Source: Kineococcus sp. TRM81007
GTDB lineage: Bacteria; Actinomycetota; Actinomycetes; Actinomycetales; Kineococcaceae
Assembly (NCBI RefSeq): GCF_022669155.1
Contig: NZ_JALBVB010000055.1
Location: 72,025 to 116,508 of the forward strand
DNA length: 44,484 bases
Direction of reading: 5' to 3'
A model generated the notes under the pieces. The model saw only the letters and a program-made list of their open reading frames with translations. It did no database searches and had not been told where the DNA came from. Positions 1 through 44,484 of the stretch are shown one piece after another. The translations under genes were made by a program, and so were the position numbers. Within the stretch, counting starts at the first letter, position 1. The number at the start of each line of letters is the position of its first letter.

Positions 1-137
1 TCACCGCGGGGTGGCGGGGCCGTCGCGCGCTCGGTGGGGACGACGGGGGGCGCGGTGCGCGATGATCGGGGTGTCGACCGGGCGACGGAGCACCTCGACA
101 CCCCCACCCGCACCGCTCTGCAGGAAGAAGCACCACC

Positions 138-1364
138 GTGCCCCTCGCCCTCCTGGCCCTGGCCGTCGGCGCCTTCGGGATCGGGACCACCGAGTTCGTC
201 TCCATGGGTCTGCTGCCGCAGGTCGCCGAGGCGTTCGGCGTGTCCATCCCGCTCGCCGGCTGGATCATCACCGCCTACGCGATCGGCGTCGTCGTCGGCG
301 CCCCCACCCTGACGGCCCTGACCCACGCGCGACCGCGCCGGCAGGTCCTCCTCGGCCTCATGGTCCTGTTCACCGTCGGGCACGCCGCCACGGCGCTCGC
401 CCCGACCTTCGCGACCCTCGTGGGCGCCCGCTTCCTCACCGGCCTGGCGCACGGCGCGTTCTTCGGCGCCTCCGCCGTGGTGGCGCGCGCCCTGGCCCCC
501 GCCGGGAAGGAGGGGCGCGCGCTGTCCCTGGTGTTCGCCGGCCTCACGGTCGCCAACGTCGTCGGCGTCCCGCTGGGCACCTGGGTGGGCCAGCAGGCCG
601 GCTGGCGCGTCACGTACGCGCTGGTGGGGCTCATCGGGGTGGGCACCCTCGTCGCGGTCGCCGCGCTCGTGCCGGACGTGCGCGTGGGCACCGGGTCGCT
701 GCGCACCGAGCTGGCCGCGTTCGGGCGCGGGCAGGTGTGGCTGACGCTGCTCGTCACGGTCATCGGCTTCGGCGGGCTGTTCACCGTCCTCAGCTACGTC
801 TCGCCGCTGCTGACGGAGGTCTCCGGGCTGTCGGAGTCGTCGGTGTCGTGGGTGCTGGTGCTCTTCGGCCTGGGTGCGACGGCGGGCAACCTGCTGGGCG
901 GTCGCCTGTCCGACTGGTCCGTGCAGAACACCCTGGTGATGGGGATGGCGGGTCTGGTGGTGGTGTACGCGGCGCTGTTCGCGCTGGCGTCCTCGCCGGT
1001 CGCCGCGGCCGCCGGGGTGTTCGCGTTCGCGTTCGTCGCGTTCTCGATGTCCGCGGCGATCCAGACGCGCGGGATCGTCGCGGCCGGGGGCGGGGCGAGC
1101 ATGGCCTCGGCCGCCATGCAGGCGGCGTTCAACACGGGCAACGCGTTGGGCGCCCTCCTCGGCGGGGCCGTCATCGACGCCGGGTTCGGCTACGCCTCCC
1201 CCGCCCTGGTGGCCGTGGGGCTGTCGGTGGTGGGCCTGGGGGTGCTGGCGCTCGCCACGCACGCCGACAGCACGGGCCGCGCCCCGCTGGACCCGGCCGT
1301 CGCGGCGGTCCCGGCGCAGCGGCGCCGCACCGCGGCGAAGCGCACGGAGGACGCCGGTGCGTGA
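138..1364 (+). CDS. MFS drug/sugar efflux transporter (DHA1, AraJ/Cmx-like)
   Basis: This 408-residue membrane protein has about twelve hydrophobic segments and opens with the IGTTEFVSMGLLP signature typical of AraJ/Cmx-like proton-driven exporters. The loop after the second helix (THARPRRQVLLG) fits the basic motif A of the major facilitator superfamily. The family exports small molecules such as chloramphenicol-like drugs or sugars; the substrate cannot be read from the sequence. The GTG start is preceded by GGAAG at a suitable distance. Its end overlaps the following acetyltransferase gene by 8 bp, so the two are probably co-transcribed and might together give efflux plus acetylation of the same class of compound (inference). 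The first 137 bases of the window show no gene I can support. Confidence 0.9.
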   Translation: MPLALLALAVGAFGIGTTEFVSMGLLPQVAEAFGVSIPLAGWIITAYAIGVVVGAPTLTALTHARPRRQVLLGLMVLFTVGHAATALAPTFATLVGARFLTGLAHGAFFGASAVVARALAPAGKEGRALSLVFAGLTVANVVGVPLGTWVGQQAGWRVTYALVGLIGVGTLVAVAALVPDVRVGTGSLRTELAAFGRGQVWLTLLVTVIGFGGLFTVLSYVSPLLTEVSGLSESSVSWVLVLFGLGATAGNLLGGRLSDWSVQNTLVMGMAGLVVVYAALFALASSPVAAAAGVFAFAFVAFSMSAAIQTRGIVAAGGGASMASAAMQAAFNTGNALGALLGGAVIDAGFGYASPALVAVGLSVVGLGVLALATHADSTGRAPLDPAVAAVPAQRRRTAAKRTEDAGA

Positions 1365-1824
1365 GACGGCGGTCGTGGAGGTCGTCCCCGCCGAGCGCGG
1401 CGACACCCGGCTGGAGGCCCTGCTGGGCGAGGCCGTGGCCGAGCTGCTGCGCCGCTACCCGGACGGCAGCGCGGAGGAGTACCACCTGGCGCCCGGCACG
1501 CGGTTCCTGCTGGGGCTGCTGGACGGCGAGGCCGCCGGGTGCATCGCGCAGTCGGACGCGGACCCCGTGGAGTTCACCGGCGGCGTGGACATGAAGCGGG
1601 TGTTCGTGCGCGAGGGCGCGCGCGGGCACGGCGTCGCCCGGCGGATGGTCGCGGCGTTCGAGGACCTGGCCCGCGAGCGCGGGGCGCGACGGGTGCGGCT
1701 GGAGACGGGGACGAAGCAGCCCGAGGCGGTCGCGCTCTACACCGCGCTGGGGTACGAACGGATCGAGCCGTTCGGGCAGTGGGCCGACAGCCCGCTGTGC
1801 CTGTGCTTCGGCAAGGAGCTGTGA
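1357..1824 (+). CDS. GNAT family N-acetyltransferase
   Basis: This 155-residue protein has the layout of a single GNAT domain. The segment VFVREGARGHGVARRMV around residues 82-98 carries the R/Q-x-x-G-x-G/A acetyl-CoA pyrophosphate loop, and EAVALYTALGYERIEPFG near the C terminus is the usual last strand of the fold. GNAT enzymes transfer acetyl from acetyl-CoA to an amine; the acceptor is unknown here. It overlaps the exporter gene upstream by 8 bp and therefore depends on its transcript. A resistance-type pairing of exporter and acetyltransferase is possible but not shown. Confidence 0.88.
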   Translation: MRETAVVEVVPAERGDTRLEALLGEAVAELLRRYPDGSAEEYHLAPGTRFLLGLLDGEAAGCIAQSDADPVEFTGGVDMKRVFVREGARGHGVARRMVAAFEDLARERGARRVRLETGTKQPEAVALYTALGYERIEPFGQWADSPLCLCFGKEL

Positions 1825-1832
1825 GCCGCCTC

Positions 1833-1864
1833 CGGTTTCGGTGAGCCGAAACCGTGTGTACGGT
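1833..1864 (+). promoter_or_regulatory. Perfect 9-bp-arm palindrome plus -10 box before mntH
   Basis: The arms CGGTTTCGG (1833-1841) and CCGAAACCG (1846-1854) form a perfect inverted repeat around TGAG. A TACGGT -10-like hexamer follows at 1859-1864, exactly six bases before the GTG at 1871, which is the spacing of a leaderless actinobacterial promoter. The palindrome would cover the -35 region. Its centre (GGTGAGCC) resembles the centre of DtxR/IdeR-type boxes (GGTTAGCC), so a metal-responsive DtxR/MntR-family repressor is a reasonable but unproven guess. Confidence 0.6.
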
Positions 1865-1870
1865 CTCGCC

Positions 1871-3118
1871 GTGACCACGGACGCGCCCCCTGCCGAGCAG
1901 GAGAACACCCGCACGTCCCGCGCGGGGCTGCTGCGCCTGCTCGGCCCGGCGTTCGTCGCTTCCATCGCCTACGTCGATCCCGGCAACGTCGCCGCGAACC
2001 TCACCGCCGGCGCCCGCTACGGCTACCTGCTGCTGTGGGTGCTCGTGGCCGCCAACGCCATGGCGGTGCTCGTGCAGTACCTCTCCGCCAAGCTCAGCGT
2101 CGTCACCGGCCGCACCCTGCCGGAGCTGCTGCGCGAGCGCCTGGGCAGGCCCGCCCGCCTGGCCTACTGGGGGCAGGCGGAGCTGGTCGCGATCGCCACC
2201 GACCTCGCCGAGGTCATCGGCGGCGCCGTCGCCCTGAACCTGCTGTTCGGCACCCCGCTGCTCACCGGCGGCGTCATCACCGGTGCGGCGTCGCTGCTGC
2301 TGCTGGCCCTGCACAACCGGGCCGGCGTGCGGTGGTTCGAGGCGGCGGTGGTGGCGCTGCTGCTGGTGGTCGTCGCGGGGTTCGTCTCCGGCGTGGTGCT
2401 CGCCCCGCCGGACGCGGGCGAGGCCGCCGCCGGGCTGGTGCCGCGGTTCGCCGGCGCCGACACCGTCCTGCTGGCCGCGAGCATGCTGGGCGCGACCGTC
2501 ATGCCGCACGCCATCTACCTGCACTCGGCGATGGCGCGCGACCACCACGGCGAGGTGGCGCCCGCCCGGCGGCGGCGCGTGCTCGCCGCCACCCGCGTGG
2601 ACGTGCTCGCGGCCCTCGTCCTGGCGGGGCTGGTGAACATCTCCATGCTGCTGCTGGCCGCGTCCGCGCTGCGGGGCGTGCCGGGCACCGACACGCTGGA
2701 GGGCGCGCACGCCGCGGTCCTCGGCGGCCTGGGCACGGGGGCGGCGCTGCTGTTCGCGATCGGGCTGCTCGCCTCGGGCCTGGCGTCGACGTCCGTGGGC
2801 GCCTACGCGGGCTCGATCATCATGCAGGGGCTGCTGCGCATCGACGTGCCGCTGCTGGTGCGGCGGGCCGTCACGCTCGTGCCGGCGCTGGTGTGCCTGG
2901 GGGTGGGGGTGGACCCGACGCGCGCGCTGGTGGTGAGCCAGGTGGTGCTGAGCTTCGGCATCCCGTTCGCGCTGGTGCCGCTGGTGCGGCTGACCGGTTC
3001 GCGCGAGCTCATGGGTGAGCACGTCAACCGCACCGGCACGCGCGCTGTGGCCATCGCGGCCGTGGCCCTGGTCGTGGCCCTGAACGCCGCCCTGCTCTAC
3101 CTGACCTTCACCGCCTGA
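1871..3118 (+). CDS. mntH: NRAMP-family Mn2+/divalent metal transporter
   Basis: This 415-residue NRAMP transporter carries the metal-binding DPGN motif in the first transmembrane helix (residues 36-39, SIAYVDPGN) and the MPH motif of helix 6 (GATVMPHAIYLHS). Together these define proton-coupled manganese/iron importers. About eleven hydrophobic segments are visible. I place the start at GTG 1871, because a -10 box lies six bases upstream. The in-frame GTG at 1841 would fall inside the palindrome and has no ribosome site. The palindrome suggests metal-dependent repression. The gene converges on the peptidase gene across a shared hairpin terminator. Confidence 0.92.
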   Translation: MTTDAPPAEQENTRTSRAGLLRLLGPAFVASIAYVDPGNVAANLTAGARYGYLLLWVLVAANAMAVLVQYLSAKLSVVTGRTLPELLRERLGRPARLAYWGQAELVAIATDLAEVIGGAVALNLLFGTPLLTGGVITGAASLLLLALHNRAGVRWFEAAVVALLLVVVAGFVSGVVLAPPDAGEAAAGLVPRFAGADTVLLAASMLGATVMPHAIYLHSAMARDHHGEVAPARRRRVLAATRVDVLAALVLAGLVNISMLLLAASALRGVPGTDTLEGAHAAVLGGLGTGAALLFAIGLLASGLASTSVGAYAGSIIMQGLLRIDVPLLVRRAVTLVPALVCLGVGVDPTRALVVSQVVLSFGIPFALVPLVRLTGSRELMGEHVNRTGTRAVAIAAVALVVALNAALLYLTFTA

Positions 3119-3134
3119 CCCCGCCCGACCCCGC

Positions 3135-3168
3135 GGTGATCAAGGAAGTGGCGACTTCCTCGATCACC
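3135..3168. terminator. Bidirectional hairpin terminator between mntH and the S9 peptidase
   Basis: A 15-bp stem (3135-3149 with 3154-3168, one mismatch) closes on a four-base loop in the gap between two convergent genes. There is no strong T tract, as is usual in GC-rich actinobacteria. Confidence 0.75.
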
Positions 3169-3187
3169 GAGGGGTGGGGTTCGGGGG

Positions 3188-4990
3188 TCAGGGGAGGTGG
3201 CGGCGGGCGAAGTCCAGCTCGACGCGCATCTGGCGCACCCGCTCGTCGTCCAGCAGGGAACCGTGCCCGGCGTCGTACCGGTACGTCTCGTGCGCGACGC
3301 CGCGCGCCTCCAGCCGGGCCAGGTAGTTCTCGATCTGCCGGATCGGGCAGCGCGGGTCGTTCTGCCCGGCGAGCACCAGCACCGGCGCGCGCACTTCGTC
3401 CACGTAGGTGATCGGCGAGGAGTCCTCGTACTTGCCGGGCACCTGCTGCGGGGAGCCGCCGAACAGGGAGCGATCGAACGCCTTCAGCCCCTCCATCTCG
3501 TCCTCGTAGGCGGCGACGTAGTCCGCCACCGGCACCGCGGCCAGGCCCACCGCCCACCGCTGCGGTTGCGTGCCCAGGCCCAGCAGCGTCAGGTACCCGC
3601 CCCAGGAGGCGCCGGCCAGGACCAGCCGGTCCGGGTCCGCGACGCCCGCGGCGACGAGGTGGTCGGCGACGGCGGCGACGTCGGCGAGCTCGGTGTGCCC
3701 GACCCGTTCCTCCAGCGCGTCCCGCCACGCGGAGCCGTACCCGGTGGAGCCGCGGTAGTTCACCTGCACGACGGCGTACCCCTCGTCCACCCAGGTGGCC
3801 GGGTAGGCGCGGAAGGCGTCGGTGTCGTGGGCGGTGGGTCCGCCGTGGACCTCCACCACCAGCGGCAGCGGGCCGGTGGCGCCGGGCGGCCGGCGCAGCA
3901 GCGCGTGCACCCGCCCGCCGGGGCCGTCGACGTCCACGTCCTCCACCGGGACCGACTCGGGCGCGGCCTCGCCCGGCGCGCGCAGCAGCACGTCGCCGGC
4001 GAGGGTGCGCACGGCGGTCGGGGTGGCCGCGGAGGACCAGGTGAGCCACACGTCGCCGTCGGGCCGGGCGGTGGCGGAGCCGACGCTGCCCCCCTGCGGG
4101 CCGATCGCCTCCACCTGCCCGGTGGTGAGGTCCACGCGGTGCAGCAGGGTGCGGGCGCGGTGGTCCACGAGCACGACGAGGCCGCGCCCGTCGCGGGTCC
4201 ACTCCGCGCCGGCGACCTCCCCGGGGACACCGAGCACGACGGGCGTCTCCGCGCCGGTGGTGACGTCGAGGACGAGGAGCTCGGCGCGGCCGGCGCGCTC
4301 GTGCTCCACGAGCAGGCGGGCGTCGCCCGGCACGGGGCTGAACGCGATGGGTGAGACGCCCTTGCCGGGACCGTCGGACAGTTCCCGCACCGTGGAGCCG
4401 TCGGCCAGGCGCAGCACCCGCAGGTCCGGGTGGCGGGAGTCGCCGTGCTCGGAGTGCGAGAGCGCGACCAGCTCCTCGTCCGGGGAGAGGTCGGCGATCC
4501 AGGCGTCCTCGCGGTGGGCGTACAGCACCCGCAGGGCGCCACCCGGGCCGTCGACGACGTGCACGCGGGTGCCGTGCTCGTCGTCGCTGCCGCCGACGAC
4601 GGCGACGCCGCTGCGCCCGATCGCCAGCCCCGCCGGGTAGGCGGCCGGGACGCCGAGGGGGTCCTCGACGCCCTCACCGGGGCCGGACCCGAACGGCTGG
4701 CGACGCCACACCCCGAACTCGTCGCCGGCGGTGTCGTCGAACCACCACACGAACTCCCCCGCCGGGTCGATCGTGGCGGTGGAGGTGCCCTCGGGCCGGT
4801 CGGTGGCGCGGTGCAGCTCACCGGTGCGGGCGTCGAAGGAGTGCACCTCCAGCACGCCGTGCACGGTGGCCTCGACGACGCAGCGGTCCGGCGCGTCCTC
4901 GGCCCACTCGGGCAGCCCGACCCGGCTGGCGCGGAAGCGCCGCTCCCAGACGGGGACCTCGGGGGCGGGGTTCTGCTGCGGTTCGCTCAC
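3188..4990 (-). CDS. S9 family prolyl oligopeptidase-like serine peptidase
   Basis: The 600-residue protein has an N-terminal beta-propeller-like part (about 40-340) and a C-terminal alpha/beta hydrolase domain (about 360-600). The catalytic triad is visible: Ser462 in GASWGGY, Asp545 in QNDPRCP and His576 in DAGHGS, with the oxyanion stretch VHGGP near 381. This matches S9C acylaminoacyl/oligopeptidases that cleave short peptides in the cytoplasm; no signal peptide is seen. It stands alone on the minus strand, 36 bp before the CBS-protein pair, with which it could share a transcript. The start ATG at 4990 gives the expected N terminus. Confidence 0.9.
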   Translation of the reverse strand: MSEPQQNPAPEVPVWERRFRASRVGLPEWAEDAPDRCVVEATVHGVLEVHSFDARTGELHRATDRPEGTSTATIDPAGEFVWWFDDTAGDEFGVWRRQPFGSGPGEGVEDPLGVPAAYPAGLAIGRSGVAVVGGSDDEHGTRVHVVDGPGGALRVLYAHREDAWIADLSPDEELVALSHSEHGDSRHPDLRVLRLADGSTVRELSDGPGKGVSPIAFSPVPGDARLLVEHERAGRAELLVLDVTTGAETPVVLGVPGEVAGAEWTRDGRGLVVLVDHRARTLLHRVDLTTGQVEAIGPQGGSVGSATARPDGDVWLTWSSAATPTAVRTLAGDVLLRAPGEAAPESVPVEDVDVDGPGGRVHALLRRPPGATGPLPLVVEVHGGPTAHDTDAFRAYPATWVDEGYAVVQVNYRGSTGYGSAWRDALEERVGHTELADVAAVADHLVAAGVADPDRLVLAGASWGGYLTLLGLGTQPQRWAVGLAAVPVADYVAAYEDEMEGLKAFDRSLFGGSPQQVPGKYEDSSPITYVDEVRAPVLVLAGQNDPRCPIRQIENYLARLEARGVAHETYRYDAGHGSLLDDERVRQMRVELDFARRHLP

Positions 4991-5026
4991 CCCGCCGATC
5001 GTGCCACGGCTCCCGTCCGGGGCGGC

Positions 5027-6052
5027 TCAGCCCGCCGCCACCGGCGCCGGGAGCAGGCGGTGCAGCACGTCGGCGAGGGTGACGACGCCGCGGACGGTGC
5101 CGTCGCGGGTGCCGTCGCCGGTGACGACGGCGAGGTGGTTGCGGGTCTCCCGCATGGCCGTCAGCGCCGCGTGCACGGTGGTGTCCTCGGCGAGGGTGAA
5201 CACCGGCCGGGCGAACGGCGCCACGGGGGTCGCGTCGGGTTCGGTGAGGGTGTCGCGGACGTGGACGACACCGGTGACGCGGTCGGGGGCGCCGACGAGG
5301 ACGCGCAGGTGCCCGGTGCGGCGGGTGACCTCGCGCACGTCCCCGGCGGTCGCACCCGCCGGCACCACGCCCAGCGGAGCACCGGGCCGCAGCAGGTCGC
5401 GCACCGTCATCCGCTGCAGCTCCAGGGCGCCGGACAGCTGCGCGGAGAACCGCGCGTCGAGGGCGCCGACGTTCGCGGAGTGCTCCAGCAGGTGGCGCAG
5501 CGAATCGGGGCTGTGCCCGGCGGCGACCTCGTCGGCCGGTTCGGCGCCGGCGCGGCGGACGAGGGCGTTGGCGGCGGAGTTCAGCAGCTTCAGCACCGGC
5601 CGGAAGACGAGCATGAACGCGCGCATCGGCAGCGCCAGCAGGACGGCCGAGCGCTCCGGGTGGGCGATGGCCCAGGACTTCGGGGCCATCTCGCCCACCA
5701 CGAGGTGGACGAAGGTGACCACGAACAGCGCGAGGACGAAACCGATGACGTCGGCGGCCACCGGCGGCAGGCCCACCCCCTCGAACAGCGGGGTCAGCCA
5801 GTGGTGGACGGCGGGCTTGCTGATCGCGCCCAGGGCGAGGGTGCACGCGGTGATGCCGAGCTGCGAACCGGCCAGCAGCACCGTCAGCTCCGAGGAGCTG
5901 CGCAGCGCGGCGCGGCCGGCGGCGGTCCCGGCCGCGTCCTCCAGGCGGTGCCGCTTGGCGGCCAGCAGGGCGAACTCGACCGCCACGAAGAACGCGCTCA
6001 GCGCGACGATGACGACGGTGGCGGGGACCACGACCCACGGGTCGTCGCTCAT
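5027..6052 (-). CDS. CNNM/HlyC-CorC-type membrane protein with CBS pair (short form)
   Basis: The 341-residue protein has an N-terminal DUF21/CNNM transmembrane domain (three or four helices, residues 1-170) containing the family segment AGSQLGITACTLALG, followed by two CBS repeats (about 200-335). It ends right after the CBS pair, so it lacks the C-terminal CorC/HlyC domain present in its neighbour. The family is implicated in Mg2+ or Co2+ transport, with CBS domains sensing adenine nucleotides. Its start overlaps the stop of the upstream paralogue by 4 bp (ATGA), so the two are translationally coupled and probably form a heteromer (inference). Confidence 0.87.
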   Translation of the reverse strand: MSDDPWVVVPATVVIVALSAFFVAVEFALLAAKRHRLEDAAGTAAGRAALRSSSELTVLLAGSQLGITACTLALGAISKPAVHHWLTPLFEGVGLPPVAADVIGFVLALFVVTFVHLVVGEMAPKSWAIAHPERSAVLLALPMRAFMLVFRPVLKLLNSAANALVRRAGAEPADEVAAGHSPDSLRHLLEHSANVGALDARFSAQLSGALELQRMTVRDLLRPGAPLGVVPAGATAGDVREVTRRTGHLRVLVGAPDRVTGVVHVRDTLTEPDATPVAPFARPVFTLAEDTTVHAALTAMRETRNHLAVVTGDGTRDGTVRGVVTLADVLHRLLPAPVAAG

Positions 6053-7437
6053 CGGGAACCCTCCCGCTCGGTGGTGGTGGTGGTCGTCGCGGCAGGCAGT
6101 TCCAGGCGCACCCGCGAGGGGACGTGGCGCTCGACGGCGAGGACCGCCACGCGCAGCACCCCGGGCTCGGCGTCCTCGTCGCGGGCCAGGTCGGCCGGGT
6201 CGGCGGGCAGCTCGACGTCCAGCGCGGCGCCCTCGGCGGGCAGGCCGCCGTGGGCGGCGATGACCAGGCCGGCGATCGTCTCGTAGTCACCGCGCGGGAG
6301 GTCCACGCCGAGGGCCCGCTCGACCTCGTCGACGTGCACCTCGCCGGACATCTCCCAGACGCCGTCGCCCTCGACGGGCACGTACCCTGGGCGGGCCTCG
6401 TCGTGCTCGTCGGTGATCTCCCCGACGAGTTCCTCGGCGAGGTCCTCCACGGTGACGACACCGGCGAAGCCGCCGTGCTCGTCGACGGCGCAGGCGAGCT
6501 GGTTCCTCGTCTCGCCGAGCTGGCGCAGCACGTCGGGCAGCGCCGTGAGGGTGGAGACGACCAGCGCCGGGCGCGCGATCGCGGTGACCGGGGCGGTGTC
6601 GGGTTCGGTGGTGGTGAGCAGGTCGGCCAGGTGCACGACGCCGACCACGTCACCCGCGCCGGCGGCCACGACGGGGTAGCGCGAGTGGCCGACCGCCATG
6701 AGCGCCCGGACCAGGCCGAGGTCGTCGGTGTCGGTGACGACGTCCACCCGGGAGCGGGGGATCATCGCGTGCTCCACGTCGCGCTGCGGGAAGTCGAGGA
6801 TGCGGTCGAGCACGACGGCCAGTTCCGCGGGCAGGTCACCGCTCTCGCGGGAGTCCTCGACGATGTGCTCCAGGTCTCGCGCGGTGGCGGCGTGCTCGAC
6901 GTCGTGCACCGGCTCGATGCGCAGCGCCTTCAGCAGCGCGTTGGACGCCTGGTCGAAGACCCGGATCAGCCAGCCGAACACCTTCAGGTAGACGAGGGTG
7001 GAGCGCGCCAGCCGCGTGGCCACCGGCTCGGGCCGGGCGATGGCGTAGTTCTTCGGGAACAGCTCGCCGAACAGCATCTGCACGAACGTGGACAGCAGCA
7101 GCGCGACGACCGCGCCGACGCCCACGCTGACGGCGGTGGGCACGCCCACCCCGCCCAGCAGCGCGCCCAGCGACTCGCCGATGAGCGGTTCGGCGACGTA
7201 GCCGACGAGCAGGCCGGTGACGGTGATGCCGAGCTGCGCGCCGGACAGCATGAAGGAGGTGCGCCGGGTGACCGCCAGGGCGCGCCGCGCGCCGGCGTCG
7301 CCGGCCTCGGCCCGGGCGTTGAGCCCGGAGCGGTCCACCGACATGTAGGCGAACTCCTGGGCCACGAAGTAGGCGGTGGCCACGGTGATGAGCACGACCA
7401 CCAGCACGCCCAGGAGGAGGGTGAGCACGTCCGTCAC
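6049..7437 (-). CDS. CNNM/HlyC-CorC-type membrane protein with CBS pair and CorC domain
   Basis: The 462-residue protein has a DUF21 transmembrane domain (about 5-190, with SGAQLGITVTGLLVGY), a CBS pair (about 210-335) and a C-terminal CorC/HlyC domain (about 350-440, with the family-typical RGDYETIAGLV). I chose GTG 7437 because it begins the first hydrophobic helix and has a GAGG-rich ribosome site upstream; the open frame extends further upstream without a domain. Known relatives act in divalent-cation efflux or homeostasis at the inner membrane. It is the first gene of a two-gene unit with the shorter paralogue. Confidence 0.87.
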   Translation of the reverse strand: MTDVLTLLLGVLVVVLITVATAYFVAQEFAYMSVDRSGLNARAEAGDAGARRALAVTRRTSFMLSGAQLGITVTGLLVGYVAEPLIGESLGALLGGVGVPTAVSVGVGAVVALLLSTFVQMLFGELFPKNYAIARPEPVATRLARSTLVYLKVFGWLIRVFDQASNALLKALRIEPVHDVEHAATARDLEHIVEDSRESGDLPAELAVVLDRILDFPQRDVEHAMIPRSRVDVVTDTDDLGLVRALMAVGHSRYPVVAAGAGDVVGVVHLADLLTTTEPDTAPVTAIARPALVVSTLTALPDVLRQLGETRNQLACAVDEHGGFAGVVTVEDLAEELVGEITDEHDEARPGYVPVEGDGVWEMSGEVHVDEVERALGVDLPRGDYETIAGLVIAAHGGLPAEGAALDVELPADPADLARDEDAEPGVLRVAVLAVERHVPSRVRLELPAATTTTTTEREGSR

Positions 7438-7578
7438 CGTCCGTGCACCCCCTCGGCAGCGCGGGGGCGCGCGGGTCGCGCGGTGACGGAGCAGGTACTT
7501 GAGGGTTCGTCGGGGTGGTCGTCGTCGCACACGGCGGCGGCGTTCCTCTTCCTGGTCTCGGGGACGGCTGTCCCCGGC

Positions 7579-8331
7579 TCAACGGGACGGTGCGGGGGTG
7601 AGTTCCCGCGGCAGCGCGAACCGGGTGGTGACCCGCCGGGCGAACGCGACGTGGTCGGGGGCCCGGCCGGCGAGGTCGCCGAACCCGGCGGCGGTGAGCA
7701 GCCCGTCGTCCAGCTCGAGCAGCTCGGCGGTGCGCAGCGGCCACGGCTCGTGCTCGTTGGCGATCCAGCGGGTGCGCCCGCGGCGGGCGGCGTGCAGGCC
7801 GTAGCGGGCGCTGACGAACGTGGCGACGTCGTCGGGTGCGGCGAGCGGTCCTCCCTCCCGGACGGCGACCCGGCTGGCGACCCCGGCACGGGTGCGGCAC
7901 GTCCACAGCAGTTCCCGGGCGCCGTCGCGCACCCGCACGGCGTGGCGCATCAGCGACCACCGGTACGGCAGGGCGAACACCGCGCGGGCGCCGAGCACGA
8001 CGGCGAGGCGGGAGGCGTCGAGGCTGGCGAACACCACGCCGCGGCGGCCGGCGTCGTCCACGGAGTAGAACCGCACGTTGGTCTCCAGGAACGTGCCCAG
8101 GTGCGGCACGGCGGGCAGTTCCGCCGGGGCGGCACCGCGCAGCGTGAACGGCAGCAGCCCCACGTACGTGCGCCCGTCGAGGACGTCGGGGCGGGTGCCT
8201 GGCGGCAGGTGCGGCGCGACGAGGGCGGGGTCGGCGGCCCAGTGCAGGAAGGCGATGTCGTCCCAGTGCTGGTGCATCACCACCGGCCCGCCCAGCGGCG
8301 GCGCGGTCGTCGACGGCAGGCGCTCGATCAC
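7579..8331 (-). CDS. DUF2071 (YqjF-like) protein
   Basis: The 250-residue protein begins with a segment typical of DUF2071/YqjF proteins: HWDDIAFLHW, then HLPPGTRPDVLDGRTYVGLLPF, then ETNVRFYSVD. The family's biochemical role is unknown and no catalytic residues are evident. There are no signal peptide or membrane helices. It is divergent from the ATPase-like gene on the other side of a 120-bp intergenic region. Confidence 0.82.
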   Translation of the reverse strand: MIERLPSTTAPPLGGPVVMHQHWDDIAFLHWAADPALVAPHLPPGTRPDVLDGRTYVGLLPFTLRGAAPAELPAVPHLGTFLETNVRFYSVDDAGRRGVVFASLDASRLAVVLGARAVFALPYRWSLMRHAVRVRDGARELLWTCRTRAGVASRVAVREGGPLAAPDDVATFVSARYGLHAARRGRTRWIANEHEPWPLRTAELLELDDGLLTAAGFGDLAGRAPDHVAFARRVTTRFALPRELTPAPSR

Positions 8332-8451
8332 CCCTCCAGGGTGGCCCCGGGCGGGGGCCCCGGCACGGGCGACCCCCTTGAGTGACCGCTTATCGACGAG
8401 GCGTCACCGGGCTCTAGAGTGCGCTGAGGACGGCGGGGAGGGGGGCACGCG

Positions 8452-9405
8452 GTGGACGACGACGGCGCCCTGAGCCTGCCCGCAGAGGCCGGCAGCGCCG
8501 CTCGCGCCCGCCACCACGTGCGCCGCACGCTCGACGGACGCGTGAGCGACGACGTCGTCGCCGACGCGGAGGTCTGCGCCAGCGAGCTCGTCACCAACGC
8601 CGTCCTGCACGCCGGCGGCCCGCTGCTCCTCACCGTCCACCGCACGGGCGAGGTGGTGCGCCTGGCGCTCGCCGACCCCTCCCCCGTGCTGCCGCAGTGG
8701 GTGCCGCGCAGCCTGACCGCCACGACCGGCCGCGGCCTGCCCCTGCTGACGGCCCTCAGCGTCGCCCGCGGCGCCGACGCCCACGACGACGGGGGCGGGG
8801 GCAAGACCGTCTGGTGCGAGCTGAGCACCACCCCGGCGCGCGCGGGCGCCGGCGAGGGCGACGACGCGGGCGAGGGCTCCGCCCCCGCCGCGGAGTGGGC
8901 CTCCGTCCTGGCCGACCTCGGCGGGGAGCCGCCCGCACCGGTGGCGCGGGGCGAGGGACCACCTGTGCGGTTGCTGCGCTACCCGCTGCGCCGCGGGGTG
9001 CGGCTGCGCGAGCACCGGGAGGCGGTGCTGCGCGAGCTGCGGCTGCTGGGCCTGGCGCACGCCTTCTCCGACCCGGGCACGGCCGACCTGGCGGACGAGG
9101 TCACCGGCCTGCTCGACGCCGAGTACGGCGGTCACCTCAACGCCGCCGAGACCCGCAAGGTCGCTGCCCTGGCCGCCGGGCTGGAGTGCGTGGACCTGGA
9201 GTACGCGCGCCGCCCCGGGCACTCGGAGCTGCTGCAGCGCTGGCGCTCCCGCATGGCCGAGGTGGACCGCCTGGGCCGCGCCGCGGAACTGCTCACCACG
9301 GGTGAGCCGCCGGACGTGGCGGAGCTGGCCGCGTGGATCGTCGAGGAGTTCGAGCGGCAGCTGGACGGTGGGGAACCGCACCCGTGGAACGGTCCCCTGG
9401 ACTGA
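8452..9405 (+). CDS. RsbW-like HATPase with an unassigned C-terminal domain
   Basis: Residues 1-125 form an HATPase_c_2 domain with the N-box SELVTNAVLHAGG and the glycine-rich GRGLPLLTAL loop, as in anti-sigma/regulatory kinases of the RsbW type that bind ATP. Residues 165-317 form a second, charged helical region (LREHREAVLRELRLLGLAHAF and onward) that I cannot assign to a family. GTG 8452 is preceded by GGGGAGGGGGG. A TAGAGT hexamer at 8415-8420 could be its -10 box, but no matching -35 box is clear. No anti-anti-sigma partner is adjacent. The PP2C phosphatase at 16991 is a possible functional partner by type only. Confidence 0.8.
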   Translation: MDDDGALSLPAEAGSAARARHHVRRTLDGRVSDDVVADAEVCASELVTNAVLHAGGPLLLTVHRTGEVVRLALADPSPVLPQWVPRSLTATTGRGLPLLTALSVARGADAHDDGGGGKTVWCELSTTPARAGAGEGDDAGEGSAPAAEWASVLADLGGEPPAPVARGEGPPVRLLRYPLRRGVRLREHREAVLRELRLLGLAHAFSDPGTADLADEVTGLLDAEYGGHLNAAETRKVAALAAGLECVDLEYARRPGHSELLQRWRSRMAEVDRLGRAAELLTTGEPPDVAELAAWIVEEFERQLDGGEPHPWNGPLD

Positions 9406-9452
9406 ATCGCCCACAGCGTGATCACGGGCCCGTCGCGGGGTAGTACCCGGGC

Positions 9453-10808
9453 ATGGGCAGGGACGGTGGTGGCAGGACCCGGCACGTGGAGCGGTCCCGG
9501 GCGGTGGTGTGGTTGTGGCCGGGCGTGGCGGGCGTCGTCGCGCTGGCCGCGGCCCTCGTGCTGGCGCAGCTGCGCCCGCGGGAGTCCTCGCTGCTGTCCC
9601 GGCTGGCGTGGCCGGGGGGCACCGACTCGGCCGCCACGATGCTGCAGGCGGTCGCGGCGGCCTCCATCAGCGTCATCTCGCTGACGTTCTCCCTCACGGT
9701 CGTCGCGCTGCAGCTGGCGTCGCAGCAGTTCTCCCCCCGGCTGCTGCGCGACTTCATGCGCGACCCGTGGACGAAGACCGTGCTGGCGGTGCTCGTGGCC
9801 ACGTTCGCGTTCTCCCTGACGGTGCTGCGGGGGTTGCGCTCCGACCAGCCGCCGCCCGTGGCGGCGCTGTTCGTCGCGTTCGTCCTGGGCATCGCGTCCA
9901 TGGCCGCGGTGCTGGGGTTCATCCACCACCTCACGCGCCTGCTGCGCGTGGACACGATGATGCTCACCGTCCACGACGAGGCGCTGCAGGCGATCGACAC
10001 GTTCTACCTGTCCCTCGACGACGACGGCCCGGCCCGCCGGCCCGAGGAGCTCGACGCGGACTGGTCGCGGGGCACCGGCGTGAGCGCGCCGCGCAGCGGG
10101 TTCGTGCGCCTGGTCGACGTCGAGGCGCTCGTGCGGGCCGCGCAGGAGCACGACGCCGTCGTGTGGGTCGACGCGCGTCCCGGCGACCACGTCACCGCCG
10201 GCACCCCCCTGGCGACGGTGTGGGCGCCCGGCCTCGGCGAGCGGGAACTGGGGGAGCTGGCCGACCGGGTGCGCGACGCGGTGGACTTCGGCTACGAGCG
10301 CACGGTCGACCAGGACGCCGCGTTCGGGTTCCGCCAGCTCACCGACATCGCCGTCAAGGCCCTGTCCCCCGGCATCAACGACCCCGTGACCGCGGCGCAC
10401 TGCATCGGGCACTGCGCCGACCTGCTGGTGCGCCTGACCGGCAAGCAGCTGGGCCCCACCGTGCACGAGGACGAGGACGGCACCGGCCGCGCCGTCGTGC
10501 CCGACCGCGACCTGCGCTACTACCTGGACCTGGTGTGCGGGCAGGTGCGCCGCTACGGCGCGCACGAACCCACCGTGCTGGCGGCCCTGCTGCGGATGCT
10601 GCGCGACGTGGCCACCGCCGCCCGCACGCAGGAACAGCGCGCCGAGGTCGAGCGGCAGGTCCGGCTGGTCCTGGCGGAGGTGCCGGAGTCGATGGTCGAC
10701 GCGGACGCCGAGCAGGTGCGCGACCTCGCCGAGCGGGTCCGCACCGCCGCGGCCGGGGACGTGCGCGCCGCCTACCGCGACCGCGCCGGCGAGACCCGCT
10801 CGATCTGA
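9453..10808 (+). CDS. DUF2254 integral membrane protein
   Basis: The 451-residue protein has four hydrophobic segments in the first 180 residues (about 20-40, 65-90, 110-130, 140-165). The stretch SVISLTFSLTVVALQLASQQFSPRLLRDF is diagnostic of DUF2254. A soluble part follows from residue 180 to the end. The function of the family is unknown. It follows the ATPase gene by 47 bp and may be co-transcribed with it. Confidence 0.85.
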   Translation: MGRDGGGRTRHVERSRAVVWLWPGVAGVVALAAALVLAQLRPRESSLLSRLAWPGGTDSAATMLQAVAAASISVISLTFSLTVVALQLASQQFSPRLLRDFMRDPWTKTVLAVLVATFAFSLTVLRGLRSDQPPPVAALFVAFVLGIASMAAVLGFIHHLTRLLRVDTMMLTVHDEALQAIDTFYLSLDDDGPARRPEELDADWSRGTGVSAPRSGFVRLVDVEALVRAAQEHDAVVWVDARPGDHVTAGTPLATVWAPGLGERELGELADRVRDAVDFGYERTVDQDAAFGFRQLTDIAVKALSPGINDPVTAAHCIGHCADLLVRLTGKQLGPTVHEDEDGTGRAVVPDRDLRYYLDLVCGQVRRYGAHEPTVLAALLRMLRDVATAARTQEQRAEVERQVRLVLAEVPESMVDADAEQVRDLAERVRTAAAGDVRAAYRDRAGETRSI

Positions 10809-10846
10809 GGGGTCCGAGCGGCCGTGCCACCGCCCTCCAGGGGCCT

Positions 10847-10861
10847 GGGCCCGGTGGGCCC
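10847..10861 (+). terminator. Possible hairpin after the DUF2254 gene
   Basis: Two copies of the self-complementary GGGCCC separated by GGT could fold into a six-bp stem in the 125-bp gap before the beta-helix gene. There is no T tract, so this is weak. Confidence 0.35.
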
Positions 10862-10933
10862 CGGACACCTTCCTGGGGAGTCACCTAGAAGCTACTGTGC
10901 GTAGGGCAATGGCGTTCGGCCCGGGGAGGCCCC

Positions 10934-11839
10934 ATGCACCGCCGCACCACCCTCACCGCGGCCTGCGCCGTGCTCGCCACCGGGTTGCTCGCCGCGCCCG
11001 CCGCGGCCGCACCGCCGCGGGCCACCACCGTCGAGTGCGGCGCCGTCCTCACCAGCAGCGTGCGCCTGGCCGCCGACGTGGTCTGCCCCGAGGGGGACGG
11101 CGTCGTGCTGGCCGCCGACGGGATCGAGCTGAACCTCAACGGCCACGCCCTCGTCGGCCCCGGCACCTCCTCCGGGGCGGGGGTGCTGGTGCGCGCGGAG
11201 GGCGTCACGGTCCGCAACGGGACGATCAGCGGCTGGGCGAGCGGCGTGCGCGCCGGCACCGATCCCACCGACCCCTTCGAGGAGGAGTCGCAGGGGCCCG
11301 CCCGCGCGGTGGTGCGCCAGGCGCGCGTGGAGGGGAACGACTTCGGCGTGGAGGTCCGCCAGGACGGCGACGTGCAGGTGCGCAGCACCTGGCTCGTCGG
11401 CAACGGGGTCGGCGGCTACGTCGTCAGCTACGGCCGGCTCCTCGTCGAGGGCTCCACCGCGGACGGCAACGGCACCGGTTTCTTCTCCTTCGAGGTCGAC
11501 GAGGACGGGATGGTCCTGCGCGACAGCACCGTGCGCAACGGCGGCACCGGGGTCTCCTGCAGCACCGACGGCAACGTCGTCGTGGAACGCAGCACGCTGC
11601 AGCGCAACGCGGTCGGGGTCGAGGCCTTCCTCTGCAGCGCGTGGGTGAGCGACTCCGCGCTCGTGTGGAACGGTGAGCACGTCTGGGGGTACCTGGTGGA
11701 CTGGGACACCGTCGAGGTCACCTGCACCACGTTCACCCGCGACGGCGGGCCGCTCGACTTCCCGGTCGAGCCGTGCGCCACCGGGGGCGCCGGGGTCTCG
11801 GGAACCCTGGGGCCCTGGTGGGTCCCGCTCTCCGAGTGA
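10934..11839 (+). CDS. Secreted right-handed beta-helix protein
   Basis: The 301-residue protein starts with a signal peptide (MHRR, hydrophobic core, then LAAPAAAAPP, cleavage near residue 25). The mature part is built of repeated short strands with the N/G turns of a parallel beta-helix (NLNGHALVG, VTVRNGTISGW, VEGNDFGVEV, VEGSTADGNGTGF and so on), as in NosD/pectate-lyase-like folds. Scattered cysteines suggest disulfides after export. No catalytic residues can be named, so it may bind or cleave a polysaccharide or be purely structural. Confidence 0.78.
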   Translation: MHRRTTLTAACAVLATGLLAAPAAAAPPRATTVECGAVLTSSVRLAADVVCPEGDGVVLAADGIELNLNGHALVGPGTSSGAGVLVRAEGVTVRNGTISGWASGVRAGTDPTDPFEEESQGPARAVVRQARVEGNDFGVEVRQDGDVQVRSTWLVGNGVGGYVVSYGRLLVEGSTADGNGTGFFSFEVDEDGMVLRDSTVRNGGTGVSCSTDGNVVVERSTLQRNAVGVEAFLCSAWVSDSALVWNGEHVWGYLVDWDTVEVTCTTFTRDGGPLDFPVEPCATGGAGVSGTLGPWWVPLSE

Positions 11840-11924
11840 GCACGGCCGCGGTGACCCGGCACCCGTCGCCCCGGCCGCTCGCCGCCCGCGGCGCGGGGGC
11901 CGCGGACCGCGCCGTGGGGGCGTA

Positions 11925-14366
11925 GTGCGGGCCGACGCCCCCGGGCCGGGGGACGACCTGCTGGAGTTCGCCCAGCGCCACCACCTGTTGCGCCCGGGTG
12001 AGCGGGCGGGGGTGGTGCTGCACGACGCCGCCGGCGGGGTCGTGGCGGCCGACGCCACGGCCCAGCGGGTCCTCGGCCTGGACCTGGAGCAGTTGCGGGC
12101 CCGCACCCTCGACGACCCGCGCTGGGCGTGCGTGGACGAGGACGGGTGCCCCGTGCCGCCGCGGAACCTGCCCGCCGCCCGGGCCCTGGCCGGCCGCGAG
12201 CCGGTGCGGGTGGTCCTGGGGGTGCACCGCCCCACGCCGGACGGCGTGGGTGAGCGCACCTGGCTGAAGGTGCGCGCCGAACCGCTGCTCGACGCCAACG
12301 GGGCCGCACCGCACGGGGTGGTCGCCACGGTGTGCGAGGTGGACGGCGAGCGAGCCGTCCAGCTGCAGCTGGCCGACGCCACCCGGCTGTACCGGACGCT
12401 GGCGGAGCGGGCCGCGGACGTGGTCACCCTGCTGAACCCGGAGTCGGTGATCAACTGGATCTCCCCCTCGGCGCACGCGGTGCTCGGCCGGCACCCCCAG
12501 GACCTGGTGGGCACGTCCCTGCTGGACCTGCTGCACCCGGACGACCGGGCGCAGGCCGAGGCGGACCGCGACAGCCTGCTGCGCTCGGGGTCCTCCAGCA
12601 GGGCGCGCAGGACGTTCGTCCACCCCCAGGGGCACCTCGTCCACGTCGACGCCTCGGTCAGCGCCGTGCGCGACGAGCACGGCGAGCCGGTGCAGCTGGT
12701 GGGGATCCTGCGCGACGTCTCGGCGCAGGCGCTCGCCGAGGAGGAGCGGGACCGGGCGGTGCACCGCTTCGAGGTGGCGATGCGCTCGGCGGGCATCGGC
12801 ATGGTGATCGCCGACGCCACCGGGCAGTGGCTGGAGGCCAACCAGGCGATGGCCGACCTGCTGGGCCGCAGCGTCGAGGAGGTGCTGGAGACGGACTTCC
12901 GGGCGGTGACGGCCGAGGAGGACCGGGCCGCGGACGAGGCCACCTACCGCCGCATGCTCGGCGGCGAGCTCGACCGCGACGTGGCCGAGAAGCGCTACGT
13001 GCGCTCCGACGGCACCCCGGTGTGGGCGCGGCGCACCATGGTGGTGGTCCGCGACGCCCACGGCGCACCGGAGCACTTCCTCGTCCAGGTGCAGGACATC
13101 ACCGAGCAGAAGCGGGCGCGCGAGCAGCTCGCCACGCTGGCCGTGACGGACACGCTGACCGGACTGCCGAACCGGCTGCTGCTCACCGACCGCCTCACCC
13201 ACGCCCTGGCCCGCGCCCGGCGCGAGGGCACCAGCGTGGGGATCCTCTTCTGCGACCTGGACCTGTTCAAGCAGGTCAACGACACCCTCGGGCACGACGC
13301 CGGCGACGAGCTGCTGCGGCAGGTGGCGGGCCGCCTGCAGCACACCGTGCGCGACGAGGACACCGCCGTCCGCCTCGGCGGCGACGAGTTCGTCGTGGTC
13401 TGCGAGGACGTCACCGGGGCCGAGCAGGTCCACCGGTTCGCCGAGCGCGTCCGGCAGGTGCTGCAGGAGCCGTACCTCATCGACGAGCACGAGCTGCAGA
13501 TCACCGTCAGCCTCGGCCTGGCCCTGGGCGACGGCCCCAGCGCCGAGGTCCTGCTGCAGCAGGCCGACGCCTCCATGTACCGGGCCAAGCACTCCGGGCG
13601 CGCCCGCGTCGAGTCCGTCGGCGGCGGCCCGGCCACCGACCACGTCGCCCTGGAGGGCGAGCTGCGCGCGGCCCTGGAGAGGGACGAGCTGCTGCTGCAC
13701 TACCAGCCGGTCGTGTCCCTGACCTCGGGCCTGCTGCGCAAGCGGGAGGCGCTGGTGCGCTGGACCCACCCGGTGCACGGGCTGCTCCTGCCCGACGTGT
13801 TCCTGCCCCTGGCCGAGCGCGGTCGCCTCATCACGGCGCTGGGGCTGTGGGTGCTGCGCCGCGCCTGCCGCGACGCCGCGCGCTGGGAGGACCCGGTCAC
13901 CGTCGCCGTGAACGTCTCCGCGCGGCAGCTGGCGCGCGCCGACTTCCCCGACCAGGTGCGCCGCGCCCTGGAGGAGGCGGGCCTGCCCGCCGACCGCCTC
14001 TGCCTGGAGATCACCGAGTCCTCGGTGCTGCAGGCCTCCGAGACGACGCTCACCTGCGCGCGCCGCCTCGTGGACCTGGGCGTCGCGCTCTCCCTGGACG
14101 ACTTCGGCACGGGGCAGTCCAGCATCTCCTCCCTGCACAAGCTCACCCTGCAGGGCTTGAAGATCGACCGTTCCTTCATCGCGGACCTGCCGGCGAGCCC
14201 GCGGGTCGAGGCCCTCGTCGAGGGGCTGATCCAGCTCGGCGGGGGCATGGGGCTGGAGGTCATCGCCGAGGGCGTGGAGACGTCCGAGCAGGCGGCCTGG
14301 CTCGCCACCCACGGCTGCCCGATGGGGCAGGGGTTCCTCTTCGGGCGGCCCGGCGCCGCCGCCTGA
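11925..14366 (+). CDS. PAS-PAS-PAS-GGDEF-EAL cyclic di-GMP turnover protein
   Basis: The 813-residue protein has PAS-type sensor regions at about 20-140, 150-270 and 275-395, a GGDEF domain (400-565) and an EAL domain (575-810). The GGDEF motif is intact at 485-489. A product-inhibition site RDED (R476, D479) sits exactly five residues before it, so diguanylate cyclase activity is expected. The EAL domain keeps EAL at 608-610, NVSARQL, DDFGTG and EGVET, so phosphodiesterase activity is also expected. GTG 11925 is chosen because a G-rich ribosome site precedes it and upstream sequence overlaps the previous gene. No transmembrane helix is seen, so the sensing is cytoplasmic. Confidence 0.9.
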   Translation: MRADAPGPGDDLLEFAQRHHLLRPGERAGVVLHDAAGGVVAADATAQRVLGLDLEQLRARTLDDPRWACVDEDGCPVPPRNLPAARALAGREPVRVVLGVHRPTPDGVGERTWLKVRAEPLLDANGAAPHGVVATVCEVDGERAVQLQLADATRLYRTLAERAADVVTLLNPESVINWISPSAHAVLGRHPQDLVGTSLLDLLHPDDRAQAEADRDSLLRSGSSSRARRTFVHPQGHLVHVDASVSAVRDEHGEPVQLVGILRDVSAQALAEEERDRAVHRFEVAMRSAGIGMVIADATGQWLEANQAMADLLGRSVEEVLETDFRAVTAEEDRAADEATYRRMLGGELDRDVAEKRYVRSDGTPVWARRTMVVVRDAHGAPEHFLVQVQDITEQKRAREQLATLAVTDTLTGLPNRLLLTDRLTHALARARREGTSVGILFCDLDLFKQVNDTLGHDAGDELLRQVAGRLQHTVRDEDTAVRLGGDEFVVVCEDVTGAEQVHRFAERVRQVLQEPYLIDEHELQITVSLGLALGDGPSAEVLLQQADASMYRAKHSGRARVESVGGGPATDHVALEGELRAALERDELLLHYQPVVSLTSGLLRKREALVRWTHPVHGLLLPDVFLPLAERGRLITALGLWVLRRACRDAARWEDPVTVAVNVSARQLARADFPDQVRRALEEAGLPADRLCLEITESSVLQASETTLTCARRLVDLGVALSLDDFGTGQSSISSLHKLTLQGLKIDRSFIADLPASPRVEALVEGLIQLGGGMGLEVIAEGVETSEQAAWLATHGCPMGQGFLFGRPGAAA

Positions 14367-14406
14367 CGCGGTCGCGGGCGGGACGGCCCCACCTCCCGGA
14401 CCGATC

Positions 14407-14473
14407 GGTTTCCACTCGGCGAACAGTTGCCATCCTGGAAAGCACCCGCTATGGTTTCCGTCATGGAAAGCAC
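14407..14473 (+). promoter_or_regulatory. Leaderless promoter with TGGAAA/TTTCCA operator-like repeats
   Basis: TTGCCA (14427-14432) and TATGGT (14450-14455) are 17 bp apart and the ATG follows seven bases later, a textbook leaderless promoter. Around it lie TTTCCA (14409-14414), TGGAAAGCAC (14436-14445), TTTCC (14455-14459) and a second TGGAAAGCAC (14464-14473) that overlaps the start codon. The last two motifs form an inverted repeat, TTTCC-N5-GGAAA. These repeats could bind the winged-helix regulator encoded by the second gene (inference). Confidence 0.65.
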
Positions 14474-14897
14474 TGGAGGAACCCCCAGCCCCGCCGAGGC
14501 CCGCGAGGCGCTGGCGGGCGTCGAGAGCGCGCAGCGGGCCGTGCGGGACACGCCCTGGCCCACGTGGATCTACCCCGTCAACGCCCTCCTGCTGGGCGCG
14601 ATGGCGCTGACGTCCCTGCTCACGGAGGACCGCAGGACCGTCTTCCTCGCCGTCGCCTTCACGATCGTCGGGGTCAACATGGCGGCCGGGTACCGGATGG
14701 GGGCCCCGTGGACCGTCCCGACGAGCCGCGGGTTCCTCGCCGCCGTCGCCGCCGCGGGTGCGTGCGTCCTCGCCGCCTTCCTCGTCGCGGAACTCACCGA
14801 GCTGGCGTGGCCGGTCGTCGCCCTCGCGGTCGCCGCCACCACCGCCTACCTCGTCGCCGGCGTGGTGCACCGCCGGTCCACCGGGCGCCCGCAGTGA
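14463..14897 (+). CDS. Small four-helix membrane protein
   Basis: The 144-residue protein has a hydrophilic N terminus with a predicted amphipathic helix (SPAEAREALAGVESAQRAVRD), then four hydrophobic segments at about 38-55, 60-78, 93-110 and 117-135. I do not recognise a named family. The start is fixed by the promoter, whose -10 box ends seven bases upstream. The stop overlaps the next gene's GTG by 4 bp. This arrangement of a small membrane protein translationally coupled to a one-domain winged-helix regulator is common in actinobacteria, and the pair probably works together. Confidence 0.8.
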   Translation: MESTGGTPSPAEAREALAGVESAQRAVRDTPWPTWIYPVNALLLGAMALTSLLTEDRRTVFLAVAFTIVGVNMAAGYRMGAPWTVPTSRGFLAAVAAAGACVLAAFLVAELTELAWPVVALAVAATTAYLVAGVVHRRSTGRPQ

Positions 14898-15205
14898 GCG
14901 CGGAGCTCGACCCCGTCATCCACCCGGCGCACCGCCTGCGCATCTGCGCGATGCTCGTCGCCGGCACCACCCTGGAGCTGTCGGTGGTCAAGGAGCACCT
15001 CGACCTCAGCCCGTCGGCCCTCAGCAAGCAGGTCGCCGCCCTCGTCGACGCCGGGTACGTGAAGCAGGAACGCCGCGGCAGCGACTCCCGCCGCGTCTGG
15101 CTGTCGATGACCCGCCAGGGGTCGAAGGCGTACCGGAACCACGTCGCCGCGCTGCAGGAGATCGTCGCCGCGACGGCGGAGCCACCGGTGGGCGCGCACC
15201 GCTGA
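14894..15205 (+). CDS. Winged-helix (MarR/HTH_34-like) transcriptional regulator
   Basis: The 103-residue protein is a single winged-helix domain: HPAHRLRICAMLVAGTTLELSVVKEHLDLSPSALSKQVAALVDAGYV followed by the wing KQERRGSDSRRVWLSMT. The HTH recognition helix lies at about residues 33-50. It has no sensor domain, as in the small PadR/MarR-like regulators that pair with a membrane protein. GTG 14894 overlaps the stop of the upstream gene (GTGA), giving translational coupling. It is the obvious candidate to bind the TGGAAA repeats in front of the operon, which would make it autoregulatory. Confidence 0.85.
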   Translation: MSAELDPVIHPAHRLRICAMLVAGTTLELSVVKEHLDLSPSALSKQVAALVDAGYVKQERRGSDSRRVWLSMTRQGSKAYRNHVAALQEIVAATAEPPVGAHR

Positions 15206-15315
15206 GCCCCCGCGCCCCCGGCGCCGACGACGGATGCGGTCCACGGCAGTTTGTTACGGTGTTCACCGCTTTTGCCCTGAACGATCACGAACCGCCGACG
15301 AATGCGAGTCGAAGA

Positions 15316-16854
15316 GTGCCTGGAAGCAAAAAGGGGTCACATGGGGAGCCGACGGCCGCTCCCACCCGCGGAGGCCGGCGCCGCACCAGGCGCCTGCGCG
15401 TCGAGGACGTCACGGTCGTCGACTCCACGGTGATGAAGCGCGCTGTCGGCGGCACCGTCGTGGGGAACACGATGGAGTGGTACGACATCGGCATCTACGG
15501 CTACCTCGCCGTGACGATGGGGCGCGTCTTCCTCCCCGACGCCGACTCGGGGCTGCAGGTCCTGTTCAGCCTCGGCGTCTTCGCGTCCACCTACATCGCC
15601 CGCCCGCTCGGGGGAGTGTTCTTCGGCCGCCTCGGCGACAGGGCGGGCCGCCAGAAGGTGCTCGCCGCCACCCTCATCCTGATGGCGACCGCGACGTTCC
15701 TGATCGGCGTCCTGCCCACCCCGGGCGCGATCGGCGCGTTCGCTCCCGTGCTGCTGGTGGTCCTGAAGCTCGTGCAGGGTTTCTCCACCGGCGGGGAGTA
15801 CGCCGGGGCGACCACCTTCGTGAGCGAGTACGCCCCCGACGCCCGGCGCGGTTTCTTCGCCAGCATCCTCGACTTCGGCAGCTACCTCGGTTTCGCGCTG
15901 GGCGCAGCCGTCGTGACGGTCGTGCAGCTGCTCACGACGGAGCAGCAGATGCTGGACTGGGCGTGGCGGGTGCCGTTCCTCCTCGGCGGCGCCCTGGGGT
16001 CGGTGGCGATCTACTTCCGCTTGAAGATCGAGGAGTCCCCCGCTTTCCAGGCGACGCAGGACGCGCACGAGGAGTCCTCCTCCGCCCGCGCCGAGGCCGA
16101 GGGCCGCCCCCGGAACTCCTTCCACCTCATCCGCATGCACTGGCGCCCCATGGTGATCGCCTTCGCGCTGGTGGCGGCGGCGAACAGCGTCGCGTACGCG
16201 CTCACCAGCTACATGCCCACCTACCTCACCGACTCCCTCGGCTACGGCCCGCTGAACGGCACGTTGCTGACGATCCCCGTGCTCGTCCTGCTGGCGTTCC
16301 TGCTGCCCGTGGCCGGGCGCCTGTCGGACCGCATCGGCCGGCGCCGCGTGATGTGGCTGGGGGCCGGGTGGGTGCTCGTCCTCGCCGTCCCGGCGTTCCT
16401 GCTCATCGGGCTGGGCAGCGTCGTCACCACCCTCGCGGGCCTCTCGCTGCTGACGGTGCCCGTGGCGTGCTGGGTGGCCAGCCAGGCGTCGGCGCTGCCC
16501 GCCCTGTTCCCCACGGCCAGCCGCTACGGGGGCATGGGCATCTCCTACAACTTCGCGGTGGCGATCTTCGGCGGCACCACGCCGCTGATCATCGAGGCGC
16601 TGGTGCAGGGCACCGGCAACGACCTCGCCCCCGCCTTCTTCCTCATGACCACCTCGGTCGTCGGCGCCGTCGGGGTGCTGTTCATGCAGGAGTCCGCCAA
16701 GCGCCCGCTGCCCGGGTCGATGCCGAGCGTCGCCACCGACGAGGAGGCGCACGAGCTCGTCCTCACCCAGGACACGAACCCGGACCTCGACGTGCAGAGC
16801 CTGCCGATCCCGGCAGGCGGCCCCGAGGGCGAGGGAACCCGCCGGCCCGCCTGA
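15316..16854 (+). CDS. proP: MHS-family osmolyte/H+ symporter, ProP-like
   Basis: The 512-residue protein aligns by eye with E. coli ProP from its N terminus. LRVEDVTVVDSTVMKRAVGG corresponds to ProP's LRDVTIIDDGKLRKA region, followed by GNTMEWYDIGIYGYLA, RPLGGVFFGRLGDRAGRQKVLA and VQGFSTGGEYAGATTFVSEYAPDARRGF. ProP imports proline, glycine betaine and related compatible solutes under osmotic stress. Because the homology begins upstream of ATG 15433, I place the start at GTG 15316, although its ribosome site is weak. A better-looking AAAAAGGGG site precedes ATG 15341, which is out of frame and encodes a 30-codon reading frame ending TGATG at 15433. A terminator hairpin follows the gene. Confidence 0.85.
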   Translation: MPGSKKGSHGEPTAAPTRGGRRRTRRLRVEDVTVVDSTVMKRAVGGTVVGNTMEWYDIGIYGYLAVTMGRVFLPDADSGLQVLFSLGVFASTYIARPLGGVFFGRLGDRAGRQKVLAATLILMATATFLIGVLPTPGAIGAFAPVLLVVLKLVQGFSTGGEYAGATTFVSEYAPDARRGFFASILDFGSYLGFALGAAVVTVVQLLTTEQQMLDWAWRVPFLLGGALGSVAIYFRLKIEESPAFQATQDAHEESSSARAEAEGRPRNSFHLIRMHWRPMVIAFALVAAANSVAYALTSYMPTYLTDSLGYGPLNGTLLTIPVLVLLAFLLPVAGRLSDRIGRRRVMWLGAGWVLVLAVPAFLLIGLGSVVTTLAGLSLLTVPVACWVASQASALPALFPTASRYGGMGISYNFAVAIFGGTTPLIIEALVQGTGNDLAPAFFLMTTSVVGAVGVLFMQESAKRPLPGSMPSVATDEEAHELVLTQDTNPDLDVQSLPIPAGGPEGEGTRRPA

Positions 16855-16911
16855 GGTCGCGGGTTCCCACCGGGCGACGGGTCCGGTGAGGACCCACAGC
16901 CCACGACGGCA

Positions 16912-16951
16912 CGAGGGGCTCGGTCCCGCTTCGGCGGTACCGAGCCCCTCG
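16912..16951. terminator. Strong bidirectional hairpin terminator
   Basis: A perfect 13-bp stem (16912-16924 with 16939-16951) and a 14-base loop lie between the convergent ProP-like and PP2C phosphatase genes. Confidence 0.85.
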
Positions 16952-16990
16952 AGCGTGCCGGCCCCGGGCACCCGGAGGTGCCCCGCACCG

Positions 16991-18874
16991 CTACGGCTGT
17001 CCGACCGGCGGGGCGGCACCGGGTTCGGCGGGCGGAAGGACCTGCGGTCCGGCCTCGGCGGGGCGGGGACCGTCCTCGGGGTGGGCACGCAGCACGAGCA
17101 GGGCGACGTCGTCCTCGGGTGAGCCGTCGAGCCGGGCCAGCAGGGCGTCGCACAGCTCCTCGGCGCTCAGGTGGTGCAGCTGCTCCAGGGTGGCGCGCAG
17201 CCACTCCAGACCGTCCTGCAGCGGGGCGTCCCGGCGCTCGACGAGACCATCGGTGTAGAGGACGACGGTGCTGCCCGGCTCCAGGGCCGTCGCGTGGTCG
17301 GCGCGCTCGGCGTCGGGGTTCAGCCCGAGCAGCACGTCCGGCTGGGCCTGGAGCAGCCGCGCGGTGCCGTCGGGGGCGATGAGGACCGGCGGGGGGTGCC
17401 CGGCGTTCGACCACCGCAGGGTCCGCAGCCCGGCGGCCTTCTCGGCGGCGCCCTGCTCCACCTGGGCCAGGACGGCGGTGGCGATCACCCCGACCCCGAG
17501 GTGGTGCATGGCCCGGTCCAGCGCGGCCAGCACGGCCGCGGGCGGCTCGCCGAGGGCGATCGAGACGCCGCGCAGCAGGTTGCGGACCTGCCCCATGGCG
17601 GCCGCGGCGTCGCGGTCGTGCCCGGCGACGTCCCCGACCACGAGCGTGGTGGTGCCGCTCGGGGCGAGGAAGCAGTCGTACCAGTCGCCGCCGATCTGCG
17701 CCTCGGTCGCGGCCGGCAGGTAGCGCACGGCGATCTGCAGGTGGTCCGGTTCGAAGGGTGCCGTCAGCAGGCTGCGCTGCAGCGCCTCCGACAGGCGGCG
17801 CTGTTCCCCCGCCACGCGGCGCTCCTGCTCGTGGGCCTGCAGCGCGGCCAGGCTCTGGGCGCACTGCCCGGCGTAGGCCCTCATCAGCTCGAAGTCGCGG
17901 TCGGTGAAGTCCTGCGGGCCGCGCCAGCCGATCGTCAGCCCACCCACCGAGCGACCCGCGGCCTGCAGGGGCAGGGACACCCACGTGCCGAGGCCGGTGC
18001 TGGTCACGACCTCCTGCATCTGCGGCGTGAACCCCAGGGCCGCCTCGAGGTCGCGCAGCACCACGACCTCGCCGGTGGCGGCGGCCACCGCGACCGGCAG
18101 CGGGCTGTCCAGCGGCACGCGCTGGAAGGTGCGGCGCGCCCGCTCCCCCAGCGAGTCGGTCAGGGTCAGCTCCAGCGCGTCCCCCTCCGGGGTGCGCACC
18201 GCCACGGCCCCGCCACCGGCGCCGAGCACACCCAGACCGCTGCCGATGACGATGTCGGTCAACTCCGCGACGCTCTGCGCGCCGCTCAGCTGCAGCGCCA
18301 CCTGCACCGTGCCGGCCAGCCGTTCCGCCAGCACCGCCTCGGCGGTCAGCGCCGCCCGCAGCTCCTGCCCCCGCACGTAGAGGTCCGCCTCGGCCCGGTA
18401 CCGGTCCTCGGGGAGGTCGTAGAGGTCGACACCGGGGTCGAAGCGCTGCGCCTGCCGCTCGGTGACGTAGCCGGTGACGTTCTCCGTCCGGTGCAGCAGG
18501 AGCACCACCTGCCCGGCCTCGTCCAGCACCGGGGCGTTCACCGGGCTCCACCAGCAGGGGCGGAAGACCCCGTCCGGGCCGGCGACGTCGTACTTCTGCA
18601 ACGGCATGGTGTCCGGGCGCCCGGTACGCAGCACGCGGCGCAGCGACGCCTCCAGGTTCGCCGTCGCGTGGGTCCCCGGGTCGTCCGGGTTGTCGGGGAA
18701 GACGTCGAACACCAGCCGGCCGATGAGCTCGTGGCGCGGGCGCCCGGACGTCTCCAGGAAGGCGCGGTTGACCGCCACGAACCGCAGGTCCGTGTCCAGC
18801 ACCGCGTAGGGCGTGGGGAGGACGTCGAAGACGGCTGCCAGGTCCACGTGCGAAACGTCCGGCACCCGCTGCAT
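16991..18874 (-). CDS. PAS-GAF-PP2C (SpoIIE/RsbU-type) serine phosphatase
   Basis: The 627-residue protein has a PAS domain (about 8-130), a GAF domain (about 190-375) and a SpoIIE-type PP2C domain (about 400-610). In the last, IGGDWYD, VVGDVAGHDRDAAAAM and LYTDGLVERR supply the metal-binding aspartates. Such enzymes dephosphorylate anti-sigma antagonists in partner-switching stress circuits. ATG 18874 has a GAGGA ribosome site seven bases upstream. A TACGAT hexamer at 18915-18920 (minus strand) may be its -10 box. The open frame continues further upstream into the att site, but that part is not coding. The promoter lies only about 70 bp from the element's attL, and the gene itself is intact. 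Confidence 0.9.
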   Translation of the reverse strand: MQRVPDVSHVDLAAVFDVLPTPYAVLDTDLRFVAVNRAFLETSGRPRHELIGRLVFDVFPDNPDDPGTHATANLEASLRRVLRTGRPDTMPLQKYDVAGPDGVFRPCWWSPVNAPVLDEAGQVVLLLHRTENVTGYVTERQAQRFDPGVDLYDLPEDRYRAEADLYVRGQELRAALTAEAVLAERLAGTVQVALQLSGAQSVAELTDIVIGSGLGVLGAGGGAVAVRTPEGDALELTLTDSLGERARRTFQRVPLDSPLPVAVAAATGEVVVLRDLEAALGFTPQMQEVVTSTGLGTWVSLPLQAAGRSVGGLTIGWRGPQDFTDRDFELMRAYAGQCAQSLAALQAHEQERRVAGEQRRLSEALQRSLLTAPFEPDHLQIAVRYLPAATEAQIGGDWYDCFLAPSGTTTLVVGDVAGHDRDAAAAMGQVRNLLRGVSIALGEPPAAVLAALDRAMHHLGVGVIATAVLAQVEQGAAEKAAGLRTLRWSNAGHPPPVLIAPDGTARLLQAQPDVLLGLNPDAERADHATALEPGSTVVLYTDGLVERRDAPLQDGLEWLRATLEQLHHLSAEELCDALLARLDGSPEDDVALLVLRAHPEDGPRPAEAGPQVLPPAEPGAAPPVGQP

Positions 18875-18988
18875 CCCGTTCCTCGCTGGAGACCGGGCCC
18901 TGCGCCCACCCGACATCGTAGGGGCGACCGGAGCCGATGGCGGCTGGAACGGGCACAGAGGGGCACGACGAAGGCCGGGCCCCTCTCT

Positions 18989-19066
18989 CGCGGTGCCGGG
19001 CCTGTGGCCTGCGGTCTTGCTGGTCGGGGTGACAGGATTTGAACCTGCGGCCTCTTCGTCCCGAAC
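18989..19066 (+). repeat. attL: direct repeat carrying the 3' end of tRNA-Pro
   Basis: These 78 bases match 32230-32307 at 76 positions, the last 59 (19008-19066) exactly. The repeat includes the T arm, acceptor stem and anticodon-arm 3' half of tRNA-Pro but not its 5' half, so this copy is not a functional tRNA gene. It marks the left junction of the integrated element. The identity extends about 33 bp beyond the tRNA 3' end, more than strictly needed to restore the gene. Confidence 0.9.
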
Positions 19067-19407
19067 TTCACGAGAACGCTCGCCGCCCGACACTTCTCCT
19101 AGCACCAAGTCCCAAGCGCGCTGCCTCAATCCCTGCGCATCCGAGCCGGTTGTCACGCAGTTAGACCCTCGCCAAGGCTTGCAGCAGAAGACCAGCCTCA
19201 CAGGGGACAGCGTCGATGAACCATCGAGCTTCTCAGGCGGACCCGCCTCATTCAATCTACGCCAAGCGGCGAACCCCATGTGCGGCCGGCAGAACATAGA
19301 GGCATAGGCGGCGGCTTGAGCGTACGGCGGACAAGCTAGCCACCTAGGAGCGCCTGAGGCATTGACCAAGAGTCGCATACTGCACTATTCCGGAGCTCCT
19401 GGCGAAT
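19067..19407. other. Non-coding left arm of the element
   Basis: There is no supportable gene in these 341 bases, whose GC content falls from left to right compared with the chromosome. The motif GTCACGCAGT at 19152-19161 recurs in the right arm (32184-32193). This makes it a candidate integrase or excisionase arm-binding site (inference). Confidence 0.4.
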
Positions 19408-20055
19408 TTACTGAACCGCCAGCTTAGCCATTACCCGAAGATTTAGAACAATTTCCTCAAACCTCGAGATGCCACCTACTGCCTGATCCAGCCATTCCAT
19501 CACTGACCTAGCGCCGTCCGCCTGCAGAATCGGGTCCGATTTGGACGCAGCAGACATGCCCTTATGTGCAATGAAGTTGCGAACACGATGCAGCGCCACC
19601 ACTGGGTCAGCTACCGACACCGAGGTAGCTGAGGACGACACTGACGCCCCAAACGCGGCCCTTATTTTGGACGCGTTTGATGGATTTAGCAGCCTCAGAG
19701 CATCTAAGGCCGCTTGCTGCAGGTGCCATTGGGGCTCGCCATACTGAAACCCAGAGATCGCAGACTTATTTTGCGCAAGATGCGTTTTTGCTGCGGAGTA
19801 GGAGGGGAAGGGTGCCGGACCGTAACTAATTCCACTGAGGCCAGTGACGGCACGTGTCGCACTTAGAAGTATAACGTTTCTCGCGAAGCGTCCCCAAGCG
19901 TCGAAAGTATGCGTTACAGCACCCTCGCGCGCGATTCGATGCGTGCCGGTTCGGGTGATCTGCCGACCAGGATAAGGTGGGATGGTAGTAAAGGTGTAGA
20001 TGACATCATCCAGCTCTACCGAGAAGCGCGAATAGATGTCTTGCAACGTCTTCAT
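19408..20055 (-). CDS. HEPN-motif protein, partner of DUF262 protein
   Basis: I do not recognise this 215-residue protein as a whole. Near its C-terminal half it has HRVRNFIAHKG, which contains the R-x4-H signature (R159, H164) of HEPN RNases within a predicted helical region, as in the MAE_28990-like proteins that often accompany DUF262 genes. The first 60 residues look beta-rich, the rest helical. Its ATG overlaps the DUF262 stop by 4 bp (ATGA), so the two proteins are made together. Codon use and GC content are far lower than in the chromosome or the AICE backbone, a sign of recent acquisition. A defence or toxin role is inference. Confidence 0.7.
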   Translation of the reverse strand: MKTLQDIYSRFSVELDDVIYTFTTIPPYPGRQITRTGTHRIAREGAVTHTFDAWGRFARNVILLSATRAVTGLSGISYGPAPFPSYSAAKTHLAQNKSAISGFQYGEPQWHLQQAALDALRLLNPSNASKIRAAFGASVSSSATSVSVADPVVALHRVRNFIAHKGMSAASKSDPILQADGARSVMEWLDQAVGGISRFEEIVLNLRVMAKLAVQ

Positions 20056-21113
20056 GGAGTGACCGCTTGAGGCCCCAGAGCTCGCAGAAAGACAGATAGC
20101 CTAACGCGGCGGCTCGCGATGCGCTGAGTCGTGCTCTTTGACGCTGACCAAAATGTCCCCCAACCCCCTTCAGGTTCATCATCCTCTAGTACGGCACTGA
20201 GCGTCTTCAAGTTGTCAACGACCGCCTTAATGTCCGATAGCGCTCCCTCCGGATAAGTGAGTTCCTTGGCCTCAAGACGTCCCAACGGGAGCCCGTGCCG
20301 CACATGAGCGACTGCCGCAAAAAGCATCAGCACGTTGGGCGCCCCCAGCATGGGGCCCCCTGCGACCTCGGGTAGCAACTCACTAGCCAGGAACTCGCAA
20401 GTCCCTTGGACGATCGACTCGACCTCATCTTTCCGAGGAAATGCGTCTTCCATGTCTTTGTAAAGTTTGTCAATACGTGTGGATCCGCCATCCGTTACGC
20501 CATTCAAGACAAACCCGTACATTTCCGCGACGAACGCAGCGTCCGCCATGCGGACTCTTTCGCGGTCACTGAGGATGCCTAGCCGCCAGAAGTTTACTAG
20601 TTTCCGAACCGACTCCACGACGGACCATTTGAAATCACTGTCGTATCTGGCGTGTCGAAGCTCGGGGCCATTGACTGGAACCGTGTAAGAATTTATTCGA
20701 GAGAAAATTTCGAGCACATCTTCATTGTTTGCGTTGATCAACTGCTCGGTTGTAAGTTTATAAGCCAAAAACTTGTCTTGATCGCCATCCTCTAAGTCGC
20801 GGTACGTTAACCCAGCCAGCTCTTGAGAACGGGAACCCAGCCGCAGCTCGCCATTTGCGAAAGCGATAATTGCCCGGAGTCGCTGCTGTCCGTCGACAAC
20901 CTCGCGAACGATCTGCATCGTGTTTCGATCGATTCGCGTTCGGAAGAGAATTTTGGGGACGGGCATCCCCCGCAAAATGCTGTCAATGAGAAAGGACTTG
21001 GCCGACTCTTTCCATACCGAACCTCGCTGGAAGTCGGGATCCAGTACCAGTTCCCTGTCTCGATGCCACTTTAGAAAATCGGCGATTGGGTAGGTCTCCG
21101 GACTGATTTGCAT
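20052..21113 (-). CDS. DUF262 (ParB/Srx-fold, GmrS-like) protein
   Basis: The 353-residue protein carries the DUF262 hallmarks: PDFQR at 26-30, VVDGQQRLRAI with the DGQQR nucleotide-hydrolysis motif at 74-78, and FSRIN at 137-141. DUF262 proteins such as GmrS, BrxU and SspE use NTP hydrolysis to control a nuclease in anti-phage defence. Here no HNH/DUF1524 nuclease domain is visible after it, so the effector could be the overlapping HEPN protein. I chose ATG 21113 because GGAGG lies five bases upstream; an ATG at 21125 is in frame but overlaps that site. It is AT-rich relative to the window. The IS lies about 100 bp upstream of its start. Confidence 0.85.
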   Translation of the reverse strand: MQISPETYPIADFLKWHRDRELVLDPDFQRGSVWKESAKSFLIDSILRGMPVPKILFRTRIDRNTMQIVREVVDGQQRLRAIIAFANGELRLGSRSQELAGLTYRDLEDGDQDKFLAYKLTTEQLINANNEDVLEIFSRINSYTVPVNGPELRHARYDSDFKWSVVESVRKLVNFWRLGILSDRERVRMADAAFVAEMYGFVLNGVTDGGSTRIDKLYKDMEDAFPRKDEVESIVQGTCEFLASELLPEVAGGPMLGAPNVLMLFAAVAHVRHGLPLGRLEAKELTYPEGALSDIKAVVDNLKTLSAVLEDDEPEGGWGTFWSASKSTTQRIASRRVRLSVFLRALGPQAVTP

Positions 21114-21204
21114 GTCAACCTCCATTATTGTCGTTGTGTTACCGACGCTAGCACTGAGCGGTCCGTCAGGGAGCGTGCTCGTGACTCTTCGTGTCGCTCC
21201 ACGC

Positions 21205-21214
21205 CTAACGCGCA
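21205..21214. repeat. Left target-site duplication of the IS
   Basis: The 10 bases CTAACGCGCA directly abut the left inverted repeat and recur exactly after the right one at 22601-22610, so the IS moved here by transposition. Confidence 0.92.
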
Positions 21215-22600
21215 CAGGGGGTCGGCGTTCTCGATGAGAGCCGCGTTGTCCAGCGCGACACGCCGGTGAAGTAGACGCAAGGACGGGCACGGCCCCGTCA
21301 GTGATCATGGAGGTTCTCTACGCCTGATCACGAGTCACCGAGGAACCATGCCCGCCCCTGCAGTATCCCCGATCACCCCGCTCCTGTCTGCCCTGCACGA
21401 CCTCCAGGACCAACTTGGGAACCAACTCGAGCCCCTGCGCGAGCAGCTCCAGACCGCCCCGGCCACCGTGGCGTCGACGCTGATGAGCATCCTGCGCACC
21501 GTCGCCGACCCCCGGTCCCGATCCGGACGACGCCACCACCTGCCCGGCATCCTCGCCCTGGCGATCTGCGCCGTCCTGGCCGGCACCCGGAACTACACCC
21601 AGATCCACGCCTGGACCCGCGACATCGACGACACCACCCGCGCAGCTCTCGAACTCACCACCGTCCTGCCCAGTGAAACCACCATCCGCAAGACCCTGCA
21701 ACGACTCGATGCCGACACCCTCGACCTCACCCTCGGCGCCTGGATCCAGTCCCGACTGAACGCCACCACCATCCCGGGACACCGCCGCGTCATCGCCGTC
21801 GACGGCAAAGCCGTCCGCGGATCAGCCACCCGGACTGCCGTCGCCAGGTTCCTGATGTCGGCGGTCGACACCACCCGCGGTGTCGTCCTGGGGCAGGTCG
21901 ACGTCGGCGCCAAGACCAACGAGATTCCACTGTTCGCAACACTTCTGGACACCCTGCAGGACACCGACCTGAACGGTGCCGTCATCACCGCCGATGCCCT
22001 GCACACCCAACGCGCCCACGCCCGCTACCTGTACGAGCACCACGGCGCCCACTACCTGTTCACCGTGAAACGGAACCAGCCCACCCTGCACGACCAGCTC
22101 GCCGCACTGCCCTGGGGCCGGATCCACCAGCAGCACGCCAGTAGCGAACGCTCACACGGGCGCCAAGAGGAACGTTTCGTCAAAGCCGTCACCATCGCCA
22201 CTGGCATCGGCTTCGACCACGCCGAACAGGCCGTCCGGATCGTCCGACGACGACGTGAAACCCCGACCTCGGCGTGGACCAGCGAGACCGTCTACGCCGT
22301 CACGTCCCTCACCTCAGCACAGGCGAACCTTGAAACCCTCGCCGGCTACCTTCGCGCGCACTGGTGCATCGAGAACCGGGTCCACTGGGTCCGCGATGTC
22401 ACCTTCGATGAGGACCGTTGCCGCATCCGCACAGGCTCTGGGCCTCAGGTCATGGCGACCCTGCGGAACCTGGCGATTACCGTCCTGCGGCTGGCTGGCC
22501 ACACGAACATCGCCGCTGCCCTGGCTCATCATGCCCGTCGTCCCTGGCGGCCACTTCAGACCCTAGCGGGAATGTGACACCGGAGAACGCCGACCCCCTG
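21215..22600 (+). mobile_element. ISAs1-family insertion sequence, complete, 1386 bp
   Basis: The terminal inverted repeats CAGGGGGTCGGCGTTCTC (21215-21232) and its exact complement (22583-22600) are 18 bp and identical. They flank a single intact DDE transposase gene and are bordered by a 10-bp target duplication. This length, IR size and duplication size fit the ISAs1 family. Identical ends and an intact gene point to a recent insertion into the AICE, upstream of the DUF262 gene, without interrupting a recognisable reading frame. Confidence 0.93.
21348..22577 (+). CDS. ISAs1-family DDE transposase
   Basis: The 409-residue transposase contains DPRSRSGRRHHLPGILALAICAVLAG near residue 50 and VIAVDGKAVRGS around 146-157, the first catalytic aspartate region and the characteristic start of the ISAs1 DDE domain. 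GAVITADALHTQ holds the second aspartate and HWCIENRVHWVRDVTFDEDRCRIRTG the last glutamate. It catalyses cut-and-paste movement of the flanking IS. The ATG has GAGGAA just upstream. Its GC content is closer to the AICE backbone than to the AT-rich genes next to it. Confidence 0.95.
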   Translation: MPAPAVSPITPLLSALHDLQDQLGNQLEPLREQLQTAPATVASTLMSILRTVADPRSRSGRRHHLPGILALAICAVLAGTRNYTQIHAWTRDIDDTTRAALELTTVLPSETTIRKTLQRLDADTLDLTLGAWIQSRLNATTIPGHRRVIAVDGKAVRGSATRTAVARFLMSAVDTTRGVVLGQVDVGAKTNEIPLFATLLDTLQDTDLNGAVITADALHTQRAHARYLYEHHGAHYLFTVKRNQPTLHDQLAALPWGRIHQQHASSERSHGRQEERFVKAVTIATGIGFDHAEQAVRIVRRRRETPTSAWTSETVYAVTSLTSAQANLETLAGYLRAHWCIENRVHWVRDVTFDEDRCRIRTGSGPQVMATLRNLAITVLRLAGHTNIAAALAHHARRPWRPLQTLAGM

Positions 22601-22610
22601 CTAACGCGCA
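22601..22610. repeat. Right target-site duplication of the IS
   Basis: Exact copy of the 10 bases at 21205-21214, directly after the right inverted repeat. Confidence 0.92.
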
Positions 22611-22624
22611 CCCGAGGCGGTGTG

Positions 22625-22813
22625 CAGATGCGCGGTGATCAGCCAACCCCGCTCTAGTCGTCCGCGCATCTGTGCAGCGCAGCCGGGGTCCAGGGGCGGG
22701 AGCCCCTGGTACCACTCAGCTACTGCGGATGTTTTCATCCGCGCAACGTGCCCGCGCTATACAGCAGTGCCGGTCGCGGCGCGTAAGCCGTGCGAGCACG
22801 GCCGTAGGCCGCG
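22625..22813. other. Cluster of four stem-loops; possible structured RNA or replication/transfer origin
   Basis: Four hairpins follow each other in the 331-base gene-free gap after the IS. A: an 11-bp stem at 22625-22635/22662-22672. B: an 8-bp stem at 22690-22697/22702-22709 closed by a GNRA-type GGGA tetraloop. C: a 7-bp stem at 22725-22731/22736-22742 with a TTTT loop. D: inner 7-bp stem 22787-22793/22796-22802 inside an outer 6-bp stem 22775-22780/22808-22813. No credible protein is encoded here. It could be the element's single- or double-strand origin, its transfer locus, or a small RNA or leader for the HD gene. Confidence 0.5.
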
Positions 22814-22929
22814 CGCAGGGCGGTGAGACGCACCGCTACCGGCAGTGGCGGGCCTCGCCCGGCACCTTGACAGAGTGGAGAAAGTTCTCACAGCACTACG
22901 AGCACCTGGGCCAGGAGCGCGCCGGTCCT

Positions 22930-22935
22930 TAGAGT
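22930..22935 (+). promoter_or_regulatory. -10 box of a leaderless promoter for the HD gene
   Basis: TAGAGT ends six bases before the GTG start at 22942 and no ribosome site is present. No clear -35 hexamer sits 17 bp upstream; a TTGACA at 22867-22872 is too far away. Confidence 0.45.
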
Positions 22936-22941
22936 GGTGAC

Positions 22942-23514
22942 GTGCCTGAGCCGCCGAGCTTGCCCGAGCTAACAGTCACGTCGGCTCGTGACACAGCAGT
23001 AGTGCTACTTGGCGCCAATGAGCGCCGATGGGGCCATGTGCAGGCTGTGGCGGCGAAGGCGGTACGAGCCGCTTCTGCGTTGAAGCCAGCCGATAGAGAG
23101 CTGCTGGTAATAGCCGCGTGGCTCCACGATGTCGGGTACGCGGAGCAACTCGCGGCTACAGGCTTTCACTCGCTCGATGGCGCTCAATGGTTGCGCCAGC
23201 AGGGCCACGAACGGGTGGCGTGCCTGGTGGCGCATCACTCGTGCGCGTCCTTCGAGGCAGCCTTACGAGGACTGTCTGAGGTCATGGCGACCTACCCGGA
23301 CGAGGGCACCGCGGTACGCGACCTGCTGACCTACTGCGACATGACGACCGGCCCAGCAGGCCAGGCGATGACGCTGGATGAGCGCTTGGCGGATGTGCGC
23401 AAGCGGTACGGCACGGACGGGGTGGTGACCCGGGCCCTCCAGGCAGCCGAGGGGGAGCTGTCGCGTCAGTTGACTGCCGCTGAGCGTCTGCTGGCCGATG
23501 CTCAGCCGATGTAG
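22942..23514 (+). CDS. HD-domain metal-dependent phosphohydrolase
   Basis: The 190-residue protein has the HD-domain residues H in RRWGHVQAVA, the HD pair in AAWLHDVGYAEQL and a distal histidine/aspartate in VAHHSCASF and LLTYCDMTTG. HD hydrolases of this kind act on nucleotides or phosphorylated metabolites. Similar genes are frequent in AICEs of Streptomyces and relatives, next to a NUDIX gene as here. The 3' end overlaps the convergent NUDIX gene by 13 bp. Its GC content is intermediate. The GTG start is suggested by the leaderless -10 box. Confidence 0.85.
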   Translation: MPEPPSLPELTVTSARDTAVVLLGANERRWGHVQAVAAKAVRAASALKPADRELLVIAAWLHDVGYAEQLAATGFHSLDGAQWLRQQGHERVACLVAHHSCASFEAALRGLSEVMATYPDEGTAVRDLLTYCDMTTGPAGQAMTLDERLADVRKRYGTDGVVTRALQAAEGELSRQLTAAERLLADAQPM

Positions 23515-23978
23515 GCCGCCGCCCCGCCTCGGAGAGCCACGCGGACGCGCAGCAGGATGGAGGGGTGCACCTCGTCTTCGCTCATGGCTTCGAGGTCTTC
23601 GGGCGTGTGCCAGCCGACCTGGCGAGTCTCAGCGCTCAATTGAGGACTGCCGCCGATGACGTGGCCGGCGAAGCAGACGGAGAATTGCTGGCGTACTTCG
23701 CCGTCGTCGTAGCTGACGACGTGAGCAGGGTCTGAGAAGACGCCCACGAGGCGGTCGACCTCGATGTCGTAGCCGGTCTCCTCGCGAGCCTCGCGCACGG
23801 CGGTGTCCTTGATCGACTCTCCGGGCTCCATCCCGCCGCCGGGGATGGACCAGCGGTCGGTGTCGCTGCGCCGGTGCATGAGGACCTTGCCGTCCTGCAG
23901 CACCACCACACTGGCCGCCGGCACGAGGCTGTTGGGTGCCGGGGCGTTGGGGTCCTGGTAGTGGTCGACGCGAGGCAC
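23502..23978 (-). CDS. NUDIX hydrolase (AICE-associated)
   Basis: The 158-residue protein contains a full NUDIX box (G-x5-E-x7-REAREETGY) at about residues 45-67. NUDIX enzymes hydrolyse nucleoside diphosphates linked to another group; the substrate is unknown. I chose GTG 23978 (MPRVDHYQDPNAPAPN) since related AICE proteins start this way and a TAGGGT hexamer lies eight bases upstream; TTG 23987 and GTG 23984 are in frame as well. It is convergent with the HD gene and overlaps its last 13 bases. Confidence 0.88.
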   Translation of the reverse strand: MPRVDHYQDPNAPAPNSLVPAASVVVLQDGKVLMHRRSDTDRWSIPGGGMEPGESIKDTAVREAREETGYDIEVDRLVGVFSDPAHVVSYDDGEVRQQFSVCFAGHVIGGSPQLSAETRQVGWHTPEDLEAMSEDEVHPSILLRVRVALRGGAAAYIG

Positions 23979-24006
23979 GGCCACCAACCCTAGAGGAGCA
24001 GGGCGC

Positions 24007-24741
24007 TCAGACGGGTGTGGCGGTGGCCCACACGTCGTCCATGTGCTGGGTGAGGTTGTCGAAGACGCCGCCCTGTCCGACGCGGCGCAGGTGGAAGAGC
24101 GGGGACTCGTAGCCGGGCCGGCCGAACAGGTGCGGGGTGTACAGCAGCTCGTCGTCGAAGCGGAAGATCGAGTTGTACATCACCGTGCGGTGGTGGCGGA
24201 CCTTGGTGAGCTCGGAGCGCACGCAGGCGTCCAGGTGGCGCAGCGAGGAGCGGATGCGCGGGGCAATGCCGCCGTCCAGGCGCTCCTCGGCGTCCCGGGC
24301 GGCCACCTCGGCGCTGTCAGGGTCGGCCACGGCTATGCGCACCCGGCACCCGTCACCGGCCTTGGCGACCAGCCGGACGCCCAGGGCGGGGTAGAGCTCG
24401 GGCAGGAACTGCACGGCGTAGCCGAGCACGTCGACGGCGTGCCGAGCGTCGTCGATCAGGCGCGTCCACAGCGAGCTGGGTGCGTCGGCGCGGTGGGCGT
24501 AGGCGGCGACGACCTCAGCGGTGCTGCCGGCGCTGCTGTCGAGCCGGGTCTCGCTGGTGGGCCATAGGTACGCCTCGTCCTCGGCGACGAGCTTGGCCAG
24601 CGCCCAGCGGTGCCGCTGGTGCGGCACGCGACCCTTGAGCCAGCGCTGCACCGTCTTCTCGTCCACCCCGGTCACCTTGTGGACGTCCTCGACGGTCACG
24701 GTCGCGCGCACCATGGCACGCCGCAGGCGTTCGTTCTCCAC
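24007..24741 (-). CDS. HTH transcriptional regulator with DUF5919-type C-terminal domain
   Basis: The 244-residue protein has an N-terminal helix-turn-helix (VTVEDVHKVTGVDEKTVQRWLKGRVP, residues 14-40). A C-terminal domain from about 85 (DDARHAVDVLGYAVQFLPELYP ... YNSIFRFDDELLYTPHLFGRPG) matches the DUF5919 module common in AICE regulators. It is divergent from the transfer operon, and five GGACGTT-like half-sites fill the intergenic space, so it most likely represses that operon and itself. GTG 24741 has GAGGAGGGTGAC just before it. It would set the switch between integrated and transferring states (inference). Confidence 0.85.
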   Translation of the reverse strand: MENERLRRAMVRATVTVEDVHKVTGVDEKTVQRWLKGRVPHQRHRWALAKLVAEDEAYLWPTSETRLDSSAGSTAEVVAAYAHRADAPSSLWTRLIDDARHAVDVLGYAVQFLPELYPALGVRLVAKAGDGCRVRIAVADPDSAEVAARDAEERLDGGIAPRIRSSLRHLDACVRSELTKVRHHRTVMYNSIFRFDDELLYTPHLFGRPGYESPLFHLRRVGQGGVFDNLTQHMDDVWATATPV

Positions 24742-24757
24742 GTCACCCTCCTCGCTG

Positions 24758-24817
24758 GGACGTTTCGAGACTATCCCAAGACGTCCTAAAACGTCCCGCA
24801 GGGACGTTCGAACGTCC
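24758..24817. promoter_or_regulatory. Operator cluster of GGACGTT half-sites
   Basis: Half-sites lie at 24758-24764 (+), 24780-24786 (-, one mismatch), 24790-24796 (-), 24802-24808 (+) and 24811-24817 (-). The last two form the perfect 16-bp palindrome GGACGTTCGAACGTCC. They sit between the divergent regulator and transfer operon, which is what one expects for the regulator's operators. Confidence 0.7.
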
Positions 24818-24902
24818 TTGCGAAGCCGGTGGACTCGGTGTCACGGCGAAGCGCCGCTGAGGCAAGCCGCGGACACGGGCCGCTGACAACGAGGAGAACG
24901 AC

Positions 24903-25337
24903 ATGGCGATTCAGGGTGCGATCCCGCTGGGGCAGGACCTGGTGTTCCCGCACGGGGCGTACGTGGTGGGCGAGGTTGAGCAGGTGCAGGACTTCGACCG
25001 CCGCCAGGCCGGCGAGGTGGACACGCAGTCGCGGGACAAGAACACCGGTGAGCGTCTGTGGGCGGTGCGGGTAGTCGACGCCGACCCGGAGGCGCGCCGC
25101 GGCCAGGCGGAGGTCGTCGTAAAGGTCATGGCGGAGCACCAGCCGGTGCCGCCGGCGCCGCTGCCCGGCCTGCCGTTCCGTCCGGTGGTCTTCGAGGGGC
25201 TGACCGCCACGCCGTACGTGGACACCAACCGTGCTCGGCCCCGGCTGGCGTGGTCGCTGAAGGCGACGGGCATGTCCGCTCCCGGCAAGAGCACCGCTGC
25301 GAGCACCGCCAAGGCCGACGCAGGGCGGGCCGCCTGA
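24903..25337 (+). CDS. pra: Pra-like activator of AICE replication, integration and excision
   Basis: The 144-residue protein resembles the plasmid replication/integration/excision activators related to Pra of pSAM2: MAIQGAIPLGQDLVFPHGAYVVGEVEQVQDFD, then QSRDKNTGERLWAVRVVDADPE, then PPAPLPGLPFRPVVFEGLTATPYVD. In pSAM2, Pra switches on rep, xis and int. The last 25 residues are a low-complexity Ala/Ser/Lys tail. It is the first gene of the operon, has a GAGGAG ribosome site, and lies behind the operator cluster. Its stop overlaps the next start as TGATG. Confidence 0.8.
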   Translation: MAIQGAIPLGQDLVFPHGAYVVGEVEQVQDFDRRQAGEVDTQSRDKNTGERLWAVRVVDADPEARRGQAEVVVKVMAEHQPVPPAPLPGLPFRPVVFEGLTATPYVDTNRARPRLAWSLKATGMSAPGKSTAASTAKADAGRAA

Positions 25338-25603
25338 TGCGGACGGCACACCGGCGCCAGGCGCGGGCGGAAGGGAACACCATCGCTGGTCAGATCGGTG
25401 CGCTGCTGCGTTCCCGCCCCACCTCGCAGACGCCGTACCGGGAGCGTGCAGTGTGGTTCGAGCGCAAGGCGCAGCTGTTCGGGCGCCTGGCGGAGCACTA
25501 CGGCCAGGGCGACCCGCAGGAAGCGGCCGAGTGCCGCTACCTGGCCACCGTGGCCGCCGAGGAGGCGAGTCGGCTTCGCTCGGTCCAGGCGGTGGCTCGG
25601 TGA
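25337..25603 (+). CDS. Small AICE protein, helical, unknown function
   Basis: The 88-residue protein is basic at its N terminus and helical later (PYRERAVWFERKAQLFGRLAEHYGQGDPQEAAECRYLATVAAEEA). It resembles in pattern the small AMED_5909-type proteins found in actinomycete elements, but I would not rely on this. It is joined to both neighbours by overlapping start/stop codons (TGATG before, GTGA after), so it is almost certainly translated. Confidence 0.7.
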   Translation: MRTAHRRQARAEGNTIAGQIGALLRSRPTSQTPYRERAVWFERKAQLFGRLAEHYGQGDPQEAAECRYLATVAAEEASRLRSVQAVAR

Positions 25604-27069
25604 TCGGCGGACCGAAGGGTGTGGTGACGCGCCAGCCCACCCAGCAACGCACCACCTCCACCGACGACTGGGTGGCGGACCTGCTGCTGATGCTGCTCGA
25701 GCTGGCCTGGTGGCTGCTCAGGGGCGTCGTGCGGCTGGCGTGGCGCTTCCCCGTCCCCGTCGGCGTCGCGCTCGTCGGCTGGTGGGCCTACAGCCACGAC
25801 CACCTGCTCTCGGTCGGCATCGTGGCCGTCGTCGTGGTGGTGGCCGTGGTGACGTGGCGCCTGGCCTGGCCCGGCTCGTTCCTGTGCTGGGTCTCGCGGC
25901 CGGCGTGGCGGCGGCGCAAGCGGCGGACGATCCGGCACAGCTGGCCCGGGCTGTGCGATCGGGTCGGCCTGGCGCTGAGCGTCGTCGAGCACCGCTCCGG
26001 TGGTCGCTCGTCCTGGACGCCGGGGCTGTCCCGGCTGCGCTGGACCTCCCGTGAGCACCTGGTGCTCTCGGCGCGGGTGCGGATGGTCGCCGGGCAGACC
26101 GTCGACGACCTCGCCGCGGCGGCGGAGAACCTGGCGGCGGCGTGCGGGGCGTGGTCGTGCCGGGTACGCAAGACGTCCCCGAACACCGCGGTCATCACAT
26201 GGCTGTTCGGTGACCCGCTGGCGCACGCCGTCTCCCCGATGCCCGTGCCGGACGTCGTCGACGCCGCGGCGGTGCCGGTGGGACTGCGCGAGGACGGACA
26301 GCCCTGGCTGCTGCGCCTGGCCGCCACCCACGTCCTCATCGTCGGGGTCACCGGCGCCGGCAAGGGCTCGGTGGTGTGGTCGCTGCTCGGCGGCCTGGCC
26401 GGCGGTATCCGCGACGGGCTGGTGCAGGTGTGGGCCGTGGACGGTAAGGCTGGCATGGAGCTCGAACCCGGCCGGGCACTGTTCACCCGCTTCGCCACCA
26501 CCGTCGAGGACGGCGTGCAGCTGCTGGAGGACGCCGCCGTGCTGATGACCGACCGCGCCGCCCGGATGGCCGGTACGGCCCGCCAGCACGAGCCCTCGAC
26601 GAGCGAGCCGCTGCTGGTCGTCCTGGTCGACGAGGTGGCGCTGCTGACGGCGTACACACCGGACCGCAAGCTGCGCGACCGCGCGGAGAAGGCGATGGCC
26701 GCGCTGGCCACCCAGGGACGGGCGCCGGGTGTGGTCCTGGTGGCGGCGCTACAGGACCCGCGCAAGGAGGTCCTGGGCCTGCGCAACCTCTTCCCGACGA
26801 AGGTGGCGATGCGTCTGGACGAGAAGTCGCAGGTCGACATGGTCCTGGGCGAGGGCGCCCGCGACTCCGGGGCGCTGTGTCACCAGATCCCCGACACCAC
26901 CCCTGGTGTCGCCTACGTCAAGGTCGACGGCATTCGCGAACCGGTGCGGGTGCGTGCCTCCTACTACGACGACGCCGCCATCGAGCAACTGGCGCGGACG
27001 TACGCACCCACAGTCCGGCCGGTGTTCTCCGTCGTCGACGACCAGGCCGACGAGGAGGGAGCCGCGTGA
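25600..27069 (+). CDS. FtsK/SpoIIIE (TraB-type) DNA translocase
   Basis: The 489-residue protein has two N-terminal membrane segments (about 28-48 and 52-92), a Walker A motif GVTGAGKGS at 249-257 and a Walker B segment LLVVLVDEVALL at 338-349. Later come QGRAPGVVLVAALQDPRKEVLGLRNLFPTKVAMRL, typical of FtsK-like motors. In AICEs and Streptomyces plasmids this single protein moves double-stranded DNA into the recipient during conjugation. The GTG start overlaps the previous stop (GTGA), and its own stop overlaps the rep start the same way. Confidence 0.92.
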   Translation: MIGGPKGVVTRQPTQQRTTSTDDWVADLLLMLLELAWWLLRGVVRLAWRFPVPVGVALVGWWAYSHDHLLSVGIVAVVVVVAVVTWRLAWPGSFLCWVSRPAWRRRKRRTIRHSWPGLCDRVGLALSVVEHRSGGRSSWTPGLSRLRWTSREHLVLSARVRMVAGQTVDDLAAAAENLAAACGAWSCRVRKTSPNTAVITWLFGDPLAHAVSPMPVPDVVDAAAVPVGLREDGQPWLLRLAATHVLIVGVTGAGKGSVVWSLLGGLAGGIRDGLVQVWAVDGKAGMELEPGRALFTRFATTVEDGVQLLEDAAVLMTDRAARMAGTARQHEPSTSEPLLVVLVDEVALLTAYTPDRKLRDRAEKAMAALATQGRAPGVVLVAALQDPRKEVLGLRNLFPTKVAMRLDEKSQVDMVLGEGARDSGALCHQIPDTTPGVAYVKVDGIREPVRVRASYYDDAAIEQLARTYAPTVRPVFSVVDDQADEEGAA

Positions 27070-28568
27070 ACGCCACGACCGCTCCTGCACCGGCTGCCGT
27101 ACCGGCTGCTGTGGAGGTTGAGGTCGGTCAGCGCTTGCTGTCCCCGACGTTCGAGCGGTGGGCCGAGCAGGCCGCGAACTGCGGGCACTGTGCCCGACCG
27201 ATCCGGCTGCGCGGGCAGGCCACCACCTTCGACCGGGCCACCGGTGAGGTTCTCTCGACCTACGACTCGGCCACCGAACCGGACGGAGTGCTGTACGCGC
27301 GCTGCGGCAACCGGCGGGCGAGCGTGTGCCCTTCGTGCAGCCACGAGTACAAGGGCGACATGTGGCACCTGCTCGCCGCCGGGGCCGCCGGCGGGATGAA
27401 GGGCGTACCGGAATCGGTGGCCACCCACCCGCTGGTGTTCGCGACGTTGACCGCTCCCTCCTTCGGGGCCGTGCACGGTCTGCGGCGCCGGTCGGGACGA
27501 GCAACGATGTGCCGGCCGCGTGCGACCTCCGCGAGGTGTGAGCACGGCCGGTCACTGGGCTGCCGCACGGTGCACGCCGAGGGTGACCGACGGCTGGGAC
27601 AGCCGCTGTGCCCGCAGTGCTACGACTACACCGGGCACGTGGTGTGGCAGTGGTGGGCGCCGGAGCTGTGGCGCCGCTTCACCATCGCGCTGCGCCGGGT
27701 ACTGGCCGCCTCCCTGGCGTTGACGCACAAGGAGGCGCACGCCCTGGTACGGGTCTCGTTCGCCAAGGTGGCGGAGTTCCAACGCCGCGGCGTGGTGCAC
27801 TTCCACGCCCTCATCCGCCTCGACGGGCCACCGGTGAATTCGGAGGAGTTCCCGGCTCCACTCATCGACGTGAGCGCCCAGCGGTTGTGCGAGCTGGTGC
27901 ACATCGCCGCCGCGCGGGTCTGGTTCGACGCTCCCGCCACCGCACCGGGCGAGCCGCTGCGCCGACTGCGTTTCGGAGCCCAGGTCGATGCTCGCGCCGT
28001 CACCGCGGACGCCACCCGGGATACCGGCCGCGCCAACGACCCGGACGACGGCCTGCACCCGGAGACGGTCGCGGCCTACATCGCCAAGTACGCCACCAAG
28101 GCCTGCGACGACTTCGGACTGCCGCCCCGGCTCCGCGACCCCGAGGCCGCACGACGCATGGGCATCGCAGAGCACGTCTGCCGCCTGCTGGCCGAAGTGC
28201 ACCACCTGGCACGCACCGGCGGGTCGAAGTACCTGGCGCTGGCCAAGTGGGCGTCGATGATCGGCTTCCGCGGTCACTTCTCGACCAAGTCCCGCCGCTA
28301 CTCCACCACCCTCGGCCGGCTCCGCTCTGCCCGGAAGCGGTGGGCCGTCGAGCGACTGCGCGACCACCTCACCGGACCGATGCCTCCCGATGAGCGCAAT
28401 GGCATCCCAACCGAGGCCGAGGACACCACGCTTGTCGTCAGCTCATGGTCATTCGAAGGCGTCGGGTGGCTGACTGCCGGGGATGCGGCGCTGGCCGCCA
28501 CCGCCGCCGCGCAGGCCCGTGAGTGGCGGGATGACCGCGCGCGGGTACGCCGCGCCCAGCAGCAGTGA
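27066..28568 (+). CDS. RepSA-like rolling-circle replication initiator
   Basis: The 500-residue protein has N-terminal zinc-ligand pairs (CGHC at 39-42; C80, CPSC at 88-91), an HUH-type metal site HFH at 245-247 in RRGVVHFHALIRLDG, and a downstream tyrosine pair in AAYIAKYATKA (Y338, Y342), one of which would be the nicking residue. This matches initiators of pSAM2-type elements, which nick the double-strand origin after excision. It is translationally coupled to the translocase gene by a GTGA overlap. Confidence 0.88.
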   Translation: MNATTAPAPAAVPAAVEVEVGQRLLSPTFERWAEQAANCGHCARPIRLRGQATTFDRATGEVLSTYDSATEPDGVLYARCGNRRASVCPSCSHEYKGDMWHLLAAGAAGGMKGVPESVATHPLVFATLTAPSFGAVHGLRRRSGRATMCRPRATSARCEHGRSLGCRTVHAEGDRRLGQPLCPQCYDYTGHVVWQWWAPELWRRFTIALRRVLAASLALTHKEAHALVRVSFAKVAEFQRRGVVHFHALIRLDGPPVNSEEFPAPLIDVSAQRLCELVHIAAARVWFDAPATAPGEPLRRLRFGAQVDARAVTADATRDTGRANDPDDGLHPETVAAYIAKYATKACDDFGLPPRLRDPEAARRMGIAEHVCRLLAEVHHLARTGGSKYLALAKWASMIGFRGHFSTKSRRYSTTLGRLRSARKRWAVERLRDHLTGPMPPDERNGIPTEAEDTTLVVSSWSFEGVGWLTAGDAALAATAAAQAREWRDDRARVRRAQQQ

Positions 28569-28600
28569 TCCCTCACACCAACACCAGCGGAGAAACTCCT

Positions 28601-28801
28601 ATGCAGCATGAGCAGCTCATCCCGTCGGCCCGCCTTCTGTACCGCGTGCAGGATGCCGCCGAAATCCTCAGCCTCAGCCGCAGCGTCGTCTTCGAACTGC
28701 TGCGCTCCGGCAGGCTGCGCTCCGTCCACGAGGGCCGCACCCGCCTCATCCCGTACGAGGCGCTGCGCGAGTACGTCGCCTCTCTTGAGGACGTGGCCTG
28801 A
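28601..28801 (+). CDS. xis: Excisionase-type helix-turn-helix protein
   Basis: The 66-residue protein is a single MerR-like/HTH_17 domain: LYRVQDAAEILSLSRSVVFELLRSGRLRSVHEGRTRLIPYEALREYVASL. In this position, directly before the integrase, such proteins bend DNA at the att site and direct excision. ATG 28601 follows a GGAG site. An earlier GTG at 28565 overlaps the rep stop and is a less likely alternative adding 12 residues. The stop overlaps the integrase start (TGATG). Confidence 0.9.
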   Translation: MQHEQLIPSARLLYRVQDAAEILSLSRSVVFELLRSGRLRSVHEGRTRLIPYEALREYVASLEDVA

Positions 28802-29973
28802 TGCCCACCCGACGCGGGCGCGGCGAGGGCGGCCTCCACTGGGACGAGAAGCGCCAGCGGTGGATCGCCACCGCCAGCCTCGGCTTCACCCCCGCCGGCA
28901 AGCGCATCGTCAAGCGCGGCAGCGGCAAGACCAAGACTGAGGCGCGGACCAAGCTGAAGGAGGTCCTGCGCGACCACGACGACGGCCTCACCATCGCCCC
29001 CACCAACTACACCGTCGCCCAGGCCGTCGAGGACTGGCTCACCTACGGCCTGCACGGTCGGTCGGAGACCACCGTAGTCACCAACCAGATCCTCGCCCGC
29101 ACGCACGTCATCCCCGAGCTGGGCGCCCGCAAGCTGCGCGACCTCAACGCCGAGGACGTCGACCGCTGGCTCGCCCGCAAGGCGGAGACGCTGAGCACCC
29201 GCACGCTGCAGGGCATCCACAGCTGCCTCAACCGGGCGGTCAAGAGGGCGATGGCCCGCGACAAGGTGAAGCGCAACGTCGTGACCCTGTGCAGCGTGCC
29301 GCAGGGGCGTGGTGGCCGGCCGTCCAAGGCCTTGACCCTCGCCCAGGCCGAGGCGGTGCTCCGCGCCTGTGAGACGACCCGCATGCGCGGCTACGTCGTC
29401 CTGTCCCTGCTGACCGGCGCCCGCACCGAGGAGCTGCGGGCGCTGCGCTGGGACCACGTGGACCTCGTCGGCCGTCCCGGCGCTTCGCCTCCTGTGCCGC
29501 CGCACGTCGCCGTGTGGCGATCTGTACGTGCCGGCGGCGACACCAAGACCCGCAAGTCACGCCGGACCCTGGCGCTCCCCCAGCGCTGCGCCGAGGCGCT
29601 GCACGCGCAGCGGACCCAGCAGGAACAGGACCGGGTCACCGCCGGCACCCGCTGGATCGAGACGGGGCTCGTCTTTACGTCGAAGGTCGGTACCCCACTC
29701 GACCCCTCGCACGTTCGCCGCGACTTCCGGAACGCTATTGCTACTGCGGAGGGCGTCGCCCCTGCCGAGTGGACCCCGAGGGAGTTACGGCACAGCTTTG
29801 TCTCACTACTTTCAGACAGTGGCGTGCCTTTGGAAGAGATCTCTCGACTCGTCGGACATAGCGGCACCGCGGTAACCGAACTCGTTTACCGTAAGCAGAT
29901 TCGCCCCGCACTGCAGTCAGGTGCTGTTGTTATGGACCGCATTTTTCCCAGTTCTTCGCAGAGTAGTGGCTGA
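28801..29973 (+). CDS. int: Tyrosine integrase of the AICE
   Basis: The 390-residue recombinase has the N-terminal arm/SAM-like part (about 1-170) and the catalytic domain with R208 (TGARTEELRAL), R330 in PRELRHSF, H353 in LVGHSG and the nucleophile Y363 in ELVYRKQ. The first position of box II, usually His, is Arg327 here, as in related actinomycete integrases I recall. It should recombine attP with the tRNA-Pro 3' end. GC content drops sharply in roughly the last 200 bp of the gene, which match the AT-rich right arm instead of the rest of the operon. Confidence 0.95.
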   Translation: MPTRRGRGEGGLHWDEKRQRWIATASLGFTPAGKRIVKRGSGKTKTEARTKLKEVLRDHDDGLTIAPTNYTVAQAVEDWLTYGLHGRSETTVVTNQILARTHVIPELGARKLRDLNAEDVDRWLARKAETLSTRTLQGIHSCLNRAVKRAMARDKVKRNVVTLCSVPQGRGGRPSKALTLAQAEAVLRACETTRMRGYVVLSLLTGARTEELRALRWDHVDLVGRPGASPPVPPHVAVWRSVRAGGDTKTRKSRRTLALPQRCAEALHAQRTQQEQDRVTAGTRWIETGLVFTSKVGTPLDPSHVRRDFRNAIATAEGVAPAEWTPRELRHSFVSLLSDSGVPLEEISRLVGHSGTAVTELVYRKQIRPALQSGAVVMDRIFPSSSQSSG

Positions 29974-30051
29974 TCTGTGCATATTGAGTTTTCACGCGCG
30001 CGAACCGCGTTACATAGAATAATCGGCCAGCATCACGTGACTGCGCGGGCG

Positions 30052-31788
30052 TCATTCATCCATTCCACGACTCTGCATTACGCGAATCAACTGATCGGTT
30101 ACCAACGAAAAACTGTTCGTTTCCCATGCGGGTCTATTCAAGGGCAATCCCTGCTGATCAATGAAATGCTCTAGCGGCATATCCGGGGCAGCCACTCGCC
30201 ACCTGACCAACATGCTTGCGTCGGCTTGCCCGGTCTCCATAAGAGCCTCAAAAGAACGCAACTCCCGCAATGTTATGATCGCAAATGGCAGCGCGGATGG
30301 ATGTGTCAATCCAGAATTCTTACGAACCTTTTCTCGGACCTGCTGAGCTACAACCTCATTCCAGCCTAGGCCTTCATTGGGAACAACGACCAGGGGGACA
30401 ATTCGAGTTCCATCGGGAGGCGGGTATCCACAGAGTTTCTGCAAATGATGACGAATGAGGTGGACCGTAGAGTTTAACTGCTTCGCCTTGCGGTCTGTTA
30501 AAACCGCATCAAGCTCGCGCTCCAATGATTCACGCCCGCCGCTAGCATTAACAACGTCAGCCGCAATTCGACGAGAGGTGCATTCGATGAGAAGCCATAC
30601 ATCGCCACAGTCGACGGCGAAATCGCAAACTTTGGGCTTCTGACCCGAACGACCCATCCAGGCCTTCTGCATGTTCACTTCATCAAAAACTCTCTTAGAG
30701 AGCTGGCCGGAGTTGAACATTCGAGACAGCGTCTGGCCGACGCTATTCTCAAAAACCGCCTCGGCCGCAGCTCGAAACGCCACCACTTGGCGACTGCTAG
30801 GTCCTAAAGATTGAGCTACATCTAAGCTTGGAGGAACCCCAAGTGCCCGTTCAACCATAAAACCGAGACGCAGCACGAGGTACTCCCCCGTTTCCAGCCG
30901 GACGATTGGGTAGCGCCGAAAGCTATTGAATGACCAGCTGGGAATAGTGCATTCATTTCTCTCCGCTGCAATCTCCGCCGCTAGGCCGATGGAATCAATT
31001 GAGGTAATTTCGAGGAACCGCCTGATCGCGTTCTCATCAACGCCTAGCTTCTCAAAAAACTCGAAGGGGAATCGCGTGTAATTGTTGATCTCAGCTTGTG
31101 TCCACAGATGTAGAGCGATCGAAATAAGGTCATCGAAGGTTACGCCCGTAGCGAGTTGATAGAGGTCCGCAGGGGTGGAAGGCAGTTGATTTCGAATCTT
31201 TTTCGGCAGCTTATCTGGCCATTCACGTCGCCAGAAGAAGTCGGCTTCTGTAATTAGATGTGCAAGTTGCGGGCTCTTATTGAAGTGTTGGTTCGCGACA
31301 AGTTCGGATGCTAATTCTTCGTCGTAACCCCCCCAGACCAGTCCTGAAGGTCGAGGACGATGACTCGGCTCTTCCTGGCCGATGCTTAAAAGGTTTCGAA
31401 GGATGGCATCTAAGCCAAATAGGTCATTTCTAGGGGCTCCGGGAGCACAGCCTTCAAGGGCTTCTGCGGCGGCGAGCAGAATAACTTGCGGCACCAGCAG
31501 AGGGCGACGCTCGGAAACTCTTACAAGCAATCGAGATCTCAAAGGCTCAGTGGCAGCCGCGGCCCAACCGCGCTCATTAGCAAGGCGGTCGGCCGAAGTG
31601 AGCCAAGTCTTATCCACGTCGCGCAGCATCGCGGACAAGATTGTTAGAACGTGGTCTCTCGGGAGTGACCGCCAAGCTTGGTTGCGAGCTTCACGATCCA
31701 TGGCTTGTATCAGAACATCGTCAGCCGTCAGATACACCTTCGCGCGACCAGCGAAGTCCCCGTACTGTCCCCGATAGCGATCCGGCAC
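30052..31788 (-). CDS. Orphan 578-residue protein with a nuclease-like motif
   Basis: I do not recognise a named family. The protein is largely helical up to about residue 290. From 340 to 410 there is an E...D...ExT arrangement (E347 in FENSVGQTL, D389 in KVCDFAVD, E402 in WLLIECTS) that resembles the PD-(D/E)xK nuclease fold with Thr in place of the usual Lys. A basic helical stretch and a beta-rich part (RIVPLVVVPN, PFAIITLREL) follow. There is no signal peptide. It is a single AT-rich gene at the element's right end, convergent with int. The GTG start lacks a clear ribosome site. A role in defence or DNA processing is only inference. Confidence 0.75.
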   Translation of the reverse strand: MPDRYRGQYGDFAGRAKVYLTADDVLIQAMDREARNQAWRSLPRDHVLTILSAMLRDVDKTWLTSADRLANERGWAAAATEPLRSRLLVRVSERRPLLVPQVILLAAAEALEGCAPGAPRNDLFGLDAILRNLLSIGQEEPSHRPRPSGLVWGGYDEELASELVANQHFNKSPQLAHLITEADFFWRREWPDKLPKKIRNQLPSTPADLYQLATGVTFDDLISIALHLWTQAEINNYTRFPFEFFEKLGVDENAIRRFLEITSIDSIGLAAEIAAERNECTIPSWSFNSFRRYPIVRLETGEYLVLRLGFMVERALGVPPSLDVAQSLGPSSRQVVAFRAAAEAVFENSVGQTLSRMFNSGQLSKRVFDEVNMQKAWMGRSGQKPKVCDFAVDCGDVWLLIECTSRRIAADVVNASGGRESLERELDAVLTDRKAKQLNSTVHLIRHHLQKLCGYPPPDGTRIVPLVVVPNEGLGWNEVVAQQVREKVRKNSGLTHPSALPFAIITLRELRSFEALMETGQADASMLVRWRVAAPDMPLEHFIDQQGLPLNRPAWETNSFSLVTDQLIRVMQSRGMDE

Positions 31789-32212
31789 ACACCGTTCTTA
31801 CCAGATCGAACAAGATTAGGCATCAACGGCTCAAGCTGCCAGCAGACGGCACCCCTAGTTGCTCGCGTATCGGCACCTGCATCGGGTCACGACCGACCTA
31901 GGCCAGATTCCGGGCATCCCACTACAGCAGGTCTGATGCGCTGGCATGGGTTGTACTCGCTTTCCATAGAGCCCACCGTTGGGCTTGGTAGTGACAGCAG
32001 ACTTAGCGGACGACCACCCACCCATTGTCGACTTCATGGACAGGACAGTGCCAACCGGTGATCTGTTGAGATCACAGACCAGCAAGGTCACTGGCGAGCC
32101 GGTCGGATCTGCCGATGCCACTGCACCACCTTGGCTCACTGACAGGTAGCCACAGCTCAGAGGGGACGCCGTCCCGGGTGACAGTCACGCAGTCAGTCAC
32201 GCACAACGTCAC
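31789..32212. other. Non-coding right arm of the element
   Basis: I see no credible gene. GTCACGCA occurs twice in direct repeat, 12 bp apart (32184-32191 and 32196-32203). The first extends to GTCACGCAGT as in the left arm, which suggests integrase/excisionase arm sites (inference). Confidence 0.4.
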
Positions 32213-32229
32213 AGGCCCGGCCCCGCTGA

Positions 32230-32244
<15 letters not shown>
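32213..32244 (-). terminator. tRNA-Pro terminator supplied by the element
   Basis: A 9-bp stem (32213-32221 with 32236-32244) encloses a further 4-bp stem (32223-32226 with 32231-32234) just downstream of the tRNA 3' end. It starts inside element DNA and its right arm lies in the att repeat, so integration restores both the tRNA and a terminator. Confidence 0.65.
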
Positions 32245-32338
<94 letters not shown>

Positions 32339-32353
32339 TGGGCAACGGGTACG

Positions 32354-32359
32354 AGTCTA
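32354..32359 (-). promoter_or_regulatory. Possible -10 box of the tRNA-Pro gene
   Basis: TAGACT on the minus strand lies 15 bases before the tRNA 5' end. No convincing -35 box is seen. Confidence 0.35.
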
Positions 32360-32413
32360 GCCGACCCGCAGGGGTGCTCCGCACCACCTCTCCCTCACCC
32401 GGGGCCGGGCGCC

Positions 32414-33334
32414 TCAGCGCACCGGCACCAGCTCCAGCAGCGTCACCTCCGGCCGGCAAGCGAAGCGGAACGGCGAGTACGGGGAAGTGCCCAGCCCGGC
32501 GGACACGTGCAGCCAGGCGTCGCGCCCGCCCGCCGACCAGCGCGACAGACCCTTCGCCTGCTCGCGCGGCAGGTCGCAGTTCGTCACCAGCGCCCCGTAG
32601 CCCGGCAGGCACACCTGCCCGCCGTGGGTGTGCCCGGCGATGAGCAGGGACGCCCCGTCCGACGTCATCGCGTCCAGGGTCCGCCGGTACGGCGCGTGCG
32701 TGACACCCACCGTCAGGTCCGCGTCCGCCGCCGCGGGAGCCGCGACGTCCTCGTAGCGGTCGTAGCGCAGGTGCGGGTCGTCCACCCCCACGAGCTCGAA
32801 GTCCACGTCCCGCACCGTCAGGCGGGTGCGGGCGTTGTCCAGGTCCAGCCAGCCGGCGTCCGTGAAACCGCGCACCAGGTCGTCCGTGGGCAGGCGGGTG
32901 CCCTGCACGTCCTCGGGCGCCGACTTGCGCCACAGGTACGCCGCCCAGTTGCGCGGCTCCGGCGCCCAGTAGTCGTTCGACCCCAGGACGAACACCCCCG
33001 GGCGCTCCAGCAGCCCCGCGTACGTGTCCAGCACGGCCGGCACCGCCTCCGTGTCGGCCAGGTTGTCGCCCGTCGTGACCACCAGGTCCGGCTCCAGCTC
33101 CGCCAGGCCCCGCACCCACTCCCGCTTCGCCCGCTGGCTCGGCACCAGGTGCAGGTCCGACAGGTGCAGCACCCGCAGCGGCGCCCGCCCCAGCGGCAGC
33201 ACCGGCACCACCGCGTGGCGCAGCGCGAACGCCCGCACCTCGTAGCCGGTGGCGTACGCCACCCCGGCCACCCCCGTCAGGGCCACGGCCCCCGCGGTGA
33301 CGGCGAACGGCTTCAGGACGCTGTGCTGCGGCAT
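32414..33334 (-). CDS. Calcineurin-like metallophosphoesterase, membrane-anchored
   Basis: The 306-residue protein has one N-terminal hydrophobic segment (about 9-30) and then the metal-binding motifs of the family: HLSDLHL (D-x-H), TTGDN, GSNDYW in place of GNHD, and GHTHGGQ. The family hydrolyses phosphoesters with two metal ions; relatives near ponA2 in mycobacteria include Rv3683. It is divergent from the YqeY gene. The ATG start at 33334 gives the membrane anchor right at the N terminus. Confidence 0.9.
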   Translation of the reverse strand: MPQHSVLKPFAVTAGAVALTGVAGVAYATGYEVRAFALRHAVVPVLPLGRAPLRVLHLSDLHLVPSQRAKREWVRGLAELEPDLVVTTGDNLADTEAVPAVLDTYAGLLERPGVFVLGSNDYWAPEPRNWAAYLWRKSAPEDVQGTRLPTDDLVRGFTDAGWLDLDNARTRLTVRDVDFELVGVDDPHLRYDRYEDVAAPAAADADLTVGVTHAPYRRTLDAMTSDGASLLIAGHTHGGQVCLPGYGALVTNCDLPREQAKGLSRWSAGGRDAWLHVSAGLGTSPYSPFRFACRPEVTLLELVPVR

Positions 33335-33397
33335 CGGCCCATCCTGGCACCGCCCGCGGCCGGGAACCCGCTGGACGCCGGTGGGAGGATCGTCACC

Positions 33398-33859
33398 GTG
33401 AGCCTCAAGGACACCCTGCAGACCGACCTGACCACCGCCATGAAGGCGCGCGACGAACTGCGCTCCGCGACCCTGCGCATGGTCCTCACCGCGGTCCGCG
33501 GCGAGGAGGTCGCCGGCAAGTCCGCCCGCACCCTCGGCGACGAGGAAGTGGTCGCCGTGCTGCAGCGGGAGGCGAAGAAGCGCCGCGAAGCCGCCGACGC
33601 GTACGAGGCCGCCGGGCGCGCCGAGCAGGCCGAGCGCGAGCGCGCCGAGCTCGGCGTCGTCGAGACGTACCTGCCCACCCCGCTGACCGACGAGGAGCTG
33701 GGCGAGCTCGTCGACGAGGCCGTCCTCATCGCCTCCGGCGAGGGGCTGACCGGGATGGGCGCCATGGGCGCCGTCATGTCCCGCCTCAAGCCGCAGGTCG
33801 CCGGCCGCGCCGACGGCAAGCGGCTGTCCACCGCCGTCAGGGCGCGCCTGAACGCCTGA
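33398..33859 (+). CDS. GatB/YqeY-domain protein
   Basis: The 153-residue protein matches YqeY throughout: MSLKDTLQTDLTTAMKARDELRSATLRMVLTAV, then EVVAVLQREAKKRREAADAYEAAGR, and the C-terminal GLTGMGAMGAVMSRLKPQVAGRADGKRLSTAVRARL. YqeY resembles the tRNA-binding tail of GatB, but its cellular role is not established. GTG 33398 has GGGAGG nine bases upstream. It is followed by an unusually strong terminator shared with the convergent penicillin-binding protein gene. Confidence 0.9.
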   Translation: MSLKDTLQTDLTTAMKARDELRSATLRMVLTAVRGEEVAGKSARTLGDEEVVAVLQREAKKRREAADAYEAAGRAEQAERERAELGVVETYLPTPLTDEELGELVDEAVLIASGEGLTGMGAMGAVMSRLKPQVAGRADGKRLSTAVRARLNA

Positions 33860-33876
33860 CGGCCCCCGGGCCGGAC

Positions 33877-33916
33877 GACGGAGGGGGTGGGCCCGTTCGG
33901 GCCCACCCCCTCCGTC
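33877..33916. terminator. Very strong bidirectional hairpin terminator
   Basis: A perfect 18-bp stem (33877-33894 with 33899-33916) with loop GTTC separates the convergent YqeY and penicillin-binding protein genes. Confidence 0.9.
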
Positions 33917-33935
33917 ACGTGCGGACCGACCGCGG

Positions 33936-36455
33936 TCAGCCGCGGTCCGCCCGCGGCGTCGGCAGCATCCCCCGCAGGTCCTCCAGCCCCTGCTCCAGCT
34001 CCTCGGCGACCCCCTCCGGCAGCTCCACCTCCGCGGCGGCCGGCGTCGTGCTCTCCGAGGACTCCGGCGCCTCCGAGGTGGTCTCCGGCTCCGGCGCCTC
34101 GGTCGTCTCCTCCGGCTCCGGTTCCGGCGCCGGCCGGCCCGCGCTGCGGGTCAGGGTGATCGTCGCCCCCGGCCGGGCGGACGAGGCGCTCTGCCGCGCC
34201 ACCAGGCCCGCGCCGATCGACGACGTCACCCGCCGCGAGGACACGCTGACGTCGAACCCGGCGTTCTCCAGCGTCCTGGTGGCCGAGGAGACGCTGCGGC
34301 CGACGACGTTCGGCACCTTCACCCGGCCGTTGCTGACCGTGGTGCGCAGGCCCTCGTTCGTGCCGGGGGTGAAGTCCTTCACCGGCTGGCCCAGCGCCTC
34401 CGCGGCCGGGCCGACGATGTTCGCCCAGATCGGGCCGGGGATCGTCGAGCCGTACACGCGGCGGTAGCGGCGGCCGTTGATGGACTCGCCGTTCAGGGAG
34501 TCGGTGCCGCTGGCGTGCCCCACCCACACCGCCGCCGCCATCTGCGGGGTGTAGGCGGCGAACCAGACGTCGGCGCTGTCGTTCGTGGTGCCCGTCTTGC
34601 TGGCCACCGGGCGGCCGATGCGCTCCACGCGGCGGGCGGTTCCGCTCTGCCAGCCCTCCTCCAGCGCCTCGGTGACGTTGCGGGCCACGTTCGGGTCCAG
34701 CACCTGCTGGCAGTCGGCGGACGGCACCGGCAGCGGGTTGCCCTCGGTGTCGAGCACCTCCATGATCGCGACCGGCTCGCAGAAGGTGCCCTCGGCGGCG
34801 AACGCGGCGTACGCGCCGGCGATCGACAACGGGGTCACCAGGTTCGTGCCCAGCGTCATCGACGGGTTCTGGTCCAGGTCGCGGCTGACCTCGCCGGTGA
34901 GGAAGTTCTTCGTGGCGGACGCCTTGTAGACGCCCAGGGACTGCGCGGTCGCGGCGATGTCGCAGATGTCGAGCTGCTTCTCCATCGACACGTACGCGGT
35001 GTTCACCGACTGGGAGGTGGCGCGGCGCACCGTCATCGAGCCGGAACTGCTGCTCTCGGAGTTGTAGTACGTGTAGGTGTCGCCGCTGCGGATCTTCGAG
35101 CCGCAGGCCGTGAACGCGCTGATCGGGTCCGAGCCGGAACGCGGGGAGGGCACCACCGAGTCCAGCGACCGGCCCGACTTCAGCCAGGTGGCGAGCGTGA
35201 ACGGCTTGAACGTCGAGCCCTGCTGGAACCCGTTGCCGCCGCCCATGGCGTCGCTGACGTTGTAGTTCAGCGTGGTCTGGCCCACGACGTCCTCGTCGGG
35301 CGAGTACGTCGTGTTCTGCGCCATCGCCAGGATCTTGCCGTTGCCCGGCTCCACGACGGAGGCCGCCGAGCGCGCCGGCTGCCCCGGGTTCACGCCCGCG
35401 TTCACGGCCTCCTGGGTGATGGCCTGCACCCGCTTGTCCAGGGTGGTCGTGATGCTCAGGCCACCGCGGCGCAGCAGCTCCTCGCGCTCCTCCACCGTCT
35501 CGCCGAACGCCGGGTCCTGCGCGATGACGTGGGTGACGTAGTCGCAGAAGTACGCGGCCGACTCCGCAGCCATGCAGCCCTGCCGGGACGGCTGCAGGAC
35601 CAGGCCCAGCGGCGCGGCCGCGGCGGCGTCGTGGGCGGCCTGGTCGATCTTGCCGAGCTCGAGCATCCGGGCCAGCACGACGTTGCGGCGGCCGATCGCC
35701 GCCTCCTCCTTCTCCACCGGGTTGTAGCCGGCGGGGTTCTGCACCAGCCCGGCCAGCAGCGCCGCCTCGTGCAGCGCCAGCTCCGCGGCCGGCTTGGAGA
35801 AGTAGTACTGCGCGGCGGCCTCGATGCCGTACACGTTGTTGTAGAAGTACGCGACGTTCAGGTAGGCGGCGAGGATCTCGTCCTTGCTCATCTCCTTCTC
35901 CACGCCCACCGCGAGCTTCATCTCGCGCAGCTTGCGGGCGTAGCCGTCCACGCCGTCCGCGTCCACCGCGGCGGCGGCGGCCTCGGCGTCGCCCTCCTCC
36001 ACGGCCTGCTCCACCAGGACGTTCTTCACGTACTGCTGCGTCAGCGTGGAGGCGCCCTGCGTGTCGCCGCCGCCGGCGTTGCTGACCAGGGCGCGGGCGA
36101 TGCCCTTGACGTCCACCGCGCCGTGCTCGTAGAAGCGGGAGTCCTCGATGGCGACGATCGCGTCGCGCATCACCGGGGCGATCTGGTCGAAGGAGACCAC
36201 CGAGCGGTTCTGGTCGTAGACGCGCGCCATGACCGAGCCGTCCGACCAGCGGATCGTCGTCGCCTCGGACAGCTTCTGGTCGCCGAGGTCGGAGGGCAGC
36301 TCGTTGAAGACCTCCACCCCCATGCGGGCTGCGCTGCCGGTGGCCGCCACGGCGGGCACGACGAGCCCCGCCGCCAGGACCCCCCCGGCGGCGCTGACCG
36401 CCGTGAAGGCACCGAGCAGCCGGAAGACGGGGCGGTGCGTGGAACCAGACGCCAT
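33936..36455 (-). CDS. ponA2: Bifunctional class A penicillin-binding protein with PASTA domain (PonA2-like)
   Basis: The 839-residue protein has a short cytoplasmic N terminus and one transmembrane helix (about 15-37). A GT51 glycosyltransferase domain follows (about 70-260, catalytic Glu104 in AIEDSRFYEHG, and QGASTLTQQYVKN). The transpeptidase domain carries S414-T-F-K417, S483-V-N485 and K620-T-G. One PASTA repeat (about 712-772) and an acidic Pro/Glu/Ser/Thr tail end the protein. It polymerises and cross-links peptidoglycan outside the membrane. Its place beside whiB4 matches mycobacterial ponA2. The ATG at 36455 lies six bases after a TACCCT -10 box, so the mRNA is probably leaderless. 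Confidence 0.92.
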   Translation of the reverse strand: MASGSTHRPVFRLLGAFTAVSAAGGVLAAGLVVPAVAATGSAARMGVEVFNELPSDLGDQKLSEATTIRWSDGSVMARVYDQNRSVVSFDQIAPVMRDAIVAIEDSRFYEHGAVDVKGIARALVSNAGGGDTQGASTLTQQYVKNVLVEQAVEEGDAEAAAAAVDADGVDGYARKLREMKLAVGVEKEMSKDEILAAYLNVAYFYNNVYGIEAAAQYYFSKPAAELALHEAALLAGLVQNPAGYNPVEKEEAAIGRRNVVLARMLELGKIDQAAHDAAAAAPLGLVLQPSRQGCMAAESAAYFCDYVTHVIAQDPAFGETVEEREELLRRGGLSITTTLDKRVQAITQEAVNAGVNPGQPARSAASVVEPGNGKILAMAQNTTYSPDEDVVGQTTLNYNVSDAMGGGNGFQQGSTFKPFTLATWLKSGRSLDSVVPSPRSGSDPISAFTACGSKIRSGDTYTYYNSESSSSGSMTVRRATSQSVNTAYVSMEKQLDICDIAATAQSLGVYKASATKNFLTGEVSRDLDQNPSMTLGTNLVTPLSIAGAYAAFAAEGTFCEPVAIMEVLDTEGNPLPVPSADCQQVLDPNVARNVTEALEEGWQSGTARRVERIGRPVASKTGTTNDSADVWFAAYTPQMAAAVWVGHASGTDSLNGESINGRRYRRVYGSTIPGPIWANIVGPAAEALGQPVKDFTPGTNEGLRTTVSNGRVKVPNVVGRSVSSATRTLENAGFDVSVSSRRVTSSIGAGLVARQSASSARPGATITLTRSAGRPAPEPEPEETTEAPEPETTSEAPESSESTTPAAAEVELPEGVAEELEQGLEDLRGMLPTPRADRG

Positions 36456-36461
36456 ACCAGC

Positions 36462-36467
36462 AGGGTA
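36462..36467 (-). promoter_or_regulatory. -10 box of a leaderless promoter for ponA2
   Basis: TACCCT on the minus strand ends six bases before the ATG and no ribosome site is present. A -35 hexamer is not clear. Confidence 0.45.
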
Positions 36468-36579
36468 AGGGGAGACGACGCCGAGTCCTCGCGCACGCAG
36501 GACCTCCACGAGCACTCCGCACGACACCACCCCGCACGCCCCCCCACGGGGGGCCACCGTGCACGCTGCGTGACCGGAA

Positions 36580-36597
36580 CTAGTCCCGACGGACTAG
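36580..36597. promoter_or_regulatory. Palindrome between ponA2 and whiB4
   Basis: CTAGTCC and GGACTAG flank CGAC, a perfect 7-bp-arm inverted repeat, in the 307-bp divergent intergenic region. It could be an operator shared by ponA2 and whiB4. A TACGCT at 36644-36649 might be the whiB4 -10 box. Confidence 0.45.
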
Positions 36598-36709
36598 CGG
36601 TTCTGGTGCCGAATGGCTCTGACGCGACACGCCTCGCCGACCCTACGCTGCTGCCACGCCCCCTCGGGGGCCGTCAGGGGGATTCACAGGGTCGCCTCCT
36701 CCGGGGGGA

Positions 36710-36730
36710 ACCACCGCGCCACGCGGTGGT
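36710..36730 (+). promoter_or_regulatory. Hairpin in the probable whiB4 leader
   Basis: ACCACCGCG and CGCGGTGGT form a perfect 9-bp stem with a three-base loop, ending 32 bases before the whiB4 start. It may shape mRNA stability or act as an attenuator; there is no T tract. Confidence 0.45.
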
Positions 36731-36762
36731 CCGCGAGGGGGCGTGACGGGGAGGGACCGTCG

Positions 36763-37116
36763 ATGGTGTGGACGTTGGAGTGGGCCGCTCGCGGGGCGTG
36801 CAAGTCCGCGGAGGCCGACGAGCTGTTCGTGCAGGGTTCGGCGCAGAACCGCGCCAAGGCGATCTGCGGGGGGTGCCCCGTGCGCACCGAGTGCCTCGCG
36901 GACGCCCTCGACAGCCGGGTCGAGTTCGGCGTGTGGGGCGGCATGACCGAGCGGGAGCGGCGCGCGCTGCTCAAGCGCCGCCCGAACGTGCGCTCCTGGC
37001 AGCGCCTGCTGGAGGCCGCGCGCGACGCGCACCTGGCCACCGCCGCCGGCACCGTCACCGGCTCGGGCACCAGCGCCCCCGCCGGCGCGGACGGGGACGT
37101 GCTGCAGGCCGTCTGA
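36763..37116 (+). CDS. whiB4: WhiB4-like iron-sulfur transcription factor
   Basis: The 117-residue protein has the four cluster-binding cysteines C13, C35, C38 and C44 (C-x21-C-x2-C-x5-C) and the WhiB signature EFGVWGGMTERERRALLKRRP. The stretch DELFVQGSAQNRAKAIC is very close to mycobacterial WhiB4, and the divergent ponA2 neighbour is the same. WhiB4 binds an oxygen- and redox-sensitive 4Fe-4S cluster and regulates oxidative-stress genes. The ATG has GGGGAGGG upstream. The Ala/Gly/Ser-rich C-terminal tail (from about 85) is less conserved. Confidence 0.92.
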   Translation: MVWTLEWAARGACKSAEADELFVQGSAQNRAKAICGGCPVRTECLADALDSRVEFGVWGGMTERERRALLKRRPNVRSWQRLLEAARDAHLATAAGTVTGSGTSAPAGADGDVLQAV

Positions 37117-37154
37117 GCCCGGCCGGGCGGGACGGCCGCCCCGCGCGCCACGGC

Positions 37155-37174
37155 CGCCGCCACTACGGTGGCGG
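37155..37174 (+). promoter_or_regulatory. Leaderless promoter with palindrome for the DUF4177 gene
   Basis: The -10 box TACGGT (37164-37169) ends seven bases before the ATG at 37177. It is embedded in a perfect inverted repeat, GCCGCCAC-TACG-GTGGCGGC. A repressor there would block polymerase directly (inference). Confidence 0.5.
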
Positions 37175-37176
37175 CC

Positions 37177-37335
37177 ATGACGACCTGGGAGTACGCGACC
37201 GTCCCGCTCATCGTCCACGCGACGAAGCAGATCCTGGACCAGTGGGGCTCCGACGGCTGGGAGCTCGTGCAGGTGGTGACCGGCCCGGACGGCAACGGCC
37301 TCGTCGCCTACCTCAAGCGCCCCACCGGCGCGTGA
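37177..37335 (+). CDS. DUF4177-type small protein
   Basis: This is a 52-residue protein beginning MTTWEYATVPLIVHATKQILDQWG and continuing SDGWELVQVVTGPDGNGLVAYLKRP, the compact WEY...GWELV pattern of DUF4177. It corresponds in position and type to mycobacterial Rv3678A. The function is unknown. Its stop overlaps the RidA-family start as GTGA, so the two are translationally coupled. Confidence 0.88.
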   Translation: MTTWEYATVPLIVHATKQILDQWGSDGWELVQVVTGPDGNGLVAYLKRPTGA

Positions 37336-37808
37336 GCACCACGCACACCGCGCGCCTCGCCGCGCTCGGCCTGGAGCTGCCGGACGTGCCGGCCCCCGTG
37401 GCCGCGTACGTGCCGGCGGTGCGCTCCGGCGACCTCGTCCACACCTCCGGCCAGCTGCCGTTCACCGGCGGCGAGCTGCCCCTGACCGGCAAGGTCGGCC
37501 AGGGCGACGGGCTCGTGGACCCCGAGACCGCCCGGCAGCTCGCCGGCACGGCCGCGCTCAACGCGCTGGCCGCCGCCGCGGGCGCCGCCGGCGGCCTGGA
37601 CGCGGTCCAGGCCGTCGTGAAGGTCGTCGTGTTCGTCGCCAGCGACCCCGGGTTCACCGGCCAGCCCGCCGTCGCCAACGGTGCCAGCGAACTGCTCGGG
37701 CAGGTGCTCGGCGACGCGGGCCGGCACGCCCGCAGCGCCGTGGGCGTGGCGGTGCTGCCCCTCGACTCCCCCGTGGAGGTCGAGATCACCGTGCGGGTGC
37801 GCTCCTGA
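37332..37808 (+). CDS. RidA-family (YjgF/L-PSP) protein
   Basis: The 158-residue protein has the RidA fold pattern: LVHTSGQLPFTGGELPLTGKVGQGD, DAVQAVVKVVVFVASDPGFTGQPAVANGASELLGQVLGDAGRHARSAVGVAVLPLDSPVEVEI. RidA proteins remove reactive enamine/imine intermediates of amino-acid metabolism, but this longer subgroup (Rv3678c-like) has not been shown to do so and the usual catalytic Arg position is shifted. The GTG start overlaps the DUF4177 stop. The stop lies in CTGA, overlapping the probable start of the next gene. Confidence 0.87.
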   Translation: MSTTHTARLAALGLELPDVPAPVAAYVPAVRSGDLVHTSGQLPFTGGELPLTGKVGQGDGLVDPETARQLAGTAALNALAAAAGAAGGLDAVQAVVKVVVFVASDPGFTGQPAVANGASELLGQVLGDAGRHARSAVGVAVLPLDSPVEVEITVRVRS

Positions 37809-38596
37809 CGCGCCGTGCGGCGCCCGGCGCGTGGGCGGGTGGGCCGGTCACCGACCGGGCCACCTGCCTGCTCGCGCCGAACCCCGGGCCGATGACGCTG
37901 GAGGGCACGAACAGCTGGGTGCTGGCCGCCCCGGGCTCCCGGGACGCGGTCGTCGTCGACCCCGGCCCGGACGACGCCGCGCACCGCGCCGCCCTCCTGG
38001 GGGAGCTCACCGGCCGGGACCTGCGCTGCGCGCTCGTGGTGACCACCCACCACCACGACGACCACGCCGGCGGCGCGGACGCCTTCGCGGCCGCGGCCGG
38101 CTCCCCGCCGGTGCTGCGCGCCGCCGACGCCGACGACGGCGGTGAGCTCGACGTGGACGGGCTGCGGCTGCGGCTGCTGCGCACCCCCGGTCACACCGCC
38201 GACTCCCTGTGCCTGCTGGTGGAGGACGAGGGCTCCTTGCTGACCGGCGACACCGTCCTGGGCCGCGGCAGCACCGCGCTGAGCGACGACGGCGACCTCG
38301 GCGAGCACCTGGCGTCGCTGCGGCGGCTGCTGGGGCTGGACACCGCCGGGCACCTGGAGGTGCTGCTGCCCGGCCACGGGCCCGCGCGCCGCGACGCGCG
38401 CGCCGCGCTGGCCGCCCAGCTCGCGCACCGCCTGGGGCGCCTGGAGCAGGTGCGCGAGGCCCTGGAGGCGGGGGCGCCGGACGTCGCCGCCGTCGCGACG
38501 GCCGTGCACGGCCCCCTGGAGGGGCCGCTGGCGGACGCGGCCCGCGCCTCGGTGCGCGCCCACCTGGCCCACCTCGGCGTGGACCTGCCGGGCTGA
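37805..38596 (+). CDS. Metallo-beta-lactamase-fold hydrolase, probable CTG start
   Basis: The hydrolase has the metal motif THHHDDH (residues 81-87 from the CTG), then GHTADSLCLL, LLTGDTVLG and LLPGHGPAR, and corresponds to mycobacterial Rv3677c. The family signature NPGPMTLEGTNSWVL places the first ATG (37892) inside a conserved motif, so translation must begin earlier. No ATG, GTG or TTG is available in frame. CTG 37805 forms a CTGA overlap with the upstream stop, like the GTGA overlaps around it, and would give MTRRAAPGAWAGGPVTDRAT. The substrate (glyoxalase-, RNase- or thioester-type) is unknown. Confidence 0.88.
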   Translation: MTRRAAPGAWAGGPVTDRATCLLAPNPGPMTLEGTNSWVLAAPGSRDAVVVDPGPDDAAHRAALLGELTGRDLRCALVVTTHHHDDHAGGADAFAAAAGSPPVLRAADADDGGELDVDGLRLRLLRTPGHTADSLCLLVEDEGSLLTGDTVLGRGSTALSDDGDLGEHLASLRRLLGLDTAGHLEVLLPGHGPARRDARAALAAQLAHRLGRLEQVREALEAGAPDVAAVATAVHGPLEGPLADAARASVRAHLAHLGVDLPG

Positions 38597-38614
38597 GGCC
38601 CGGCCGAGCCTCAG
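38593..38614. terminator. Compact bidirectional hairpin terminator
   Basis: CTGAGGC and GCCTCAG form a 7-bp stem with an 8-base loop that contains or overlaps the stop codons of both convergent genes. Confidence 0.55.
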
Positions 38615-39327
38615 CGGGCCCGGCGGGTCAGCCGGTCGACGTCGTGCAGCACGACCGCCCGCGCCTCCAGGCGCAGCCAGCCGCGGGAGGCGAAGTCCGC
38701 CAGCGCCTTGTTCACCGTCTCGCGGGAGGCGCCCACCAGCTGGGCCAGCTCCTCCTGGGTGAGGTCGTGCGCCACCAGCAGCCCGTCGGCGATCGGGCGG
38801 CCGAAGCGGCGCGAGAGGTCCAGCAGCGCCTTGGCGACCCGGCCGGGCACGTCGGTGAAGACGAGGTCGGCCAGGGTGACGTTGGTGCGGCGCAGCCGCT
38901 GCGCCAGCGCCTGCAGCAGGTGCTTGGCGACCTCGGGGCGGCGGGTCAGCCAGGCCATCATGTCGTCGTGCTGCAGGGCGATGAGGTCCGCCTCGGAGAC
39001 CGCGCGCGCCGAGCTGGTGCGCGGGCCGGGGTCGAACAGCGACAGCTCGCCGAACATCTCCCCCGGGCCCATCACGGCCAGCAGGTTCTCCCGGCCGTCG
39101 GGCCAGCTGCGCACCAGCTTGATCTTGCCGGTGCGCACCACGTAGACGCGGTCGCCGGGCTCGCCCTCGGCGAACACCTGCTCGCCGCGCTCCAGGTGGA
39201 CCGCCTCCATGGACTCCAGCAGCTCGGCGGAGGCGTCGTCGTCCAGGGCGGCGAACAGCGGCGCGCGGCGGACGACGTCCCCCAGGCTCTCGGCGTCCGC
39301 GACGCCGTCGCTCTGCGCGTGCTCCAC
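38611..39327 (-). CDS. crp: Crp/Fnr-family cAMP-responsive regulator
   Basis: The 238-residue protein is very like mycobacterial Crp (Rv3676). The cyclic-nucleotide domain (about 20-135) has GEMFGELSLFDPGPRTSSARA as phosphate-binding cassette, a dimerisation helix follows, and the winged HTH is LTQEELAQLVGASRETVNKALADFASRGWL (about 185-215). In mycobacteria Crp controls rpfA, whiB1 and carbon metabolism genes. GTG 39327 has GGGAGG eight bases upstream. Gene order around it matches the mycobacterial crp-nth region. Confidence 0.94.
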   Translation of the reverse strand: MEHAQSDGVADAESLGDVVRRAPLFAALDDDASAELLESMEAVHLERGEQVFAEGEPGDRVYVVRTGKIKLVRSWPDGRENLLAVMGPGEMFGELSLFDPGPRTSSARAVSEADLIALQHDDMMAWLTRRPEVAKHLLQALAQRLRRTNVTLADLVFTDVPGRVAKALLDLSRRFGRPIADGLLVAHDLTQEELAQLVGASRETVNKALADFASRGWLRLEARAVVLHDVDRLTRRAR

Positions 39328-39451
39328 CGAGTGACCTCCCGTGCTGCCGCGCGCCCCGGCTGGGCGCACCGCGCCTCAGTCTGCCGCACGGCGTCCCGGG
39401 AGGCTCGGCCGGTCGCGGCGGCGGACGTCGGCGCGGCGCGACCCGGCGGTG

Positions 39452-40105
39452 TCAGCGCGCGGCGCGGGACGGTGCCACCAGGTCGCGGTAGCGGCGCAGG
39501 AGCGCGTCGGTGACGAGCTCCAGCTCCTCCTCCAGCGCGTCCTCGTAGGCGCCCAGGCGGCGGGCGGCGGCGGCCAGCGCGCGCAGCTGCCCGGCCAGGT
39601 CGCCGCCGGCCCCGGCGCCGGCGGTCAGCACCAGCCCGCGCAGGACGTCGTTGGGGTCGGCGACGGCGGGCAGGGAGCCGGGGGGCGACGGCGGCGGCAG
39701 GTGAGCGGCCAGGTGCGCCTCCAGCGGACCGCCGTGGGCGCCGGCCTCCACGGGCACCTCCAGCGCCTCCGCGCCGACGGCCGCGGCCACCAGCAGGTCG
39801 CGGCGGGCGCGCAGCAGGCGCGACCAGTGCCCGGCGCGGCGCACCTCCTCCAGCAGCAGCTCGCGGCGGCGGCGCAGCGCGAGCAGCGGCAGCTCCTGCA
39901 GCTCGTGGTCCACCAGGTGCGCGGCGTGCGGTTCGGAGGCGGCGCCGGGGACGGCGGCCAGGCGGGCGAGCAGCTCCCGCAGGCCCGGCACCTCCGGCGG
40001 CTCCGGCAGCTCCGGCAGGTCGTCCGGGACGGGCGCGGCGCCGGGCGCGCCGGCGGTGGCGGTGGCGGTGGGCGGGGTCTGCGGGTCCCCGTCGCGTGCT
40101 GGCAT
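39452..40105 (-). CDS. Hypothetical protein, helical and Ala/Leu-rich
   Basis: I do not recognise this 217-residue protein. After a Pro/Ala-rich N terminus of about 40 residues it is predicted to be helical and charged (LALRRRRELLLEEVRRAGHWSRLLRARRDLLVAAA, LGAYEDALEEELELVTDALLRRYRDL), with coiled-coil potential and no membrane helix. It sits between crp and nth, where mycobacteria have the unrelated-looking Rv3675. It is divergent from nth. The ATG at 40105 is chosen, but the ribosome site is weak. Confidence 0.65.
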   Translation of the reverse strand: MPARDGDPQTPPTATATAGAPGAAPVPDDLPELPEPPEVPGLRELLARLAAVPGAASEPHAAHLVDHELQELPLLALRRRRELLLEEVRRAGHWSRLLRARRDLLVAAAVGAEALEVPVEAGAHGGPLEAHLAAHLPPPSPPGSLPAVADPNDVLRGLVLTAGAGAGGDLAGQLRALAAAARRLGAYEDALEEELELVTDALLRRYRDLVAPSRAAR

Positions 40106-40216
40106 GGCCGTCGTGTCGTCCCCGGCGGCGGCGCCCTTGACGGCGCCGCGGCGCGCGTCACCCGCTCGCGCGCAGCAGTCACCCGCTCGCACCCGGCCGG
40201 TGTCCGGGACGGCACG

Positions 40217-40222
40217 TACCCT
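40217..40222 (+). promoter_or_regulatory. -10 box of a leaderless promoter for nth
   Basis: TACCCT ends seven bases before the GTG at 40230. No -35 box is clear. Confidence 0.45.
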
Positions 40223-40229
40223 CGCCGGT

Positions 40230-41009
40230 GTGAGCAGCACGTCCCGCCCCGCCCTCGACGCCGACGGCGAGACGCCGCTCGCGCGCACGCGGCGCGCCCG
40301 CAAGGTGCACCGGCTGCTGGCGGAGCGCTACCCCGACGCCCGCTGCGAGCTGGACTTCACCACGCCCTTCCAGCTGCTGGTGGCGACCGTGCTGTCCGCG
40401 CAGTGCACCGACGCGCGGGTCAACACGGTCACGCCGCAGCTGTTCGCGCGCTGGCCGGAGCCGGTGGACCTGGCCGGCGCGGACCGCGCCGAGCTGGAGG
40501 CCGTCGTGCAGCCCACCGGGTTCTTCCGCGCGAAGAGCGACTCGCTGCTGCGGCTGTCGGCGGCGCTGGTGGCCGACCACGGCGGTCGGGTGCCCGGGCG
40601 GCTGGAGGACCTCGTGCGGCTGCCGGGCGTGGGGCGCAAGACCGCCAACGTCGTCCTCGGCGACGCGTTCGGCGTGCCCGGGCTGACGGTCGACACCCAC
40701 GTGGGCCGGCTCTCGCGCCGGCTGGGGTTCACCCGCCACGAGGACCCGGTGAAGGTGGAGTCCGACCTCGCGCAGCTGCTGCCGCGCGAGGACTGGACCA
40801 TCTTCAACCACCGGACGATCTTCCACGGGCGGCGCACCTGCCACAGCCGCAGGCCGGCGTGCGGGGCGTGCCCGGTGGCGCGGCTGTGCCCGTCGTACGG
40901 CACCGGGGAGACGGACCCGGTGCGGGCGGCGAAGCTCGTGCGCGGCCCGGCCGCCCCGGTGGCCGACGCGGATGCCGCCGGCGCCGCAGCGGTCCCGGTC
41001 GCCCCGTGA
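40230..41009 (+). CDS. nth: Endonuclease III, DNA glycosylase/AP lyase
   Basis: The 259-residue protein has the helix-hairpin-helix LPGVGRKTANVVLGDAFG with catalytic Lys137, the catalytic Asp155 in TVDTHVGRLSRRLG, and the 4Fe-4S cluster cysteines C204-x6-C211-x2-C214-x5-C220. It removes oxidised pyrimidines and cleaves the abasic site in base-excision repair. An Ala/Pro-rich tail extends about 35 residues beyond the usual end. GTG 40230 follows a leaderless -10 box. The stop overlaps the NUDIX start as GTGA. Confidence 0.95.
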   Translation: MSSTSRPALDADGETPLARTRRARKVHRLLAERYPDARCELDFTTPFQLLVATVLSAQCTDARVNTVTPQLFARWPEPVDLAGADRAELEAVVQPTGFFRAKSDSLLRLSAALVADHGGRVPGRLEDLVRLPGVGRKTANVVLGDAFGVPGLTVDTHVGRLSRRLGFTRHEDPVKVESDLAQLLPREDWTIFNHRTIFHGRRTCHSRRPACGACPVARLCPSYGTGETDPVRAAKLVRGPAAPVADADAAGAAAVPVAP

Positions 41010-41698
41010 GCGGGGCGCGGGTGCTGCCCGGGTGGCTGCGCCCGCTGGCCGAGCGCCTGCCCACGGTCACCGCGGACGACCTGCGCTGGCACGACGACCG
41101 CCGCGCGCCCGCCGGCGCCGCGCGCCCCGCCGCGGTGCTCGTGCTGTTCGCCGACGGCCCGGCCGGGCCGGAGGTGCTGCTCACCGAGCGCGCCGGCACC
41201 CTGCGCCAGCACTCCGGGCAGGTCGCCTTCCCCGGCGGGCGCAGCGACCCCGGCGACCCCTCCCCCGCCGCCACCGCGCTGCGCGAGGCGGCCGAGGAGA
41301 CCGGCCTGGACCCCGCGGGCGTCGACGTCCTCGGCGAGCTGCCGCGGCTGCTGCTGGCGCACTCGCGGCACTCCGTGACGCCCGTGGTGGCGCACTGGCG
41401 CGCGCCCGCGCCCGTCGGGGTGCGCGACGCCGCGGAGGTGGCGCGCGTGGAGCGGGTGCCGCTGCCGGAGCTGCTGGCACCGGCGGCGCGGCGGCGGCTG
41501 CGCGGCCCCGGCGGGTACGCCGGCCCGGCGTTCGCGGTGCGCGGCATGCTGGTGTGGGGGTTCACCGCGGAGGTCCTCGTGCGGGTGCTCGCCCTGGGCG
41601 ACCTGCTGCCGGTGGACGGCGCGGTGGGGGGTCCGGGTGCCGCCGAGCTCACCCTCGACGAGGCGCTGCGGTGGGCGCGCGGCGCGGGCACCCCGTGA
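41006..41698 (+). CDS. CoA-type NUDIX pyrophosphohydrolase
   Basis: The 230-residue protein carries the NuCoA signature LLTERAGTLRQHSGQVAFPGG just before the NUDIX box GGRSDPGD...ALREAAEETGLDP, which defines enzymes that hydrolyse CoA and its oxidised forms. Mycobacterial Rv3672c holds the same place. The GTG start overlaps the nth stop (GTGA), and its stop overlaps the marP start the same way, making an nth-NUDIX-marP operon. Confidence 0.9.
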   Translation: MSGARVLPGWLRPLAERLPTVTADDLRWHDDRRAPAGAARPAAVLVLFADGPAGPEVLLTERAGTLRQHSGQVAFPGGRSDPGDPSPAATALREAAEETGLDPAGVDVLGELPRLLLAHSRHSVTPVVAHWRAPAPVGVRDAAEVARVERVPLPELLAPAARRRLRGPGGYAGPAFAVRGMLVWGFTAEVLVRVLALGDLLPVDGAVGGPGAAELTLDEALRWARGAGTP

Positions 41699-42903
41699 GC
41701 GGCTCCACCGTCCTCGACCTGCTGCTCGTGGCGCTGCTGCTGGCGCAGCTGGCCGCCGGGTACCGGGAGGGCCTGGTGGTGGGCCTGGCCGGGCTCGCCG
41801 GCCTCGTCGGCGGTGCGGCCGCCGGCGTGGTGCTCCTGCCGCGCGTCGTGGACGACTGGGCGCCCGGGGTGCGTCCCGCCCTCGTCGTGGTGCTGGGCAC
41901 GCTGGCGCTGGCGGTGGTGGGCCGGCTGCTGCTGAGCGCGGTCGCGCTGCGGCTGCGCCGCGGGGTGCGCTCCCGGTCGGCGCGGCTGGTGGACGCGGGC
42001 CTCGGGGCCCTCGCCGCCGGCGTGGCGACGCTGCTGGTGGTGTGGGTGGTGGCCGGCGCCGCCCTGACCGCACCCCTGCCGGCCGTCGTGTCGACGGTGG
42101 ACGGCTCCCGGGTGGTGCGGGCCGTGGACGCGGCCGTGCCGGGGGACGCCAGCGCGTTCGTCGGGCGCGTCTGGGCCGCGGCGCAGGCCAGCGGCTTCCC
42201 GCGAGTGTTCGCCGGGCTGGACGCCGAGCCGATCGCACCGGTGGACCCGCCCGCCCCCGCCGTCCCGGACACCCCCGGCCTGCGGGCCGCGCAGAGCAGC
42301 GTCGTGAAGGTCACCGGCGTGGCGGACGACTGCGCGCGCGGCCTGGAGGGCAGCGGCTTCGTCGCCGAGCGCGTGGGCGGGGCGGCCCGCGTGGTCACCA
42401 ACGCCCACGTCGTCGCCGGCGTGGACGACCCCCTGGTGCAGCCGCAGGGCGCCGGGCGCCGCTACCCGGCGACCGTCGTGGCGTACGACCCGGCGCGGGA
42501 CCTGGCGGTGCTGGACGTGCCGGGCCTGGACGTGCCGGCGCTGCCGCGCACGCCGGAGCTGGGGCGCGGGGACGCCGCCGTGGTGGCGGGCTTCCCGCTG
42601 GACGGTCCGTACACGCTGGCGACCGCGCGGGTGCGGCAGGTGATCAGCGCGCAGGGCCGCGACGTGTACGACGCGGCGGACGTGGTGCGCCGGGTGTACT
42701 CGGTGTACTCGCAGGTGCAGCCGGGCAACTCCGGCGGGCCGCTGCTCACCGAGGACGGGCGGGTGGCGGGCGTGGTGTTCGCCAAGAGCCTGGACGACCC
42801 GTACACGGGGTACGCGCTGACGCCGGTGGAGCTGGACGCCGTGCTCGCCGAGGCGGGCGCCTCGACCGCGGTGGTGCCCACCGGGGCGTGCACCACGGGG
42901 TGA
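41695..42903 (+). CDS. marP: MarP-like membrane serine protease
   Basis: The 402-residue protein has an N-terminal CvpA-like domain with four transmembrane helices (about 5-130) and a periplasmic trypsin-fold protease: His238 in VVTNAHVV, Asp269 in ARDLAVLDV and Ser346 in QPGNSGGPLL. Cysteines at 213 and 399 fit the disulfide that controls MarP activity in M. tuberculosis. MarP is needed there for acid and oxidative resistance by activating a peptidoglycan hydrolase. It is the last gene of the nth operon and is followed by a convergent hydrolase gene. Confidence 0.93.
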   Translation: MSGSTVLDLLLVALLLAQLAAGYREGLVVGLAGLAGLVGGAAAGVVLLPRVVDDWAPGVRPALVVVLGTLALAVVGRLLLSAVALRLRRGVRSRSARLVDAGLGALAAGVATLLVVWVVAGAALTAPLPAVVSTVDGSRVVRAVDAAVPGDASAFVGRVWAAAQASGFPRVFAGLDAEPIAPVDPPAPAVPDTPGLRAAQSSVVKVTGVADDCARGLEGSGFVAERVGGAARVVTNAHVVAGVDDPLVQPQGAGRRYPATVVAYDPARDLAVLDVPGLDVPALPRTPELGRGDAAVVAGFPLDGPYTLATARVRQVISAQGRDVYDAADVVRRVYSVYSQVQPGNSGGPLLTEDGRVAGVVFAKSLDDPYTGYALTPVELDAVLAEAGASTAVVPTGACTTG

Positions 42904-42911
42904 CGCCCCTC

Positions 42912-42941
42912 CCCCGCCTCCCCCACCTCCCGGGGGCGGGG
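42912..42941. terminator. Hairpin between marP and the alpha/beta hydrolase
   Basis: CCCCGCC and GGCGGGG can pair across a 16-base loop in the 38-bp gap between convergent genes. Confidence 0.5.
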
Positions 42942-43871
42942 TCAGAAGCGGGCGAGCCAGCCGGCGAGGGCGGCGGTGAGGCGGTCGGGGGCCTCCTCGG
43001 GCGCGTAGTGCCCGGCACCCGGGACCTGCACGACGCGGTGCGGGCCGTGCGCGTACCGCGCCGCGGCGTCCAGGGCGCCCGCGCCCACGGTGGGGTCCAG
43101 CTCCCCGCGCACCTGCAGCACCGGCACCTCCACGCCGCCGCGCAGCGCCGCCGCCAGCCGCCGGCCGTCGGCGCGCACCGCCGAGCGGGCGATCCAGCGG
43201 TGGTACTCCAGCGCCGAGTGCGCCACGAACGGCACCCGGATCGCCTCGGTGTAGCGCTCGACGTCCTCGGGCCGCGGCCAGCCCGGCGCCGAGGCGGCGC
43301 GCAGGAACCGCTCCACGCCGTCGCCGTGGACGAGGCGGTGCTCGGGCAGGACCGGCAGCTGGCGGGCCAGCGCCACGGCCGTCGTGCGCGCGCCCACCGC
43401 GGCCGCCCCCCCGCCGCGCAGCCGCTCGCGCAGCACGTGCCGCGACAGCAGCGGGTGGGCGGCGCCGACGACGGCGATGCCCCGCACCTGCTGCGGGTGC
43501 AGCGACGGCAACGCCCACGCGGTGCGCCCGGACACGCCGTGGCCGACGACGAACGCGTCGCGCTCGCCGAGGGCCCGCACCAGGGCCGCCACGTCGGCCG
43601 CGGAGGTGGCGGTGTCGTAGCCGCGCGGCGGCTTGTCGCTGGCGCCGTAACCGCGCAGGTCCATGGCGACGGCGCGGTACCCGGCCGAGGCCAGCGCGAC
43701 CAGCTGGGCGCGCCACGCCCACCAGAACTGCGGGAAGTCGTGCAGGAGCAGCACGAGCGGTCCGTCGCCGAGCTCGGCGACGTGGAAGCGGGCGCCGTGG
43801 GCCGCGACGAGGCGGTGCCGCCACGGCCCCTCGACGAGCACCGCCGAGACGTCGGTGGCGGGTGCGGCCAC
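42942..43871 (-). CDS. Alpha/beta hydrolase, EphE-position, with altered nucleophile elbow
   Basis: The 309-residue protein has an epoxide-hydrolase-like layout: HDFPQFWWAWR (oxyanion region), MDLRGYGASDKPPRGYD, VVGHGVSGRTAW as nucleophile elbow, acid GELDPTV and base GAGHYAPEE. In epoxide hydrolases the elbow reads GHDWGG with Asp as nucleophile; here that position is Gly, so activity may be lost or use a different residue. Mycobacterial ephE (Rv3670) lies in the same place. GTG 43871 is chosen. An in-frame CTG at 43886 overlaps the upstream stop as CTGA and is an alternative. Confidence 0.87.
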   Translation of the reverse strand: MAAPATDVSAVLVEGPWRHRLVAAHGARFHVAELGDGPLVLLLHDFPQFWWAWRAQLVALASAGYRAVAMDLRGYGASDKPPRGYDTATSAADVAALVRALGERDAFVVGHGVSGRTAWALPSLHPQQVRGIAVVGAAHPLLSRHVLRERLRGGGAAAVGARTTAVALARQLPVLPEHRLVHGDGVERFLRAASAPGWPRPEDVERYTEAIRVPFVAHSALEYHRWIARSAVRADGRRLAAALRGGVEVPVLQVRGELDPTVGAGALDAAARYAHGPHRVVQVPGAGHYAPEEAPDRLTAALAGWLARF

Positions 43872-43882
43872 GGCCGGCCGCG

Positions 43883-44386
43883 TCAGTGCCCGATGCTGGC
43901 GCGCCCGGCGGTGGAGCCGGGGATCGTCTTGGCGACGGGCTTGCCGGAGGCCGACGCCTTGACGGCGGCGATGGTGTCCTTGGTGGAGCGGATGGCGCGC
44001 TCCGGCGGGCCGACCTTCTTCACGCGGCCGAAGCCGACGGCGGCCAGCGCACCGGCGACCAGGAGCATCGCGGCGGCCACCACCAGGAACGCCAGCCACA
44101 CCGGCCACCCGGCGCCCTCGACGAGGGCGTAGGCGACGGTGACGCCGAGGAAGACGAACGCGACGAAGCCGAAGACGCCGGCCACCGCGAACAGCGCGCC
44201 GCCCAGGGCCCCGTTCTTGACGTCGGTGGTGATCTCCGCCTTGGCGAGCGCCACCTCGTAGCGGACGAGCTCGGACACGTCCTTGGTGGCGTCGGCCACC
44301 AGCTGGCCGATGCTGCGCTCGGGCACCGTGCTCGTCGCGGCCTTCGCCGAGGCCGCCGTGGAGCCGTGGCCGTCCGGGGTTGTCAT
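43883..44386 (-). CDS. Actinobacterial holin-family membrane protein
   Basis: The 167-residue protein has a helical N terminus (SIGQLVADATKDVSELVRYEVALAKAEITTDVKNGALGGALF) and two transmembrane hairpin segments (about 60-88 and 95-122), followed by a basic tail. This matches the phage-holin-superfamily proteins (Phage_holin_3_6) that are chromosomal in actinobacteria and not part of a prophage. Rv3669 is the mycobacterial counterpart. The ATG has GAGGAGG upstream. The 98 bases after it to the window end hold no gene I can see. Confidence 0.88.
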   Translation of the reverse strand: MTTPDGHGSTAASAKAATSTVPERSIGQLVADATKDVSELVRYEVALAKAEITTDVKNGALGGALFAVAGVFGFVAFVFLGVTVAYALVEGAGWPVWLAFLVVAAAMLLVAGALAAVGFGRVKKVGPPERAIRSTKDTIAAVKASASGKPVAKTIPGSTAGRASIGH

Positions 44387-44484
44387 GGGTCCTCCTCACT
44401 GCCACCGCGCGCGGTGCCGGTGTGCCGGGAGAACCCTACGGGGCGGCCGGGGTGGGCGCGCGGGTGCGGGGCGGGGGTGCGTCG

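Follow-up and report, generated by a model that had tools for sequence, protein, structure and literature searches.

Profile comparison makes P0001, a protein of 578 residues encoded in the window (the whole stretch of Kineococcus sp. TRM81007 DNA that was analysed, 44,484 nucleotides), a distant relative of the GapS1 proteins, which form a named anti-phage family (NCBIfam NF047931). Our preferred reading, to which we attach a probability of roughly 0.68, is that P0001 is AICE cargo and acts on its own as an anti-phage effector of the GapS1 type, and that it contains a nuclease which would be released by infection and in which a lysine would have been relocated. How the protein folds, its nuclease activity and substrate, what triggers it, its defence phenotype and the part played by the candidate residue K434 are inferred. 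An unannotated AICE cargo gene and the proteins of 23 plasmid records are now placed beside a named anti-phage family, and precise candidate residues can be given for them, among them a lysine that has apparently been relocated within one protein lineage.

The gene and the element that carries it

The frame of P0001 opens with a GTG codon and occupies 578 codons. The sequence-only reading had its limits (30052-31788) and its length right; the strand is minus. The real start may be codon 18, likewise GTG, at which the closest relative begins. A chance open reading frame was ruled out by 500 base shuffles of the stretch, in which the longest open frame had a mean of 124 codons and never exceeded 230. 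The gene has a GC content of 0.534 (GC3 also 0.534) compared with 0.75-0.77 in the window flanks, while four other genes of the element (those for the ISAs1 transposase, the TraB-type protein, RepSA and the integrase) have 67-73% GC and a GC3 of 0.82-0.89. The earlier description of a lone AT-rich cargo gene lying between int and attR therefore holds (GC 53% against about 75% around it).

The host element is a pSAM2-like AICE integrated in tRNA-Pro(CGG) (Table 1), an assignment supported by its RepSA protein and its FtsK/TraB-type protein. RepSA scores 376.5 bits and is hence under the NCBIfam equivalog cut-off of 700. The P0001 gene ends 78 bp from the convergent int gene and starts 417 bp inside attR. 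Nine congener loci that include tRNA-Pro and the right flank were compared. In three (L037, L038 and L039) no element separates the left flank from the tRNA and right flank, giving an empty site; in the other six no such left flank was found within the approximately 1.5 kb examined. No stretch of more than 60 bases matching the element was present in any of the nine.

Table 1. Coordinates of the P0001 gene, its predicted functional residues and the surrounding element in the window
Feature	Position	Strand	Basis or remark
GapS1-like protein P0001, 578 aa: N-terminal/middle region and PD-(D/E)xK-like nuclease core	30052..31788	-	profile and alignment comparisons
N-terminal/middle region, about residues 18-324, proposed (inferred) sensing part	30817..31737	-	half-profile homology
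Predicted active site, motifs I to IV	30478..30750	-	joint alignment
E347	30748..30750	-	predicted active site
E370	30679..30681	-	predicted active site
D389	30622..30624	-	predicted active site
E402	30583..30585	-	predicted active site
T404	30577..30579	-	predicted active site
K434	30487..30489	-	predicted active site
Q437	30478..30480	-	predicted active site
Tyrosine integrase (int) of the AICE, convergent neighbour of the P0001 gene	28801..29973	+	78 bp apart
RepSA replication initiator of the AICE	26877..28568	+	Pfam E 1e-155
FtsK/TraB-type transfer protein of the AICE	25453..27069	+	profile matches
attL	18965..19066	.	102-nt direct repeat, 91% identical to 32206-32307
attR	32206..32307	.	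102-nt direct repeat, 91% identical to 18965-19066
tRNA-Pro(CGG), integration site	32262..32338	-	overlaps attR repeat
Two overlapping AT-rich genes at the opposite end of the element	19408..21308	-	GmrSD_N/DUF262 protein and 215-aa protein
ISAs1-family transposase gene within the element	21348..22577	+	adjoins the GmrSD_N gene
HD-domain protein gene within the AICE	22942..23514	+	PF01966 E 4.5e-8

Two overlapping AT-rich genes occupy the opposite end of the element. One encodes a GmrSD_N/DUF262 protein of 418 residues (PF03235, E 2.7e-21; PADLOC NsnA, E 1.4e-33) and is followed by a gene for a 215-residue protein, for which Pfam, PADLOC, PHROG and NCBIfam gave nothing at E <= 1. The pair is probably a second defence cargo. 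The element also includes an ISAs1-family transposase gene and a gene for an HD-domain protein.

Relationship to GapS1

The sequence-only reading found that P0001 matched no family it knew. This stands for Pfam, PADLOC and PHROG, where nothing was obtained at E <= 1 (the PADLOC result carries no weight, since even gp49, a true GapS1, escapes PADLOC), but it does not stand for profile comparison, which relates the protein remotely to GapS1. The NCBIfam GapS1 model gives P0001 27.2 bits (E 1.7e-6) against a curated cut-off of 320 bits. It matches seven of the ten members of our first alignment, the best of them (E 1.9e-10) with a match that runs into the nuclease core. When ten relatives were scanned singly (E <= 10), GapS1 matches were obtained for four (L002, L004, L005 and L006), all extending into the core and reaching 40.2 bits in the best relative, and none for the other six; L008 and L010 have no match to the model at 0.01.

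For comparison we used seven GapS1 references from Klebsiella (phage and plasmid), Pantoea, Erwinia, Nitrosomonas and one phage record of unknown host. They score 393-510 bits, all above the cut-off. They include gp49, which we identified as the GAPS1-like protein that the Phold paper names in a Klebsiella prophage record (PMC12774648). The profile-profile search that had been proposed as a check links the two sets: the profile of 19 actinobacterial proteins matches that of the seven GapS1 proteins with a probability of 96, E 4.3e-9 and a score of 80.6 over 334 columns, whereas the best of 60 column shuffles scored 27.5 and the reversed profile 18.8. The halves also match separately, N-terminal with N-terminal at E 9.5e-6 (so the part of P0001 before residue 330 is homologous on its own to the N-terminal half of GapS1) and C-terminal with C-terminal at E 1.2e-5; crossed halves give no match. 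Single-sequence comparisons speak against the link: BLAST between P0001 and one true GapS1 gave no match, and that GapS1 sequence against the ten-row profile reached a probability of only 7.9 (E 0.0044).

A joint alignment of 26 rows was built from P0001, 18 actinobacterial relatives (15 of them from plasmids) and the seven GapS1 proteins. Of the 23 plasmid records with a relative, 17 were retrieved and 15 are in the alignment. L010 (one of the 23, with a shortened frame), L024 (stop in frame) and L026 (partial) were left out, as were L021 (the protein accession of L015) and L022 (the gene of L014); a shortened member of 435 residues, L019, was retained. In the resulting tree a fully supported branch (100/100) separates the actinobacterial set from GapS1, P0001 is paired with a Pseudarthrobacter protein at 100/100, and one GapS1 row (L032) lies on a very long branch.

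The actinobacterial set is collinear with GapS1 in both the N-terminal/middle and nuclease halves, has in common with it the motif I Glu, motif II Asp, motif III Asp/Glu and a helix Gln, and is likewise found on mobile elements. It differs in that P0001 falls far under the family cut-off, in having Thr or Asn in place of the motif III Lys together with an invariant Lys in the helix, in the residue ahead of the motif II Asp, which is Cys in place of the Val of the seven references, and in its hosts, which are Actinomycetota. Neither its score nor its motif III would make P0001 a member of the curated family.

Predicted active site and fold

Only four positions are identical in all 26 rows: P294, E347, D389 and Q437, the last three being predicted nuclease residues. 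Position 402 is Asp or Glu in every row and position 370 is Glu in 25, so that the motif I Glu, motif II Asp and motif III Asp/Glu of the PD-(D/E)xK superfamily are conserved throughout. The pattern first noticed, E347...D389...E402-x-T404, is present as read, and the nuclease-like core proposed from it is supported by these residues. The earlier remark that Thr occupies the Lys position was also correct: position 404 is Lys in all seven GapS1 proteins and Thr (14) or Asn (5) in the 19 actinobacterial rows. Conversely, position 434 is Lys in all 19 actinobacterial rows and Thr, Ala or Gly in the seven GapS1 proteins.

With no catalytic Lys in motif III, the invariant K434 is the candidate; it lies three residues before Q437, in a predicted helix that follows the motif III strand. 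E347, E370, D389, K434 and Q437 are all invariant in the 19 actinobacterial rows, and K434 may compensate for the lost motif III Lys. Five of the seven GapS1 proteins also carry a Lys in the helix, four positions ahead of the Gln, so that K434 may be an older lysine that moved by one position rather than a new residue. As the swap separates the two groups on a single branch, it counts as one event and not as repeated evidence.

In DUF506, DUF790 and DUF1626, according to a 2007 superfamily survey, the lysine has migrated out of motif III into the helix of motif IV, with Thr often remaining at motif III in DUF1626 (PMC1913061). P0001 resembles these families in having lost the motif III Lys and in having a basic residue in the motif IV helix, but no sequence relation to them was found (no Pfam match at E <= 1). 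A second point of comparison is Shedu SduA (DUF4263), a single-gene nuclease-type defence with a canonical motif III Lys. The proposal for P0001 is of the same kind; however, P0001 has no PADLOC SduA match and lacks that Lys.

The AlphaFold2 models, made from an alignment of P0001, L014 and L034 only, reach a mean pLDDT of 40 over the full length and of 52 over residues 325-525. Both low-confidence models show the order helix (E347)-strand-strand (at D389)-strand (E402)-helix (K434, Q437)-strand and differ at residues 405-414. The comparison with known folds that had been called for was mixed: at these pLDDT values the order agrees in outline with a restriction-endonuclease-like core, but Foldseek returned nothing at E <= 0.001. 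VIA matches were weak and of several kinds (KICSTOR, the best, Z 5.5; influenza C and B polymerase chains, Z 4.7; the restriction-endonuclease-like 3ijm, Z 3.6). Searches of the PDB by sequence gave no match with P0001 or with the GapS1 profile, and a single chance-level match (E 0.75) with the 19-row profile. Because the models are poor and the fold searches gave no significant match, the nuclease fold is proposed on sequence only.

Proposed function, distribution and genomic surroundings

The founding paper of GapS1 (also written GAPS1) is reportedly Mahata et al. 2024. The K. pneumoniae protein is described as protective against many phages in a conference report (PMC12908700), and the GAPS1 passages of that report and of the Phold paper do not link GAPS1 with actinobacteria. 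Given its homology to an anti-phage family and its cargo position, P0001 is likely to be a single-gene defence. In the mechanism that we propose, the N-terminal/middle region would sense infection and free the C-terminal PD-(D/E)xK-type nuclease, which would cut nucleic acid, most simply DNA, and so halt phage replication and possibly the cell too. The metal would be bound by E347 of motif I, near which E370 lies, and by D389 and E402. The water-activating Lys of the D/E-x-K strand of GapS1 would be replaced by T404, and K434 in the next helix, one turn before Q437, would take over its role.

Several other readings were weighed; the likelihoods that we give them overlap with that of the anti-phage reading and do not sum to one. 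The best placed, although unlikely, is that the core cuts RNA or tRNA as an abortive effector and that the lysine moved along with a change of substrate. The motif III Thr/Asn and helix Lys are indeed an unusual active-site make-up, and some enzymes of the PD-(D/E)xK fold act on RNA, but nothing in our data points positively to RNA and most of the superfamily cuts DNA.

Nearly as well placed, and also unlikely, is the reading in which the same nuclease is aimed mainly at competing plasmids or incoming AICEs and not at phages. This draws on the distribution of the relatives, which are found mostly on actinobacterial plasmids. With P0001 as query, tblastn matched 21 of 72,556 plasmid records; with the relative L005 it matched 23, all from Actinomycetota genera (Rhodococcus 15, Mycobacterium 4, Mycolicibacterium 2, Gordonia 1 and Pseudarthrobacter 1), and 15 of the 23 are typed as conjugative or mobilizable. 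A search of 50,697 phage records with P0001 gave no relative at E <= 0.01. Against exclusion of other elements, the one named function among the relatives is an anti-phage one (NF047931) and true GapS1 genes also occur in phage records; the two roles are, moreover, compatible with each other.

Where the plasmid genes bear an annotation, it is 'hypothetical protein' only. The closest relative, on the Pseudarthrobacter plasmid, has 34% identity with P0001 over 96% of its length and adjoins a type III restriction-modification pair. As for the suggestion that homologues might sit in other AICEs, they sit mostly on actinobacterial plasmids, and none of those retrieved was noticed in another AICE in the 3-8 kb read around it.

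In the genomes searched, relatives are rare. Among 198 genomes the only match to P0001 was its own. Query A1 in 396 Actinomycetota genomes found the genome of P0001 and one match of 45 columns (E 3.2e-4) with an internal stop, which was dismissed. Pattern scans, which reach few relatives, gave none with P0001 in the genome contig collection and none with A1, L005, P0001 or A7 in the viral contig collection. One relative, L014, came from the genome contig collection with query A3, and in its genus five of 37 genomes have a relative. With gp49 the viral collection yielded one locus, L034, a copy of gp49 itself. The GapS1 model found nothing in 198 Actinomycetota genomes, a result that is uninformative because it also detected none of 14 controls.

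A third reading is improbable: the actinobacterial branch would have lost its catalytic activity, the missing Lys being a sign of decay, and would retain only nucleic-acid binding. The canonical Lys is absent from all 19 proteins, but E347, E370, D389, K434 and Q437 are invariant in them despite an identity to P0001 that falls to 19%, which would not be expected of decay. Very improbable is a housekeeping or structural role for P0001 within the element, its nuclease-like pattern being due to chance: the lack of a confident fold would allow it, but the patchy distribution, foreign composition and GapS1 homology over 334 columns argue against it.

Extending the anti-phage reading beyond P0001, we would give somewhat less than even odds to actinobacterial plasmids and at least one AICE carrying a GapS1-related clade of single-gene immune nucleases, whose lysine has moved from strand to helix and whose substrate or trigger has possibly changed.

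The surroundings of the relatives were scanned with PADLOC using ten proteins, nine hand-picked neighbours from seven of the 15 annotated plasmid loci and gp49. At six of the 15 loci a neighbour scored better than E 1e-8: a type III methyltransferase at L002 (helicase partner, E 2e-8), a BrxP-like protein at L004, SduA and an Mrr-like enzyme at L007, a DrmD-like helicase at L008, and SIR2 proteins at L010 and L019. The PIN protein near L005 reached only E 3e-4. One SduA gene lies near the Mycobacterium gordonae relative. As there is no background rate, the presence of defence genes near the relatives is no more than suggestive.

About 40 bp separate the L014 gene (Rhodococcus AW25M09) from a tyrosine recombinase gene that it faces, just as the P0001 gene faces int. 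Just upstream of it are an HTH_17 gene and a PIN_3 gene (L014:6452-7642), and the three may form a unit. A PIN_8 protein is encoded downstream of the Rhodococcus qingshengii relative (L005:7827-9224); upstream, on the other strand, is a DEAD/DEAH helicase gene of very large size. Among the GapS1 loci, the gene preceding GapS1 in L029 has no Pfam match, and in two Klebsiella phages (L027 and L028) the GapS1 gene is directly behind int. The L027 prophage also encodes a weak GapS4b-like protein (L027:26579-27658; 25 bits, cut-off 300).
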